The position numbers and the translations under genes were made by a program. 58,606 nt of DNA from contig JAJDBT010000084.1 in assembly GCA_029261215.1 (NCBI GenBank), forward strand, positions 1-58,606. Reading direction: 5' to 3'. The notes under the pieces were generated by a model. That model did not search any database. It was not told where the DNA came from and saw nothing but the letters and a program-made list of their open reading frames with translations. This DNA comes from Nitrospirota bacterium. GTDB taxonomy: Bacteria; Nitrospirota; Nitrospiria; SBBL01; JAADHI01. Positions 1 to 58,606 of this stretch are shown piece by piece (the stretch's first letter is position 1; every line of letters starts with the position of its first letter).

Positions 1-63
1 GCGCCTATAGATCTCTTCAAATCTCATTATTCGTGTCTCCTCTAGCAGTTTTGTCCGTCTCAT
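1..63 (-). CDS. ISNCY-family transposase, N-terminal fragment (cut by window edge)
   Basis: Only 21 codons are visible, read from an ATG at 63 to the window edge without a stop. They give MRRTKLLEETRIMRFEEIYRR. The pattern of a basic start, then KLLEE/TR and MRFEE, matches the N-terminus of ISNCY-type transposases as I remember them, which continue into a helix-turn-helix segment. The assignment rests on this short stretch, so the family is probable rather than certain. The gene reads away from the rest of the window. Confidence 0.5.
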   Translation of the reverse strand, partial: MRRTKLLEETRIMRFEEIYRR

Positions 64-123
64 CCCACCCCCTCTTTCTAGGACAGAATAATCCGGACAG
101 TCTATGTGCTAAATACCGGACAC
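1..123 (-). mobile_element. End of an ISNCY-like insertion sequence
   Basis: The window opens inside a mobile element. The minus strand carries the first codons of a transposase from position 63 downward. The bases between its start and about 123 form an element end: the motif TGTCCGG, read on the minus strand, occurs twice about 22 bases apart (near 80-98 and 117-123). The outer boundary near 123 is inferred from the outermost TGTCCGG copy. The rest of the element lies outside the window. Confidence 0.55.
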
Positions 124-259
124 ATTATTAACTCTTAACACTCTTGCTCAGGGTTCATTGACAGAAAACAAGAATTCACCTATCCTGAGCTTCAATTTAA
201 AGCGTGTGCCAAAAGCGCATAAAACCCACGTGAACACCTTTTTGGTCAATAGCCCCCAA

Positions 260-985
260 ATGCCGACATTTTTTTATCGAACTTGCCTTCTCATTATAAT
301 ACTCGTGCTCACCGCATGCTCCTCCGCTTCAAAAAAATCCTTGAACCGCCGCTTTTCCAACGATGGGGAAGGCCATGTGGAGTTCTACTGTATGCGGTGC
401 ATGACCGGCTTTGCAGTTTTTGAGACGGATGGGGAGGAACAAACGACCCTGGTGCAAATCATGCTGGGACGAAGGCTGCAAGACTCGGTCGAATCTCCTT
501 CCCGAATGAAGCGGGTGCGAATCACCCTTCCAGCGGGAGAACATGACCTGGTGATTCGATTATTGCCCATGACTCTGGTAGACACCCAGTTTGATGTCGA
601 AAAAGGCTCTTCCAGGCCGCTCCACCTCACTGTGGGAAAGAACAAACTCACCCCTGTACGTCTTTATTTTTCAAGAATCAGCACTCAAAGTTTTGATTGG
701 GAAGCCAGGAAAGGGACGCCAATTCCTTTGCTGGATAACGACGAGACCATTGAAACCCTGACCATCTTTCTTCAATCCTCGGACTGGGACACACGCTGGT
801 TTGCCGCGCAATTTTTAAGAACCATGAAGGGCAATATCCCAAAACTCGCCCTTATGCGTCTTGAATCGCTTGCCAATTGGCCAGAATTACAAAGTTGCCT
901 CAAAAAAAACACAGTGATCGAATGCGAAGATTTGCGGGAAGAAGCATCGAAAACACTTAGGCAAATAAAAAGAAGACTCCGATAA
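260..985 (+). CDS. Putative lipoprotein of unknown function
   Basis: I do not recognise the family. An open frame extends upstream to a TTG at 158. The ATG at 260 is preferred because it gives a clean lipoprotein signal: a short basic start, a hydrophobic stretch and the lipobox LTAC, then a serine-rich linker. The mature part (about 220 residues) has a first half that looks beta-rich, with a CMRC pair shortly after the linker. The C-terminal half is helical and charged. It probably sits on the periplasmic face of a membrane. It stands alone, just after an insertion-sequence end and about 90 bases before the M48 peptidase gene. Confidence 0.6.
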   Translation: MPTFFYRTCLLIIILVLTACSSASKKSLNRRFSNDGEGHVEFYCMRCMTGFAVFETDGEEQTTLVQIMLGRRLQDSVESPSRMKRVRITLPAGEHDLVIRLLPMTLVDTQFDVEKGSSRPLHLTVGKNKLTPVRLYFSRISTQSFDWEARKGTPIPLLDNDETIETLTIFLQSSDWDTRWFAAQFLRTMKGNIPKLALMRLESLANWPELQSCLKKNTVIECEDLREEASKTLRQIKRRLR

Positions 986-1076
986 ACCTGAGTTCTTTTC
1001 TTCATCATTTCATTTTTAACTCGAAAAACACCTCGAAATTAGACACAATAGATCAGGGATACACAAGGAAAATGAA

Positions 1077-2342
1077 ATGAACCTTTATGCCATCATTATA
1101 CTGAGTACGCTCATCATCGAATACGCGCTTAGCCTGTATGCTGATATTCTCAATTTAAGTAGACTCAAGAGCACGCTCCCGGAAGAAATGCAGGGAATTT
1201 ACGACCCTGAAAAATACAAAAAGTCACAGGAATATACCCGTGTAAACACGAAATTCAGCATTTTCACAGCAAGCGTTATGCTCTTGCTCATGCTCTTCTT
1301 CTGGTTCGGAGGAGGCTTCAATCTTTTGGATCAAGTGGTTCGCGGCTGGGGACTTCACCCGCTTCTCACCGGATTGTTATATATTGCACTTCTCTTATTT
1401 TTACAAAAAATCATTTCGCTGCCTTTCTCCCTTTACAGCACCTTTGTCATCGAAGCCCGCTTTGGTTTTAATCAGACCACTCCGTCTGTTTTTATCAGTG
1501 ACCTGCTCAAAGGAACCTTGCTTGCATTCTTGCTCGGCGGGCCGATCCTCGCTGCGCTTCTGGCCTTTTTTGAATCCGCCGGCTCACTCGCCTGGCTTTA
1601 CGCCTGGGGCATTACCACGCTCTTTGGCTTTTTAATTCAACTGATTGCACCCACCTGGATTATGCCGCTTTTCAACAAATTTAAACCCCTGGAAACCGGA
1701 GAATTGAAAAACGCCATCATGGCCTTTGCCCAATCCGTTCATTTCCCCCTGCAAAATGTGTTTGTGATCGACGGTTCCCGCCGCACCCGAAAATCCAACG
1801 CCTTTTTCACAGGATTTGGCAAAAACAAGCGCATCGCCCTATTCGACACCCTGATTGAAAACCACACAACGCCGGAGCTGGTTTCAATTTTAGCCCATGA
1901 AATCGGCCATTATAAAAAGAACCACATCACACACGGCTTTATCCTCAGCACAATTCACACGGGGCTCATGTTTTACCTGCTCTCAATCTTCATCAGCCAT
2001 GCGGGACTGTATTCAGCTTTTTACATGGAACAGCCGTCCCTTTACACCGGTTTTATTTTCTTTGGCATGCTCTTCGCGCCAATGGACTTTTTTCTATCCC
2101 TGTTCTTTAATATGCTCTCCCGGAAAAACGAATACGAAGCAGATCGATTTGCAGTCGAGTCCTTCAAACAGCCCGAAACCATGGTCACTGCACTAAAAAA
2201 ACTTTCGGTCCACAACCTGGCAAATCTCACACCGCATCCGATGTACACCTTTTTAAACTATTCTCATCCGCCACTGCTTGCACGTATCCGCGCCATCAGA
2301 GCGGCTTCAAACCTTACACCACATTACTCAAACCAGGGATAG
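1077..2342 (+). CDS. M48 family zinc metallopeptidase (Ste24/CAAX prenyl protease type)
   Basis: A 421-residue integral membrane protease. The zinc motif HEIGH lies at about residues 274-278 in the context AHEIGHYKKNH, and the third ligand Glu is in NEYEADRFA near residue 352; this is the Ste24-type M48 arrangement. Several hydrophobic segments precede the motif (about residues 1-20, 60-85, 100-125, 145-205) and two follow it (about 290-340). The length fits Ste24 homologues (400-430 residues), which are longer than HtpX. In bacteria such proteins are thought to take part in membrane protein quality control; the substrate is unknown here. The ATG at 1077 opens directly on the first membrane segment. 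The gene lies 55 bases upstream of cbpA, so both may respond to protein-folding stress. Confidence 0.9.
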   Translation: MNLYAIIILSTLIIEYALSLYADILNLSRLKSTLPEEMQGIYDPEKYKKSQEYTRVNTKFSIFTASVMLLLMLFFWFGGGFNLLDQVVRGWGLHPLLTGLLYIALLLFLQKIISLPFSLYSTFVIEARFGFNQTTPSVFISDLLKGTLLAFLLGGPILAALLAFFESAGSLAWLYAWGITTLFGFLIQLIAPTWIMPLFNKFKPLETGELKNAIMAFAQSVHFPLQNVFVIDGSRRTRKSNAFFTGFGKNKRIALFDTLIENHTTPELVSILAHEIGHYKKNHITHGFILSTIHTGLMFYLLSIFISHAGLYSAFYMEQPSLYTGFIFFGMLFAPMDFFLSLFFNMLSRKNEYEADRFAVESFKQPETMVTALKKLSVHNLANLTPHPMYTFLNYSHPPLLARIRAIRAASNLTPHYSNQG

Positions 2343-2397
2343 AAGAACCCCATGAAACCACTTACGATCACGATCATATAGATAAGGGAAAGAGTCT

Positions 2398-3345
2398 ATG
2401 GAATACAAAGACTATTACAAAATCGTCGGAGTCAAACGGGACGCAACGCAGGACGAAATCAAGCGCGCCTACCGTAAGCTGGCCCGAAAATATCATCCCG
2501 ACATCAGCAAGGAAGCCAATGCCGAAGAACGTTTTAAAGAAGCGGGTGAGGCTTACGAAGTGTTGAAAGACCCCGAAAAACGCGCGGCCTACGACCAGCT
2601 CGGCGCAAACTGGAAAACGGGGCAGGAATTTCGTCCGCCGCCAAACTGGGACACAGGCTTTGAATTTAGCGGTGGCGGTTTTACTGCGGGGGAGTCTGGC
2701 GGGTTCAGCGATTTCTTTGAATCCCTCTTTGGTCAGACAGGCGGTCGATTCACTCAACGCCGGACAAGCACCATGCAGATGCGGGGAGAAGATCATACGG
2801 CAAAAGTACTGATCAATCTCGAAGATGCCTATCACGGCGCGACACAAACCCTGAGCCTTAGGGTGCCCCAAATGGATGAAGCGGGGCATGTGAGCACCCG
2901 CGAACACCGTCTGAATGTCAAAATTCCAAAAGGCATTAAACAAGGCCAGCGGATTCGTCTGGCAGGACAGGGCGGCCCCGGCTCCGGCAATGCACCTGCG
3001 GGAGATTTGTACCTGAAAGTCGAGTTTAAAACACATCCCTATTATCGTGTTGAGGGGGAAAATGTTTATCTGGATCTTCCCGTTGCGCCATGGGAGATAG
3101 TATTGGGTGCGACGCTTCAGGTACCCACACCCGAAGGTGCGGTCAATTTAAAAATCCCGCCTGCATCAAAACAAGGGCAAAAACTGCGATTAAAAGGACG
3201 TGGGATTCCGGCAAAGGAGAAGGGCGATTTATTTGTCATTCTCAACATCGCCCTGCCTCCGGCCGATAGCGAAAAAGCTACATCGTTTTATAAAAACATG
3301 GCCAAGGAACTGGCCTTTAATCCACGTGCACATTTAGGAGTGTAA
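2398..3345 (+). CDS. cbpA: Curved-DNA-binding J-domain protein CbpA
   Basis: A DnaJ-class co-chaperone of 315 residues. The J domain (residues 1-70) has the HPD signature at 33-35. A Gly/Phe-rich linker follows (about 80-115), then two beta-barrel C-terminal domains (about 120-300). There is no cysteine-rich zinc finger, which separates CbpA from DnaJ. It stimulates DnaK ATPase, and in E. coli it also binds curved DNA. The next gene, two bases after the stop, encodes its modulator CbpM, which settles the subfamily. Confidence 0.93.
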   Translation: MEYKDYYKIVGVKRDATQDEIKRAYRKLARKYHPDISKEANAEERFKEAGEAYEVLKDPEKRAAYDQLGANWKTGQEFRPPPNWDTGFEFSGGGFTAGESGGFSDFFESLFGQTGGRFTQRRTSTMQMRGEDHTAKVLINLEDAYHGATQTLSLRVPQMDEAGHVSTREHRLNVKIPKGIKQGQRIRLAGQGGPGSGNAPAGDLYLKVEFKTHPYYRVEGENVYLDLPVAPWEIVLGATLQVPTPEGAVNLKIPPASKQGQKLRLKGRGIPAKEKGDLFVILNIALPPADSEKATSFYKNMAKELAFNPRAHLGV

Positions 3346-3347
3346 CG

Positions 3348-3671
3348 ATGAGAGAAGACAATCAAACAGTGGCAATCAGCGGCATCATCATCGATAAAAG
3401 CCTTCATTTCAGTCTGGCTGAACTTTGCCGGGAAACGGCTGTACCTGCAGAATGGGTGATGACCCTGGTCGAGGAAGGCATTCTCGAGCCTGAGGGTGAA
3501 CACTCAACACAATGGCGTTTTACCCTTGAATGCTGCCACACGATCAGCGTGGTCATCCGGCTTCAGCGAGACCTGGGATTAAACCTCGCCGGGGTCGCCC
3601 TTGCCCTGGATCTTCTGGAAGAGGTCGAGGATCTGCGGCATCGACTGGACGCACTGATTCTCGTATCATAA
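3348..3671 (+). CDS. cbpM: Chaperone modulator CbpM
   Basis: A 107-residue MerR-like helix-turn-helix protein without a DNA-dimerisation helix of the usual length. The N-terminus (SLAELCRETAVPAEWVMTLVEEGILEP) is the typical CbpM/MerR fold start. The end (LQRDLGLNLAGVALALDLLEEVEDLRHRLDAL) is the conserved helical tail. CbpM binds the J domain of CbpA and blocks both its co-chaperone and DNA-binding activities. It is translationally tied to cbpA (two-base gap) and followed at once by a strong terminator. Confidence 0.92.
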   Translation: MREDNQTVAISGIIIDKSLHFSLAELCRETAVPAEWVMTLVEEGILEPEGEHSTQWRFTLECCHTISVVIRLQRDLGLNLAGVALALDLLEEVEDLRHRLDALILVS

Positions 3672-3710
3672 AAAAAAGCCGCTCGCCCAGGACGGGAGAA
3701 CGGCTTTTTT
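3672..3710. terminator. Bidirectional rho-independent terminator
   Basis: The arms AAAAAAGCCG (3672-3681) and CGGCTTTTTT (3701-3710) pair, and an inner GC-rich stem (CCC/GGG) closes a five-base loop. There is a T-run on either strand, so it serves both the cbpA-cbpM transcript from the left and the lipoprotein gene that ends at 3754 from the right. Confidence 0.9.
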
Positions 3711-3753
3711 AGGAGGGAAAAGGCCCTCTCTAAAATAAAAGAAGACCTCTGCT

Positions 3754-5598
3754 TTATTGAAGACCCACAGTCACTCGGCGCGCCGTCATGGTTTGATTCA
3801 ACCCGGTATAGCGTCCACGCGCATGCAAACGATCCAAGACGCCATCTCCATCAAGCCGTTGATTTAAATCATTGACGAAATTTCCGAAATCACTGTGCAC
3901 ACTGATTGTACGTCCCTGTCGGATGGCATAACGTCCACGCCCATTTTCTTTGGGCAAAACCCAGGGAGCGGGTTCCGGCGTCAAGGCCGTGGCAAAACGC
4001 GACCGGAACACATGGTGGAGGCGCCCAACGCCATTCAGATCTAGTTCAAGACCTGCTTCCGATGAGGACAGGAAAGGGCTTGCGCTTGCAGGATCCCAAT
4101 GAATTGCCATGCTCGCATTCACCCCTTTCACATCAATCACTGTTTGCGCTGTAAAATCAGGCGGCGCAGAGCCAAAGGGAGCGACGTGTCCACGGAGTTG
4201 AACTGGATCGCCCTCTGAAATCTCCGCCAGGCCCAATGACCGGGTCGAAACCACATAGGCAGCAGGGGAACTGCCCGTCCCGGTAAAATCATATATTGCG
4301 ATTGGCCGCCCATTCATAAAACTGAGCACCATTTCAAGCTCGCCCTCGTCCGTCCGAACCCCCTTCACTGTTCCGGCAATGCTCGTGTAAGTCATCCGCA
4401 CGCGGCCCACAGTTGCGTCGATGCTCAAGCCTTCTGTTTCTGTCCCGGTGATACGCCCAAACACAGTGATCCCCTGCCCCACCGAGATATCGTCTTTGCT
4501 CAGGGGATCACTTTCATCCCTGTGATGCCCCTGTTTGGTCACATGGGTTTCTTCTCCCAGCAGCACACGAACATCCCGATGCAGAACAGTGCGACCCTCT
4601 CCTCGAATCAGACTCGCGCCGCGCACGGTCAGGGTATCGCCATTACGGGCTGTCACGCTGCCGCGCACGGCATCCAGGTCCCCACCGGGCACACTACTGC
4701 CCGCCAAAACTTCCTGCGCCTTGAATGTGCGATTCCGAACATTCAATTCCCCCAGCACAATCACCGCAGTCAGCAAGGGTTTTTGAGCCAGGAGTTTGAA
4801 CCCCTCACGACCTTCACCTGTCACGCCATCCACTTCGTAAGTGGTTTCTGAGCTTGTCACCACCTTTAAGTGACCAAAGTGCCGTCCATCACGATGAATG
4901 CGATGGCGAAAAGGACGAATGCCCAGCTGGAAACTTTCTTCTGTTTCATCAACGCGCACCAGCGGGCCACGCAAGCGGTGTTTCTTTAAGTCATCAAAAT
5001 CAGGATTCACATCCGCAATTAAAACGGGTCTGACCGTCACCACCGGCGGCGTGAGCCCTGTATCGACTTCATGTGTCGCATTCAAATCAAAATCAAGCGA
5101 CAAATGCGCAATCAAACCCGGCGCTACCACGAGAGGCCGTTTCGTATCGAGCTTTACCCTGACTTCAAGGGTGCCCAAAGCATTCCCATTCTCATCCTGA
5201 ACGACAGCAGGTTTTGAAACCTCACCCACTTCAACTTGGATATCGGCATTCGTATAATCCAGAACCATCGTGGCTTCGGTATATCGACCCAAGGGAATGC
5301 TCGCAGTCGTCAGAATTTCTTCCATCTCCACATACTGTGCAAAATCAATCCGCGTCGTCTCCGGCAGGGTTTCCACAATATCGCCATTCTGCTTCGTTAG
5401 CCGGATTGATCGAATCTCGACTTCATATTTTTCAAAGTCACCCTCGGCATCCGTTAAACTAAGAACAACCTCACCTTTTTCCAGACTCGCCGCACTGTCG
5501 CCATCACTATTTCCACCACAAGCCGTCACAAGAAAACCACTCATTAATAATCCGATAATGAATAAGAATGATGACCGCCCTCTATACTTCCACGTCAT
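3754..5598 (-). CDS. DUF4382/DUF5666 lipoprotein
   Basis: A 614-residue lipoprotein of unknown function. The signal peptide ends at the lipobox VTAC (Cys27). Residues about 40-190 match the DUF4382 pattern: a start like VVLSLTDAEGDFEKYEVEIRSI, then PLGRYTEATMVLDY, an Ig-like beta domain. The remainder is a series of DUF5666-like beta repeats (G-E-V-x-G, VFGRITGT, VRVDE). The same layout occurs in the lipoprotein at 6753-8228, so the two are probably paralogues. It should be displayed on the inner leaflet of the outer membrane or at the surface. It is divergent from the DUF1841 gene and ends at the shared terminator at 3672-3710. Confidence 0.7.
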   Translation of the reverse strand: MTWKYRGRSSFLFIIGLLMSGFLVTACGGNSDGDSAASLEKGEVVLSLTDAEGDFEKYEVEIRSIRLTKQNGDIVETLPETTRIDFAQYVEMEEILTTASIPLGRYTEATMVLDYTNADIQVEVGEVSKPAVVQDENGNALGTLEVRVKLDTKRPLVVAPGLIAHLSLDFDLNATHEVDTGLTPPVVTVRPVLIADVNPDFDDLKKHRLRGPLVRVDETEESFQLGIRPFRHRIHRDGRHFGHLKVVTSSETTYEVDGVTGEGREGFKLLAQKPLLTAVIVLGELNVRNRTFKAQEVLAGSSVPGGDLDAVRGSVTARNGDTLTVRGASLIRGEGRTVLHRDVRVLLGEETHVTKQGHHRDESDPLSKDDISVGQGITVFGRITGTETEGLSIDATVGRVRMTYTSIAGTVKGVRTDEGELEMVLSFMNGRPIAIYDFTGTGSSPAAYVVSTRSLGLAEISEGDPVQLRGHVAPFGSAPPDFTAQTVIDVKGVNASMAIHWDPASASPFLSSSEAGLELDLNGVGRLHHVFRSRFATALTPEPAPWVLPKENGRGRYAIRQGRTISVHSDFGNFVNDLNQRLDGDGVLDRLHARGRYTGLNQTMTARRVTVGLQ

Positions 5599-5824
5599 TT
5601 TGAACCTCCCCTATCTACTGCATGATTCATAACAAGCCTTTGTGTCGCGAGACAGCACAACCCGCCATTTTGGTTTTAACTCACCCTCTCTCCCGGAATA
5701 ACGCACCACCCCGGATTTGGTTGACAGGGAAAATTTCTTTTTTTGGAAAACGTGAGGAAAACCACCCTTGAAGAGCATTCGATGACTCTGCTAACATAAT
5801 CCCGCGTTCACGGAGGAATATATT

Positions 5825-6250
5825 ATGGATACCCTGTTTACTATTCAGACTTTAAGAAATTATGCGCTCATCTGGCAGCAAATGAGTGACGATACGGAGC
5901 TGTTTGATGATGAAGCCCTGGTCGCGGAAGCGATGCGGCAACATCCCGAGTTTGACCCCTTTTGGTTAGCGGGAGATACCGCGATCCATCCCCAGGAGGT
6001 AGGCAACTTCGTCGTGAATCCGCTGATCCACACCGGACTGCATTTTATCGTTGAAAAGCAGATTCTAGAAAAAAATCCGATTGAAGCCGCAACAACACTC
6101 GATGCACTTCTGAAAAACGGGATTTCACGACATGAAGCCATCCACCAAATGGTCGGGCTCTGGGGAGAACTTTATTTTAGATCCATTCGAGAATCATCCG
6201 AGCTTTATGAATGGGAATATATTGAGCTGCTCAATCGCTTAGGCAAGTAA
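5825..6250 (+). CDS. DUF1841 family protein
   Basis: A 141-residue soluble protein of a conserved family with no assigned function. It has the family's hallmarks: an N-terminal segment that ends in EAMRQHPEFDPFW, the central NPLIHTGLHFIVEKQI, and the C-terminal GISRHEAIHQMVGLWGELYFRSIRE. The spaced histidines (IHTGLH, RHEAIH) could bind a metal; that is my inference. An RBS (GGAGGA) lies at 5812-5817. The next gene, a [2Fe-2S] ferredoxin, starts 36 bases after the stop, so the two probably form one transcript. Confidence 0.85.
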   Translation: MDTLFTIQTLRNYALIWQQMSDDTELFDDEALVAEAMRQHPEFDPFWLAGDTAIHPQEVGNFVVNPLIHTGLHFIVEKQILEKNPIEAATTLDALLKNGISRHEAIHQMVGLWGELYFRSIRESSELYEWEYIELLNRLGK

Positions 6251-6286
6251 AACCAATCCATCTGAATATGATCATAAGGAGATAAA

Positions 6287-6613
6287 ATGCCAAAACCAAA
6301 ATTCCATATCCTTGTTTGCACAACGACCCGTCCTGCTGGCAATCCCCGGGGTTCCTGCGGAGAAAAAGGGAGCAAGGACATCATTCCCGCTTTTTACCAG
6401 GAGATGGAAGAAAAGATGCTTTTTGGCCAAATCCTCATTACCGAATCAAGCTGCCTCGGTCCTTGCGGCATGGGTCCGACAGTCGTCGTTTATCCCGACG
6501 GTATTTGGTACAAAGGGGTTACCCCGGCCGATACAAAAGAAATTATCGAAGAACACATTGTCAATGGAAAACCCGTAGAACGCCTTCTCGTTCCCGATGA
6601 AATGTGGGGATAG
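6287..6613 (+). CDS. Thioredoxin-like [2Fe-2S] ferredoxin
   Basis: A 108-residue cytoplasmic electron carrier of the Shethna/NuoE-like thioredoxin-fold type. The four cluster cysteines are visible as C11-x12-C24 and C56-x3-C60 (CLGPC), with the expected GMGPTVVVYPDGIWYKGVTPADTKEIIEEHI segment that packs over the cluster. The length is normal for the family (100-110). The partner is unknown. The preceding gene encodes a DUF1841 protein in the same direction, so a redox or metal-related role for that pair is possible. Confidence 0.88.
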   Translation: MPKPKFHILVCTTTRPAGNPRGSCGEKGSKDIIPAFYQEMEEKMLFGQILITESSCLGPCGMGPTVVVYPDGIWYKGVTPADTKEIIEEHIVNGKPVERLLVPDEMWG

Positions 6614-6752
6614 ATCCATCATCTTTGGTCAAGGGCCCGTAAATACAGGTCCTTGACCACGCAATACCATTTCAATTACTATACCGTCTGCACGCAATAA
6701 ATTCCGTTCATTTTCAAGATAATTTATTCATTATCAATTAAGGAGTACTCAT

Positions 6753-8228
6753 ATGGCACCTATACTGCGTTTCACGCGTTTGTACCTCGGCATTTTTATC
6801 ATGGGTGCGCTGCTCGCCGCCTGCGGCTCGGGAAATACCTCCGATGGCGCTGGCAGCACCACTGGAAAAACAGCAATTTTACTCACCGATCACAAAGAAA
6901 CACGTATTCAGGATCACAACGGCAATCTTGCGGCAACCGCAAAAGAGGTCTGGGTCAACATTCGTTCCATTTCCCTAAAACCCGAAGAAGGCGATTGGGT
7001 CACGGCTTTTAGCGGTCCGCCAAATCAATCCATTGACCTTTTAACCCTTGATGGAACCGCCATCCTGCTTGGCATGGCCGATCTTCCTGCAGGAAAATAC
7101 GAAAAAGCGCGTTTTGCCATTGAAAGCGCCCACTTTATTGATCAGAACAACGAACGACATGACCTGATTATTCCCTCTGAACGCATCAAGATTAAATTTG
7201 ACCGACCCTTAAAGATTTCTGGAAGCGGAGACGAAAAACTCGTTTTCGATATGATCCCCGGTAAATCAATCCATCTGGTCACAACTGGAAGCGGTAAATA
7301 TTTACTGCGACCCGTCATCAAAGTGAAACTCATCGGAGAGGACACCAGCAGGGACATGGCCAAGGTCAAAGGCCAGATTCAATCCGTAAATTGCAGCGAA
7401 GAGCGCTTGGTTCTGACGCTCGAAGCCGGAAACACGATCAAAGTCGATATGGAAGATGCCCTGATCATCCCTGAAAACGTGAAGACTTTCTCAAAAGGCG
7501 ATCATGAGGATCATGACGAAGATGACGATGATCGGGACGACAGGGTCTTTAAAGCGGCGTGCAGCCAGCTTCGAGAAGGCATGTTTGTCGAGGTCATCGG
7601 GACATTCGATGATGATGAGCTCAAGGCCTCCAGTCTTCAAATTTTAACCGAAGACACCGTTGGAAACCGAATTGAATTTTCGAGTCAATTACTTGAAGTC
7701 AATTGCGATACAAAAAACCTAAAAGTCCCCTTCAGCGGCGGAGAGATCTTGGTCCGATATAATGACGACACCCAATTTGAGCAAGACAGTCTTTTAATTG
7801 ACCCGGCCGATCGATGCGACGCACTGAAGGCCGTTATCGGAAAACCGATTGAAATTGAAGGGCAGATTGTTGAGAATCAGGTGGTCGCATCACACATCAT
7901 CCTCCCTTCAACGACCGTACTGAATATTTTGGTGAAAGGGACTGTCGATTTGATTGTACTCAATAACCAGAATGTGATTACCGGGTTTATTTTGAAAAAA
8001 ACAGACGGCTCGCTCTTTGCCGTCAAGATTGACCGGCGATTTGAAAGCCACACCGAAATCAAGGACGAGCATGGCGAAATCATCACCGCCGACATGATTG
8101 CACTTGATTCCGACGCAGAGGTCATGGGAGCACTCGATCCAACAACAAGGCCTTACCCGAGCATTGCGGCGACAAAAATCGAAATCTTTCCAAAGAACCT
8201 CGCGGATGCTTCAAACGACCCGGCCTAA
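6753..8228 (+). CDS. DUF4382/DUF5666 lipoprotein with acidic stretch
   Basis: A 491-residue lipoprotein with lipobox LAAC (Cys24) after a short signal. Residues about 38-193 follow the DUF4382 pattern (ILLTDHKETRIQD...VWVNIRSISL, LPAGKYEKARFAI, LRPVIKVKL); later repeats resemble DUF5666 (VEVIGTFDDDELKASSLQI, IEIEGQIVENQVVASHI). At about residues 250-266 there is an Asp/Glu/His-rich run that could bind divalent cations (inference). An AAGGAG RBS precedes the ATG. It is probably a paralogue of the lipoprotein at 3754-5598. The two lie on opposite strands with the DUF1841 and ferredoxin genes between them. Function unknown. Confidence 0.7.
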   Translation: MAPILRFTRLYLGIFIMGALLAACGSGNTSDGAGSTTGKTAILLTDHKETRIQDHNGNLAATAKEVWVNIRSISLKPEEGDWVTAFSGPPNQSIDLLTLDGTAILLGMADLPAGKYEKARFAIESAHFIDQNNERHDLIIPSERIKIKFDRPLKISGSGDEKLVFDMIPGKSIHLVTTGSGKYLLRPVIKVKLIGEDTSRDMAKVKGQIQSVNCSEERLVLTLEAGNTIKVDMEDALIIPENVKTFSKGDHEDHDEDDDDRDDRVFKAACSQLREGMFVEVIGTFDDDELKASSLQILTEDTVGNRIEFSSQLLEVNCDTKNLKVPFSGGEILVRYNDDTQFEQDSLLIDPADRCDALKAVIGKPIEIEGQIVENQVVASHIILPSTTVLNILVKGTVDLIVLNNQNVITGFILKKTDGSLFAVKIDRRFESHTEIKDEHGEIITADMIALDSDAEVMGALDPTTRPYPSIAATKIEIFPKNLADASNDPA

Positions 8229-8260
8229 GCCCTTCAATTTCAAAAGATGAAGCGCCCTTC

Positions 8261-8304
8261 GTCTCTTCCTTTCATCCATCTTCTCCCGGATGAAAGGAAG
8301 AGAC
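8261..8304. terminator. Perfect 17-bp hairpin between convergent genes
   Basis: Two perfectly complementary 17-base arms (8261-8277 and 8288-8304) flank a 10-base loop. It lies between the 3' ends of the convergent lipoprotein and dehydrogenase genes, the expected place for a terminator. Neither side has a T-run, so it may act with Rho or as an mRNA 3'-end protecting structure. Confidence 0.6.
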
Positions 8305-8320
8305 CTGAAGAGAAAACCGT

Positions 8321-9229
8321 TTAGGACGATTGCGCTTCGCCTCGGCCCGGAAAAGTCAGTTCTGCGATGGCCGATTTATCCCATGCGCCCTTACCGAGAT
8401 CCACCAAAGCACAATACTGCGCATAGGTACTTTTTGCCAAAGGGAGGTTCAGACCTGCGTCCTCCGCCAACTGCAAGGCAATGCCGGAATCCTTGGCGGC
8501 GTGCTCTGCGGAAAAATAACAATCATGATCCCGCTCCTGCATGTCCACACCATCCGTTTCCAAGACCCTTGATGCCGCACCCGTTTGGGAGAACACCTCG
8601 CGCAGCATCGAAAGATCCAGTCCCAAGGCCGCGCCCAGCCCCAAACCCTCCGCCAGGGCCGCCGTATTCATATTCATCACCATGTTGACCAGTGCCTTCA
8701 CTTTAGCCGCTTCACCGGCGCCACCGACATAACGAATTGTTTTTCCCACTGATTTAAGCAAGGGAAACGCCCGATCAAAAGCTGTTTTTTTCCCACCGCA
8801 CATGAGATACAAAGTCCCTTCTCGTGCCTGCGGGATACTGCTCGCCATACAGGCCTCCAAGGTTTCGCCCCCCTGAGCATTGACCAATGCTTCAATTTCC
8901 ACATGAATCGCAGGGGACAAGGTCGCGCAGTTTATAAAAAGCCGGTCTTTCGCATAGAGAAGCAGACTCTCTGGGTCAGATGTTGAAAAAACCTTCTGCA
9001 TGGAGGCATCATCCGTAACGACAGTCAAAACCGTGTTCGATACCTGAGCCACACCCGCAGCCGTCACCGCAGCCTCACAGCCGAGTTCAGCTGAAAGGGT
9101 CTTTGATTTCGATGAATCGAGATCATAGACCGCCGTCACCACAAACCCTTCGTCTTTCAAGCGCCGGGCCATGTTCGCCCCCATCCGCCCCAAACCAACC
9201 AATCCGATCTGATATTTCGTATTATCCAC
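8321..9229 (-). CDS. NAD(P)-dependent dehydrogenase of the 3-hydroxyisobutyrate dehydrogenase family
   Basis: A beta-hydroxyacid dehydrogenase-type oxidoreductase of about 302 residues. The N-terminal Rossmann motif GLGRMGANMARRL binds the dinucleotide. The middle holds the family's substrate-binding region, and the helical domain carries the catalytic-lysine segment (KVKALVNMVMNMNTAALAEGL). The frame opens at a TTG (9235). A GTG at 9229 sits nine bases after the strong AAGGAGGT site and is the better start. The substrate cannot be told; succinic semialdehyde, tartronate semialdehyde and hydroxyisobutyrate enzymes share this pattern. It converges on the lipoprotein gene and stands alone. Confidence 0.85.
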   Translation of the reverse strand: MDNTKYQIGLVGLGRMGANMARRLKDEGFVVTAVYDLDSSKSKTLSAELGCEAAVTAAGVAQVSNTVLTVVTDDASMQKVFSTSDPESLLLYAKDRLFINCATLSPAIHVEIEALVNAQGGETLEACMASSIPQAREGTLYLMCGGKKTAFDRAFPLLKSVGKTIRYVGGAGEAAKVKALVNMVMNMNTAALAEGLGLGAALGLDLSMLREVFSQTGAASRVLETDGVDMQERDHDCYFSAEHAAKDSGIALQLAEDAGLNLPLAKSTYAQYCALVDLGKGAWDKSAIAELTFPGRGEAQSS

Positions 9230-9235
9230 GTTCAA

Positions 9236-9552
9236 ACACCTCCTTCACTTGAAGGTCTAAATACCCTCTTAAATAAAATCGACAGATTCACGCCAGAAAG
9301 GGCATAGTTTATGGCATTTTTTTTGAAAACACCAATGAGGAAATAAGGTCGAAGCGAAATAACCTGATCTCGCGGCGCGCTGAAAGAACAGGTCTAAAAC
9401 CGCCGTGAAATTCGGGGTTCAATAAAGAGATCTGCCTTTCACCGTGAACGAAAAACCTGCTGTTGACTTTTATATCGATTGACTTCTATTTTATCCATCA
9501 CCTGTTTCAGTAACAGACCATTCATCCAGAGAATAGAAGGAAAGCGAGCGTC
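9236..9552. other. Intergenic region between divergent genes
   Basis: 317 bases without a credible gene separate the divergent dehydrogenase and TIGR04282 genes. Near the right end TTGACTTYTAT occurs twice (9463 and 9479) as a 16-base direct repeat. The first copy gives a possible promoter TTGACT-N18-TATTTT (9463-9492) for the TIGR04282-hemW pair. Nothing else stands out. Confidence 0.4.
9463..9492 (+). promoter_or_regulatory. Possible sigma-70 promoter for TIGR04282-hemW
   Basis: TTGACT (9463-9468), 18 bases, TATTTT (9487-9492), about 60 bases before the start codon at 9553. The overlapping direct repeat means the -35 could also be the second TTGACT. Match is moderate. Confidence 0.35.
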
Positions 9553-10251
9553 ATGTCTGACTTACTGATTATTTTTGCAAAAGCCCCTGAACCTGGAAAA
9601 GTCAAAACCCGGCTCAGCCCAATCCTTTCCGAAGAGGATGCTGCAGATCTTCAAAAGGCGTTTATCCAAGATTTAATTGAACTCACTGAGGCCTTGACTC
9701 ACAAAAGCAGCACAGAACGCATCATCGCCTGCACCCCGATAACGCATTCTTTTTTTCAATCCTTACAACAAAAAGAAAACATCCGGTTAATGGCCCAGGA
9801 AGGTGCGGATCTGGGTGAACGTATGAAAAATGCGTTTCAATGGGGATTCAAAAACGATTTCAAGAACATTGTCATTATCGGATGTGATTCCCCCACTCTG
9901 CCTGTGGCCTTTATTCACGAGGCATTTGAAAAGCTTTCGAGCACGGATCTTGTTCTGGGACCCGGACTTGATGGCGGGTATTATTTAATTGGGTCGCGCG
10001 CACTATTTCCCGATCTCTTTATCGATCTCCCTTGGGGAACAGAAAGGGTGTTGAGCAACACTTTGGAAAAAATCAGCACAAACGGCTGCTCCCATTATCT
10101 GCTCCCTTTCTGGTACGATATTGACCGACCGAACGACCTGGCCCTGCTCAGAGCGCATCTCCCATATCTGAAACAACAGGAGAGCAGCATTGCAAAAGCC
10201 ACAGCGGCACTGCTCTTTGAAGACCCGGCAGAAGGGTTTTCAAAAGCATGA
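9553..10251 (+). CDS. TIGR04282/DUF2064 glycosyltransferase-like protein
   Basis: A 232-residue protein of the 'rSAM/selenodomain-associated transferase 1' family (DUF2064), a GT-A-like nucleotide-sugar fold. The hallmark start LLIIFAKAPEPGKVKTRLSP is complete, followed by IIGCDSPTLP and LGPGLDGGYYLIG, which hold the metal and nucleotide-binding positions. Some members act in arsenosugar synthesis; the substrate here is unknown and no ars genes are nearby. The stop overlaps the hemW start (ATGA at 10248), so the two are translationally coupled. Confidence 0.88.
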   Translation: MSDLLIIFAKAPEPGKVKTRLSPILSEEDAADLQKAFIQDLIELTEALTHKSSTERIIACTPITHSFFQSLQQKENIRLMAQEGADLGERMKNAFQWGFKNDFKNIVIIGCDSPTLPVAFIHEAFEKLSSTDLVLGPGLDGGYYLIGSRALFPDLFIDLPWGTERVLSNTLEKISTNGCSHYLLPFWYDIDRPNDLALLRAHLPYLKQQESSIAKATAALLFEDPAEGFSKA

Positions 10252-11369
10252 AATCGGTCGGACTCTATATCGATTTTCCCTTTTGCATCGCGCGCTGCGC
10301 CTTTTGCGCCTTTCATGTCGAGGGATTCCGATCTCGCTGGGCGACACAGTACATCGACGCGCTTTACAAAGAGATAGAACACTATGCCGCCCTGTCGACG
10401 CTTGCGGATTATACAATCCCAAGTCTTTACTTCGGCGGCGGCACTCCCAGCCTTTATGCCCCAGAGGTTTTAAATGACCTGATTTCACATTGTCAGACCC
10501 TTTTTAATGTCAGTCACAATGCCGAAATCACCCTCGAAGCCCACCCTGCAACCTTGAATCCGGAAAACCTTTCCCAGCTTTTCAAAGGAGGCGTTAATCG
10601 ACTGTCAATCGGGGTGCAATCTTTTTCAGATCCATATTTGACATTATTGGGAAGGAACCACACTGCAGATCAGGCAAAAAAAGCCATCCATGCCGCACGG
10701 GCCGCGGGTTTTGAGAACATCGCCATCGACCTGATTTTTGGCCTGCCAGAACAAAACATCCACGATTGGAAAAACACGCTTCAGGAAGCCATTTCCCTTT
10801 CGCCTGAACATCTCGCAATCTACGCCCTCTCCATTGAACAAGGGACGCTCTTTGCCAGAAAAGAAAAAGAAGGCCTGCTCACACTGCCTTCAGAAGATAC
10901 GAGCATTTTATGCTACAACACCGGCCGTTCTTTTTTAGGTGCCGCAGGCTATGAACAATATGAAATTTCTAATTTTGCAAAACCAGGATATGCCTGCCAA
11001 CATAACCGACGGTATTGGGACCGCGCCGAGACCCTCGGTTTCGGGCTTGCCGCTCATAGCTGTTTTAATGGAGAAGCACGTGCAAATACGGAAAGTATCC
11101 CGGACTATATTGATGCGCTTGCGGCGGGAAAGTTACCCGTGATTCAGCTTGAAAAATGTGATCCACTAAAATCACAGGTAGATCATATTATTTTTGGACT
11201 CAGAAAAACGGAAGGCATTCCGCTCGAACTCATCACCCAAACCCCTTTTTTGGAAAAAACCAGCCAATACCTGATTCAACAAGGGTGGTTACAACAGACA
11301 GGTCAACACCTTCAACTGACCCCGACGGGCATGTTGATGGCCGATGAAGTGGCCATGGCCTATCTTTAA
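10248..11369 (+). CDS. hemW: Radical SAM haem chaperone HemW
   Basis: A 373-residue cytoplasmic radical SAM protein. The cluster motif C13-x3-C17-x2-C20 (CIARCAFC) is followed by the SAM-binding YFGGGTPSL and the HemW signature HNRRYWDRAETLGFGLAAHS near residue 250, which distinguishes it from oxygen-independent coproporphyrinogen oxidase HemN (HemN has a longer N-terminus and a fourth cysteine). HemW binds haem and delivers it to respiratory enzymes. It overlaps the TIGR04282 gene by four bases. Confidence 0.92.
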   Translation: MKSVGLYIDFPFCIARCAFCAFHVEGFRSRWATQYIDALYKEIEHYAALSTLADYTIPSLYFGGGTPSLYAPEVLNDLISHCQTLFNVSHNAEITLEAHPATLNPENLSQLFKGGVNRLSIGVQSFSDPYLTLLGRNHTADQAKKAIHAARAAGFENIAIDLIFGLPEQNIHDWKNTLQEAISLSPEHLAIYALSIEQGTLFARKEKEGLLTLPSEDTSILCYNTGRSFLGAAGYEQYEISNFAKPGYACQHNRRYWDRAETLGFGLAAHSCFNGEARANTESIPDYIDALAAGKLPVIQLEKCDPLKSQVDHIIFGLRKTEGIPLELITQTPFLEKTSQYLIQQGWLQQTGQHLQLTPTGMLMADEVAMAYL

Positions 11370-11462
11370 AAATCTAGACACGACAGGCCTATCTACTAAA
11401 AAGACTGATTCTCCTCCCAGCACCCTACACATCTATCATAAATTATGATAGGATTCGGGGCC

Positions 11463-12473
11463 ATGAAACCCTCTATTCGCGCCTTAAGTTTTACAATACT
11501 GCTTCTTGCGCCCTTGCTACTTTTTTTAAAAGGGTCTTTCGGTGAGATTTCTTCACAAAAAAAAGAAGACCCCTACACGCGGGAAGAATGCCGTGAGTGT
11601 CATAACGGGCCACAGCGGCACCAAATCGACGACAGTAAAGACCCCTGGTGCGTACCCTGTCACGCCATGCATAATGTGGGAACCACCCTCGGCTTGAATA
11701 CCTTTTTCAAACAAATGAAGCGCACAACAGTCAGTGGAAATATCCATCCTGTAAACGAGGAAATCATCTTACAAAAGATGGTCACAATTCCGGCAGGCGA
11801 GTTTATCATGGGAGAAGACTTTACAAAAAAAAGTCTTGGCCCGCGCCATTCCGTTTATCTTGATGATTACGAAATCGACCAATATCCCGTCACCAATTTT
11901 TATTATCAAACCTTTGTAAAAGAAACGCATAGAGAACCCCCGCAAAGTTGGATGGGCAGCCGCTTGCCACCGGGCAAAGGCAACCATCCTGTTTCTTTTG
12001 TAAACTGGTTTGATGCCAATGATTATTGTGAGTGGGCCGGGAAACGCCTGCCCACAGAAGCGGAGTGGGAAAAAGCCGCACGTGGAACAGATGGACGCAT
12101 GTTTCCCTGGGGTAAAAAATATCGAAAACAGCATGCCAATGTCAGCCAGGAAGAGATTAACGACACCTCCCCGGTAAATGCTTTTCCCCTGGGAAAAAGC
12201 CCCTATGGTCTGTATGACATGGCCGGGAACGTTTTTCAATGGACATCAGACTGGTTTCTGCCCTATCCCGGAAATAAAGCGCCGCATCCTAATTTTGGAA
12301 CAACATTACGGGTTTTGCGCGGCGGATCATTTTTTGATTGCAGCAATTATCGCTGCGGCATTTCGTTTCAAACCTTTAACCGCATTGCACTGCTGCCGCA
12401 AACGTACGCGATTTCTGCCGGATTTCGTTGTGCAAGATCGCTTCAACCCAAACAAGAAAATGCAATTCAATAA
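11463..12473 (+). CDS. Secreted dihaem-motif / formylglycine-generating-enzyme-like fusion protein
   Basis: A 336-residue exported protein with two modules. After an N-terminal signal or anchor helix (about residues 5-27), two CxxCH sites follow, CRECH (43-47) and CVPCH (63-67), the binding motif for covalent haem c. From about residue 95 to the end lies a sulfatase-modifying-factor (FGE/SUMF1) domain: IPAGEFIMGED, DQYPVTNFYYQTF, GKRLPTEAEWEKAARG, GLYDMAGNVFQWTSDWF, VLRGGSFFDCSNYRC and GFRCA. The two cysteines in RGGSFFDCSNYRC lie near the catalytic pair of true FGEs but with one residue shifted, so catalysis is uncertain. ATG 11463 is preferred to ATG 11445 because AGGA lies ten bases before it. 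No sulfatase gene is nearby. An electron-transfer or surface-binding role is possible. Confidence 0.8.
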   Translation: MKPSIRALSFTILLLAPLLLFLKGSFGEISSQKKEDPYTREECRECHNGPQRHQIDDSKDPWCVPCHAMHNVGTTLGLNTFFKQMKRTTVSGNIHPVNEEIILQKMVTIPAGEFIMGEDFTKKSLGPRHSVYLDDYEIDQYPVTNFYYQTFVKETHREPPQSWMGSRLPPGKGNHPVSFVNWFDANDYCEWAGKRLPTEAEWEKAARGTDGRMFPWGKKYRKQHANVSQEEINDTSPVNAFPLGKSPYGLYDMAGNVFQWTSDWFLPYPGNKAPHPNFGTTLRVLRGGSFFDCSNYRCGISFQTFNRIALLPQTYAISAGFRCARSLQPKQENAIQ

Positions 12474-12502
12474 TCACATAACGACCGAGGAGAATCAGTA
12501 CG

Positions 12503-12958
12503 ATGAATTCAAAAACTCTGTTATTCACCCTGCTCAGCCTATTATGGCTTCCGATTCATGCGACGGCCGCTGAGTCGAACTGGGTACTTTTCGGCCAAGA
12601 CAAACTGTTTGATCATTATTATGATGAGGCCAATTTTTTACGCACACCGGATGATGTGATCGGCGTATGGATTAAAGTTATCCCGACAAAAAAAGAAGGG
12701 GTCGATTTTTTACTGGAAGAAAGACGAAAACGCGCTTTCCGTATGGAAGAGTACGAGGGCTATCAATTTACCGTCACCGCAATGGAAATCGACTGTGGCA
12801 GAAAATTCAGAGCACTCATCGAAAGCCGTGATTACGGAGAAAAAGGAAGGATCCTTGACAAGGTGAGCGCCGTGACAAGAAACTGGATACCGATCAGCTC
12901 CACCGATCATCCCTATGGTTTTTATCTCAAAATTCTCTGTAAAAAGAAACCTAAATAG
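12503..12958 (+). CDS. Secreted protein resembling surface-adhesin protein E
   Basis: A 151-residue protein with a clear signal peptide (residues 1-22, cleavage after ATA). The mature start NWVLFGQDKLFDHYYDEANFLRTPDDVIGVWIKVIPTK matches the pattern of the surface-adhesin E family: a short periplasmic beta domain in which a Tyr-Tyr-Asp motif is followed by VWxK. Two cysteines (MEIDCGRKF and LKILCKKK) may form a disulfide. Located 29 bases after the dihaem/FGE gene, so probably cotranscribed. The adhesin name comes from one Haemophilus member and should not be taken as function here. Confidence 0.6.
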   Translation: MNSKTLLFTLLSLLWLPIHATAAESNWVLFGQDKLFDHYYDEANFLRTPDDVIGVWIKVIPTKKEGVDFLLEERRKRAFRMEEYEGYQFTVTAMEIDCGRKFRALIESRDYGEKGRILDKVSAVTRNWIPISSTDHPYGFYLKILCKKKPK

Positions 12959-12986
12959 CGATTTGAAATCCATGATGACCCACTGA

Positions 12987-14255
12987 ATGAAAAAAATTGC
13001 CCTTCACTGGCAGATTTTAATTGCGCTTGGACTCGCCTTAATTGTAGGCATTCTTGTCCGGCAACTGCCCGAGGGCGCACAGGGCCTCGTTCTCGCCACC
13101 TTTGAATTCATCGGAAAAATCTTCCTGCAGGCACTCAGAATGCTGATTGTCCCCCTGATTGTCTCCTCAATCATCAACGGGGTTTCTGGCATTGGCACCG
13201 GAGAAGGTGTCGGGCGCTTGGGATTTAAAACGCTCTCCTACTATGTCGCCACCACCCTTTTCGCCACGATCATCGGATTAAGCACAGTCAACCTCATTCG
13301 TCCCGGAATTTCAAACGGCCTGCCGGTTGGGGAGCTGATTGGTTTGAGTGAAGACACGGCCGAAGTGATGGAAAAAATCGGACATCAAGACGCCACCCAG
13401 CTCGTAGATATTTTTCTACGCATGGTACCCACCAATATCGTGGCCGCAGCCGCAAATGGAGAAATGTTGGGATTGATTGTCTTCAGCCTGCTTTTTGGGC
13501 TGGCCATGACACGCTTGAAAGGACAGCATGCTGAAATCCTTTCCGGTTTTTGGCACGCCATTTTTTATGTCATGATGCGCCTGACAGAATGGATCATGCT
13601 TTTTGCGCCGATTGGCGTATTTGCCCTCGTCGCAAAGGTCGTGATCCTCACCGGGCTCGGAGCCCTAAAACCGCTCTTTTCTCTACTCTTTACCGTTTTA
13701 CTTGCGCTTGGCATTCATTTTTTTATTGTTCTGCCACTCCTATTGAAGTTCGTCGGCGGCATTCGTCCCATAGACCACTTTAAAGGCATGGCCCCTGCCT
13801 TGCTCACGGCATTTTCAACCAGCTCCTCCTCGGCAACCCTACCCATTACGATGGAATGTCTGGAAAAACGCGCGGGTCTCTCTAATCGGATGACCAGTTT
13901 TGTGATCCCGCTCGGCGCAACCGTCAACATGGATGGAACCGCACTTTATGAATCGATTGTCGCGATGTTTATCGCACAGGCCTATGGCATCGACCTGAGT
14001 ATCACCACCCAGTTCACGGTTGTATTGCTCGCTTTGCTTACGTCCATCGGGGTCGCGGGCATTCCTTCGGCAAGCCTTGTCGCTATTGTCATTATTCTTG
14101 AAGCCGTGGGCTTGCCCATTGAAGGGGTCGGACTCGTGCTTGGCATCGACCGCATTCTGGATATGTGCCGCACAGCTGTGAACGTCTTCAGCGATACCTG
14201 CGGCGCAGTCATCATTGGTCACACAGAAGGCGAAAAACCCTATGTCAAACCCTGA
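12987..14255 (+). CDS. Dicarboxylate/amino acid:cation symporter (DAACS family)
   Basis: A 422-residue inner-membrane symporter of the GltP/DctA type with the full set of family motifs: the serine-rich loop TSSSSATLPITMECLEK (HP1), the NMDGT motif in GATVNMDGTALYES (TM7), and the HP2/TM8 region GIPSASLVAIVIIL...GIDRILDMCRTAVNVFSDT. It imports glutamate, aspartate or C4-dicarboxylates with H+ or Na+. The MDGT and DRILDMCRTAVNV segments do not decide the substrate. The start at 12987 gives a normal N-terminus with a basic first segment. Confidence 0.9.
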   Translation: MKKIALHWQILIALGLALIVGILVRQLPEGAQGLVLATFEFIGKIFLQALRMLIVPLIVSSIINGVSGIGTGEGVGRLGFKTLSYYVATTLFATIIGLSTVNLIRPGISNGLPVGELIGLSEDTAEVMEKIGHQDATQLVDIFLRMVPTNIVAAAANGEMLGLIVFSLLFGLAMTRLKGQHAEILSGFWHAIFYVMMRLTEWIMLFAPIGVFALVAKVVILTGLGALKPLFSLLFTVLLALGIHFFIVLPLLLKFVGGIRPIDHFKGMAPALLTAFSTSSSSATLPITMECLEKRAGLSNRMTSFVIPLGATVNMDGTALYESIVAMFIAQAYGIDLSITTQFTVVLLALLTSIGVAGIPSASLVAIVIILEAVGLPIEGVGLVLGIDRILDMCRTAVNVFSDTCGAVIIGHTEGEKPYVKP

Positions 14256-14321
14256 AAAAGTCAAAAGGCATCGGAGCTTCATGTTTTCACAAAGATTTGA
14301 TTCGTGTAGAATGAAAGGGTT

Positions 14322-16037
14322 ATGAAAAATTTGATTAAATCAGACTCGAACACACAACTCGCTGCAAGTGTACTGAATCATCACTTAAAAGGCATCATGA
14401 TTACGAACCTTAAGGGCCGAATCATGGTCGTCAATGACGCATTTTCAAAGATCACAGGATATTCATCGGACGAAGTCATTGGGAAAAAACCGACGTTTCT
14501 ATATTCCGGACGACAGGGCGCTGATTTTTATAAAATCATTTGGGCAGAGCTGCATACTCTCGGCGAATGGCAGGGGGAAATCTGGAATCGGAGAAAAAAC
14601 GGCACGGTGTACCCTGAATGGCTCAGCATCAGCGGCATTCGGGACGACGAGGGAGAGATCACCCACTATGTTGCGATTTTTTCAGATATTACGGAACGGA
14701 AACTATCTGAAGAACGTCTTGTCTACCTCGCCCATCACAGCATTCTGACCGACCTTCCCAATCATCGGCTCATTTCTGAACGCCTGGCCCAGGCCATTAA
14801 ACAGGCCGAACGCAAAAAGAAAAAACTGGCCTTTCTCTCCATCGATCTGGATCATTTCAAACAGGTCAATGAAGCCTTTGGCCGCCCAGTCGGTGATGAA
14901 TTGCTCATTACGGTTTCCAATCGATTAAAAAGCGCGGTGCGCGACTGCGACACCATCTCTCATCTTTCGGGAGACAGCTTTGCCATTTTGCTCACAGAAA
15001 GCAGCGAAGTTGAACATACAGCGACCATTGCTCAAAAGATTCTAAACCTTTTATCCAAACCCACGACCCTGGATCAGCATACAATTATTATCAGCGCCAG
15101 CATTGGGATCAGCCTCTACCCCGCAGATGGCACAGACAATAAAACATTGATGGCTCATGCCGATCAAGCCATGAGCCGGGTCAAAAAACAGGGCTGTAAC
15201 GGCTATCAGTTTTACTCCGAGGAAATCGGAATCCATTCTCTCGAACGCATTGAACTTAAAATGGCCATACGAAGAGCACTTGAACGAAATGAGTTTGAAC
15301 TTTATTACCAACCCAAACTGGATCTTAAAACGGGTGAAATTACCTGCCTTGAATCACTCATCCGTTGGCAGCACCCAGAAAAAGGGCTCATTCTTCCGGC
15401 AGCCTTTATTCCGATGGCAGAAGAGACCAACCTGATTATCCCGATTGGGGAATGGGGACTCCGGGCGGCCTGTAAACAGGCTCGACGATGGATAAATAAA
15501 GGCATCCCACCGCTTCGGATTGGCGTTAATTTTTCAGCGCGTCAATTTCAACAGGAAGGCTTGCTCGAGAGTGTTCTCTCGGTTCTGCAAGAAAACGATC
15601 TGCCCTCCTCCGCACTCGAACTTGAAATTACTGAAAGCATTGCGATGGATCAGGTCGATAAAGGGATTAAAACAATGAACCAGCTCAATAAACACGGGGT
15701 CCGGCTCGCCATTGATGACTTTGGCATTGGCTATTCCTCTCTTGGGTATTTAAGACAGTTTCCGGTACATACGCTCAAGGTGGACCAATCCTTTATAAAG
15801 AATCTCACCACCAACAAAGACGATGCCGCCATCACCGCAGCAATTATCTCAATGGGACACAATCTGAATCTTGAAGTCATTGCCGAAGGGGTCGAAACCG
15901 AAAGCGAACTCGGCTTTTTAAAACAACATGACTGCGATGGCGTTCAAGGATACTATCTCAGCCGCCCCTTGCCCGCAGACATGCTCGAAGAGTTTCTGCT
16001 CACTGGAAACTACCGGGAACTCGCGGGGACCAGATAA
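14322..16037 (+). CDS. PAS-GGDEF-EAL protein, degenerate cyclase, probable c-di-GMP phosphodiesterase
   Basis: A 571-residue soluble signalling protein. A PAS domain (about 10-125; NDAFSKITGYSSDEVIGKKP) is followed by a GGDEF domain (about 135-300), whose signature is SGDSF at 216-220. It lacks the second Gly and Glu of GGDEF, so diguanylate cyclase activity is unlikely. The EAL domain (about 310-560) keeps the catalytic set: ESL (E344), NFSARQFQ, ELEITES, IDDFGIGYSS (about 465), LKVDQSFI, VIAEGVET and QGYYLSRPL. It probably hydrolyses c-di-GMP in response to a PAS-sensed cue, with the GGDEF domain as a possible GTP sensor. No membrane segment. A weak inverted repeat overlaps its stop (16037-16073). 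Confidence 0.9.
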   Translation: MKNLIKSDSNTQLAASVLNHHLKGIMITNLKGRIMVVNDAFSKITGYSSDEVIGKKPTFLYSGRQGADFYKIIWAELHTLGEWQGEIWNRRKNGTVYPEWLSISGIRDDEGEITHYVAIFSDITERKLSEERLVYLAHHSILTDLPNHRLISERLAQAIKQAERKKKKLAFLSIDLDHFKQVNEAFGRPVGDELLITVSNRLKSAVRDCDTISHLSGDSFAILLTESSEVEHTATIAQKILNLLSKPTTLDQHTIIISASIGISLYPADGTDNKTLMAHADQAMSRVKKQGCNGYQFYSEEIGIHSLERIELKMAIRRALERNEFELYYQPKLDLKTGEITCLESLIRWQHPEKGLILPAAFIPMAEETNLIIPIGEWGLRAACKQARRWINKGIPPLRIGVNFSARQFQQEGLLESVLSVLQENDLPSSALELEITESIAMDQVDKGIKTMNQLNKHGVRLAIDDFGIGYSSLGYLRQFPVHTLKVDQSFIKNLTTNKDDAAITAAIISMGHNLNLEVIAEGVETESELGFLKQHDCDGVQGYYLSRPLPADMLEEFLLTGNYRELAGTR

Positions 16038-16098
16038 GCGGGAAAACTGACGATTAAATCCATTTATCCCGCTCCCCCCAATAGGAGCGACAACAGCA

Positions 16099-16725
16099 AT
16101 GATGTCTACCAGCAAGGCCATTAAACATTGCGGGTTTCTCATCCTCATCACCCTATTGCTCAGCGCTTGCGCGACTTATCGGCCGACCGCACTCCACAAT
16201 GTCTGCGCCATTTTTCGTGGAGAAACCGAGTGGTACGAGGCCGCTCGGGATGCCAATAAAAGATGGGGCACCCCGATCTGGGTGATGATGGCCATCATGC
16301 ATCAAGAGTCCCGGTTTGTTGATGACGCACAACCCCCGCGCCCCTGGTTTCTTTTCATTCCGCTGCCCCGCCGCTCCTCCGCCTATGGATATGCCCAAGC
16401 ACAAGATCCGGCATGGAAAGATTATATAAGGGCTTCTGGCAACGGCGGGGCTGATCGTGATGATTTTGACGATGCGATCGATTTTGTCGGCTGGTACACA
16501 CATGCCACAAACAGAAAACTGGGGATATCAAAATGGGATGCCTACAACCAATATCTGGCTTATCATGAAGGCCGGGGCGGCTATCGAGAGGGCAGCTGGA
16601 AAAAGAAAGTCTGGCTCAAGCAGGTTGCCCAAAAAGTGAAGCGCAAATCAGCCGTCTATAATCAACAACTTAAAGCCTGTAAAGCGGAACTGGATGATGC
16701 AGTGGATGGATCGTGGTTTTTTTAG
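16099..16725 (+). CDS. Lytic transglycosylase-like lipoprotein
   Basis: A 208-residue lipoprotein: lipobox LSAC after an N-terminal hydrophobic segment, then a soluble SLT-like domain. The putative catalytic Glu is in PIWVMMAIMHQESRF (MxHQESRF, as in family 1 transglycosylases), followed by SSAYGYAQAQDPAWKDY and YLAYHEGRGGY, which match the GYAQ and YHEG motifs of SLT domains. It would cleave the MurNAc-GlcNAc bond of peptidoglycan in the periplasm. AGGAG lies ten bases before the ATG. Confidence 0.85.
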   Translation: MMSTSKAIKHCGFLILITLLLSACATYRPTALHNVCAIFRGETEWYEAARDANKRWGTPIWVMMAIMHQESRFVDDAQPPRPWFLFIPLPRRSSAYGYAQAQDPAWKDYIRASGNGGADRDDFDDAIDFVGWYTHATNRKLGISKWDAYNQYLAYHEGRGGYREGSWKKKVWLKQVAQKVKRKSAVYNQQLKACKAELDDAVDGSWFF

Positions 16726-16808
16726 TATTTAATGATGGGGTTCACCTGCTTCGGCGGACAATGCGCCCGCCTCGCCAGTGACAGAAAAGGTCGTCCGTCA
16801 TGATCAAT

Positions 16809-17135
16809 TCAGTGATCTACGGGGCATCCTCCAGTGACAGGTGCAGCCGGTTCGTCACCATACACCTCATGTTTCGGGCGGCTGGCAAGAATATGTTCTT
16901 TTCCCCAGTCGGTCACCTTTTGAAAAGCTTCCGAACGAATAAATGTATCAAAGGCGCCACGGGAATGCCACTCGGAGACAATCAGGTAAGAACGATTTTG
17001 AAATACATCCTTGTAAAGATTTGTCTTCTTATGCCCGGAGTCTGCGGACATCGCCTCCAAAACCAAGGCGAACTTTTTTTCGAAGGGCTGTTCCTTTCCC
17101 TCTAAAACTTCATAATTCATGCCGACTGTAATCAT
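16809..17135 (-). CDS. Antibiotic biosynthesis monooxygenase (ABM) domain protein
   Basis: A 108-residue dimeric alpha/beta-barrel protein of the ABM superfamily: MITVGMNYEVLEGKEQPFEKKFALVLEAM, then NRSYLIVSEWHSRGAFDTFIRSEAFQKVTDWG. Members include haem oxygenase-like and quinol monooxygenases as well as proteins of no known activity. After the fold comes an unusual tail ending in GGCPVDH. It lies upstream of, and in the same direction as, the cation antiporter gene, with 143 bases between. RBS AGAGGAAG. Confidence 0.75.
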   Translation of the reverse strand: MITVGMNYEVLEGKEQPFEKKFALVLEAMSADSGHKKTNLYKDVFQNRSYLIVSEWHSRGAFDTFIRSEAFQKVTDWGKEHILASRPKHEVYGDEPAAPVTGGCPVDH

Positions 17136-17278
17136 TATCTTCCTCTTTATTTATATGGACTGGGGTCTCAAAGACAAACCTGGATATGATAAGCCTAAGT
17201 CCGATCTGAATCAAGTAAAAATCATACAATGTGTTCATTCGACAAAAAGCAATCGTATGTTCCGAGATCCGACCCTCA

Positions 17279-18976
17279 CTAATCGACTCGGTCCGCCTGC
17301 AGCGCTGCGGCAATTTGAGCATAATAATCCTGCCGAAAACGATCAATCAGCGCTTCATTTTCAGCACCTTTCATACCCACACGGATCAGGGCTTCTTCAG
17401 CAAGTTTCAAGCTGGCCTCAATATTCTCAGAAACCACCACACGCGCGCCAAGCTGCCGCAAAGCACGGCACTGCTCCAAATTATGTCCCCGAGCCATGAC
17501 CGCAAGGCCCGGATGCTCCTGACGCAGAGAAACAACAACATCTTCCGTGGCCTCAAAGTCATTCAAAGTCACGATCACCAGCTGCGCCTCTCCTGCCCCG
17601 GCTGCCCTCAGCACTTCCGGCCGCTGGGCATCTCCAAAAAAAACGGGGTAGCCGTCTGAACGCGCCTCTGCCACAAGCGCCGCATCCAGATCAAGTGCGA
17701 TAAAAGGTTTCTCAGCCATTTTTAGGATTTCACCGATCCTTCGGCCAACGCTTCCAAACCCGGCAATCACGATCGGGGCAAGGGGTGTCTCTTCAGGAAG
17801 TGCGGCCTTCGAACGGCTACGGCGCTGATCGGACAATTGGTAGGCCAGTCGAGCCAACAAGGGCGTAGCAAGCATACTTAAAAGTACAATGAGTAAAAGC
17901 TGCTGAAACAATGTTTCCGGCAAAAGTCCAGATTTCCGGGCAAGGGCAAAAAGCACGAGAGCAAATTCACCACTTTGCGCAAGAATCAGTGAGACGGCCC
18001 ATCCCGCTCGTTGACTCAAAGCAAACAATCGGGTCAAAGGCCATAAAACCAGGGCATTTGTCATCATTAAGCCTGCGGTCAAAACCGTGAAGAACAAAGG
18101 GGAATCCAGAAAAAGTACGAGATTAAAAGACATCCCCATCGACATAAAAAAAAGCCCCAGCAAAAGACCGCGAAAAGGTTGAATTTCACCCAAAACCTGA
18201 TGACGATAAGAAGAATCAGCAATCAAGAGGCCCGCGACAAATGCCCCCATGGCCATAGAAAGCCCGATTTTGGCTGTAATCACTGCGGTACCCAGTACCA
18301 ATAAAACAGCAGAGGCGGTAAAGACCTCCGATGTGCCAAAGCGCGCCACCCGATGCAGGATGGGATGCAAAAAATAACGTCCCCCAATAATGACAAGTAG
18401 CAATACAAGCAGAGACTTCAGCAGCGCAAGGAGAATGCCCTGGCTGAGTTCCATATCGGGCATCGAGAATAAAGAAACCAGCGCCAAGAGCGGCACGACT
18501 GCCAGATCCTGAAATAAAAGAATAGAAAAAGAGACCCGTCCATATTCGGATTTTAACTTTTTCTGCTCGATCAGCAGTTGCAGTACAAAAGCGGTGGATG
18601 AGAGCGCCAGCGTCGGACCAATCAGGATGGCCGGACGAAGAGGAATATGAAAGAAAAAGTAGGCGATCGCGGCGAGTAATCCCCCGGTGCTCACCACTTG
18701 CAGGGTTCCCAAGCCAAAAACCAGCCGCCGCATCAACCGCAGTCGGGAAGGCTTCAGTTCGATCCCAATCACAAATAAAAAAAGGACAACCCCTAATTCT
18801 GCCAGGTGCGTGATTTTTTCGACATGATCAATAAGCCCCAAACCCGAAGGACCAACGAATACCCCCGCCACCAGAAACCCCGACACTGCCCCAAGACCAA
18901 GGGCCTTGAAAAAAGGGACGGCAATGACCGCAGCGGTCAACATCATCAAAATGTCGGTCAAATAACTCAGATCCAT
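17279..18976 (-). CDS. CPA2-type cation:proton antiporter with TrkA-N domain
   Basis: A 565-residue membrane antiporter of the KefB/KefC/YbaL group. Residues 1-380 hold about 12 membrane segments, including the ion-binding region ILLFQDLAVVPLLAL of CPA2 proteins and GAFVAGLLIADS. A cytoplasmic RCK/TrkA-N domain follows (about 398-520): IVIAGFGSVGRRIGEIL is the dinucleotide-binding loop, then ALDLDAALVAEARSDGYPVFFGDA. It exchanges K+ or Na+ for H+ under control of the nucleotide-binding domain. No KefF/KefG-like ancillary gene is adjacent. Confidence 0.88.
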   Translation of the reverse strand: MDLSYLTDILMMLTAAVIAVPFFKALGLGAVSGFLVAGVFVGPSGLGLIDHVEKITHLAELGVVLFLFVIGIELKPSRLRLMRRLVFGLGTLQVVSTGGLLAAIAYFFFHIPLRPAILIGPTLALSSTAFVLQLLIEQKKLKSEYGRVSFSILLFQDLAVVPLLALVSLFSMPDMELSQGILLALLKSLLVLLLVIIGGRYFLHPILHRVARFGTSEVFTASAVLLVLGTAVITAKIGLSMAMGAFVAGLLIADSSYRHQVLGEIQPFRGLLLGLFFMSMGMSFNLVLFLDSPLFFTVLTAGLMMTNALVLWPLTRLFALSQRAGWAVSLILAQSGEFALVLFALARKSGLLPETLFQQLLLIVLLSMLATPLLARLAYQLSDQRRSRSKAALPEETPLAPIVIAGFGSVGRRIGEILKMAEKPFIALDLDAALVAEARSDGYPVFFGDAQRPEVLRAAGAGEAQLVIVTLNDFEATEDVVVSLRQEHPGLAVMARGHNLEQCRALRQLGARVVVSENIEASLKLAEEALIRVGMKGAENEALIDRFRQDYYAQIAAALQADRVD

Positions 18977-19226
18977 TTATGATATCCGTCTGTGAGAGAA
19001 TAGAATGTAACCATTCCCGTCTCTGCTGACTTTCTTGAGACAAGAAAACGCTGTCTTTCTTCAGGGTTTGCTTACTGCATTGATAAGGTAATCGGCTTTC
19101 TTCGGCAAGTCAAACCTGATAATGAAAATTAGTTCAGATTCTTAACCCGGATAATAGCCCAAACAAAATCAAAAGGCGTGATGAGCGATGAAACCGTTTT
19201 TTAATCAATGATGATGCGTGAAGGAT

Positions 19227-20228
19227 TTAGGAATGCTTGTTGGCGGATGCCAGGCGAGCCGCACTTTTGGCTTTTTGGTCGGCCCGGATGAGCCATTTTC
19301 GGATGCGGTTGGAATCACCAAATTTGCTGAGCTTTCCCCATGAGTTCAGCAAGACCATGATCACCGGGCGGCCAGCAATTTCAGTCTGCATCACCAGGCA
19401 ATGACCGGAGTCCGCAATATACCCGGTTTTACTCAACTCAATGTCCCATTGTTTACTGCGAAGCAAGCGGTTCGTATTCATAAACTCGACCTTGTATCCT
19501 TTTCGAAGATCAGTCACAAAATCCCGTTTCAAGGTCGAAACTTTTCGAATAAAAGGGTATTGATAAGCCGCTTTGACCAAAAGCACCAGATCGGATGCGG
19601 TAGAGAGATTCCCGCTGCTCAAGCCAGACACCCCCTTAAACACCGTGTTCTTCAAGCCGATCTCCTGGGCCTTTTTATTCATCGCCCTGACAGCGGCTTT
19701 ATGCCCTCCGGGATACGTACGCCCCAGGGCCGCAGCAGCACGATTATCCGATCCCACCAGGGTAATCTTGAGCAAGTCTTCCCGTGTCACTTTTGAGCCA
19801 TAGCTGAGTCTCGAGCCAGACCCACGCAAGCGGTCACGGTCGGCTCTCGTCACTTGAATCACCGCTTTTTTCGGTAAGCCAGCGTCGAGAACCACCATCG
19901 CCGTCATTAATTTTGTAATGGAGGCAATCGGTTGCTGCGTATCGCTGTTTTTTTCAAACAGAACTTCGCCTTCGGCGATGTCGATAATAAGCGCAATTTC
20001 AGACCGCAAAAACAGTTTTTTAGGATTTAAATGCGGCAGCAGAGAATAATCAGCCTCTTCTCGAACAGGATTTTCTCTGACAGAAAGGGGCTCTGCATAG
20101 GCAGTCCCTTCAAAAACAAGCGGAACCGCAATAAAGAGAAGGATCCAATAAAGATACTGAATATTTTTTTTGGAAAATAAAATGACAGGCCCCCATGAAA
20201 ATGTCTCACATATCTTGAAACGGCTCAA
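19227..20228 (-). CDS. pbpG: D-alanyl-D-alanine endopeptidase (PBP7/PbpG-like)
   Basis: A 333-residue secreted penicillin-binding protein of family S11 without the C-terminal anchor domain of PBP5. The three active-site motifs are present: SITK at 103-106, SDN at 160-162 and KTG at 267-269. A signal helix lies at about 25-45 (ending TAYA). It trims DD-crosslinks of peptidoglycan. The only in-frame start after the upstream stop is a TTG at 20228, with no good RBS, so the N-terminus is less sure than the fold. Confidence 0.88.
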   Translation of the reverse strand: MSRFKICETFSWGPVILFSKKNIQYLYWILLFIAVPLVFEGTAYAEPLSVRENPVREEADYSLLPHLNPKKLFLRSEIALIIDIAEGEVLFEKNSDTQQPIASITKLMTAMVVLDAGLPKKAVIQVTRADRDRLRGSGSRLSYGSKVTREDLLKITLVGSDNRAAAALGRTYPGGHKAAVRAMNKKAQEIGLKNTVFKGVSGLSSGNLSTASDLVLLVKAAYQYPFIRKVSTLKRDFVTDLRKGYKVEFMNTNRLLRSKQWDIELSKTGYIADSGHCLVMQTEIAGRPVIMVLLNSWGKLSKFGDSNRIRKWLIRADQKAKSAARLASANKHS

Positions 20229-20515
20229 AGTCTATCGAACATTTTAAAGCCCGTCAATCCTAAATCAACAAAAAACCGGAGTTTTTCAAGATGAAGGGAC
20301 CAACAATAGACATATTGTATTGGGGAACACTTCGAATTGTTTTCTAAGCGAAGATAAACAAGATAAGGGGGTTTGCATGATCAGCCCTGCTTCAGACCTG
20401 AGGCTTTTAACATGTTCAGAAATACCCAGCTGACCCTGCCTGGGTTCAAGCAGGATCAGCATATTCAAGCTGACACCCTTCAGCGATACACTGAAATAGT
20501 TGATCCGACAAACCC
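20229..20515. other. Intergenic region downstream of groES
   Basis: 287 bases hold no groEL and no other credible gene. The only structure is an imperfect inverted repeat at about 20429-20460 (GCTGAcCCTGC / GCAGGaTCAGC). It has no T-run and could be a weak 3'-end hairpin for groES. Confidence 0.4.
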
Positions 20516-20830
20516 TTACGCGACAAAGCCCAAAATATCGTCTTCCCGCACGATCATTAAATCCTCGCCATCGACCTCTATTTTATTTCCGATATACTTA
20601 TCGTAAAAAACACGGTTGCCGGGTTTCACGACCGTCGCCTCATACTTTTTCTCAATGACCTTTCCTTTTTTATCTTTTTCTTCCTTCATACGTCCTGGCC
20701 CGATGGACAACACTTCACCGATTTGGGCTTTTACTTTCGCCGAATCTGGAATAAAAATGCCCCCGGCAGATTGTTTTTTTTCTTGATCGGGCCGAATCAC
20801 AGCCCAATTATGTAATGGACGAATCTTCAT
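20516..20830 (-). CDS. groES: Co-chaperonin GroES, without groEL alongside
   Basis: A 104-residue GroES: RPLHNWAVIRPDQEKKQSAGGIFIPDSAKVKAQIGEVLSIGPG contains the mobile loop with the IFIP contact for GroEL, and the end KYIGNKIEVDGEDLMIVREDDILGFVA is the standard domain. The middle (MKEEKDKKGKVIEKKYEATVV) is more charged and longer than usual. The heptamer caps GroEL during folding. The gene has a strong RBS (GGAGGA). No groEL follows, and no CIRCE-type repeat lies upstream. It may be a second, divergent copy. Confidence 0.88.
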   Translation of the reverse strand: MKIRPLHNWAVIRPDQEKKQSAGGIFIPDSAKVKAQIGEVLSIGPGRMKEEKDKKGKVIEKKYEATVVKPGNRVFYDKYIGNKIEVDGEDLMIVREDDILGFVA

Positions 20831-20996
20831 CTTTTCCTCCGTTTTTAAAATAGCGCTCTCTCAGGTCTGTTCTGCCAAACGCTTTGTAGACATTGGAGCG
20901 ATTGTGATTTTATCATGACGACAAAGCCAATACACCTTGTTTCTCCCACGCAACACTTGCCCTTTTAAAGATCCATTGGGGCTCATCATTGTGGGA

Positions 20997-21449
20997 TTAA
21001 AACATCCCGTTGGCATTTGCACGCTTTTCGGGAATGTCTTGAATCACGTCCCAATGCTCGACGATTTTTCCTTTTTCGAGCCTAAAAATATCCACAATCG
21101 CGCGGCCGCGTGCACCCGGCTCCGGAACAGCGTGAACATGCAAAATCACAAAATCACCATCTGCAAAGACACGTTTGATTTCGCTGTGCGACTGGGGCGC
21201 TTTGTCCCGCAAAAAAGCAAGAAAATGTTTCAAGCCTTCCGGGCCGTCGGCGGCCATCGGGTTGTGCTGAATATAGTGCGGCCCCATATACTTTGAAGCC
21301 GCCTCAAAATCTTTTTCATTAATCGCCTTTTCATAAAAAGCGACGACATTCTTTTTATTGATCTCTTCCTGTTGTAAATCAGTGGCATCAACCGGGATGG
21401 CATTCAACGACAACCACAGGGTGATTAAAAAAAGTGCGCGTTTTTTCAT
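20997..21449 (-). CDS. SnoaL-like / NTF2-fold secreted protein
   Basis: A 150-residue protein: signal peptide (residues 1-22, ending VDA), then a SnoaL/NTF2-like fold with the recognisable run NVVAFYEKAINEKDFEAASKYMGPHYIQHNPMAADGPEGLKHFLAFLRDKAPQSHSEIKRVFADGDFVILHVHAVPEPGARGRAIVDIFRLEKGKIVEHWDVIQDIPE. Relatives bind or isomerise small hydrophobic molecules. Its ATG overlaps the stop of the sigma-54 activator gene (ATGA), so it is the last gene of the 20997-31852 cluster. Export suggests that it meets the pump's substrates in the periplasm (inference). Confidence 0.82.
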   Translation of the reverse strand: MKKRALFLITLWLSLNAIPVDATDLQQEEINKKNVVAFYEKAINEKDFEAASKYMGPHYIQHNPMAADGPEGLKHFLAFLRDKAPQSHSEIKRVFADGDFVILHVHAVPEPGARGRAIVDIFRLEKGKIVEHWDVIQDIPEKRANANGMF

Positions 21450-23479
21450 ACAACTCCTTTTGGGTCCAATTTTTCAATTCCGAGTTTTTTCATGCGATAT
21501 TGAAGGGTCGCGCGATGTACACCCAAGCGTTTTGCGGCCCCGACCGGCCCAGAGACCACCCAGTTACATTGATTCAAAACATTCAAAATATGCGCACGTT
21601 CAACCTCATCAAGATGCTCAGGAGGACTTGAAGACGATGAGGGAGCAGGCCGGACAAGCGGGGGGTTGGCTTCAATTTCTTCTACGACCAGCTCCGGGCC
21701 TTGTGTCAAAATCACCGCGCGTTCAATCAAGTGATTCAATTCACGAATATTTCCCGGCCAGTGATAGGAACACAAGGCGTCCATCGTTCTTGGATTGACC
21801 TGCTGGATCGCCTTTCTGTGACGGGCCGCATGGCGCTCAAGAAAGTAGTGGATGAGCTGAGGAATATCCTCCTGTCGTTCACGAAGCGGCGGGATTGTAA
21901 GCGGTAAAACCTTCAATCGATAAAAAAGGTCCGCGCGAAAAGCACCCGACTTGACCGCTGCTTCCAGATTGACATTAGTCGCGGCCAAAATTCGCACATC
22001 CACCTTTATCGTTTCCATGCCGCCCAGACGTTCAAATTCCTGTGACTCAATCGCACGAAGCAGTTTGGACTGCAAGGTCAGGGGCAGTTCGCCCACTTCA
22101 TCCAGAAAAAGCGTGCCATCGTTGGCCAGTTCAAACCGGCCAATCCGCCGTGCCGTGGCGTGCGTAAATGCGCCTTTTTCATGACCGAAAAGTTCCGACT
22201 CAATCAGGTTTTCGGGAAGCGTCGCACAATTGACGCGAATGAACGCTTTGTCCCGGCGGGGAGACGCTTCGTAAAGGGTTTGAGACACAAGTTCTTTGCC
22301 TGTTCCGGTTTCCCCCATGATGAGGACTGTGGAGTCGGTCGGTGCAATCTGTGTAATCGTGCCCATCATTTTCAAAAAGGCAGGGCTTTCCCCGACCATT
22401 TTTTTTCGATGATCCGCGTCTTTCACGGCTTCGCGAAGGTAGCGGTTTTCCCTTTCGATTTGATTTTTCAGGTTTTGAATTTCAGCAAACGCCAAAATAT
22501 TGCTGATCGCCTGAGACAAGTGATGCCCAAGATATTCACAAAGCGTCATATCACGATCTGAAAAAGCATTCCGGCGGCGGCTGCCGATCAGAAAAAAACC
22601 AAAGGCTTTGTCTCTGTTGTAAAGGGGAGTCACCAGACTTGAAAGCATGCCGATAGACGCAAGGTACGGAATTTCCGGATATTCACAATGATTGTGCCCT
22701 GTCAGAAAAAGCGGCTGTGCTGTTTCGAGCGCTTTCGAAAAAGGCAAGCGGCTAAACTGCGCCAGGTCAGGTAAAAACTGATCAACGGAAATAGATTTCA
22801 GACTAAAATCCTCCGCCCGGCCTTCCATTTGAATCAGAGCGCTTCCGTCGTTGGGAATCACTTTCTGGATCACATCTTTGATGCTGGACAGCAAGGTTTC
22901 AAGGGTCACCGTCCCCACAACCGCGCGTTCATCAATCGCCATCAGGGCATCCCGTTCTTCAAGCGCCAAAACAGCCTGAAAACTTGGGGCAATCTGAAGA
23001 CCCAGTTTTTCCATAAACAAACGATCTGCTTCACTCAAACCGCCCTGTTGATGACGGCCGACAAACATCACGCCAATCGTCCTGTTTGTCTCTCTTTTGC
23101 CTTCAAGGGAAGGCAAAACCAGGGGGGCGACGATAGCGGAAGACGCCTTGTGCCACTTGCCGACAATCCGCCCCTCTGTCCACTTGGATGTCACGATATT
23201 TTCAGAAAACACCGCTTGTTGCCTTGTCGCTGCGGCGTGTTTCATTGAGCCTGAAGCGGAGAGCTGACTGATTTCATAACCGGGCGTGCCGACTTCAAGA
23301 TGTTCGGGCGAGATACAACTCAAGGTTTCCGAGCACGCGCTGTACATGTAGAGTCCCGCCACATCAAACTTGAGATAACGCCGCAACTCTCGTATTAACA
23401 CGTTTGCAAATTCCCGTGAGCCTTTGCAAACCACCAAGGCATTAAACATCTTCAGCAAAAGGGCTTCTTCTTGATTCAT
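21446..23479 (-). CDS. Sigma-54-dependent activator, FhlA-like (GAF + AAA+ + Fis HTH)
   Basis: A 677-residue enhancer-binding protein. The first half (about 1-330) holds GAF-type sensory domains with no membrane segment. The AAA+ domain has Walker A GETGTGKE (about 389-396), the sigma-54 contact loop GAFTHA (about 436-441) in place of GAFTGA, and DEVGE (about 461). A Fis-type helix-turn-helix closes the protein (VGAAKRLGVHRATLQYRMKKLGI). The AAA+ region resembles FhlA closely. The frame opens at a TTG (23557), but the ATG at 23479 is the likelier start; the extra residues look unlike a GAF domain. It should oligomerise, bind palindromic enhancers and open a sigma-54 promoter. Candidate targets are the palindromes and -24/-12 site upstream of the DoxX gene in the same cluster. 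Confidence 0.9.
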   Translation of the reverse strand: MNQEEALLLKMFNALVVCKGSREFANVLIRELRRYLKFDVAGLYMYSACSETLSCISPEHLEVGTPGYEISQLSASGSMKHAAATRQQAVFSENIVTSKWTEGRIVGKWHKASSAIVAPLVLPSLEGKRETNRTIGVMFVGRHQQGGLSEADRLFMEKLGLQIAPSFQAVLALEERDALMAIDERAVVGTVTLETLLSSIKDVIQKVIPNDGSALIQMEGRAEDFSLKSISVDQFLPDLAQFSRLPFSKALETAQPLFLTGHNHCEYPEIPYLASIGMLSSLVTPLYNRDKAFGFFLIGSRRRNAFSDRDMTLCEYLGHHLSQAISNILAFAEIQNLKNQIERENRYLREAVKDADHRKKMVGESPAFLKMMGTITQIAPTDSTVLIMGETGTGKELVSQTLYEASPRRDKAFIRVNCATLPENLIESELFGHEKGAFTHATARRIGRFELANDGTLFLDEVGELPLTLQSKLLRAIESQEFERLGGMETIKVDVRILAATNVNLEAAVKSGAFRADLFYRLKVLPLTIPPLRERQEDIPQLIHYFLERHAARHRKAIQQVNPRTMDALCSYHWPGNIRELNHLIERAVILTQGPELVVEEIEANPPLVRPAPSSSSSPPEHLDEVERAHILNVLNQCNWVVSGPVGAAKRLGVHRATLQYRMKKLGIEKLDPKGVV

Positions 23480-23545
23480 AGGCGCATCTCTCACAGGGAT
23501 GAGTCTTACAAAGAAAAAGCGTACAAACCACACATTTTCTCTTGT

Positions 23546-23575
23546 ACTATAAACCAATAAAAGAAATGGAGTAAA
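23546..23575 (-). promoter_or_regulatory. Possible sigma-70 promoter of the sigma-54 activator gene
   Basis: On the minus strand, TTTACT (23575-23570), 18 bases, TATAGT (23551-23546). It lies 67 bases before the ATG at 23479 and directly beside a strong hairpin (23583-23633). It would let the activator gene be expressed apart from the upstream pump genes. Confidence 0.45.
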
Positions 23576-23582
23576 GCCAGGA

Positions 23583-23633
23583 CTTTCCCCTGAGCCAAGC
23601 GCAAACAGCTCATACGCTTCGCTCAGGGGAAAG
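23583..23633. repeat. Strong inverted repeat between reductase and activator genes
   Basis: The 13-base arms at 23583-23595 and 23621-23633 are perfectly complementary. Past a one-base mismatch, an inner AAGCG/CGCTT stem extends the pairing to a 13-base loop. It follows the reductase gene's stop (23669) by about 35 bases, so it could end that transcript. No T-run follows on either strand. It also abuts the putative promoter of the activator gene, so an operator role is possible. Confidence 0.6.
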
Positions 23634-23668
23634 AGACAGAAAGAAATGAATTTTCAAATAAAACGTAT

Positions 23669-24556
23669 CTAACCTTTTATCGCGGGGGCCAGGATGTCCC
23701 GTGCAAACTCGGCAAAGGTTGTCGGAGTCGTGTTTTCGCCTGATCGCGCCTGCGCGGGTTTCAGCCAGCCACGGTCGATACTCTCAAGCAGCTCAATCAG
23801 CTGTTTACTATAATCTTCACCCAGCCCCATCCCGGTAAGCGCCTCAAAAGCCTGCTCCGCTGTGACTTGAATATGTTGTACTTCGCGGCCAATGACTTGT
23901 GAGATCGTCTTCGCCGCTTCGTCAAAACTGACATCTGCGGCCCCTTGTAACTCCAGAACACGTTTCCCTGTCCATGACCTGTCACAGAGCACCGCCGCCG
24001 CTGTTTCAGCGATATCCTCTGTCGCAATCATCGGGGTGCGGGCCGAACCCGACACCGGCAAATAAATGGCATTTCCTGCCTGTATGCTTCCCACAGCGGC
24101 CAGAAGATTCTCCATAAAATAGGCAGGGCGCAAACAGAACAAATCCACATCCGACTGCCCAAAAGTCCATTCCGCATCATGCAGCCCAAGGATCGGCCCT
24201 GTTTTTTCTTTAAGATGCGCGCCAAGGGAAGACAAAAGCACTACGCGTGAAACCTTGTTGCTCCCGACCGCACAGGCCGCATGCTCGGTCATGTGGTTAT
24301 AATAGGCCCGTACATTTTTAGCGGCGATATCGGGCGGAATCAGAAAAAACAAGGTATCGACCCCTTCCAGTGCACGCCGTAAATAAACCCCGTCCTTCAG
24401 ATCGCCTTCGATAACCGTCGCCCCAAACCGTTGTTCCTCTTCCAGCTTACGGGCATCCCTCGCGAGCAGGATCAGTTCCACGCCTTCCTTGCCTTGAAGC
24501 GTTTTCACCAGTTTTCTGCCGATATTTCCCGTCGGTCCTGTAATCGCTATTTTCAT
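23669..24556 (-). CDS. NmrA-type atypical SDR / NAD(P)H-binding reductase
   Basis: A 295-residue Rossmann protein: the N-terminal TGPTGNIGRKLVKTL is the GxxGxxG nucleotide loop of atypical (NmrA/YtfG-like) SDRs. ARDARKLEEEQRFGATVIEGDLKD and LFFLIPPDI follow the NmrA pattern. There is no YxxxK. Relatives include quinone reductases, azoreductases and redox-sensing proteins. A strong RBS (AAGGAGGAAA) precedes it. It lies in the minus-strand pump cluster, 87 bases after the outer-membrane channel gene, so reduction of an electrophile or quinone is plausible. Confidence 0.82.
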   Translation of the reverse strand: MKIAITGPTGNIGRKLVKTLQGKEGVELILLARDARKLEEEQRFGATVIEGDLKDGVYLRRALEGVDTLFFLIPPDIAAKNVRAYYNHMTEHAACAVGSNKVSRVVLLSSLGAHLKEKTGPILGLHDAEWTFGQSDVDLFCLRPAYFMENLLAAVGSIQAGNAIYLPVSGSARTPMIATEDIAETAAAVLCDRSWTGKRVLELQGAADVSFDEAAKTISQVIGREVQHIQVTAEQAFEALTGMGLGEDYSKQLIELLESIDRGWLKPAQARSGENTTPTTFAEFARDILAPAIKG

Positions 24557-24643
24557 ATTTTCCTCCTTGTTTATTTAAGATCAACACTTGATTCTTCAAT
24601 CATTTTAATAAGGTTAAAAAAATGAAAAGCTCAGGCCCCCTCA

Positions 24644-26104
24644 TCAGATAAAGGCATCCACCCCCCCACCCAGGGCCTTATACAGTCGGATCAAATTTGA
24701 GGTCACTTCAGCCTCACTTGCCGCCAGCTGATCCTGAAGCGATAATAAAGACCGCTGCGAGTCGAGCACGGTCTGGAAGGCGACGAGGCCCGATCGGTAA
24801 CGGTCCATAGCCAGGTTCACCGCCCGTCCCGCCGCCTCGGAGGCCTTGACCAGCGCGTCCCGCCGGAGTTGCTCCTCTCCGTAGGCGATGAGGGCGTTTT
24901 CGACCTCTTGAAGCGCGGAGAGCACGGCGGCTTCATAGGTAATCAGAGCCTGTTCCTGAAGCGCACTTTGAACGGCGATGTTTCGGCGGATCGCGCCCGC
25001 ATTAAAAATCGGCCAGTTTAAAGCCGGGCCGAGTAAAAAAGCGCGGTTATCCGATTGAAACAAACTGCCGGATGAAAAAGACTCCAGTCCAATAGAGCCA
25101 AGCAGTGTGAAACGCGGATAAAGGTCCGCCGTCGCCACACCCACCCGGGCGGTCTGTGCCGCCAGCGCACGCTCCACAGCCCGCACATCGGGCCGCCGCC
25201 TCAGCGTTTCCGCCGGAATCCCCAGCACGATCTGAATCGGCGACACCGGAATGGGTTTCGAGGCCGATAGCTCCTGGCCTAATTGACCCGGCGATTCTCC
25301 AATGAGAACCGACAATCGGTTTTTTGCCTGCGCAAGACCGCTCCGAAAAGCAGGAATTTGAGCACTCGTCTGGTGCAAGTTAAAGTCGGCCTGCTCGACA
25401 TCAAGCCCGGTGGTTAGGCCCGATTCAAAGCGGGCGCGGGCAATTTCAAGCGTCTCTGTCTGCGCGGCGCGGTTGGCCTCCGCGATGGACAGACGCGTTT
25501 GAAAAGAACGGATCTCCACATAATTCAAGGCCACTTCTGCGGTCAGGCTCACCATGACCGCGTGAAAATTTTCGATCTGTTCTTCGATACCGGCATCGGC
25601 CGCTTCCACAGACCTTCGAATGCCGCCAAACAAATCCAGCTCCCAAGCGGAATCAAAACCCACCGAAAAAAAATCGCTTTCCTTGCCCGTCCCTGTAGAT
25701 GGACTGCTTCGCCTTAACTGGACCGCGCCATTTGCGTCAAGCGTCGGAAACTGATTCGCCCGGACAATCCCCCGGCGGGCGCGGGCTTCGCGTACTCTCG
25801 CTTCGGCCTGTTTAAGATCCAGGTTTCCCCGAACCGCTCGCCCAATCAGGCCCGTAAGCAAAGGATCGTTCAAAGTGGACCACCATTGGGCCAGGGCTTG
25901 CGGATCGCCCCCGCCTTCGGAACTTTCATCCACGCCTGCAATCCATTGCGCAGGCTTTGAGGTTTCCGGCTGAACATAGTCCGGTCCGACCGTCATACAA
26001 GCAGAGAGGGAGAATACGACGCAAAGGCCAAACATCCATTTTACGCCAAGCCGTCCGACTCGAAGCACGCTTTCCCTTGATTTCTCTTTTATGCTTTGTC
26101 TCAT
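24644..26104 (-). CDS. Outer-membrane efflux channel (OprM/NodT family)
   Basis: A 486-residue TolC-like lipoprotein: the lipobox is in [15 protein letters not shown], the classic NodT-family start. Two repeats of the alpha-barrel domain follow: [31 protein letters not shown] in the first and [38 protein letters not shown] in the second. It forms the trimeric exit duct of the pump. Its ATG overlaps the stop of the RND gene (ATGA at 26101-26104). Confidence 0.92.
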
Positions 26105-29100
26105 GGCTTGCTCTCTCCTTTCACCTCAAAATCAAGCGGAAGGGACTGGGCGATGGGGGCCCCTTTCAACTTCTCTCGTATGTTTTGGAACATCACGTAG
26201 AGGGACGGAATTAAAAAGATACCGACAGACGTGGCGATCAACATCCCTGAAAAAACAGTGGTGCCGATAGCCCGGCGGCTGTTTGCGCCCGCGCCGGTCG
26301 CAATCACAAGCGGGACGACACCGAGAATGAAAGAAAAGGCCGTCATGAGCACGGCCCGAAAGCGCTGTTTCGCGCCATTCATTGCGGCCTGATGAATTGC
26401 GACACCAGCTTCCCGTTCCGTCTTGGCAAACTCGACGATCAAAATCGCATTTTTACTCGCCAAACCGATCAGGAGCACCAGGCCGACCTGGGTATAAATG
26501 TTGTTGTCGATGCCCGCAACCCACAAACCCGCCAGCGCGCCAAAAATGGCGACACTGATCGAGACAATCACCGACATCGGAATCGTCCAGCTTTCATATT
26601 GTCCCACCAAAAAAAGATAGGCAAAGAGCAGGGCCAGCGCAAAAATAATGGGCGCTTCTCCGCCAATCTTTTGCTCCTGATAGGACAGGCTCGACCAGGC
26701 ATAGCCATAGCCTTCGGGAAGCACCTTAGCCGCGAGCCGTGCCATCGCGGCCATGCCTTCGCCCGAACTGAAACCAGGCGCGGCCTCGCCGTTGATTTGC
26801 GCCGCTGAAAACTGGTTGTAGCGGTTCATCTGCTGAGGGCCCAATATGGTAGAAGTTGATACAAGGGTACTCAAGGGCACCATATTTCCGTCTGTACTGC
26901 GGACATATAACTCCTGAATATCCGAATCGCTGCTCCGATAATTCGCATCGGCCTGAATTTTGACCTGGTAGACCCGGTCGAACAGATTGAAGTCGTTGAC
27001 GTAGCGGGACCCGAGCTGGGCCTGCATCGTTGAAAATATTTCTCCGACCGGAACCTTCATCGACTCGGCCTTAGTCCGGTCCAGATCGACAAAGCGTTGA
27101 GGGACTTCAGCGGAAAACGTGCTGAAGGCCGATGCGATCTCCGGGTTCTGATTCGCGGCCACAACCAGGGACCGCATGACCGAACTTAATTCCTGGGGCG
27201 TTTGCCCTCTCAAGGCCTGTAAACGAAAATCGAAGCCTCCGGTGGTCCCTAAACCGCGAATGGGCGGAAGAGGAAACGCGGCGATATTGGCCGAGGGAAT
27301 GGCGGCCATCGCGCCTCGGATGCGACCCAATATCGGCCCGAGTTGGCGTTCCGGTTGCGCGCGCTCGTCCCAGGGGTCGAGTACCACAACCCCCAGCCCC
27401 ACATTTTCAGCCGAGCCGCTGATGATGCTGAACCCGCTGATCGCGACCACATCCGACACCCCTTCAAACTCTTTGACCGTTTCCTCGATCCGGTTCATGA
27501 CTTCCTGGGTGCGCGGAAGTGTGGCGGCATCCGGGAGCTGCACGTTCACAAAAATCACCCCCTGGTCTTCATTGGGCAAAAAACTGGTCGGGAGCGATTT
27601 AAACAAAAACCCCGCGCCGACGATAATCAATACAAAAAGAAGCCCGGTCACAACCAGACGCCGCGCCAGCCAGCCAGCGGCCGCAAGATACGCATTGCGG
27701 GAGGCATCCAGCGTGCGGCCGAACCAGGCCAGCGGGCCGCGCCGGATCGATTGAGGCGGTCGCAGCAAGACCGCGCACAAGGCAGGACTCAGGGTGAGGG
27801 CATTGACCGTCGAGAGGACGACCGCCGCCGAGATCGACACGGCGAATTGTTTGTAAAGCTGCCCCGTAATGCCGGGAAGAAAACCCACCGGCACAAAGAT
27901 CGCCAGCAAGACCAGGGTTGTGGCGATGACCGGACCCGTGACTTGTTGCATGGCCTTCATCGTCGCGGGCGCGGCATCGAGTCCCTCCTCCTCCATGATG
28001 CGCTGAACGTTTTCGACCACGACAATGGCGTCATCCACAACCACCCCGATGGCCAGAATCAAACCGAAGAGCGTGATGGTGTTCGCCGAAAGGCCTAGGG
28101 CGATGAGGATGCCGAACGCCCCAAGCAGGGAAACCGGAATGGTGACGGAAGGAATCAGGGTCGCCCTCCAATCCTGCAAAAAAAGATAGGTGACGACGAC
28201 CACCAACAAAAAAGTGATGAAGAGCGTCACGATCATCTCCCGAATGCCCGAACGCACAAACTTGGTGGTGTCGTAAGCAATGTGGTATTCGAGGTCATTG
28301 GGGAATTGTTTAGATAAATGGAGCAGTTCCGCAGCCACGGCTTCCGCGGTATCCAGCGCGTTGGCTTCCGGCGATTGAAAAATGCCCACGGGAATCGACG
28401 CAGAACCGTTGAATTTTGAACTGCCCGCGTAGGATTGGGCCCCCAATTCCACGCGAGCAATGTCCGCAAGCCGTACAACAGCGCCCTGGTTGTTCGTCCG
28501 TACGATAATTTCTTCGAATTCGGAAACCGTCTTCAAGCGCCCTTTCGCGCGCAGGACAAACTGGGACTGCTGACCTTCTACTGCCGGGGCGGTTCCGATG
28601 GCCCCCATCGTGGCCTGAATGTTTTGGCCTTCGATTGCGGCCGCAACATCGCCCGAGGTCAGCCCCAAGGCCGCCATACGCTCCGGGTCCATCCAGATCC
28701 GCATGCTGTAGTCCTGCGGGGTAAAAATATTCACCGTGCTGACACCCTTGATCCGGGAGAGGGCGTCGTTCACCGTCATGCTCACGTAGTTGCTGATAAA
28801 CAGTTGGTCATGACTTCCAGCGGGAGAAAAGAACTGAACAACCATCAACATGTTCGAAGACTGTTTCCGCACGCTTACGCCCTGGCGCACGACCTCGGCC
28901 GGAAGCCGGGAAGTGGCCTGCTGAACACGGTTTTGCACACTGACTTGCGCAAGATCCGGATCAGTCCCGACTTCGAAGGTCACACTCAGGCTGTAACTGC
29001 CATTATCGGCGCTGGTCGAGGACATGTAGAGCATGTTGTCCACGCCGTTGACTTCAGCCTCGATGGGCGCGCCCACGCTCTGGGCGACGACTTCAGCGCT

Positions 29101-29259
29101 TGCGCCAATATAATTTGTCGTGACCCGGACTTCCGGCGGCGTGATTTCAGGGTATTGCGCCACGGGAATGTTCAGCATGGCCAAAGCGCCGGCCAGGGTA
29201 ATGACAAGCGAAATGACAATGGCGAGGCGAGGCCTTTCAATAAAAACCTTCGAGATCAT
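26101..29259 (-). CDS. RND multidrug efflux transporter, HAE1 family (AcrB-like)
   Basis: A 1,052-residue inner-membrane pump. The ATG at 29259 gives the canonical start [39 protein letters not shown]; the open frame extends 38 codons upstream without a plausible sequence. Visible family features: the proton-relay TM4 segment [18 protein letters not shown] with the DD pair, [45 protein letters not shown], and TM10-11 ([44 protein letters not shown]). It expels drugs and hydrophobic compounds together with the adaptor and outer channel encoded on both sides. Start and stop both overlap the neighbouring genes by four bases. Confidence 0.95.
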
Positions 29260-30431
29260 TTGCCGCCTCCTTGTCCGGCCACGATAGGGCGAACGATTTG
29301 ACCGGGCCGCGCTTTTTGGATGCCCTGGACAATAACACTTTCTCCCGCCTGAAGCCCTTCTTCCACGGCCCATCCGGTTCCGGCGCTGGCTCCAGTGCGA
29401 ATCCGGCGTTGCAGGACGGTATTGCTGGCATCAACGACAAAAACAAAACGGCCTTCACGGTCTTCCATAATCGCCGCCTGGGGGACAATCGGCATGCGCT
29501 TCGCTTCGTTTCGCCGGACCACCACCTTCACAAACTGACCCGGCAGCAGCAAGGTGTCCGGGTTCGGGAAAAGCGTCCGAATCGCCACTGTTCCTGTTCC
29601 GCTATCAACTTGGTTATCCACAAAGTCGATCTTTCCGGTATGCGCATACATCACACCATTGGACATCTCAATTTCCGGCACAAAAGACGCATTCAGGGCT
29701 TCAACATTTTGCCCCTTGCTTTCCAGCCGGACATTAAAAACACGGTCTTCACTCACCGAATACACCACCCGGATCGGATGGAGCTGAACAAGACGCGCCA
29801 AGACGCCGGAAGCAGGCCCAAGCAGATTGCCCACGGTGAGGGCCGACTTCCCGATGCGGCCCGCAATGGGGGCACGAATGTGCGTATAACCGAGATTCAA
29901 CCTGGCCTGAAGCCGTCTGGCTTCAGCCTCCATCAGGCTCGCCTTCGCTTGCAACTCCGCACTGGCGGCCGCCTCCAGATCCGATTCTGCAACAGCGCCC
30001 TTTCGGGCAGATTGAAGTCGTTTTAGAAATTGACGGGCATTGGCCAGTGCGGCTTCGGCCTTTGCAATTTCGGCTTCGGCCACCTGAAGCGCAGCTTTAT
30101 AAGGGGCTTGCTCAATCACATACAGCAGATCTCCCTTTTGGACATCAGCCCCTTCCTTAAAACGAATTTCTTCGAGCACACCTTCCACACGTGCCCGAAG
30201 ATCAACCGACTGAACAGCCTCCACCCGGCCATTGCGTGACAAGGGCGGATTGACGTCCTGCTCGGTGATCACGGCGATCGAAACCCCAGGCGGCTCGCCT
30301 TGCGGCCCACCGGGCTGTGCCGATGCCAAAGGAAGAGAAAACAGGCCAGCCAACAAAACGCTGAGGACGACAAGCAAGCTTCGAAGATCAACACGGCCTG
30401 GGTTGGTCATATTTCTAAGGGTTATTTTCAT
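29256..30431 (-). CDS. RND periplasmic adaptor (membrane fusion protein)
   Basis: A 391-residue AcrA/MexA-type protein. The N-terminal signal segment (about 20-42) ends in LASAQ. There is a split lipoyl domain ([42 protein letters not shown] and [34 protein letters not shown]) around an alpha-hairpin (about 100-165). The beta-barrel and membrane-proximal domains end in [24 protein letters not shown]. It links the RND pump to the outer-membrane channel. The stop overlaps the RND start. Confidence 0.93.
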
Positions 30432-30464
30432 GGCGAGTCTCGTGGGTCCTTTCTCGATAGGGGT

Positions 30465-31361
30465 TTATTCGTGTCCTTCGTAAGCATGCGGCGGACGCCA
30501 GGGAAAAGACCCCATGTGGCCATCCAACATGATTCGCCACACATTCAAGTGCAGCCACTGATCGTACATGGCCCAGTCTTTATATTTGGGGAGCTTGACG
30601 GCGGCCGGAACCTCCGTGAAAGGCGTTCCTTTTTTGAATTCCGCAAAGATGGCCGCTTGTAGGTCGTTAATAAAGGCAATGGTTTCCGTCACATCTTTTT
30701 TGCTCCCCGTCGGTTTGCCGCTGGCGTTGTGGGAATAGACGGCCAGATCAAAATCCATCATCTCGATCTGATTTAAAGAACGTGTCCATTCCTTGATATT
30801 AAAGTCCGGGGCGATTGCAAAGAGCACCCGCTTCGGCGCAACCAGATCCGCCACGTAAATCATCTTTTCCTTGGGCAATCGAAAGACCGTCATGCCCAGA
30901 CCATGATTCATCCCCATGTAGTGCAATTCGACTGTCCTGCCGCCAAGGACGATGTCCTTGCGCAGGCCCGCCCAACTCTCGTCCGGCAGGGCGAGGTCGT
31001 CGTGCGGGTTGGCCTTCATCCATTCGTAGGCTTCGACATGGGCCACAATCGTCGCGCCTGCGTCACGAAACACTTGGCCGCCATTGGCATGGTCCCAGTG
31101 GTTATGACTAATGAGAAGATAGCGAATGGGCTTGTCTGTCACGCTTCGGATGGCCTTGAGCATGCCTTTGGAATGCGCTGAGCTGACCGGTTCGATCACG
31201 ATCACTCCCTCCTTTGTGACCATGAACATGGAAAGGTACATGCCCGCGTCGTAGACATAGACCTCATCTGCGATCTTCACCGGTTTAATCTCCTTACTTT
31301 CAGCAAACGCTGTCAAAGGAATCAGTAAGACCCACATAAAAACCACCAGTGTTTTCTTCAT
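30465..31361 (-). CDS. Exported metallo-beta-lactamase-fold hydrolase
   Basis: A 298-residue protein with a signal peptide (1-20, ending AFA). The metal motif HNHWDH sits at 86-91, with later ligands in GMNHGLGMTVF, VADLVAP and VYSHNASG; this is the full MBL-fold set for a periplasmic metallo-hydrolase. The substrate is unknown. It lacks the B1 lactamase motif order, and its long C-terminal part resembles relatives annotated as glyoxalase II-like or quinoprotein-relay hydrolases. It lies 33 bases upstream of the adaptor gene in the same direction, so it is probably part of the detoxification cluster. Confidence 0.85.
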   Translation of the reverse strand: MKKTLVVFMWVLLIPLTAFAESKEIKPVKIADEVYVYDAGMYLSMFMVTKEGVIVIEPVSSAHSKGMLKAIRSVTDKPIRYLLISHNHWDHANGGQVFRDAGATIVAHVEAYEWMKANPHDDLALPDESWAGLRKDIVLGGRTVELHYMGMNHGLGMTVFRLPKEKMIYVADLVAPKRVLFAIAPDFNIKEWTRSLNQIEMMDFDLAVYSHNASGKPTGSKKDVTETIAFINDLQAAIFAEFKKGTPFTEVPAAVKLPKYKDWAMYDQWLHLNVWRIMLDGHMGSFPWRPPHAYEGHE

Positions 31362-31402
31362 GAGTATCCCTCCCTATTTTTGATTTCGATTCAATTACAA
31401 AA

Positions 31403-31852
31403 TTAAGCGGGCAGACGCTTGGCGACTTCCCGATCCACTGACCATCGCCCCGCCCCTGTGATCATCAGCGCGGCCGAGATGCCAATCACCAGCAGATGGT
31501 ATTCGTAGCCCTGGCCCTCTTGGTTGCCGAACCAATTCATGAAAAAACCGTGTTGCCAGTGGGCGATGCTGATGGCCCCCAACATAATGACGGCCATGCT
31601 CGCCGCCGTGAAGCGTGTGAGAAAACCGGCAATGAGGCCAATCGCCCCGAAGGACTCCCCGATAATCACAAGAAAGGCAATCACAGCCGGTATACCCATG
31701 CTCCCTGTAAAAGCCCCCATGGTGCCGGAAAAACCGAAGCCCCCGAACCAGCCGAAGAGCTTCTGCGCACCGTGGGGAAACATCACAATCCCCAGTGTCA
31801 GCCGCAAAATAAAGGCTGCGGTCGAATTATCCGTTGCGAAAAATTTTTTCAT
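31403..31852 (-). CDS. DoxX family membrane protein
   Basis: A 149-residue protein with four membrane segments: [69 protein letters not shown] and [18 protein letters not shown]; these are DoxX-family motifs. ATG 31852 with AGGAG just before it is the true start; the longer open frame would run through the sigma-54 promoter at 31912-31927. DoxX proteins join membrane oxidoreductase complexes and often rise under oxidative or thiol stress. It is the first gene of the minus-strand cluster down to 20997. Confidence 0.88.
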
Positions 31853-31911
31853 TCTCCTATCCTCCATTAAACTAAAGTAATAACAAGCGCATCTCTTGGT
31901 GACTGACATAG

Positions 31912-31927
31912 AGCAACAACTGTTCCC
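31912..31927 (-). promoter_or_regulatory. Sigma-54 (-24/-12) promoter for the efflux/detoxification cluster
   Basis: The minus strand reads GGGAAC-N5-TTGCT. The GG and GC dinucleotides are separated by exactly ten bases, as sigma-54 requires; the consensus is TGGCAC-N5-TTGCW, with two mismatches. The start point would be near 31901, about 50 bases before the DoxX ATG. An FhlA-like activator is encoded in the same cluster, and large palindromes lie 100-170 bases upstream of the start point, the usual enhancer position. Confidence 0.65.
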
Positions 31928-32002
31928 GTTTTCCACCAAACACAATAAAAAACCATAAGTCCTTGTTTTTCATTATTAATTTATAGAATTGAATCGCGCT
32001 GA

Positions 32003-32072
32003 GCTGAATCTTAAGCATTGGCCAATGCTTAAGATTCAGCACTTCTGCTGAAACTTCAGCAGAAGTGCTGAA
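32003..32072. repeat. Two overlapping 38-bp palindromes (putative enhancer sites)
   Basis: 32003-32040 is a perfect 38-base palindrome. 32035-32072 is a second 38-base palindrome, perfect except for two central bases. They share six bases, and their centres are 32 bases apart, about three helical turns. The hexamer TTCAGC or its complement GCTGAA occurs at 32003, 32035, 32047, 32055 and 32067. A smaller inverted repeat (TCGAAG-N8-CTTCGA) follows at 32076-32095. The position, upstream of a -24/-12 promoter, suggests tandem binding sites for the sigma-54 activator. Confidence 0.7.
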
Positions 32073-32174
32073 CGCTCGAAGGGCAACCGCTTCGATCAGG
32101 ACACTCAAAAAACAGGTATTCTCCAGAAAAGTAGTACGGGCTACATTATTTCGATATAAAGATCGAATACCGTG

Positions 32175-32210
32175 TCCCCATGCGAACTTTCTTTGAGTCT
32201 TGCATGGGGA
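32175..32210 (+). promoter_or_regulatory. Possible structured 5' leader of the phosphate-transporter gene
   Basis: A nine-base stem, TCCCCATGC (32175-32183) with GCATGGGGA (32202-32210), is followed by CCTC/GAGG pairing (about 32224-32239) and by CTTGGT/ACCAAG pairing just before the RBS (about 32276-32310). Three stems in a row before the start at 32318 look like a structured leader. I could not match it to a known riboswitch. Confidence 0.3.
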
Positions 32211-32317
32211 GCAGTCTCAAGATCCTCTTTCCTGAGAGGTTTGCCTGTAGACCCAAGAGCCGGTATATTGTTTGAGCTTGGTGCAATCGCTTCGCGCCTC
32301 ATAAACCAAGGGATCGA

Positions 32318-33460
32318 ATGTCTGTCTTCGTCTTATTTTTTTTAACGCTTTTTCTTGCTTATGCAAATGGAGCAAATGATAATTTCAAGGGCGTCGCGAC
32401 ACTCTACGGCAGTCGCACACTTTCTTATCGCACTGCGATTCAAATGGCGACACTCGCGACATTTGCGGGATCTATCTCATCTATCTTTCTGGCTCAGGGA
32501 TTGGTCGCAGGATTTTCCGGTAAGGGACTTATCCCGGATCAAGTCGTCGGTGCTCCGATTTTTCTCATGTCTGTGGGTTTCGGTGCCGCTGCAACCGTAC
32601 TCCTGGCCACCCGTCTGGGTTTTCCGATTTCAACCACACACAGTTTAGTGGGCGGCTTATTGGGTGCAGGGATCATGGCGGTTGGATGGGATGTTCATTT
32701 TCATCGTTTAGGGGAAACCTTCTTGATCCCTTTACTCATGAGTCCCTTGATCGCCTTTACGCTTGCTGTCATAAGCTATCGTTTTTTTAGCTATGTAAAA
32801 TCAGCAGGTGGATTCAGTAAGGAAAGCTGTATCTGTGTGGGAGAGCAAAAAAACTTTGTGCCTCTCCGTGTATTAAAGCACTCAAAAAATGACCACCTGG
32901 ATCAAAATATCGCGATGGATAATCCCCCTTATCTTGACATTGCCTTTACTGTGGCCGATACCAATGAATGCATGGATCTCTACACAAACAGGGTTTGGGG
33001 CATTTCAGTGCAAAAGCTGCTTGACCTTGCACATGTCTTCAGTGCGGCAATGGTTTCATTTGCAAGGGGCTTGAACGACACCCCGAAGATTGCAGGCCTG
33101 CTCGTCGCGTCTCAGGCGCTGGATATCCAATGGGGTATGACGGCCATCGCGAGCGGGATGGCCGTGGGCGGCGTATTCAATGCGCGAAAGGTCGCCGAAA
33201 CGATCAGCCATAACATCACCGTTTTAACGCAGGGACAAGGATTTTCGGCCAACTTGATTACCGGATTTTTAGTCATCGTTGCCAGCAAGTTTGGCGTGCC
33301 GGTATCAACCACACACGTCTCTGTCGGGGCCATTATGGGAATCGGCATGGTGAGCGGAAATCGCAATGCCAATATGATTGTTCAAATTATTCTTTCCTGG
33401 CTGGTGACCCTGCCCATCGCAATGGGCTTGAGCGCTGCCCTGTATTTTATCCTTTCTTAA
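32318..33460 (+). CDS. PiT-family inorganic phosphate (or related anion) transporter
   Basis: A 380-residue membrane protein of the PHO-4 superfamily with two homologous halves. The signatures are GANDNFKGVATLYGS (residues 18-32) and FARGLNDTPKIAGLLV (GLND at about 251-254), each followed by a STTHS/STTHV loop (FPISTTHSLVGGLLGAG and VPVSTTHVSVGAIMGIG). The first signature departs from the usual GANDVANA, so a different anion (for example sulfate, as in CysP) is conceivable. A soluble loop of about 60 residues divides the halves. It is divergent from the DoxX cluster. Confidence 0.88.
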   Translation: MSVFVLFFLTLFLAYANGANDNFKGVATLYGSRTLSYRTAIQMATLATFAGSISSIFLAQGLVAGFSGKGLIPDQVVGAPIFLMSVGFGAAATVLLATRLGFPISTTHSLVGGLLGAGIMAVGWDVHFHRLGETFLIPLLMSPLIAFTLAVISYRFFSYVKSAGGFSKESCICVGEQKNFVPLRVLKHSKNDHLDQNIAMDNPPYLDIAFTVADTNECMDLYTNRVWGISVQKLLDLAHVFSAAMVSFARGLNDTPKIAGLLVASQALDIQWGMTAIASGMAVGGVFNARKVAETISHNITVLTQGQGFSANLITGFLVIVASKFGVPVSTTHVSVGAIMGIGMVSGNRNANMIVQIILSWLVTLPIAMGLSAALYFILS

Positions 33461-33663
33461 TTTTCTTATTTTAAAAAGGGGTCGATCCAGCAAACGACGA
33501 CCCAAGCCCTCATAACCAAGCCACCTCATAATTAGTGCTTTTGGGGTATGGACGCCTTGACTGTATAAGTCCAGACTGTCAGTTAAGCATATTTTCTTAT
33601 TAGCTGAAGCGCGACACAGCTTTCCCTCACCTAGAGATCAATACGGTTTTCATACAGGGCCCC

Positions 33664-34335
33664 ATGCAAGTATTATCTCCGATCAAATACACCCGTCTGG
33701 CTTTCATCAAGCCCTTGCTCTGGCTTTTTGGACTGCTGGGCTTTGTCCTGATGACCCGGACATATTATTTAAACAGTGCGCTTTTTAAAAGTTGGACGCC
33801 TTATTTAAACGCCAACCAAAACCTGGTTTTTTTACTCCTCATGGCCAGCATATATATGGTGCTCTTGAGTATCCCCTTTCTCCCCGGCTTGGAGCTGGGA
33901 TTGTTATTGATGTGTGTTGCCGGGACAAAAATGGTGATCATTATCTATCTTTTTACAGTCTTGGGCCTGACCCTGTCCTTTTTAATGGGGCGCTGGCTCC
34001 CGATGAAATGGATACAATTTGTATTCAGAAAACGAGGGGCGTCCTCAATAGAAAATCAAGCGTTATCAAACATGACTCTCATTCATCAACACGTTGAAAA
34101 ACGATTCGGAAGAAGACTCTCGAGCTTTATCAAAAAATATCCTTATTTGATTGTGGCCCTGCTTTTAAACCTTCCTGGAAACTTCATCTTGGGGGGAGGA
34201 GGGGGAATCGCCATGTTAAGCGGCCAAAACACTCAAATCTCATTGAAAGCCTTTGTCACAACGATTGTCTTTGCGACACTGCCCTTACCTGTATTGATAC
34301 TTTTCGGGTTTATTCAACTCGAGCGTTTTGTCTAG
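33664..34335 (+). CDS. Membrane protein, possibly TVP38/DedA-like
   Basis: A 223-residue protein with five or six hydrophobic segments (about 15-35, 52-75, 78-112, 155-175, 195-218). LSIPFLPGLELGLLLMCVAG and LLNLPGNFILGGGGGIAMLSG resemble the two re-entrant motifs of VTT (TVP38/TMEM64) proteins, which move lipids or small molecules across the inner membrane. The similarity is from pattern only. The start ATG (33664) lacks a clear RBS. The gene converges on the MscS gene, 26 bases away. No close operon partner. Confidence 0.6.
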   Translation: MQVLSPIKYTRLAFIKPLLWLFGLLGFVLMTRTYYLNSALFKSWTPYLNANQNLVFLLLMASIYMVLLSIPFLPGLELGLLLMCVAGTKMVIIIYLFTVLGLTLSFLMGRWLPMKWIQFVFRKRGASSIENQALSNMTLIHQHVEKRFGRRLSSFIKKYPYLIVALLLNLPGNFILGGGGGIAMLSGQNTQISLKAFVTTIVFATLPLPVLILFGFIQLERFV

Positions 34336-34361
34336 GTAAGCGTTCTTTGTCTGAAATCGCT

Positions 34362-35360
34362 CTAGCTTGTGCGCTCCACAACACTTGCTTCTCGTGCAAA
34401 AAACAACTCTTCTGCAGATACGAGTCGGTGTTTTAAAAACTCGGAGAGCACGATTTCTGTCATCTCTGTCGAAAAAGCAAACTCATAACTCAAATCAAGC
34501 ACATAGGCCTTGAGTCTCATTTTAAGCCAGGAACGGCCTTCATGTATCTCATTTTTAAGGACGACAGAAATGGGTTTATTCAGATAAACATATCGCGAAA
34601 CCGAAGCGGCGCGGCGGGCGATTTTTTTCGCGCTGATTAAATCGATGTGAGGCGGCAGGTAAAATTCTGCGACGACCTGACAGTTTTTTTCTCCAGCATT
34701 ACTGTTGGAGACTGAGGTGTTGACGATCTCGCTGTTCGGGATAGAAACCAGGGAATCGTCTGGCGTGACAATACGGACCGTACGCAGACCAATATGCGTC
34801 ACTTCTCCATAATATTTTCCGACTTCAACCTTGTCCCCGATCTGAAAGGGACGGTCAAAAAGAATAATCACGCCTCCAAAAATATTTTTAAGGATATCCT
34901 GAGAAGCAAATCCGACAGCAATACCGGCTGAGGCGGTCAATGCAACCAGGGTTTCGATCGGCGGGGCGATCACATCTGCGACGATCATGTAAAGAAGCAG
35001 CGTCCATCCCCCGACGCGCAGGATCGGAATGGTTCTTTTGATCATCAGGCGGAAATAAATCCAGTGTTCTGCAAGAGCGTCCAACAGTTTTGCAAGATAA
35101 GTGATCGCAATCCACCCAATCAGAAGAACGACGACAGACCAGGCCACCTTTTCCATCGAAAGCGTCCATGCCGTTTCGACCTTTTGGGCAACCTTGGAAG
35201 CAAGGGCCGACGCACCGCCGGATACAGTGTTTTCAGTGTTGATGTCTGCCTGAGACTCAAGGCTTAGACCCGAAGTCGGATGTAAAAAAAAGGCACAGAA
35301 CAAAACAACACTCCCAAACAAAAGGGAGAAACGCGATATGCCTCTAACTTTCTTTTTCAA
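34362..35360 (-). CDS. MscS-family mechanosensitive channel
   Basis: A 332-residue channel with a signal-like first helix (10-33), a periplasmic stretch, membrane segments at about 72-95 and 115-135, and the pore helix ETLVALTASAGIAVGFASQDILKNIFGGVIILFDRPFQIGD (about 135-180), the MscS core. The C-terminal beta and alpha/beta domains form the cytoplasmic cage. The start is a TTG (35360) that overlaps the stop of the upstream ATPase gene (TTGA), so translation is coupled. It responds to membrane tension; the coupling to an ATPase is unusual. Confidence 0.88.
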   Translation of the reverse strand: MKKKVRGISRFSLLFGSVVLFCAFFLHPTSGLSLESQADINTENTVSGGASALASKVAQKVETAWTLSMEKVAWSVVVLLIGWIAITYLAKLLDALAEHWIYFRLMIKRTIPILRVGGWTLLLYMIVADVIAPPIETLVALTASAGIAVGFASQDILKNIFGGVIILFDRPFQIGDKVEVGKYYGEVTHIGLRTVRIVTPDDSLVSIPNSEIVNTSVSNSNAGEKNCQVVAEFYLPPHIDLISAKKIARRAASVSRYVYLNKPISVVLKNEIHEGRSWLKMRLKAYVLDLSYEFAFSTEMTEIVLSEFLKHRLVSAEELFFAREASVVERTS

Positions 35361-38287
35361 TGGAGAATATTCCTCAATTTTAAAGCGTGAACGATCGGTC
35401 GATAAAGGATCGGGTTAATCTGGTAATGCGCTGTTGCGGTCTGTACGACAATGCCTTTTTTCTCCATACGATCAAGCAGAATCAGGCTCTGTTTTTTTTC
35501 AAGACGAAAGACCCAGACATGTTCTCCCACATTCAAACGCTCATGATGAAGCAGCGCCGCAAGCGTAAACAGCTCGTCACTTGAAATCCGAAACAGTGAC
35601 GAGGAATCCACATTCAAATCCGAGGATATCGTCAAGGTATGATTTTCGATCTTCTGGATGGCCGTCAACCAAAAGAGCAGAGCGACCGAGATATTCCCAT
35701 CCGCCAATGTCGTCAGGCGGTTAAAAAAAGCCGTCCTTAACACGGCTTGAGGATCAAGATTATTAGACTGCTTTTTCTGTTTTGAGCGTATCACTGGCGC
35801 GTCGAAGACTAAACCGTATCCGCTCACACGGTGACGCTTTAAAATGATGCTTTCGATCTCTTCCCGAGTCAATCGATTCAAAAAATGAGACGATTGAAAA
35901 AATGTCGAAATATCGAGTGCCTTTTCAAGGTAGCGCCAGCTATACAGAGTACAGGTATTCAGCCAGTAAATTGTCTCACAGGTGCGGGACATCAACATCA
36001 GGAGGCGCTCCAGCAGATCAAAACCATCCACCGTTCTCAGGAAAAGGTTTTGAAGATCCTCCAGGCAAATAATTTTTCGATCTTTTTCGATCAAAATCTG
36101 CGATTCAAGTTCGTCCAGATTGGATACGTTCGAAATTTTAAAAACGTCATTAAGCACATTGAGCAGGGCTTCTTCCGAAACCGGCCGCTCCAGAGCAAGA
36201 CTGATCCTAAAAAAAGGAAGTTGATTATAGATTTTTGGAGCAGCCGCATTAATCAGGCTTGTTCGGCCGCATCCCTTTTCTCCCACGATCACCGTGATTC
36301 CGGGGCTTCCGTTTCTCCATGCCTCGAAACTTGTTTTTAGTCCTGCCAAATGCCTGTCCTGCCCTTCAAAAAACCGCTGGTCAGCCAAAGGGTTCAGTTG
36401 AAAAAGCCGCTGGTACACATAAGGGAGTTCTTCAAATTTTTTGCGATTTTCAAGCACAAACTTCGAAAGCCCATCCTCTCCCTCCACCCTTGAAGCGGGC
36501 AGACCCGCAAAACCCCTCATCCTCGAATAGAACAACTTGAGGGTGTCCCATTGTTTCAAGAGAATGGACCGGGCTGATGAAAGGGTCTCTTCACCTCGGT
36601 CTAACAGTTTTTCCTGATACGTTCTGGCCTGTTCCACAGTTTTGGCTTTGGCCAGACGAACCTTCAGTTCTAAAATTTTTTCGTTTTGGCCCAGGGCCCT
36701 GATCTGCTGCTGAAATGATTCAATCCCTTTTTGGCGATTTTCCTGAATCAGGGCTGCAATCCCCTGGGCACCCATCGTCATCGTTTCAATCTGGGAGAGC
36801 GCACGCTCCAGACCTTCAATGATTTCACGTCGAACAATGGGCGCATCCTGAAAACCTTCCGGCCTCGCAAGCAGATCGAGCCCGGATTCCAGGTTATATT
36901 CAACCAGGGCGTCAAACTCCGACACATTCTGGGTAATTTGTAACCATGCAGACTGAACCTGCTGAAGCAAGTCCTCATGTTCAGTTTCAAGTTGTTGACA
37001 GGCCTCTTCCTTGACCAAGGCCTTGAGTTGCACTTCAGAAACCTTGGGATTTGGGAAGGGGGAATCCCAATCCGCTTTAACCAAGAGCCAGTGTGTTTCC
37101 GAAAGTTGATCGACGGCATGGAAAATACGAGAATGACAATTCTCCAGATTTTTAAGCAAGGGCACCTGATCAAGCAGTGAAGATATTTCAGGCAGTGTTT
37201 CGCGGCGGAGGGTTCGCAGCATAGAACGGCTTTCTGACAAAATCATCGACTTTAAATCAGAGCTTTCCTCTACCGCTTTTTCTGTTTCCTTAAATTTCTT
37301 GAGCGAGAGCGTGATAAGATCGCGGGCTTCCTGAAATTTCGGGACGAGTTCTCCTGAAATTCTTGCCTGAATTAATTGCTGAGATTGGATATGGGCCTGC
37401 GATACCCGCACCAGAAGCAAGGCCAGCTCCAAATCTTTTTTCCAATCATCCTGCTCAGCCTCAAAGTGACGATCCCAGCCTTCCTGAAGCTTTGCGGCCT
37501 CAGCGTCGAGGCGCACAACGTCTTCTCCAAAATGAGACGATTTGCTCACTATTTCCGGGCGGTTTTCTGCTTTAACCTCATTTCCAAGCGACATCGCCCT
37601 TTCTAAAACAGAGAGACCATCGGCTTCAAGCGTCTCTGCCCTCTCCTTCTCAATCAGATCCAATTTGGCGAAATATGCCTCCAGTGATGGAGATAGCGGC
37701 CGAAAAGGTGTAGTCAATGCCGAATGATCCTTTTCGGCATTGACCGTGAGCGCATCCAGACATTGTTCAATCCAGAGCTCCCCGTCCTGATGCAATTGAT
37801 GAAAGATCTGAGCTGTTTCATAGCATAATGGACGACTCAAGTTCAGCAGGGCTTTAGATAAGGGGTATTCCAAATGAAGACGGAGAAAGCCTTCCATTTC
37901 ATTTTCTGACTGCTCTTCAGTAGCATCCGGAGAGATTTTCTGCGGACAGGAAGACGCCGTCAGTTCAGAAAACACCCTGCGCCACTGCCCGATCAGCTGA
38001 CTTGGGGAAGCGTTCTGGGTAGTAGCATGAAAGGATTCAAGCCAATCGATCTGCTCTTGAAGAACCGACTCCAGGAGAGAAGGCAGTTTTTTGGAGGAAA
38101 CATCTCCCTGAGAAAGCGCATCGACCTCCTCCAAAAAATGAAGATGAATAGACTCCAAAGCCCGAAGAGATTCGCGATGTCCTGCTTTCCACTCAGAGAG
38201 AGATTTTCGGCCCTGGGCAGGGAAGGCGGACTTTATTGCCTTAATAAAATCTTCAATGGACTCATATTTCATGACAAACATCATCAT
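35357..38287 (-). CDS. Large coiled-coil P-loop ATPase of unknown function, coupled to MscS channel
   Basis: A 976-residue soluble protein I cannot assign to a named family. Residues 1-620 are almost wholly helical and charged with long coiled-coil-like stretches. An NTPase domain follows: Walker A GEKGCGRTSLI (about 667-677), then a Walker B-like KIICLEDLQNLF (about 738-749), and a segment like STAND/AAA+ sensor helices (HFLNRLTREEIESIILKRHRVSGYGL). The last 100 residues look like a winged helix (LFTLAALLHHERLNVGEHVWVFRLEKKQSLILLDRMEKKGIVVQT). No membrane segment or signal peptide. The three leading Met codons have no clear RBS; the real start could be 38287 or 38272. The stop overlaps the MscS start. 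The function may be to regulate the channel or assemble a membrane-associated scaffold (inference). Confidence 0.8.
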   Translation of the reverse strand: MMMFVMKYESIEDFIKAIKSAFPAQGRKSLSEWKAGHRESLRALESIHLHFLEEVDALSQGDVSSKKLPSLLESVLQEQIDWLESFHATTQNASPSQLIGQWRRVFSELTASSCPQKISPDATEEQSENEMEGFLRLHLEYPLSKALLNLSRPLCYETAQIFHQLHQDGELWIEQCLDALTVNAEKDHSALTTPFRPLSPSLEAYFAKLDLIEKERAETLEADGLSVLERAMSLGNEVKAENRPEIVSKSSHFGEDVVRLDAEAAKLQEGWDRHFEAEQDDWKKDLELALLLVRVSQAHIQSQQLIQARISGELVPKFQEARDLITLSLKKFKETEKAVEESSDLKSMILSESRSMLRTLRRETLPEISSLLDQVPLLKNLENCHSRIFHAVDQLSETHWLLVKADWDSPFPNPKVSEVQLKALVKEEACQQLETEHEDLLQQVQSAWLQITQNVSEFDALVEYNLESGLDLLARPEGFQDAPIVRREIIEGLERALSQIETMTMGAQGIAALIQENRQKGIESFQQQIRALGQNEKILELKVRLAKAKTVEQARTYQEKLLDRGEETLSSARSILLKQWDTLKLFYSRMRGFAGLPASRVEGEDGLSKFVLENRKKFEELPYVYQRLFQLNPLADQRFFEGQDRHLAGLKTSFEAWRNGSPGITVIVGEKGCGRTSLINAAAPKIYNQLPFFRISLALERPVSEEALLNVLNDVFKISNVSNLDELESQILIEKDRKIICLEDLQNLFLRTVDGFDLLERLLMLMSRTCETIYWLNTCTLYSWRYLEKALDISTFFQSSHFLNRLTREEIESIILKRHRVSGYGLVFDAPVIRSKQKKQSNNLDPQAVLRTAFFNRLTTLADGNISVALLFWLTAIQKIENHTLTISSDLNVDSSSLFRISSDELFTLAALLHHERLNVGEHVWVFRLEKKQSLILLDRMEKKGIVVQTATAHYQINPILYRPIVHALKLRNILH

Positions 38288-38407
38288 ATATATGAGGATT
38301 CAATTCAATACAAATAGAGACTGCTCCTTATTCCTGTATTCAAACAAAGGGGTATTTCTATCCCTCACCTTCAGGTGAACTACCGTATTTTTACATAGGA
38401 AAAAGAA

Positions 38408-39193
38408 TCACAGGCCTTCAGAGGATGACGTCTTTTTAAGATGAGCCGTAAACCATTTGAAGAGATGCTTGAGCATTTGCTCAAAATCCGGCGCTTTGGT
38501 AAAAGGGTGATCGGCCCCCTCAATTGTTTCAAATACTTTCTCACAGTGCAGCACCTCAAAAAGCTGCTCGCTCTGAGAATAAGGCACATCCTCATCCGCG
38601 TCTCCGTGGACGATCAGTGTCGGCGCTTGAATGGTCGCGGCTTCCTTGTAAGTATCATACTGGAGCAGGTCTTCATAAAACTCGTATTCTAATTGCGCCC
38701 GGCCATCCAGACCAGCAAATGTCAGCAAATTATTTTCTTTCCAAAAACGCATTCCGGCCTCGCCCAAACGGTCACGCCAAAGTGGCGGGTAATTGGAGAC
38801 GGGGCATTTCAACGCAAGTACGGAAAGGTTCTTCCGTGCGGCCCCGTGGAGGGCAATAAGTCCGCCAAAACTCGACCCCAACAAACCGATTTGCGTAAAA
38901 CCCTGTGTCGGCAGCCAGTCGAGAATGGCTTCCACCTGATTGAGACAGCGGGACATCCGCATTTCCTTTAAAGGCCGGTTTTGTTCGCCATGACCGTCGA
39001 AGTCAAAACGGCAAGTGGCAATGTTTTCGGGCAGAAGCCGTCGGCTTAATGCCAGATTCGTCCCGCTCTCTTTATCAGACAGGAATCCGTGACAAAGTAG
39101 TACAATCTGTTTTGTCGGGCTGCCCGGTTCGGCCAAAACCAGGGTTGTTTTCTCTCCAGGGCTCACTTCAAGATGAATACGTCTTTCTTTCAT
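38408..39193 (-). CDS. Alpha/beta hydrolase
   Basis: A 261-residue serine hydrolase: oxyanion-region LLCHGFLSDKESGTN, nucleophile elbow GSSFGG with Ser at 108, the Asp in VHGDADEDVPY and the His in GADHPFTK. The pattern fits cytoplasmic acyl-peptide-hydrolase/feruloyl-esterase-like enzymes; the substrate is unknown. A good RBS (AAGGAGAAGG) precedes the ATG. Divergent from the Rieske gene, with 73 bases between them. Confidence 0.87.
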   Translation of the reverse strand: MKERRIHLEVSPGEKTTLVLAEPGSPTKQIVLLCHGFLSDKESGTNLALSRRLLPENIATCRFDFDGHGEQNRPLKEMRMSRCLNQVEAILDWLPTQGFTQIGLLGSSFGGLIALHGAARKNLSVLALKCPVSNYPPLWRDRLGEAGMRFWKENNLLTFAGLDGRAQLEYEFYEDLLQYDTYKEAATIQAPTLIVHGDADEDVPYSQSEQLFEVLHCEKVFETIEGADHPFTKAPDFEQMLKHLFKWFTAHLKKTSSSEGL

Positions 39194-39212
39194 ATAGTCC
39201 TTCTCCTTATCA

Positions 39213-39242
39213 TTGACCGATCTTTTTATTTTGTTTTATAAT
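39213..39242 (+). promoter_or_regulatory. Sigma-70 promoter of the Rieske gene
   Basis: TTGACC (39213-39218), 18 bases, TATAAT (39237-39242). The start point would be near 39249 and the GAGGAGA ribosome site follows, with ATG at 39267, so the leader is short. Confidence 0.75.
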
Positions 39243-39266
39243 GGCTTCTTTTTGTGAGGAGAGACA

Positions 39267-39575
39267 ATGCCCTTTATCCCAGTTGCCAAAGTTGAAGATA
39301 TCCCACCCGGTTCAGGATTGCTCGTCGAAATGAAGGAACGGGACATCGCCCTTTTTCACGTAGACGGGACGGTCTATGCCACTTCGGATGTGTGCCCGCA
39401 CCAGGGAGCCTCTCTCTCAACCGGGACACTCAACGGCGAAAAAATTATCTGCCCCTGGCACCAGTGGTGCTTTAATGTGAAAGATGGTTCGTCACCGCTC
39501 AACCCACGATTAAAGATCAAAACCTACGAAGTCAAACAGGAAGACAACCAGGTTTTCATCCTCATTCCCGATTAG
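39267..39575 (+). CDS. Rieske [2Fe-2S] protein (NirD/ferredoxin type)
   Basis: A 102-residue small soluble Rieske protein: cluster ligands Cys43-His45 (CPH) and Cys62-His65 (CPWH) with the usual 16-residue spacing, in DVCPHQGASLSTGTLNGEKIICPWHQWCFNVKDG. There is no hydrophobic anchor, so it is of the NirD/dioxygenase-ferredoxin kind that shuttles electrons to an oxygenase or reductase. No oxygenase subunit lies next to it; the nearest gene is a zinc-binding dehydrogenase on the other strand. Confidence 0.9.
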   Translation: MPFIPVAKVEDIPPGSGLLVEMKERDIALFHVDGTVYATSDVCPHQGASLSTGTLNGEKIICPWHQWCFNVKDGSSPLNPRLKIKTYEVKQEDNQVFILIPD

Positions 39576-39607
39576 GATTTCCTGAACGGTCTTTTCGGCT
39601 TTTCTCC

Positions 39608-40657
39608 TTACCCGGAACGATTTAAAGCCGGGTTAAGGATAATCTTTCCAAACAGGTTCCGTGACAACATTTTCGCCTGTGCGGCACGCGCCTCGGAAAG
39701 GGGATACACCGAATCAATCACAGGCTTTAGTTTTCCGGCACCCACAAGATCAGCAACCTTGAGCAGTTCGGCACGCCGACCCATTTTTGCCCCCATAATG
39801 GACAATTCCCGTGAAAAAACATACCGTAAATCCAGCTCCACCCTTGGGCCCGTCGTTGCGCCACAGGTCACGAGCCTGCCCTGTCTTGCGAGAGACCGCA
39901 GACTTTGCCCAAAGGTCGCCGGACCGACATGCTCAAAAACCACATCCACGCCGCGTCCGCCGGTCATTTCCACAATCTGTTTTGAAAAATCGTCCTGCGT
40001 ATAGTCAATTAAAACATCCGCTCCCATGTTTCGGGCCTGTTCCAGTTTTTGGGGACTGCTCGCCGTAGCAAATACACGCGCACCCGCCAGTTTACCAATT
40101 TGCACGGCAGCACTTCCAACCCCGCTTCCCCCGGACAGAACCAGCAAATCCTGTCCGGGACGGAGCCCTGCACGCGTAATCAACATATGCCAGGCCGTGA
40201 GAAAGGTCAGTGGAAAAGCCGACGCGGACTCAAAAGAAAGGTGATCGGGAATCGGGATGATATTTTTTGCAGGGGCCTTTACATACTCCGCATATCCTCC
40301 CGCCGGGCCAGCCCCTAATATTTGATAGGTCTTACACAGGTGATCATTCCCGGAAAGGCAGTCCGGACATTCAAAGCAGGATACCCCAGGGGCGATAAAA
40401 ACACGCTGGCCGGATTCAAAACCCCTCAGGCCTTCCCCAAAGTGATCAACAATGCCTGAGACATCGCAACCCGAAATGTGAGGGAGTTGAATCTGATAGG
40501 CCGGAACCCCTTCTCGCACCCAAAGATCCAGATGATTTAAAGCGCAAGCCTGCACCCGAACAACAACATCCCCAGGCCCTGCAAGGGGTTTGGGCACATC
40601 CTCATATATGAGTTGCTCCGGGCCACCAAAACGATGAAAACGAACGGCTTTCATCAT
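39608..40657 (-). CDS. Zinc-binding medium-chain dehydrogenase
   Basis: A 349-residue MDR-superfamily enzyme. The catalytic region has GCDVSGIVDHFGEGL; the structural-zinc loop CFECPDCLSGNDHLC is complete. The NAD(P) fold starts at SGGSGVGSAAVQIGKLAGARVFATASS, followed by GADVLIDY. It probably oxidises an alcohol or reduces a quinone/enone; the zinc loop favours alcohol dehydrogenase. Its start lies 16 bases after the SDR gene's stop, and the two are probably one operon. Confidence 0.88.
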   Translation of the reverse strand: MMKAVRFHRFGGPEQLIYEDVPKPLAGPGDVVVRVQACALNHLDLWVREGVPAYQIQLPHISGCDVSGIVDHFGEGLRGFESGQRVFIAPGVSCFECPDCLSGNDHLCKTYQILGAGPAGGYAEYVKAPAKNIIPIPDHLSFESASAFPLTFLTAWHMLITRAGLRPGQDLLVLSGGSGVGSAAVQIGKLAGARVFATASSPQKLEQARNMGADVLIDYTQDDFSKQIVEMTGGRGVDVVFEHVGPATFGQSLRSLARQGRLVTCGATTGPRVELDLRYVFSRELSIMGAKMGRRAELLKVADLVGAGKLKPVIDSVYPLSEARAAQAKMLSRNLFGKIILNPALNRSG

Positions 40658-40673
40658 GACAGGCCTCCTTCTT

Positions 40674-41390
40674 TTATAATTCAGATAAATTCAAGGATTG
40701 ACCATGAAGGGCCGGGTCTTCTGAAATGGCAAGTGTGAGCAGTGCCTTGGCCACTTCAGCCGGATCTTTCAGGGTCTTGGCCTCTTCCTTTGGGTAGGCC
40801 TTGGCCCGCATCTGCGTGCGTGTCGCCTCAGGATTCAGTGTGATGACACGGATGCCAAATGCCCCCACTTCATCCGCCAAGGTTTGCATCATGCCTTCAA
40901 GGGCAAACTTTGAGACCGCATAAGCGCCCCACAAGGCCCGGCCGTGGCGCCCGACAGAAGACGAAATAGAGAGAATCGTGCCCGAACGCAATGGAATCAT
41001 CCCTCTAAGAACCGCTTGAGTCAGGTAAAAGGTGCCATTGATATTGATTCGGATCACTTCGTCCCAGGTCATGGCCGGATAGGTCGCGAGGGTGCTTTTT
41101 ACACCGAGCACACCGGCATTATTAATCAAGAGATCGATTTTCCCCCACTCCGAAACGATTTGGCTAACCATGCGGTGAACATCCCGCTGGGAAGCAATAT
41201 CTACACGAAAAGACCAGACCGCTCCGCCTGCCGCGTTGACTTCATTCTCAACCCCGAGACGCTCCCCTTCAGTTCGGGCACAAAAAGCCACCTTGGCACC
41301 TGCGCTCACAAAAAGAGAAACAGCCGCCCGCCCGATTCCCCGGCCGCCCCCAGAAATAAAAACGACTTTTCCCTGCATAGCATGATTCAT
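40674..41390 (-). CDS. Short-chain dehydrogenase/reductase (classical SDR)
   Basis: A 238-residue SDR: cofactor loop GGGRGIG (14-20), LLINNAGVLGV, catalytic Ser in ISSSVG, and YAVSK (YxxxK). It is of FabG-like length. It precedes the zinc-binding dehydrogenase by 16 bases, so the pair may act in the same two-step alcohol or acyl metabolism (inference). Confidence 0.9.
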   Translation of the reverse strand: MNHAMQGKVVFISGGGRGIGRAAVSLFVSAGAKVAFCARTEGERLGVENEVNAAGGAVWSFRVDIASQRDVHRMVSQIVSEWGKIDLLINNAGVLGVKSTLATYPAMTWDEVIRININGTFYLTQAVLRGMIPLRSGTILSISSSVGRHGRALWGAYAVSKFALEGMMQTLADEVGAFGIRVITLNPEATRTQMRAKAYPKEEAKTLKDPAEVAKALLTLAISEDPALHGQSLNLSEL

Positions 41391-41456
41391 TGCCCCGTAG
41401 GATAAAGGAAGTTGCCCGTGACTGCAATCCCGAAAAAGCTGTTAGACTTCAATCAC

Positions 41457-41486
41457 TTGACATCCAAAATCAAATGTTTATTATTA
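41457..41486 (+). promoter_or_regulatory. Sigma-70 promoter
   Basis: TTGACA (41457-41462), 18 bases, TTATTA (41481-41486). Just downstream lies the start codon at 41521. A nearer ATG (41513) is followed almost at once by a stop. Confidence 0.6.
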
Positions 41487-41520
41487 CAGGGTTGAATACA
41501 AGAGAAGAGCATATGATTTC

Positions 41521-42039
41521 ATGAGCGCATCAGATACGCCGTTTCAAAGCGTCAGCCCGGATTTTAATCTCAAAAAGCCCTTACTGTTCATTTCTTTGGC
41601 TTTGCTCTTCATAGCCCTCGGCCCCCGGTTTGCGAGTGCTGACGATCCCTTCTGTGTATCTCTTGAAGAAATTATTCAGAGTGGACAACACAAGTTTAAA
41701 TCGATTAGAGGAAAACTCGACCTCGTCTCTGAGGAATATTTTGGGCGCGTCACGCCACCCGAACTAAAAGATTGTTTTGGATGGCTTGATGGAAAAGCGT
41801 ATCATTGCACCAGCGAGGCGGGAATGAACGACACCGAAGTCGCTTTGGCCTACGACCGCTTCAATAAAATGATTCAAAGCTGCCTTTCAAAAGAATGGCA
41901 AACAACAGAAGTCAACATGCAAAGGGCAAATGCAAAACGCTTTATGACCTACGCATCGCCCTCAAACCCGGTCGAGATTAAAATCGGGGAACGCAGCAAA
42001 CGACATGGATGGTTTGTTGATTTCTATTTTAAACGTTAA
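41521..42039 (+). CDS. Secreted protein of unknown function
   Basis: A 172-residue protein with a hydrophobic signal segment at about 20-36 (ending ASA) and a mature domain with four cysteines (FCVSL, LKDCFGW, YHCTS, IQSCLS). These may form two disulfides. I do not recognise the family. No partner domain. The next gene, 68 bases on, encodes phosphomannomutase in the same direction, without obvious functional link. Confidence 0.65.
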   Translation: MSASDTPFQSVSPDFNLKKPLLFISLALLFIALGPRFASADDPFCVSLEEIIQSGQHKFKSIRGKLDLVSEEYFGRVTPPELKDCFGWLDGKAYHCTSEAGMNDTEVALAYDRFNKMIQSCLSKEWQTTEVNMQRANAKRFMTYASPSNPVEIKIGERSKRHGWFVDFYFKR

Positions 42040-42107
42040 AATGTAAACCTTGGGAAACAACGCACTTCCATTTTCCAGGATTACGCGACCCGCAGAAGGA
42101 GTTAAGC

Positions 42108-43469
42108 ATGTCTATTTTTCGAGAATATGATATCCGGGGCATTTACGGAAAAGATTTAACAGAGACAATTGCGGAAGGCATCGGAAAAGCATTCGGAACA
42201 GTCATCCGTCGGGCAGGCGGAAAAACAATCTCGCTGGGCTATGATGTCCGCCTCAGTACACCCGCGATGAAAGCTGCGCTGCTTCGCGGTTTGTGTGCGA
42301 CAGGCATCAACATCATCGATATTGGGGAATGCCCAACACCTGTACTCTATTTTTCTCTCTATCAACTGCCAGTAGACGGCGGCGTGATGATTACCGCAAG
42401 TCATAACCCCGGTGAATATAATGGCTTTAAAGTCTGTAAGGGGAAAAATACGCTCTTTGGAGACGACATACAGCAAATCAAAACAATGATCGATAAGCAT
42501 GATTTTGAAATAAGCGGGCAATCCGGTGAAGTGACTGTAGAAAACAATTTTTTGCCGGTCTACAGTGATTATTTCTTTGATCAGTTTGGAAAGATGAAAA
42601 ACAAAAAGGTCGTGATCGATTGCGGTAATGGCGCGGCAGCCTTAAATGCACCTCAAATTTTTGAACGTTTGGGCTGTGAAGTTATCCCGCTTTTTTGCGA
42701 GGCGGACGGCTCCTTTCCAAATCATCACCCCGACCCGACGGTTCCGAAAAACCTGGAAGACCTCATCGCGACAGTAAAAAAAGAACACGCAGACTTAGGC
42801 ATCGCCTTTGACGGAGATGGCGATCGCATCGGCGCTGTGGATGAAAATGGAAGCATTATCTGGGGCGACCGCCTGACCCTTCTTTTCGCAAGCGATATTC
42901 TCAAAACACATCCCGGAGCGACGATTATTTCAGAAGTGAAAGCTTCGCAAATTTTGTATGACGAGATTGCGCGACTGGGCGGAAAAGGCGTGATGTGGAA
43001 AACCGGTCATTCCCTGATCAAATCCAAGATGAAAGAAACGGGAGCGCTTTTGGCAGGAGAAATGAGCGGACATATCTTTTTTGCCGACCGATATTTTGGT
43101 TATGACGATGCCACATACGCAGGGTGTCGGTTAATCGAAATTTTAATCAAGGGAGAGAAACCGCTTTCGTCCTATTTCAAAGATTTACCCAAAAGTTATG
43201 TGACGCCTGAAATACGGGTAGACTGCCCGGATGATCAAAAGTTTGAAATAGCTGAAAAATGCCGGGTGTTTTTTTCAAAACATTTTAAAACCATTGATAT
43301 CGACGGCGTACGCATCCTCTTTCCAGATGGTTGGGGCCTGATTCGGGCCTCCAATACACAAGCGGCACTGGTGCTTCGGTTCGAAGCCAGCACTCCGGAG
43401 CGCTTGGCTAAAAACCGGGAAGGCATTGAAAAATATCTCGATATCCTGCTGGGAGAAATCAAGAAATAA
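42108..43469 (+). CDS. Phosphomannomutase/phosphoglucomutase
   Basis: A 453-residue alpha-D-phosphohexomutase of the AlgC type. The phosphoserine is in ITASHNPGEYNGFK (Ser98), the metal loop is DGDGDRIGA, the sugar loop is GEMSGHIFFADRYFG, and the phosphate site RASNTQAALVLRFEA is near the C-terminus. It interconverts mannose or glucose 6- and 1-phosphates for nucleotide-sugar, LPS or exopolysaccharide synthesis. The start fits the motif FREYDIRGIYG. It converges on the HAD gene with a two-base gap. Confidence 0.93.
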   Translation: MSIFREYDIRGIYGKDLTETIAEGIGKAFGTVIRRAGGKTISLGYDVRLSTPAMKAALLRGLCATGINIIDIGECPTPVLYFSLYQLPVDGGVMITASHNPGEYNGFKVCKGKNTLFGDDIQQIKTMIDKHDFEISGQSGEVTVENNFLPVYSDYFFDQFGKMKNKKVVIDCGNGAAALNAPQIFERLGCEVIPLFCEADGSFPNHHPDPTVPKNLEDLIATVKKEHADLGIAFDGDGDRIGAVDENGSIIWGDRLTLLFASDILKTHPGATIISEVKASQILYDEIARLGGKGVMWKTGHSLIKSKMKETGALLAGEMSGHIFFADRYFGYDDATYAGCRLIEILIKGEKPLSSYFKDLPKSYVTPEIRVDCPDDQKFEIAEKCRVFFSKHFKTIDIDGVRILFPDGWGLIRASNTQAALVLRFEASTPERLAKNREGIEKYLDILLGEIKK

Positions 43470-43471
43470 GA

Positions 43472-44125
43472 TTATTTTGGAATTAAGTCGGTGAATTGAT
43501 CCAGGGAAGGGAAGAGATCAGATCGTTCATCTAAAAAGCGACTACTGGCCCCGCTTTTATGCAAGAGATGTTTAATTCCATACGTGTGGGCAGCCAGCAG
43601 CACGTTTTCATTGTCATCAATGAATAAAGAGCGTTCTTTTTTAAACCGCAAAACACGCTCCGCATCCCGCCAAAACCCGACCTCTTCTTTTGGCAAACCA
43701 ATGTCTGCAGAGCAAAGAACACTGTCGAAATAAGGCAGAAGCTGGGTTTGTTCCAGTTTGATTTGAACAGTCCTGGGGTGGGCATTGGTCACTAAGATAA
43801 TCTCTTTTTTCTCATCACGCAGAAAATTAAGAAAAACTTCGACTCCGACATGGACTCGCACCTGACTGCGTAAAGCCTCTTTCATTGCAACAATATCAAG
43901 ACCGATACGATCGGACCAGTAAAGGACATCCGTCCAGTTCAGGGTTTTTTCTTCTTTTTTGTACATGGCGAGCAGCTTTTTTCTCGCCTTGGCATAGGAT
44001 ATTTTTTTAACCTCAGCATACTTTTGCGGAACATGCTCTTCCCAAAAATAATCGTCAAAATAACGATCAAGCAAGGTTCCGTCCATATCAAGCAAGGCAA
44101 AATCTATTTCAGCCCAGGGCACCAC
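43472..44125 (-). CDS. HAD-family phosphatase, YrfG-like (GMP/IMP nucleotidase type)
   Basis: A 217-residue HAD hydrolase. The catalytic DMDGT is at 13-17; the cap contains FDDYFWEEHVPQKYAEVKKIS, typical of YrfG homologues; motif II is VTNAHPRTVQIK and motif IV SLFIDDNENVLLAA. YrfG dephosphorylates GMP and IMP. The start is GTG, with AGGAG suitably placed. Lies downstream of, and parallel to, the ATP synthase operon but 156 bases away. Confidence 0.85.
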   Translation of the reverse strand: MVPWAEIDFALLDMDGTLLDRYFDDYFWEEHVPQKYAEVKKISYAKARKKLLAMYKKEEKTLNWTDVLYWSDRIGLDIVAMKEALRSQVRVHVGVEVFLNFLRDEKKEIILVTNAHPRTVQIKLEQTQLLPYFDSVLCSADIGLPKEEVGFWRDAERVLRFKKERSLFIDDNENVLLAAHTYGIKHLLHKSGASSRFLDERSDLFPSLDQFTDLIPK

Positions 44126-44281
44126 AATTTCTTCTCCTAAAAAACCAAGGTATTCTATCAGTCTATGAGGTAGGCTTCATTCTGTCAAAAACAAGGGTTT
44201 TAAGCCAAGGCAAAAGATGACACTCAGTACGAATCAGTAGCAGATTTCAGAGAAAAATAAGACAGAGACGAGGATTTAAAA

Positions 44282-44566
44282 CTAAGACGATTTGATATCC
44301 GATTCAGAAGTGACGGTTTCGGTCACAAGGGTGACTTCATTATTCAGGGCATCAAGAAAGCCTGAGCCAATGGTCAAAACACGCTTTTTGCCCTCAATGG
44401 TTGTTAAGACCAAACGACCTGGAAGTAGTGTCGAAACAATAGGCGCATGATTGGCCAAAATACCAAAACTGCCGCCGCCCCCCGGAACAGTCACAGAGCG
44501 AATCTGCCCCTCAAAAAAAATACTTTCCGGTGTCACAACGGTGAGATGAAATGTCTGCTCGCTCAT
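44282..44566 (-). CDS. atpC: ATP synthase epsilon subunit, short form
   Basis: A 94-residue epsilon subunit, whereas most are 130-140 residues. The N-terminal beta-sandwich is intact (TFHLTVVTPESIFFEGQIRSVTVPGGGGSFGILANHAPIVSTLLPGRLVL...GSGFLDALNNEVTLVTE), but the C-terminal two-helix domain that inhibits ATP hydrolysis is absent. Similar short forms exist in some phyla, so this need not be damage. The start has no clear RBS, and 70 bases separate it from atpD, so its translation may differ from the rest of the operon. Confidence 0.88.
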   Translation of the reverse strand: MSEQTFHLTVVTPESIFFEGQIRSVTVPGGGGSFGILANHAPIVSTLLPGRLVLTTIEGKKRVLTIGSGFLDALNNEVTLVTETVTSESDIKSS

Positions 44567-44636
44567 ATCACGATCACACTGAGAGGAAAACGTTCAAAAC
44601 CTGCCCTATTGTTTGATATCTTCACGTTGATCACCA

Positions 44637-46058
<1,422 letters not shown>

Positions 46059-46067
46059 CTAAAAAAC

Positions 46068-46922
46068 CTAGGCTTTCATCGCTTCGCCAGCGGTGACAAT
46101 CTCAAGAATTTCATTGGTAATAGCCGCCTGACGGGCCTTATTTCCTTTTAAACTTAAACGGTCGATCATTTCTTTTGCACTGTCCGTTGCGCTTTTCATT
46201 GCAACCATTCTGGAAGCATTCTCTGCTGTGAATGATTCTAAAAGCGCCGAATACATTCGGGAGACGACTTGACGGCTTAAAAATTCATCAATAATTGTCT
46301 CCAAGTCCGGCTCAAAAATAAAATCAGATTTCAGGCCTGCTTTCTCTTGCTGCAGATTAAGAAACTTCTTTAAAACAGGCTGATTCGAAAGAGCCGAAAC
46401 GAAAGTCGTGTAGAGCACATTGACTTCATCCAGAGTTCCAGAAAGATAGGCTTCAATCAACTCATTGGTGATATTTGAAATCCGGGAATAATCTGGTTTT
46501 CCTGCAAGATCGATATGCTTAAAAAGGATGGGCCATTCACGTCGTTTAAAATAGTCATATCCTTTTTTACCGATGAGAATAAGTTTGACGGCTTGAGATC
46601 TGGGTTCTTTTAAAAAGGCCTCGGCCTTATTGATGATATTGGTGTTATATCCCCCACAAAGTCCCCGGTCGGAAGTAATAATGACCAAACCAACCGTTTT
46701 AACTTCTCGCGACTCAAAAAATGGATGAGAAATACCTTGAGAAGACTCCATCAAGTGAGAAAGAATCAACTCCATCTTTTCATTATATGGCTTTGATTTC
46801 CGAAAGATCACCTCAGACTTTTTGAGGCGGGATGCCGCAACCATCTGCATCGTCTTGGTGATCTGTTGTGTCTTTTTTGCGGAACGGATCCGGCTTTTCA
46901 GCTCTCGGAGGGTTTCAGCCAT
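46068..46922 (-). CDS. atpG: ATP synthase F1 gamma subunit
   Basis: A 284-residue central-shaft subunit. The N-terminal coiled-coil start LRELKSRIRSAKKTQQITKTMQMVAASRLKK and the C-terminal helix MKSATDSAKEMIDRLSLKGNKARQAAITNEILEIVTAGEA are conserved family segments. Begins five bases after atpA's stop. Confidence 0.96.
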   Translation of the reverse strand: MAETLRELKSRIRSAKKTQQITKTMQMVAASRLKKSEVIFRKSKPYNEKMELILSHLMESSQGISHPFFESREVKTVGLVIITSDRGLCGGYNTNIINKAEAFLKEPRSQAVKLILIGKKGYDYFKRREWPILFKHIDLAGKPDYSRISNITNELIEAYLSGTLDEVNVLYTTFVSALSNQPVLKKFLNLQQEKAGLKSDFIFEPDLETIIDEFLSRQVVSRMYSALLESFTAENASRMVAMKSATDSAKEMIDRLSLKGNKARQAAITNEILEIVTAGEAMKA

Positions 46923-46927
46923 TGTCT

Positions 46928-48448
46928 TTAAAGAGCTCCCCCGGAATGCCAGCCCTTTTTAAATTCTGTAATGGCATCATCCATTTTTTTATTCAACTCA
47001 TCACTCAATTTTTGATTATCTTCGATCTCTTTGGCGATTTCTGGGTGTTGATCGGCCATCATTTTCAAATAGTCTGCTTCAAAAGCACGGACATCCTCAG
47101 TTTCTAAATCATCTAAATGTCCCGCGGCACCGGCATAAATGGCCATAACCTGCTGTGAAAGTGAATAGGGATGATATTGGCCCTGTTTCAAAAGCTCGAC
47201 CATTTTCTCCCCTCGCTTCAACTGGGCTAATGTCGATTTGTCGAGGTCTGAACCAAATTGAGCAAATGCAGCCAATTCACGATATTGCGCCAAATCAAGC
47301 CGTAAGGTTCCGGCAACCTTCTTCATTGCCTTCGTTTGCGCATTTCCCCCGACCCTTGATACGGAAAGACCCACATTAATGGCAGGACGCACTCCGGAGT
47401 AAAACAAATCCGGCTCAAGATAGATTTGACCATCCGTAATCGAAATGACGTTTGTCGGGATATAGGCCGAAACATCGCCCGCTTGCGTTTCAATAATAGG
47501 AAGGGCTGTTAATGAGCCCCCACCCAAATCAGCACTGAGTTTCGCCGCACGTTCCAAAAGACGTGAATGCAAAAAGAACACATCACCCGGAAAAGCTTCC
47601 CGGCCCGGAGGCCGTCTAAGCAGCAATGAAAGCTGTCGATACGCATTTGCGTGCTTGGAAAGGTCATCGTAAATCACCAAAGCGGGCTTGCCGTTATACA
47701 TCAACTCTTCACCCATTGTACAGCCCGCATACGGTGCAATGTACTGCATTGATGCCGGTTCATTCGCCGTGGCTGAGACAACGGTGGTGTATTCCATTGC
47801 GCCGTTATCTTCAAGCGTTTTTACGACTGAAGAGACATTGGAAGATTTCTGGCCAATCGCTACATAAATACAATAGATACCGCTATTTTTCTGGTTGATG
47901 ATGGTATCTATCGCAATCGCGGTTTTTCCGGTTTGACGATCACCAATGATGAGCTCTCTCTGTCCCCGACCAATTGGAATCATCGCATCAATGGCTTTTA
48001 AGCCTGTCTGAACCGGTTCAGTGACAGACTGACGCTGAACGACATTGGGAGCAAGGCCTTCCAATACACGGGTTTTATCCGTGACAATAGGTCCTTTTCC
48101 GTCGATAGGACGACCCAAGGCATCAACAACACGTCCTTTCATCGCCTCGCCGACAGGAATCTCGGCAATTTTACCGGTACGTTTAACCAAATCCCCTTCT
48201 TTAATCAGGCGGGTCTCACCGAATAAAATGGCTCCGACATCATCCTTTTCAAGATTCAACAACATCCCCATCACATCATTTGGAAATGAGACGAGTTCAC
48301 CGGCCATGGCATTTCTCAAACCTGAAATCCGGGCAATCCCATCTCCAACACTCAGGATTGTGCCTGATTCCTCAAAGGTTAAGCTAGACTTGTAACCTTC
48401 AACATATTTTTGCAAGACGGTTGTGATGTCTTCCTGTTTAATTTTCAA
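46928..48448 (-). CDS. atpA: ATP synthase F1 alpha subunit
   Basis: A 506-residue alpha subunit with the non-catalytic nucleotide site P-loop GDRQTGKT (169-176) and the typical start [34 protein letters not shown]. The start codon is TTG (48448), preceded by GGGGAG. The first 11 bases overlap the end of atpH. Confidence 0.97.
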
Positions 48449-49025
48449 GAGATCTCCCCTTCTCTGTTAGTATCTTCCTCGAAATGCCTTCGCGCAGATG
48501 CTCCAATTGCCCTTTGAGGCTGCCATCGATAATTCGATCACCCAAATAAACCGTGATGCCACCCAAAATTTCAGGATCAACAGACATTTTCAAGTAGACG
48601 GCTTCACCGACAAGCTCAGAAAGCGTAGACTCAATGTTTTTCGTCGCTGCTTCAGAAAGTGGAACTGCCGTAATGACCTTCGCAGTTATTTTTTTACGGG
48701 ATTCAGAGGTCAAGCTAAAAAAATGATCAATGATCGCGGGAAGAAGTGCAGCGCGACCTTGCTCAATCGCGAGTGAAAGCGGAAAATGGATGATGGGCGA
48801 AACCTGATCCCCCCAAAGCTCGGCCATCGCCTTTTGCTTCCCTTCCGCAGTAACTTTCGGATCTTTCAAAAATGGGATCAGATCATTGTTAGAAGAAAAG
48901 GCATCCCTTAATTCAGTCAACTGGGTCTCAACCAAGTCAACAACTCCCTCGCTTTTGGCAACGGAAAGAAGAGCCTGACTATAGCCTTCGATCACCTCGT
49001 GAAGTGGGTCTTTAGGATTTGGCAT
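48438..49025 (-). CDS. atpH: ATP synthase F1 delta subunit
   Basis: About 195 residues, linking F1 to the peripheral stalk. The N-terminal helical domain ([18 protein letters not shown]) and the C-terminal [60 protein letters not shown] match the OSCP family. An open frame begins at a TTG at 49058; ATG 49025 is preferred since it gives a standard N-terminus. It still overlaps atpF by 14 bases. Confidence 0.93.
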
Positions 49026-49509
49026 ATTCTGCTTTGACCTGTGCGAGTGCGCCTTCAATCAGTTTTTCATGATCGCTTGGCTCCAAGGTTTGAGCAATCA
49101 TTTTTGTCGCGACTTGCACTGAAAGCTCTGCGACTTGCTCTTGAAGTTCCATAAGTGCCTTCTTTTTTTCTCGATTGATCTCTTCTTGTGCTTTTTTCAC
49201 CAAAGCCTTTGATTCTTCATCTGCCTTAGCCACGATTTCCCGCTTAAGCTTCTCCCCTACAGCACGTCCTTCTTCGATCATCTTCTGAACTTCAGACCGC
49301 CCCTCGTCAAGTTGAACCTTGTACTGGGCAAGCAACTCCTCAGCGTCTTTCCGGGTCCGCTCAGAGGCATCCAAATCCTCCTTGATCGAAATTGCCCGAC
49401 TTTCAATCATGGCGACAATCGGTTTATAGGCAAACTTCGCCAAAAGCCCAAGTAGCGTAATGAAACATATCCATGTCCAGATTATTAATCCTGGGTTCGC
49501 CTCAAACAT
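49012..49509 (-). CDS. atpF: ATP synthase F0 subunit b
   Basis: A 165-residue stator subunit: one membrane segment (about 8-28, IIWTWICFITLLGLLAKFAYKP), followed by a long charged coiled coil (RTRKDAEELLAQYKVQLDEGRSEV...), and the C-terminal delta-binding helix. Only one b-type gene is present, so the stalk is a homodimer. Confidence 0.95.
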   Translation of the reverse strand: MFEANPGLIIWTWICFITLLGLLAKFAYKPIVAMIESRAISIKEDLDASERTRKDAEELLAQYKVQLDEGRSEVQKMIEEGRAVGEKLKREIVAKADEESKALVKKAQEEINREKKKALMELQEQVAELSVQVATKMIAQTLEPSDHEKLIEGALAQVKAEYAKS

Positions 49510-49524
49510 TGTCTACTCCCTAAG

Positions 49525-49758
<234 letters not shown>

Positions 49759-49815
49759 TCAATGATCTCATCTTGAAATCGATGTGTATACAAATTTGGT
49801 TAAACCTGCTTTTGT

Positions 49816-50571
49816 TTAGTGTTCCATATGCAAGGCATCCGATAGATAGGATGCCGTTAAAACGGCAAAAATATACGCTTGAATCAGCGCGACAAAAATC
49901 TCAAAGGCATACATAATCACCACACCAATTAATGGCAGAGGGGTGATTATCACGCTTTTAAATAAAATAATCATCGACAGAAAAACAAGGATAACCATGT
50001 GACCCGCCATCATGTTTGCAAAAAGACGAACAGCCAAGGAAAAGGGTTTTGCAAAAAGACTGATAAACTCAATGGGCAGCATCACAGGAAGTATCCAGGT
50101 GGGCACACCACTCGGAATAAATGCCTTAAAATAACCTACAAAACCATATTTTTTAATTCCGGCCCCTTGAACCATCAGAAATACAAGGACTGCTAAAGCG
50201 GCCGTTACATTAATATTGGACGTCGCCGTAAAGGACCCTGGGATTAAACCCACCAGATTACAGGATAGAATAAACAAAAAGAGGGTGGCCACCACAGGAA
50301 ACCAGCCCTTTCCCTCTTCTCCAATGACGTTAATTACCAACTCTTTCCGTAGAAAATCGACAATCATCTCGATAAAACTTTGCAATCCTTTTGGGTATCG
50401 TTGCAAGGTGGCCGCAACAAAGGCAAACAAGCCAAATGTTGCAACGGTTGCAATCATCATCCAAAGCACTGGTTGAGTAATTGATAGATCCATCCCGCCG
50501 AGATGAATCTCGACGATCGGATGAATCTCAAAGTGGTGAAGAGGATCAATCGCTCCGCCGCCTTCTGCCAT
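49816..50571 (-). CDS. atpB: ATP synthase F0 subunit a
   Basis: A 251-residue membrane subunit with the essential Arg in SLAVRLFANMMAGHMVILVFL and a C-terminal FVALIQAYIFAVLTASYLSDAL. It forms the two half-channels for protons. Its start shares one base with the stop of the preceding atpI gene (TAATG). Confidence 0.96.
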   Translation of the reverse strand: MAEGGGAIDPLHHFEIHPIVEIHLGGMDLSITQPVLWMMIATVATFGLFAFVAATLQRYPKGLQSFIEMIVDFLRKELVINVIGEEGKGWFPVVATLFLFILSCNLVGLIPGSFTATSNINVTAALAVLVFLMVQGAGIKKYGFVGYFKAFIPSGVPTWILPVMLPIEFISLFAKPFSLAVRLFANMMAGHMVILVFLSMIILFKSVIITPLPLIGVVIMYAFEIFVALIQAYIFAVLTASYLSDALHMEH

Positions 50572-50876
50572 TAAAACCTCCCTTGAGATTGTATGCCACC
50601 CGTCTTAACTGTTGACAGAGTGACTTTTCGAGCCAAAAAAAACAGATATAAAGTGATCACTCCAATAAAGGAAAGTAATACCACTGAAATGTCGAGTGCC
50701 TTAACACTTAATAGAAAAAAGAACACCGATACGATTAAAACGAGTCGAAAAAGAGCACTCGCGATAAAACGAACCTGTGAGACTTTTGATACTTTTTGGG
50801 AAGATCTGAAAACCCAACGATGGACAGACAATGCATAAAGGGCCGCCAATAGAGATCCAACTACCACTGAGGTCAT
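50571..50876 (-). CDS. atpI: ATP synthase subunit I-like membrane protein
   Basis: A 101-residue protein with four hydrophobic segments (about 3-20, 35-58, 62-86) of the ATP-synt_I type, weakly conserved in sequence but well placed between atpZ and atpB. Such proteins assist c-ring assembly or Mg2+ uptake. The ATG at 50876 is chosen; the open frame includes one extra TTG codon before it. Confidence 0.78.
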   Translation of the reverse strand: MTSVVVGSLLAALYALSVHRWVFRSSQKVSKVSQVRFIASALFRLVLIVSVFFFLLSVKALDISVVLLSFIGVITLYLFFLARKVTLSTVKTGGIQSQGRF

Positions 50877-50885
50877 CAACTTGAC

Positions 50886-51155
50886 TTATCCTTCTCTTTT
50901 ACTGTCTTTCGGAGCATTTTTTCTAGCTGCATGTTTTTTATCTTCAGATGAAAGCAGGCGAAAAACATTTAAGAATCCCGCTGCCGCTCCAAAAACAAAT
51001 CCTGTTATTAAAAATAAAGGTTTAAGTCCCAGCCATTGATCAAGCTGATATCCCCCCGCAACTCCGATCAAGACGGCAACCAGCATCTCGGTGCCAAGAT
51101 TACCATAGCGCCGAAAAAGCCGCCAGCCCGATTCATCATACTTTTTTGATATCAA
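50886..51155 (-). CDS. atpZ: AtpZ/AtpI family protein
   Basis: An 89-residue protein with two membrane helices (NLGTEMLVAVLIGVAGGYQLDQWLGLKPLFLITGFVFGAAAGFLNVFRLL), the diagnostic AtpZ pattern. The start is TTG with GAGGT before it. It is the first gene of the ATP synthase operon. It is thought to form, with AtpI, a small complex that serves c-ring assembly or Mg2+/Ca2+ transport. Confidence 0.88.
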   Translation of the reverse strand: MISKKYDESGWRLFRRYGNLGTEMLVAVLIGVAGGYQLDQWLGLKPLFLITGFVFGAAAGFLNVFRLLSSEDKKHAARKNAPKDSKREG

Positions 51156-51197
51156 AATACCTCAAAAATCTAACGACACCGACTTGCAAGGCAGGGA

Positions 51198-51227
51198 CTT
51201 ATATCACGCCACTTGTTTTTTTGTCAA
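51198..51227 (-). promoter_or_regulatory. Sigma-70 promoter of the ATP synthase operon
   Basis: On the minus strand TTGACA (51227-51222), 18 bases, TATAAG (51203-51198). The start point would be about 35-40 bases before the TTG start of atpZ. A perfect -35 and a 5/6 -10. Confidence 0.75.
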
Positions 51228-51294
51228 TTAGATATAATCCAGATCAAGGATCATCGAGACTTCAGGGCACAAACCCACACTGTTTACGAAATGA

Positions 51295-51699
51295 TCACCA
51301 CCCCTTTAATACCTTCCGAAGCTTTTCAACATCACTCTCATCACACCAGACATATGCGGAGTAATTGCTATGAAAACCCATCGCATCGACCGCATGTAAA
51401 TTAATCCCTTCCTGTGCGATCAAGTCAAGGGTGTCCGCAAGTGCACCGGGGCGGTCTTCTCCGACCAAGTGAAAACAACTCCCTTCACGAAAAGACCACC
51501 CTGCATCACGTATCACCTTTTTAAAGGCACTGGGATCACGGGGAATGGCCACAATGTCTGCATTGCCACGTCCGGTACCAAAGCTCCAAACTCCCGCCAG
51601 ATTGGTTTCACTTTCAGACATCCGCTTTGAAAATCGGGCCAGTTGGCCGGGTCGGTCGTCCGTATCAATCCTAAAATAAGTTGCCCGCTCTATATCCAC
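51295..51699 (-). CDS. Tandem ACT-domain protein
   Basis: A 134-residue protein made of two ACT folds: IDTDDRPGQLARFSKRMSESETNLAGVWSF and LVGEDRPGALADTLDLIAQEGINLHAVDAMGF, each with the D-x-PG-x-L ligand-loop motif. Stand-alone ACT proteins bind amino acids or regulate enzymes. The start is GTG with GAGGA before it. It is upstream of the ATP synthase operon in the same direction, but the operon has its own promoter. Confidence 0.83.
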   Translation of the reverse strand: MDIERATYFRIDTDDRPGQLARFSKRMSESETNLAGVWSFGTGRGNADIVAIPRDPSAFKKVIRDAGWSFREGSCFHLVGEDRPGALADTLDLIAQEGINLHAVDAMGFHSNYSAYVWCDESDVEKLRKVLKGW

Positions 51700-51894
51700 T
51701 TCATCCTCTTGCTGTTTCTATATTAGAGTCTCAAGTCTACGCACTACTTAAAAAAATGACTCCGTAAAAACTACGACAAGATCATAATCCACAATCAAAA
51801 AAAAGTTCGAGATGAGAGACCCCTGTCATAGCAGCCTCGTTTAAAACCAATGGCTCACGAGTTAAAGGGATACGACATTGAAAAATTCGAAAAT

Positions 51895-52092
51895 TTAGCG
51901 GGGCGGCGCGGCGAGATATCGTTGCGCTTTCAGGCGTTTTTTCCTGGCTTCTTTTTCTTTTCTTTTTTGTTTTACGGATGGTTTTTCGTAAAAACTTCTT
52001 CTCTTTAACTCTTTTAAAAGACCTTCTTTGGCAAGCTGACGTTTTAAAGCCTTCAGGGCTTTTTCAATTTGGTTATCGTAAACCTTGATCAA
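51895..52092 (-). CDS. rpsU: 30S ribosomal protein S21
   Basis: A 65-residue basic protein: IKVYDNQIEKALKALKRQLAKEGLLKELKRRSFYEKPSVKQKRKEKEARKKRLK is the S21 pattern. It sits near the anti-Shine-Dalgarno end of 16S rRNA and helps initiation. The start codon is TTG with a strong AAGGAG site. Upstream on the same strand lies an intrinsic terminator (52160-52192), suggesting attenuation or an independent short transcript. Confidence 0.93.
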   Translation of the reverse strand: MIKVYDNQIEKALKALKRQLAKEGLLKELKRRSFYEKPSVKQKRKEKEARKKRLKAQRYLAAPPR

Positions 52093-52403
52093 AAGAACTC
52101 CTTTTCCTCAACGAAGGCCTGATCGAAATATCAACCTCCATGGGTTACAGTAAAATCTCAAATAAAAACCCCCAAGAAACAACTCTGGGGGTGAAGACAT
52201 GATGATCAAGCAGTCTAACTTCTTTTCAGAACATAGTCAAGAATCAGAAGGGCTTGATTCAAAATAAAAACAAGATATCTTTATCAGTGGATGCATGCGT
52301 GTAAAAACCGCTTAAAACTTTACTATCAATTACTCATAAATATTTCTAGAATAAGGAAGAATTATTTTAGTAGAATCCTGACGAAACAGAAAGGCACAAG
52401 CCA
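52093..52403. other. Divergent intergenic region rpsU-mpl
   Basis: 311 bases hold the rpsU leader, a minus-strand terminator (52160-52192), a possible minus-strand promoter TTGACT-N17-TAGACT (52240-52212) and an A+T-rich stretch before mpl. No reading frame there looks real. Confidence 0.6.
52160..52192 (-). terminator. Rho-independent terminator upstream of rpsU
   Basis: ACCCCC (minus strand, from 52192) pairs with GGGGGT (ending 52168), followed by TTTTTATTT down to 52160. It lies 68 bases before the rpsU start, and no gene precedes it on this strand. On the plus strand there is no T-run, so it acts only toward rpsU. Confidence 0.75.
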
Positions 52404-53882
52404 TTGAAAAAAGACAAGACCCTGAGACCCAAGATTGAACACATTCATATGATTGCAATTTGCGGGACCGGCATGGCTGCCCTGGCTGGCTTGCTTAAAA
52501 AAGCCGGACATCAGGTCAGCGGCTCCGATCACGCCATTTATCCACCAATGAGCACATTACTTGAACGAGACAAAATCCCCTGTAAACAGGGATTTTCCCC
52601 CGCCCATATCGACGCACAAACAGATCGTGTCATTATTGGAAACGCCGTATCAAAAGACAACCCCGAAGTCATCGAAACCTTAAAACGAAAATTACCCTAC
52701 CTATCGATGGCCTCAGCCCTTGAGGAATATTTTTTAAAAGACAAAGAGGCATTGGTAATCGCAGGCACACACGGAAAAACAACCACCTCATCTCTGCTGG
52801 CATCTGTGCTTACTTCCGCCGGAAAAGACCCTGGGGCCCTCATTGGCGGCTGGGTCAATAATTTTGACAGCAACCACCGGCTTGGGAAGGGTTCGTTTTT
52901 CGTGGTTGAGGGGGATGAATACGATACCGCTTTTTTTGACAAAGGACCAAAATTTCTACATTACCGACCAAGCCATGCGATGCTGACCAGTATCGAATTT
53001 GACCACGCGGATATCTTTCAAGACCTTTCCGTCATACTCGACGCCTTCAAAAAGTTTGTCCGACTCATTCCGCCAAAAGGGATCTTGCTTGCCGCCACAG
53101 GATATGACGCAATCGATCAAGTCATCACAGGGATTGACTGCAACGTGGAACGATACAGCACCGCCCTGGATGAAACCTCCTGCGACACAGACGCCGAGTG
53201 GCAGGCCCGCGCAATCAAACAGAATGATGCGCTTATCTCTTTTGAAGTCTGGTACCGAAACAAGAAACTCGGAGACATAAAAAGCCCCTTGATCGGACGA
53301 CACAATCTCAACAACAGCCTTGCCGTTATCGCACTCTCCCATCATTTAGGTCTGACTTGGGATGAGATCCAAAATGGCATGCTCTCATTTAAAGGGATCA
53401 AACGGCGCCAAGAAGTCCTCGGCATCGTGAATAACGTGATCATCATGGATGATTTTGCTCACCATCCCACAGCGATTAATGAAACCCTCGCCGCACTTCG
53501 CCTCAGATACCCCACACGCCGCCTCTGGGCCGTTTTTGAACCCCGCTCGGCCACAAGTCGAAGGAATATTTTTCAGGCGGATTTTATAAAAGCGTTTCAA
53601 CGCGCCGACCAAGTGATTCTGGCCGATGTTTTTGCGCCGGAGAAAATCCCGACTGAGCTTCGACTTCAACCTGAACAAATCATCGCCACTCTCAACGCGC
53701 TTGGGACTTCAGCCCATTTTTGTCAGACCTCCGATCACATTTTAAACTTCCTGGAAAAACAGGTTATGCCCGGAGATCTCGTTTGTATTATGTCGAGCGG
53801 CGGCTTTGATGGTATTCATCAAAAACTCCTCTCTCGCCTTCAAACATCCGAAACTGAGGGACGGACCACTTCCGCCCCATGA
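52404..53882 (+). CDS. mpl: UDP-MurNAc:L-Ala-gamma-D-Glu-meso-DAP ligase Mpl
   Basis: A 492-residue Mur-ligase-fold enzyme of peptidoglycan recycling that reattaches recovered tripeptide to UDP-MurNAc. N-terminal HIHMIAICGTGMAALAGLLKKAGHQVSGSD, ATP loop GTHGKTTTSS (121-130), LIGGWVNNFDSNHRLG, the catalytic region VEGDEYDTAFFDKGPKFLHY and the third domain start at DDFAHHPTAI. HIHMIAICG and FLHYRPSHA mark Mpl rather than MurC. The start is TTG (52404), with an AAAGG site upstream. The stop overlaps the serine-hydrolase start (ATGA). Confidence 0.93.
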   Translation: MKKDKTLRPKIEHIHMIAICGTGMAALAGLLKKAGHQVSGSDHAIYPPMSTLLERDKIPCKQGFSPAHIDAQTDRVIIGNAVSKDNPEVIETLKRKLPYLSMASALEEYFLKDKEALVIAGTHGKTTTSSLLASVLTSAGKDPGALIGGWVNNFDSNHRLGKGSFFVVEGDEYDTAFFDKGPKFLHYRPSHAMLTSIEFDHADIFQDLSVILDAFKKFVRLIPPKGILLAATGYDAIDQVITGIDCNVERYSTALDETSCDTDAEWQARAIKQNDALISFEVWYRNKKLGDIKSPLIGRHNLNNSLAVIALSHHLGLTWDEIQNGMLSFKGIKRRQEVLGIVNNVIIMDDFAHHPTAINETLAALRLRYPTRRLWAVFEPRSATSRRNIFQADFIKAFQRADQVILADVFAPEKIPTELRLQPEQIIATLNALGTSAHFCQTSDHILNFLEKQVMPGDLVCIMSSGGFDGIHQKLLSRLQTSETEGRTTSAP

Positions 53883-55024
53883 AACGCCTTACAAAAAAAA
53901 TGGAATCAGGACTCGCAACTTCTGTTTTTCCCGGCGCTGTTCTCCTGGTCGCTCATAAAAAAAAGATTGTTTACCACCAGGCATTTGGGTATCGCATGAT
54001 TTTACCTGAACAGCATGAGATGACATGCGACACGATTTTTGACCTTGCCTCCCTGACAAAACCACTGGTAACCGCTGCCGCCGCCGCCCTTTTAATCCAG
54101 AAGAATCAGATGGCACTGGAAGACCCCGTCCATAAATTCCTTCCCGGCTTTTCAGGGCAAAACAAAAGTCAGGTCACCCTTTTTCATCTGCTTAATCACA
54201 GTTCCGGTCTTCCGGCATGGAAAGCGTATTACGAAAAAATCGCGGCGCAAGATCAACAAGAAACAGGCTATATCGGATCAAACAAAGCAAAACAAGCCAT
54301 TTATGAAATGGCTTCAAAGGAGCCTCTCCTTGCGCGGCCAGGCGAAAAAAGCGCCTATAGCGACATTGGATTTATACTCTTGGGCGCAATCATCGAAAAA
54401 ATCGCCCAAACCCCACTGGATCAATATTTTGAACAACACATCCGTCCAGCCCTTACGTCACGTGATTCTTTTTTTATGCCTTTAGAGGAAAACCCGCGCA
54501 CTTCCAAAAACCACGTCTTTGCCGCAACGGAAAATCCGCTCTGGCGGAAGGAGCTTATTCAGGGCCGGGTTCACGATGACAACGCCTTTGCCATGGGCGG
54601 CATCGCAGGTCACGCGGGCCTTTTTGCCAAAGCCTCGGACGTATATTCCCTCGTTCTGTTATGGTGCGATGCGCTTCAAGAAGACACCACACCATTATTC
54701 GATCCAAAAATCGCGCGTCTTTTCACCACACGGCAACACGCCCCATACAGCCCCGCAGAATCTTCCTGGGCTCTGGGTTGGGATACCCCTTCACGACCCA
54801 CCGGCGCCGATGGACCAGGCCTCTCCTCTTCAGGACATTTTTTTTCGCCGGAGAGCTTCGGACATTTAGGGTACACAGGCACCTCAATCTGGGTTGACCT
54901 CAAAAATGACCTGATTGTGATTTTTTTAAGCAACCGCGTGCACCCAAACAGAACCAACGAGTCCATCCGCCGTTTCCGGCCCGAACTGCATGATATGATA
55001 TTCAAAGAGGTTATTCATGGCTAA
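53879..55024 (+). CDS. Serine hydrolase of the beta-lactamase/DD-peptidase (class C-like) family
   Basis: A 381-residue protein: the SxxK motif is SLTK (58-61) in FDLASLTKPLVT; the Tyr motif is YSDIGFILLG (near 160), with Y-S-D in place of Y-x-N. The third motif region is HLGYTGTSIWVD (HTG-like, near 330). There is no signal peptide, so it may act in the cytoplasm, where it could trim muropeptides recovered by the pathway. It overlaps both mpl and the LD-carboxypeptidase gene, supporting a role in peptidoglycan recycling. Confidence 0.87.
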   Translation: MKRLTKKMESGLATSVFPGAVLLVAHKKKIVYHQAFGYRMILPEQHEMTCDTIFDLASLTKPLVTAAAAALLIQKNQMALEDPVHKFLPGFSGQNKSQVTLFHLLNHSSGLPAWKAYYEKIAAQDQQETGYIGSNKAKQAIYEMASKEPLLARPGEKSAYSDIGFILLGAIIEKIAQTPLDQYFEQHIRPALTSRDSFFMPLEENPRTSKNHVFAATENPLWRKELIQGRVHDDNAFAMGGIAGHAGLFAKASDVYSLVLLWCDALQEDTTPLFDPKIARLFTTRQHAPYSPAESSWALGWDTPSRPTGADGPGLSSSGHFFSPESFGHLGYTGTSIWVDLKNDLIVIFLSNRVHPNRTNESIRRFRPELHDMIFKEVIHG

Positions 55025-55952
55025 GCTTTCTGCTCCCCGTAACAACATCATCAAACCCCCAGCTTTGAAAGACGGCGACACCATCGGCATCGTCGCGCCA
55101 TCGGGCCGTGTGGATACGGCACTGCTGCAAAAAGGCGTCGCCTGGCTGGAAAATCGGGGATTTAAAACCATTTTGGGAAAACACTTCGAAAAATCACATC
55201 GTTATTTTGCCGGAAAAGACCAGGATCGAGCGGAAGATTTTGAACAAATGTTTCAAAACAAGGCCGTCGATGCCATCATTTGCGCACGTGGCGGTGTCGG
55301 CGCGGCCCGAATCATTCCATTCCTCAATCCCGACCGCCTTAAAACCTTCCCCAAAATTTTTGTGGGGTGTAGTGATATCACCACTTTGCTTCTTTACATG
55401 AATCGTATGTTTGGATGGGTCACATTTCATGGCCCGATGGTTGCGACGATGTTTGGCAACAGCCCCGCGCCACGTCTGGCCTCTGAATTTTTTCAAATAT
55501 TATCCGGAGAGGCCAATGACATGCACTTTGAGGGAGTCGAAGCGCTCCGCGACGGCACAAGCGACGGCATTTTAACCGGAGGCTGCCTCACCCTCATTTG
55601 CACAACTATCGGGACGCCCTATGAAATCTCGACAAAGGAAAAAATACTCTTCATCGAAGATATTCATGAAGCGCCCTTTCGGATCGACCGCATGTTGTCT
55701 TATTTAAAATCACTTGGAAAGTTTGACCATGTTCGCGGCGTGGTTTTCGGACAGATGCCTCAATGCCAGCCCCAGGCCTTACCGGAAATCATCCTTGATA
55801 TTTTGGGTGAATATACATTTCCCATTCTTTTTGGCTTTCCTTCAGGACACGGTGACAGCATCGCTACCCTGCCAATCGGTCTCCCCGTTCAGTTAAATGC
55901 AAGTACCCGCTCTCTGAAAATGCTCGAACCTGCCGTTCAGATAAAGCCCTGA
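55017..55952 (+). CDS. ldcA: LD-carboxypeptidase (S66 family)
   Basis: A 311-residue cytoplasmic enzyme that removes the terminal D-Ala from recycled tetrapeptide, giving the tripeptide used by Mpl. The nucleophile Ser119 is in VGCSDITTLLLYMNRMFG. The Glu is in the GGCLTLIC...IEDIHEAPFRIDRML region. The His lies in FGFPSGHGDSIATLPIG, as in the family. Overlaps the preceding gene by eight bases, making a compact recycling operon. Confidence 0.93.
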   Translation: MAKLSAPRNNIIKPPALKDGDTIGIVAPSGRVDTALLQKGVAWLENRGFKTILGKHFEKSHRYFAGKDQDRAEDFEQMFQNKAVDAIICARGGVGAARIIPFLNPDRLKTFPKIFVGCSDITTLLLYMNRMFGWVTFHGPMVATMFGNSPAPRLASEFFQILSGEANDMHFEGVEALRDGTSDGILTGGCLTLICTTIGTPYEISTKEKILFIEDIHEAPFRIDRMLSYLKSLGKFDHVRGVVFGQMPQCQPQALPEIILDILGEYTFPILFGFPSGHGDSIATLPIGLPVQLNASTRSLKMLEPAVQIKP

Positions 55953-56059
55953 GACCGGTCAATCCTTGTTAGTTCAACACGAAAGATCAGGGCTTAAATG
56001 ACTTCTTAAAATTCCAGATCACAGTGAAGGCAAACTTCGTCCAGTTATGGTAAGCTTTC

Positions 56060-56088
56060 TTGACAGATCTTATTGAATCCAGTTATAT
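56060..56088 (+). promoter_or_regulatory. Sigma-70 promoter of moaD-moaE
   Basis: TTGACA (56060-56065), 17 bases, TTATAT (56083-56088); AAGGAG follows at 56106 and ATG at 56119. The spacing is ideal. Confidence 0.7.
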
Positions 56089-56118
56089 TTTTCCCCAATA
56101 TTGGGAAGGAGTTACGTT

Positions 56119-56367
56119 ATGGTCAAAGTAAAGTTTTTTGCAGTGCTGAAGGGACTCGTTGGAAAAGAAGAGGTCGCCGTTGAGATTGAAGGAGGAACGA
56201 CTCTAGGTCAACTGATTGAAAAGCTTAAAATCGATCTCCCTCCCCTAAAAGACATTATGCAAAAAGGTGGCATTCTCATTTCGGTAAATCAGGAAGTCGT
56301 TGAAAAAGATGCCGTCATTCAAGATGGAGATGAAATCGCATTCCTGCCTCCATTTGCAGGTGGTTAA
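56119..56367 (+). CDS. moaD: Molybdopterin synthase sulfur carrier subunit (MoaD/ThiS family)
   Basis: An 82-residue ubiquitin-fold protein ending in PPFAGG; the C-terminal Gly-Gly is the thiocarboxylate carrier. VKFFAVLKGLVGKEEVAVEIEGGTTLGQLIEKL and DGDEIAFLPPFAGG are MoaD hallmarks. The ATG at 56119 with AAGGAG is the start; the open frame reaches a TTG at 56101 that overlaps the RBS. It donates sulfur to MoaE, which is encoded 46 bases downstream. Confidence 0.93.
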   Translation: MVKVKFFAVLKGLVGKEEVAVEIEGGTTLGQLIEKLKIDLPPLKDIMQKGGILISVNQEVVEKDAVIQDGDEIAFLPPFAGG

Positions 56368-56413
56368 GCCCTTTTCCCCTTATTTCATTCACCCCATATT
56401 GAAAGGATAAAAG

Positions 56414-56842
56414 ATGGATCAAGATCGCATTCGAGTTCAGACAGAAGATTTTGGCGTTGAAGAAGAAACAAATAAAATCAAACAATGTTCTAAAAGGATA
56501 GGCGGGATTGTTACATTTTTGGGAACGGCGCGGGACTTCTCCAAAGGACAGGAAATCAACAAAATGGACTTCGATCACTATCCAGGCATGGCCGAAAAAA
56601 AACTTGCAGAGATTCGAGAACAAGCGCTAAAAGATTATGACATTATCGACGTCACAATCATCCACCGTGTAGGAGAGATTGCCATCGGTGAAAATATCGT
56701 GTTGATCATCGTGGGTGCCGAGCACCGTAAAGATGCATTTCGGGCCTGTTCATGGTGCATTGATGAGCTCAAACGCATCACCCCCATCTGGAAAAAAGAA
56801 ACCACCCCCGAAGGCATCGTCTGGGTCGAAGAACACCCATAA
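56414..56842 (+). CDS. moaE: Molybdopterin synthase catalytic subunit MoaE
   Basis: A 142-residue MoaE: GGIVTFLGTARDFSKGQEINKMDFDHYPGMAEKKLAEI, HRVGEIAIGENIVLIIVGAEHRKDAFRACSWCIDELKRITPIWKKE include the Arg/Lys active-site segments (HRxG and WKKE). It inserts two sulfurs into precursor Z with MoaD. An otherwise complete moa cluster is not in this window. Confidence 0.93.
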   Translation: MDQDRIRVQTEDFGVEEETNKIKQCSKRIGGIVTFLGTARDFSKGQEINKMDFDHYPGMAEKKLAEIREQALKDYDIIDVTIIHRVGEIAIGENIVLIIVGAEHRKDAFRACSWCIDELKRITPIWKKETTPEGIVWVEEHP

Positions 56843-57240
56843 TCTACGTCAACATTCTTGCTCATAACAGGATTAGGGCAGCATTGCACGGTGTTTTATC
56901 GCGATTGCATTGAGACTAAAAGACCTGGTCTTGCAGTCCATACGCAAAGGCTCTACCACGGTCAAACAGGGGCTGTCCGCCCATGTATCGGCCACCACTA
57001 ATCAGCCCAGCCATTGTTCAAGCGTCAAATCAGTACACGTTTTGCAACTGTATTCACATAAGAATCAAACAACACCTACTTGTGTTCAAACCCTGCCTCC
57101 CGTGCAATGGCGATATAATCGACCGATTGAACGCTTGTGTGGCATTGGCTTGAATATCAAGCAGAGACTTCCCCGTGTGTCTCGACATCTGCCGTTCAAA
57201 GACGACCCATGTGGCTGTCAAAAGGGATCGCCTCATAGGA
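56843..57240 (-). pseudogene. Decayed IS4-like transposase remnant (tentative)
   Basis: 398 bases between moaE and the IS256 piece hold no intact gene. On the minus strand, in one frame broken by stops, the segments SYEAIPFDSHMGRL and VDYIAIAREAGFEHK-stop-VLFDSYV (about 57050-57240) recall the IxVD and KYVLFDSW motifs of IS4-type DDE transposases. The resemblance is by eye. The plus-strand frame 56910-57272 has no plausible protein. Confidence 0.3.
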
Positions 57241-57405
57241 GGGTGTTCAAAATCCTGTGTCAGTTAGGCTAAGCTGAGGCATTCAGCTTTTAAAAGGAGG
57301 ACAGACATGAAAAAAGAAGACACTGAGTTTGATTTTCAAAAGGCGCTTGAAGCGATTCAGGATGGGCAGCCGCTCCTCGGAAACCGGGCCATTCTAACCC
57401 CACTT
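57241..57405 (+). mobile_element. Left end of an IS256-family element, truncated
   Basis: Starts with GGGTGTTCAAAATCCTGTGT, the usual form of an IS256-family terminal repeat, then an RBS (AAAAGGAGG) and the transposase start. It stops after about 165 bases where an IS3-type end begins (TGTACCCCCC, 57404). So one element broke the other, and the right part is lost. Confidence 0.7.
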
Positions 57406-57438
57406 GTACCCCCCAAATTTAGTACCACTCAAAAGTAG
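57307..57438 (+). pseudogene. IS256-family transposase, first 33 codons only
   Basis: The start MKKEDTEFDF, then KALEAIQDGQPLLGNRAILTPL matches the beginning of IS256-family transposases, which normally run for about 400 residues and continue with L-I-K-x-L-x-E-A-A-L. After TPL the frame enters the terminal repeat of the IS3-type fragment and stops at 57438. It has no DDE residues and cannot be active. Confidence 0.7.
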
Positions 57439-57723
57439 AGAATTTCGTCATTTACAGGCCTCCTGAAATTCATAAGGGGTTCTATTTTCCAAAGACTTAT
57501 GAGGGCACACTGTATTATACTCATATATCCACCGTGTTGTTCTGTCTCTGACTTCATCCAGATCTGAGAACAGATACATATCCAAAACATCTTCCCGGTA
57601 CGTCCTATTGAATCGTTCGATATAAGCGTTTTGTGCAGGCTTGCCTGGCTGGATAAAGGCCAAGCGCATCGGGCCCTCACTTGTTTCCGAATTTCGGGAA
57701 GTGTTCTTTTTTCCGGAAAACAT
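57404..57723 (-). mobile_element. 3' end of an IS3-family element
   Basis: TGTACCCCCCAAATTTAGTA at 57404 has the look of an IS3-group terminal repeat (TGTAC...). The orfB 3' part follows on the minus strand. The other end is missing and homology fades near 57670, so only about 270-320 bases remain. Confidence 0.65.
57448..57723 (-). pseudogene. IS3-family transposase orfB, C-terminal remnant
   Basis: The last 75 residues, LAFIQPGKPAQNAYIERFNRTYREDVLDMYLFSDLDEVRDRTTRWIYEYNTVCPHKSLENRTPYEF, are the end of an rve-type integrase core, including the catalytic Glu of IERFN. The two Asp residues of the DDE triad lie in the missing 5' part. The first 18 codons of the open frame (down to about 57670) do not look like transposase. 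Inactive. Confidence 0.8.
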
Positions 57724-58027
57724 AAACCGCTTCTATCACGTTTTTTTATGATAAACCTTTTTAATTTACAAACTTCAAAACAAGCCCTCACCCTCCCTTA
57801 ACTTGGGCACTAAACTTGCTCTTACCTTAAAACGGGACAAGACCCATTGACCTGTCTTGAGACTGGAATGATCCGAGTGATATCACGGGAAACAGCAGAA
57901 ACCTGATGTTCCCAAAACAAAAACACCCTTTATAAAAGAACCAGACACTTCGCCTGACAAAACCGCTTCTCCCGCAGGATTTCGAGCTGCTGGGGAAAGC
58001 CGAACGTCAGGAACCAAGGAGGACATC
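57724..58027. other. Leader region of the AcoR-like gene
   Basis: 304 bases without a gene. They hold a candidate -24/-12 site (57805-57820), no obvious palindromic enhancer, and a strong RBS (AAGGAGG near 58017) before ATG 58028. Nothing else is evident. Confidence 0.5.
57805..57820 (+). promoter_or_regulatory. Candidate sigma-54 promoter
   Basis: GGGCAC-N5-TTGCT, one mismatch to TGGCAC-N5-TTGCW, with GG and GC correctly ten bases apart. It points to the AcoR-like gene; the start point would be about 195 bases before its ATG. A match this good may occur by chance about once in a sequence of this size, so the evidence is moderate. Confidence 0.4.
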
Positions 58028-58606
58028 ATGTGGGAAAAAGTAAGCACTCATATTAAAATGGATCAAAAAGCACTTCTGCTGAATCAACAACAGCAAGACA
58101 ATGCACATCAATACGGCTTAAGTCTGGGACTTCGTCCTGACGTCAACAAACTCACGGATCGGCTAAACGGCGCTGCGCTTTGCCGTTTCCTCAAAAGATA
58201 CGCGCCTGCGGCCACCGCCGCGAAACACCTGTTTCCACACGTGTATACAATGCTGCCTGACCCGACTTGCGCATTCGTCCTGACAGACGCAGAAGGACAC
58301 ATTATCCACCTCTTCTCGGCCCCGGAACTAATGGCCCGCTGTGCAGAAAAGGGGATCCTCCCCGGAACCTCTCTTTCAGAGGAGGCCTGCGGCATCAATG
58401 CGGTTTCCGTGGCACTTCAGAATCGAAAGGCAAGCATCGTCAAAGGGACACAACACTTTACACGGCTTTTTCACGACTGGTACTGCATTGCCGCGCCCAT
58501 CTTTGACACAAAAGAAAGACTCATGGGCTGCATCGATTTTTCAAGCGGCCATAAAGGGGACCTCGACGAGAAGCTGCCATTCGTCACGATGCTGGCTGAA
58601 AAATTT
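58028..58606 (+). CDS. AcoR-like sigma-54-dependent regulator, N-terminal part (cut by window edge)
   Basis: 193 codons are open to the window edge. The visible part is a GAF sensory domain of the acetoin-regulator (AcoR) type: FVLTDAEGHIIHLFSAPELMARCAEKGILPGTSLSEEACGINAVSVALQNRKASIVKGTQHFTRLFHDWYCIAAPIFDTKERLMGCIDFSSG. The LSE-x-CGINA and QHF-x-x-x-x-H-x-W-x-C-x-AAPI motifs are typical. An AAA+ and a Fis domain are expected beyond the edge. It follows an array of insertion-sequence remnants. Confidence 0.82.
   Translation, partial: MWEKVSTHIKMDQKALLLNQQQQDNAHQYGLSLGLRPDVNKLTDRLNGAALCRFLKRYAPAATAAKHLFPHVYTMLPDPTCAFVLTDAEGHIIHLFSAPELMARCAEKGILPGTSLSEEACGINAVSVALQNRKASIVKGTQHFTRLFHDWYCIAAPIFDTKERLMGCIDFSSGHKGDLDEKLPFVTMLAEKF

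Follow-up and report, generated by a model that had tools for sequence, protein, structure and literature searches.

Predicted sigma-54 activator sites in a tandem dyad array upstream of a DoxX operon in Nitrospirota

Upstream activator sequences (UAS) of the NifA/FhlA type have the form TGT-N10-ACA. They accompany a -24/-12 promoter and are placed upstream of the start by some 100 bp or more (PMC2820453, PMC6615313). Many of the UAS motifs found in a survey of Clostridiales are FhlA- and NifA-like TGT/ACA repeats 10-12 bp apart (PMC6615313). The GAF-domain activator NorR needs three enhancer sites upstream of norV for DNA-dependent assembly and ATPase activity (PMC2941729), and NtrC uses two enhancer sites and recruits a third dimer (PMC8899819).

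The array described here lies in a contig of a Nitrospirota bacterium (JAJDBT010000084.1; the whole stretch of 58,606 nucleotides is called the window). It has counterparts in two genomes, a Nitrospiria bacterium MAG (G005:C38, CALZIJ010000038.1) and a Nitrospirota bacterium MAG (G006:C1, JAJDBW010000001.1). Its 16-bp dyads resemble NifA/FhlA-type sites in their length, in short outer triplets 10 bp apart, in their location roughly 100 bp or more upstream and in the accompanying -24/-12 promoter; however, the outer triplets are TGC-N10-GCA, and inner GAA/TTC are kept as well. We know of no described regulator with the motif TGCTKAA-N2-TTMAGCA. The NorR target operon is linked to the NorR activator gene, and the same linkage is seen here together with a GAF-domain activator and three sites that could support hexamer assembly, although NorR sites have a different sequence, the two relatives of the array have only two full dyads, and the linked activator has two GAF stretches and GAFTHA instead of GAFTGA. 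NtrC enhancers are also paired dyads upstream of a sigma-54 promoter, whereas the activator linked to the array has GAF domains and no receiver domain, and the motif differs. We consider it highly probable that the array represents UAS (enhancers) for the linked activator of an autoregulated sigma-54 DoxX operon. It appears to be a new sigma-54 enhancer array, restricted to its lineage and paired with a predicted cognate activator; the kind of system is known and the motif is new.

A sequence-only reading of the window had described overlapping 38-bp palindromes forming a tandem hexamer array. Direct inspection of the sequence confirmed that the palindrome at 32003-32040 (TTGGCCAA) is perfect (38/38 bases) and that the one at 32035-32072 matches at 36/38 positions, a central AC separating its perfect arms of 18 bases each. 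Six bases are common to both palindromes, and TTCAGC/GCTGAA does occur five times (32003, 32035, 32047, 32055 and 32067). The palindromes are the longest short-loop inverted repeats of the whole window, and the predicted fold of the segment lies 9 SD below that of shuffled sequences (z = -9). The proposed 20-bp distance between hexamers of the same orientation holds for TTCAGC (32035 to 32055) and for one GCTGAA pair (32047 to 32067), but not for the other (32003 to 32047, 44 bp). A third inverted repeat proposed at 32076-32095 exists (6-bp arms, 8-nt loop), but at chance level: because the window contains 254 repeats with 6-bp arms and loops of 0-12 nt, 19 of which share the 8-nt loop, we give it no weight. 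It shows no evident conservation in G005 or G006. Elsewhere in the window, 8261-8304 holds an inverted repeat whose 17-bp arms are perfect and enclose a 10-nt loop.

The repeats are thus present as described, but they resolve into a smaller element: the working unit is probably a 16-bp dyad, TGCTKAA-N2-TTMAGCA, rather than the hexamer or the 38-mer. The window has three such dyads with centres at 32009.5, 32033.5 and 32053.5, i.e. 24 and 20 bp apart, and the 38-bp palindromes arise because dyads and spacers mirror one another. The elements of the intergenic region are as follows (strand is given where it applies).

31913..31927, minus strand: candidate sigma-54 -24/-12 promoter, GGGAACAGTTGTTGC; GG-N10-GC conserved in G005 (AGGAATATTTATTGC) and G006 (TGGAACACTTTATGC)
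32002..32017: dyad 1, proximal, extra putative UAS, AGCTGAA-TC-TTAAGCA (AGCTGAATCTTAAGCA); centre 96 bp from the -12 GC; window only
32026..32041: dyad 2, putative UAS, TGCTTAA-GA-TTCAGCA (TGCTTAAGATTCAGCA); centre 120 bp from the -12 GC; conserved (G005 120, G006 121)
32046..32061: dyad 3, distal putative UAS, TGCTGAA-AC-TTCAGCA (TGCTGAAACTTCAGCA); centre 140 bp from the -12 GC; conserved (G005 140, G006 141)
32066..32072: flanking half-site TGCTGAA; partial match in G005, exact spacing missing in G006
32003..32040: perfect 38-bp palindrome, made of mirrored dyads 1 and 2 plus spacer
32035..32072: 36/38 palindrome with dyad 3 at its centre; spacers CTTC/GAAG mirrored (G005 counterpart CTGC/GCAG)

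The array is located between two divergent genes: a DoxX gene that starts at 31852 on the minus strand, and a gene of the phosphate-transporter family whose start on the plus strand is at 32318. The DoxX gene heads a cluster on the minus strand.

31403..31852, minus strand: DoxX-family membrane protein, first operon gene (PF07681, 1.4e-20)
30465..31361, minus strand: MBL-fold hydrolase (PF00753)
29256..30431, minus strand: RND periplasmic adaptor (TIGR01730, above cut-off)
26101..29262, minus strand: RND permease (NF000282, above cut-off)
24644..26104, minus strand: RND outer-membrane factor (TIGR01845, above cut-off)
23669..24556, minus strand: NmrA-like NAD(P)H-binding protein (PF05368)
21446..23479, minus strand: sigma-54 activator GAF-GAF-AAA+-HTH_8, presumed dyad ligand (PF00158, 1.5e-68; two GAF stretches; PF02954)
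20997..21449, minus strand: SnoaL-like protein, operon end (PF07366)

The linked genes point to detoxification or export, which is a guess from gene families. Transcription of the DoxX operon is expected to start near 31901, and the genome encodes RpoN (sigma-54) and HU/IHF-family proteins. Between the array and the phosphate-transporter gene, at 32175-32210, there is a hairpin (TCCCCATGC...GCATGGGGA) with no Rfam identification.

The three dyads at 96, 120 and 140 bp from the -12 GC are laid out in tandem within the range typical of sigma-54 UAS (about -80 to -200). The -24/-12 element appears convincing through its conservation and not through its score: GG-N10-GC is conserved in the orthologous operons of all three genomes, while each match is weak alone, as a one-strand match equally good occurs in 12.9% of simulated 300-bp regions. 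The two nearest orthologues of the activator, both full-length, are encoded in two other members of the bacterial family (70% identity in G005, 65% in G006), in operons with DoxX and MBL at the head plus NmrA, and in G005 also the RND genes. Upstream of DoxX, both operons carry two dyads exactly 20 bp apart. In simulations of 100,000 regions per relative with the same dinucleotide make-up, no region contained a dyad pair as good at 20 bp, either for G005 or for G006; when any spacing of 18-26 bp was allowed, such pairs turned up in a proportion of 2e-5 of the G006 regions and in none of the G005 regions. The intergenic alignment between the window and G005 shows 75-85% identity over the array, about 70% over the promoter and 15-45% in the flanks. 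The comparative search suggested by the sequence-only reading spoke for its proposal: the orthologous operons with the activator each have a dyad pair whose distance to a conserved -24/-12 element is the same, and the DoxX loci inspected outside such operons lack the array. The pairing of the sites with the predicted cognate activator was seen in three genomes only. The idea of cooperative enhancer sites upstream of a -24/-12 promoter, serving the activator encoded in the cluster, is supported by conserved dyads, their spacing, their distance from the promoter and this co-occurrence.

Identity of the operon to that of G005 (L068) is uneven: 95% for the RND permease, 93% for DoxX, 91% for the adaptor and 89% for MBL, with 70% for the outer-membrane factor, NmrA and the activator. 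Because it is so uneven, it suggests recombination or partial transfer.

A relaxed tandem-dyad pattern searched against 257 Gb of bacterial and archaeal genomes (84,980 species) gave two matches, exactly the G005 and G006 operons; the pattern was derived from these sequences, so that such searches show rarity elsewhere and not independent discovery. Among 267 genomes of the class scanned with up to two mismatches, the exact pattern was present only in the three operons, with two-mismatch matches in two other genomes and one match for a reversed control. The arrangement is thus common to three genomes, all of one family. We found no second copy in the same genome, only lone dyad-like matches inside ORFs, which were rejected as sites for that reason. 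In Nitrospira-type genomes, dyad-like matches some 700 bp beyond homologues of the activator were also discarded, being coding where the ORFs were read (MLIVQQ), and a text search for TGCTGAA/TTCAGCA in a published Desulfovibrio sigma-54 regulome gave no match.

The linked activator (21446-23479) matches PF00158 (AAA+), GAF and PF02954 (Fis-type HTH), all over cut-off, and falls below the cut-offs of the FhlA (NF011958, 379 vs 830 bits) and NorR (NF003451, 362 vs 476 bits) equivalogues. Its recognition helix, HRATLQYR, is the same in all three operon activators, whereas more distant homologues, whose neighbourhoods lack the array, have K-R-S/T-TLQHR. The sigma-54 contact loop reads GAFTHA, not GAFTGA, in all three (21446-23479, L068:2365-4377 and L069:2263-4260), and homologues in the class have GAFTGA, GAFTNA, GAFTDA or GAFTHA. 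When the glycine of this loop was replaced in NorR, activity without signal was reported for D, N, Q, S, C and M only, and the other changes, histidine among them, were reported as non-functional (PMC2941729). This is a point against the proposed role; the activator either tolerates histidine or contacts sigma-54 differently. In the proposed mechanism, dimers of the activator would bind the 16-bp dyads and assemble side by side into an active ring, and looping of the AT-rich DNA between array and promoter would bring it to RNA polymerase-sigma-54 at 31913-31927. This would switch on the DoxX-MBL-RND-NmrA-activator-SnoaL genes, the activator's own gene included, with the cluster from DoxX to SnoaL transcribed as one operon in response to an inducing signal. 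For an uncharacterised sigma-54 activator of the GAF type, from the poorly studied Nitrospirota, the array would then yield predictions of the recognition motif, the promoter and the regulon.

The dyads might instead be operators of an unlinked dimeric regulator that controls the DoxX operon, the divergent phosphate-transporter gene, or both. Operators of such size and symmetry are common, the array sits between divergent genes, and other DoxX genes of the class have a different palindrome, GTTCTANNTAGAAC, over a sigma-70-like promoter. We nevertheless regard this as improbable: the dyads co-occur with the linked activator, and an enhancer is favoured over a repressor operator because they lie 96-140 bp upstream of the promoter at a fixed distance. 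The transporter gene is missing in G005 and G006, where the array is kept, so the array goes with the DoxX operon, and a role as a phosphate-transporter element was rejected on the same grounds; no such palindromes were seen upstream of phosphate-transporter homologues.

The palindromes might also act in folded form, as an RNA structure, a terminator or an extruded cruciform, which would agree with the very stable predicted fold and with the covariation of spacers from CTTC/GAAG in the window to CTGC/GCAG in G005. This reading is nonetheless very improbable, given that the array yields no terminator call and no Rfam match, that it is not in the DoxX transcript because it lies upstream of the inferred start of that operon, and that the long stem is lost in G006 (11/24 arm positions match) while two dyads persist. 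Perfect palindromes within a draft, multi-contig assembly could also be a sign of misassembly or of a mobile or repetitive element of a generic type (REP, MITE). We give this hardly any credence: REP and MITE elements exist in many copies, whereas the palindromes are not spread over the genome and the array is single-copy; for dyads 2 and 3 it is contradicted by two other assemblies, which have homologous arrays at the corresponding position.

Returning to activator sites as the preferred explanation, protein binding does not require the surplus symmetry of the array, and template switching is its simplest account. Dyad 1 mirrors dyad 2 exactly, down to the spacer (TTGG/CCAA), and occurs in the window but not in G005 or G006. 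In the window, dyad 3 lies between mirrored spacers (CTTC/GAAG); in G005 the mirroring is kept through a paired change (CTGC/GCAG), and in G006 it is missing. Template switching is known to create and maintain perfect inverted repeats (PMC8794818). The perfect 38-bp symmetry probably arose as a by-product of mutation, and the third dyad with the perfect palindromes is most readily explained by a recent inverted duplication of the template-switch type during replication, which added a third site in this lineage. Selection on the spacers may be an alternative source of the mirrored symmetry. A bolder proposal, which we find possible but doubtful, is that template-switch mutation actively builds and homogenises the enhancer, copying dyad 2 and its spacer into an inverted third site and keeping the flanking spacers mirrored; if so, an enhancer gains sites in one mutational step. 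The locus thus gives a tidy example of how template switching may multiply enhancer sites.

DoxX genes appear to be under different regulators in relatives. The array was absent upstream of all parsed DoxX loci outside the activator operons (29 loci examined, G005 and G006 included; two unparsable). Many DoxX genes of the class carry GTTCTANNTAGAAC instead (L115, L118, L119, L121, L124, L125, L127, L128, L130, L131, L133 and L135-L140), several visibly within a sigma-70-like promoter (TTGACTT...TATACT), which suggests that genes of one kind are served by different regulators. A third kind of control is seen in two members of the same genus (L117, L122), where DoxX directly follows the end of an apparent MarR-type regulator gene. 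In several genomes (for example, G099:C1, G104:C54 and G071:C1), other DoxX genes are only a few kb away from genes for sigma-54 activators of the same family, so the link between DoxX and such activators may be broader within the class.

Follow-up and report, generated by a model that had tools for sequence, protein, structure and literature searches.

Gating by membrane tension alone has its textbook case in the MscS channels. Control of a separate ion channel by an ATP-binding protein of another class is familiar from the SUR-Kir6 KATP channels, although their ABC protein and Kir channel have no homology to the gene pair considered here. Among the closest described bacterial systems are TrkH-TrkA and KtrB-KtrA, which resemble the proposed working of the present pair in that a cytosolic ATP/ADP-sensing partner is encoded together with a membrane ion conductor and serves K+ and osmotic homeostasis; in TrkH-TrkA, TrkA acts on TrkH such that ADP closes and ATP opens it (PMC6987127). 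Their partner is of the Rossmann/RCK type, whereas the pair described here combines an ORC/STAND-type AAA protein with an MscS channel. A known TrkA/RCK regulator was considered for the partner and rejected, because Pfam gave no TrkA_N/RCK match in the ATPase. TrkA-TrkH may serve as a precedent in logic, not in homology: the combination of an ion conductor with a nucleotide-binding partner is already known, whereas the pairing with MscS, the type of AAA domain and the exchanger and cotransporter fusions among the relatives appear to be new. Our literature search returned no description of an ATPase-MscS pair, a result that is provisional because the coverage was incomplete.

The window, by which we mean the whole stretch of 58,606 nucleotides of Nitrospirota DNA that was analysed, carries the two genes on its minus strand. 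The partner ATPase gene (35357..38287), defined by its open reading frame and translation of 976 aa and by homologues at 93 distinct loci, has a possible alternative start at an in-frame ATG five codons on. Its stop and the TTG start of the MscS-family channel gene (34362..35360, 332 aa, PF00924) share the four bases TTGA (35357..35360), so that the two reading frames and their overlap are as the original prediction described them. The overlap is also present in L008/L002, and the TTG start is kept along with it in the 64%-identical relative L008. There is no ion transporter gene in the operon of the window, and scanning for promoters and terminators returned signals near chance. The genome encodes seven MscS proteins against one ATPase of this family, which indicates that the ATPase is dedicated to one specialised channel. 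Genes so tightly linked and translationally coupled would also fit co-assembly, and one could suppose that the AAA protein is an assembly or turnover factor, a chaperone or scaffold that folds, assembles or clusters the channel and the transporters fused to its relatives without any control over gating. We regard this as unlikely. As a rule no dedicated partner is required for MscS assembly, and alongside six other MscS genes this genome has a single ATPase of this kind.

The channel itself is an MscS-family member by its beta-domain (34698..34898, minus strand), which scores 81.6 bits with PF00924 (4.3e-23), the cut-off being 20.2. In the alignment the layout consists of a signal-peptide-like hydrophobic N-terminal segment, a TM region, the pore helix, and a beta and alpha/beta vestibule. 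The pore helix TASAGIAVGFASQDILKNIFGG (34872..34937, minus strand) is nearly invariant across the family, as is the TM3 pore-lining pattern GIAVGFASQDILKNIFGG in the alignment across pairs. The window channel has a QD in TM3 at what we take, by comparison with the E. coli sequence, to be the position of Q112-G113 in E. coli MscS. Family membership, beta-domain and pore-helix pattern are thus shared with E. coli MscS, MscK and MscM, but the window channel differs from them in having a conserved, separate AAA partner gene. It stayed below the cut-offs of all NCBIfam MscS/MscK/MscM equivalog models, the best being MscK with 63.2 bits against 991, with 42.7 against 321 for the MscS subfamily.

The partner was originally predicted to contain about 600 residues of helical, coiled-coil-like sequence followed by an NTPase domain and a winged-helix-like end. 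The helical character of the N-terminal region is borne out, although in the AF2 models these ~620 residues (36428..38287, minus strand) are better described as bundles of long helices, interrupted by a small insert of two strands; the hydropathy scan predicted no membrane segment in them. The full AF2 model, built with 11 sequences, is of moderate quality (pLDDT 70, pTM 0.42) with a good C-terminal part, and the N-terminal half modelled by itself reaches a pLDDT of 79. The C-terminal part, residues 619-976 (35360..36433, minus strand), is, according to Foldseek and VIA-align, an AAA domain of ORC/Cdc6-STAND type that ends in a winged helix; Pfam sees it as a generic AAA domain, weak but over threshold (PF00004, 25.5 bits against a cut-off of 21.2). 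Foldseek matches were ORC/Cdc6 proteins and, among others, STAND ATPases including Avs4. VIA-align superposed A. pernix ORC2 (1w5t_C) on model residues 620-976 with a Z of 16.2 and an rmsd of 5.6 over 325 aligned residues, a span that covers both the AAA core and the winged helix and so supports the latter. The same AAA core plus winged helix, with Z ~16 over 325 residues, is what the window protein has in common with the ORC/Cdc6 and STAND proteins (A. pernix ORC2, P. abyssi PABY2304, Avs4). The window family differs from those ATPases in having lost the catalytic Walker B glutamate and in being paired with a channel, and no role at origins or in defence is indicated for it. Sequence searches for something closer came back empty: the PDB search with the ATPase gave no meaningful match, Pfam gave nothing beyond the generic AAA, and NCBIfam and PADLOC gave nothing informative, so that the protein still falls in no characterised specific family and the view that no named system has these two parts stands.

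For the helical stalk, the best natural match was a bacterial dynamin stalk (5owv_C, Z 12.7, 263 residues), while designed bundles scored Z 13-14; no fold match in this search exceeded unrelated helical bundles. The stalk bears on a scenario in which the channel would be the sensor of tension and the AAA protein its output towards transporters or the cell-envelope machinery. A weak similarity to dynamin-like stalks, and the existence of AAA domains fused to transporters, where they could receive a signal from the channel and pass it on to the transporter, would agree with such a reporter. The stalk match, however, lies within the score range of unrelated bundles, and the strong conservation of the pore helix argues that conduction itself matters, and we hold this scenario to be improbable. 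Several shortened partners of about 300-430 aa that are without most of the N-terminal half (e.g., L063 and L095, ~430 aa) retain their MscS, and AAA plus MscS therefore looks like the minimal unit.

The family table and the sequence place the Walker A motif GEKGCGRT at residues G669-T676 (36260..36283) and the Walker B motif IICLED at 739-744, with E743/D744 (36056..36073), both on the minus strand, confirming the positions originally assigned (near 667 and near 738). An additional feature, not mentioned in the original prediction, is that arginine replaces the P-loop lysine in the window protein. This position is variable in the 75 distinct plain members, with K in 40, R in 15, another residue in 17 and a gap in 3, and hence neither K nor R in 17 of the 72 with a readable P-loop; in Cytophagales members it is often L, M or N. 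The glycine preceding it and the S/T following it are retained in plain members. At the first acid of Walker B all 75 have E or D, whereas the second position is occupied by N, G, D, H, S and others and never by E in the 87 aligned rows. A tryptophan in the sensor region is invariant in the plain form, and in the motif KRHRVSGY (35816..35839, minus strand), possibly a sensor-2-like helix, one arginine is invariant in all aligned members. Absence of the catalytic Walker B glutamate together with frequent replacement of the P-loop lysine fits a switch better than a motor, and the simplest reading of these motifs would be a switch that binds nucleotide and hydrolyses it slowly or not at all; some Cytophagales members may have lost nucleotide binding itself. 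Lost catalytic residues would also suit a structural role, and the long helical N-terminal region would suit a scaffold. Yet a pure scaffold leaves unexplained why the plain form keeps the glycine and S/T of its P-loop, the first acid of Walker B, and an invariant tryptophan and arginine in the sensor region.

The pair extends well beyond the window. Among 295 genomes of the home phylum, two others contained relatives of the ATPase, one at 64% identity. A single-protein search of the contigs of named genomes with the ATPase found nothing, and a profile of the C-terminal part made from a three-sequence alignment found 11 loci among the named genomes, in Nitrospirota, candidate division KSB1 and Bacteroidota (Flexithrix, Marivirga, Marinoscillum), with MscS adjoining the ATPase in 11/11. 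The ATPase is present in 73/395 sampled Bacteroidota genomes and in 7/82 genomes of the KSB1 phylum. After removal of duplicates, the set drawn from Nitrospirota, KSB1 and Bacteroidota comprised 93 distinct ATPase loci. In 88 of these MscS is encoded on the same strand no more than 120 bases away, and one more (L120) has it at 129 bases; among the four exceptions, contig ends truncate three (L085, L089, L092), while the fourth, L050, has MscS divergently upstream. MscS is downstream of the ATPase in 76/88 and upstream in 12/88, and the spacing mostly ranges from a short overlap to +13 bases. Chance adjacency can be rejected, as an adjoining MscS in 89/93 loci far exceeds chance, and so can a purely local pairing, as the pair is present in at least three phyla. 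The two genes make up a real, conserved unit.

The strongest functional clues are the fusions and operons in which the AAA module accompanies K+, Na+ and Cl- transport. In L069 and L070 an N-terminal Na_H_Exchanger domain is fused to the AAA domain and MscS then follows. L049 and L050 are AA_permease-AAA fusions (an amino-acid-permease/SLC12-type domain), and L093 is a fusion of an SLC12 domain with AAA that matches the K-Cl cotransporter model TIGR00930 at 7e-114, under that model's own cut-off. A small MscS follows L049, L090, L093 and L094. Seven further proteins (L071, L072, L075, L076, L077, L090, L094) have 10-14 predicted N-terminal membrane segments without a family match and are candidate transporters, L071, L072, L075 and L076 sharing an exchanger-type layout. 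At L069-L072, L075 and L076 the gene run comprises a membrane protein of 414-422 aa, the AAA fusion, MscS and another, large membrane protein, the last of which is TrkH in L071 and L075, and L077 is grouped with TrkH and with TrkA, which is a separate gene there. The AAA partner thus does not replace Trk in L077 or in the L069-L076 group but occurs beside it. In L011, which has a plain MscS, a Na+/H+ exchanger gene overlaps the 3' end of the latter. In the transporter-fused group the scores are far lower, and both Walker B and MscS have diverged. The N-terminal profile did not detect the linker region of these relatives, so that only their AAA part can be called homologous to the window protein.

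Let us then consider how such a pair might work. We think it probable that it is a nucleotide-regulated osmotic or ion release module, in which the partner couples the opening of MscS to ion and volume homeostasis. The MscS protein would be the pore in the inner membrane, and the cytosolic partner would bind ATP or ADP through its ORC/STAND-like AAA domain with winged helix and would dock on the cytosolic vestibule of the channel through the AAA part or the long helical stalk. The nucleotide-bound and assembly state of the partner would then decide if the channel opens, or set the tension needed for opening. Control would run from the AAA protein, as the regulatory subunit, to the channel, and ion release would track the energetic and ionic state of the cell. 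Since the AAA module is fused to Na+/H+ exchanger or K-Cl cotransporter-like domains or encoded with TrkH/TrkA, its likeliest role is to match the uptake and exchange of ions to their release, thereby controlling turgor and K+. A bolder version, which we put forward tentatively, is that one ORC/STAND-type AAA switch gates MscS directly and in its fused forms also controls the Na+/H+ exchanger or K-Cl cotransporter, making uptake and emergency release one nucleotide-governed unit. As to the NTP-dependent gate originally proposed, control of the channel by NTP is still the most economical reading, but a gate driven by the energy of an ATPase finds no support, the Walker B glutamate being missing family-wide; the evidence favours the membrane-tension-responsive ATPase of the original suggestion no more than it disfavours it. 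If regulation of this kind is true, the MscS valve of many bacteria has a further level of control, exerted through nucleotide or assembly. The fusions to exchangers and K-Cl cotransporters render the idea directly testable, and they recall the regulation of cell volume in animals, where K-Cl cotransporters serve cell volume decrease.

The nearly constant pairing of the two genes, and the fusion or grouping of relatives of the ATPase with salt pumps, suggest a widespread, undescribed device by which the ATP or ion status of the cell controls salt release. The orthologous MscS was sought independently in the same 395 Bacteroidota genomes (profile A4, E at most 1e-45); it is present in 64, all 64 of which have the ATPase. 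The AAA partner thus goes with the channel in about one-sixth of the sampled Bacteroidota, with no orphan of the orthologous MscS in the samples, and neither member of the plain pair occurred alone and intact in the sampled genomes. In the nine genomes with the ATPase and without the orthologous MscS, the relatives are for the most part long and of the transporter type, with a diverged MscS, and one of the nine (G638) matches the ATPase only marginally. Pairwise distances in the AAA-domain and MscS trees correlate with r = 0.71 over 86 pairs, against at most 0.26 in 1000 label permutations. Both co-occurrence and tree congruence depend in part on physical linkage, and joint inheritance accounts for part of the co-occurrence of adjacent genes.

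In the home class both genes are found in the same 3/269 genomes. Patchiness of this degree in Nitrospirota, and an AAA fold group to which STAND proteins belong (Foldseek matches included Avs4), would be in keeping with a defence device in which a STAND-type sensor triggers the MscS pore upon phage infection, the ion leakage leading to abortive infection. The search of PADLOC-DB with the ATPase, however, met no Avs/STAND defence model and gave weak generic P-loop matches only, and the large C-terminal repeat sensor is absent after the NTPase, the window protein having its winged helix at the very end, up to residue 976. Transporters, not defence genes, were found as fusion partners and in the operons; moreover, the gene trees agree, and the chromosomal neighbourhood of the pair recurs in many Bacteroidota. 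We therefore disfavour defence as the least likely of the rivals, very improbable in our estimation, and that half of the stress or defence role suggested at the outset finds no support. The third member of the Nitrospirota class (G157) has its ATPase split over two contigs at Walker A, with unrelated sequence at both ends, and an in-frame TAG in its MscS. If the assembly is sound here, the two genes are in joint decay in this one draft genome, as would fit mutual dependence.

The C-terminal, ORC/Cdc6-STAND-like part of the ATPase, here called the AAA module, recurs in relatives that carry an N-terminal membrane or transporter domain, and these AAA fusions also lie beside MscS genes. At loci L069-L072, L075 and L076, a run of four genes encodes a membrane protein of 414-422 aa (without a Pfam match in L071), an AAA fusion of the exchanger type (about 1500 aa), MscS and TrkH, the identity of the last being confirmed in L071 and L075. 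A single run at L077 (1-13001) contains TrkA, TrkH, an AAA fusion and MscS; this fusion, of 1465 aa with 10 TM segments, has no named transporter domain. In L093 (residues 2-657), L049 and L050, the AAA module is fused to a bacterial K-Cl cotransporter-like (SLC12) domain, and in L093 and L049 the fusion is followed by a short MscS protein, some 240 aa long.

In many Bacteroidota (L051-L053, L095, L100-L107 and others), the same genes repeatedly adjoin the ATPase-MscS pair: a uridine-kinase-like gene and one whose secreted product has about 430 aa on the opposite strand, with an ankyrin-like gene lying downstream. All these names were given by eye. In the window, a 223-aa membrane protein gene (33664-34335), convergent with the pair, separates the end of the MscS gene from a gene for a PHO4 phosphate transporter; no family matched its product above the cut-off. 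The window's own genome has MscS genes at seven places, the six further ones without this ATPase partner.

In G157, the third Nitrospirota genome carrying both genes (L003, L004, L131 and L132), the two appear broken together, the ATPase gene by an interruption near Walker A, at contig ends, and the MscS gene by an in-frame TAG, either of which might be an error of the draft assembly.
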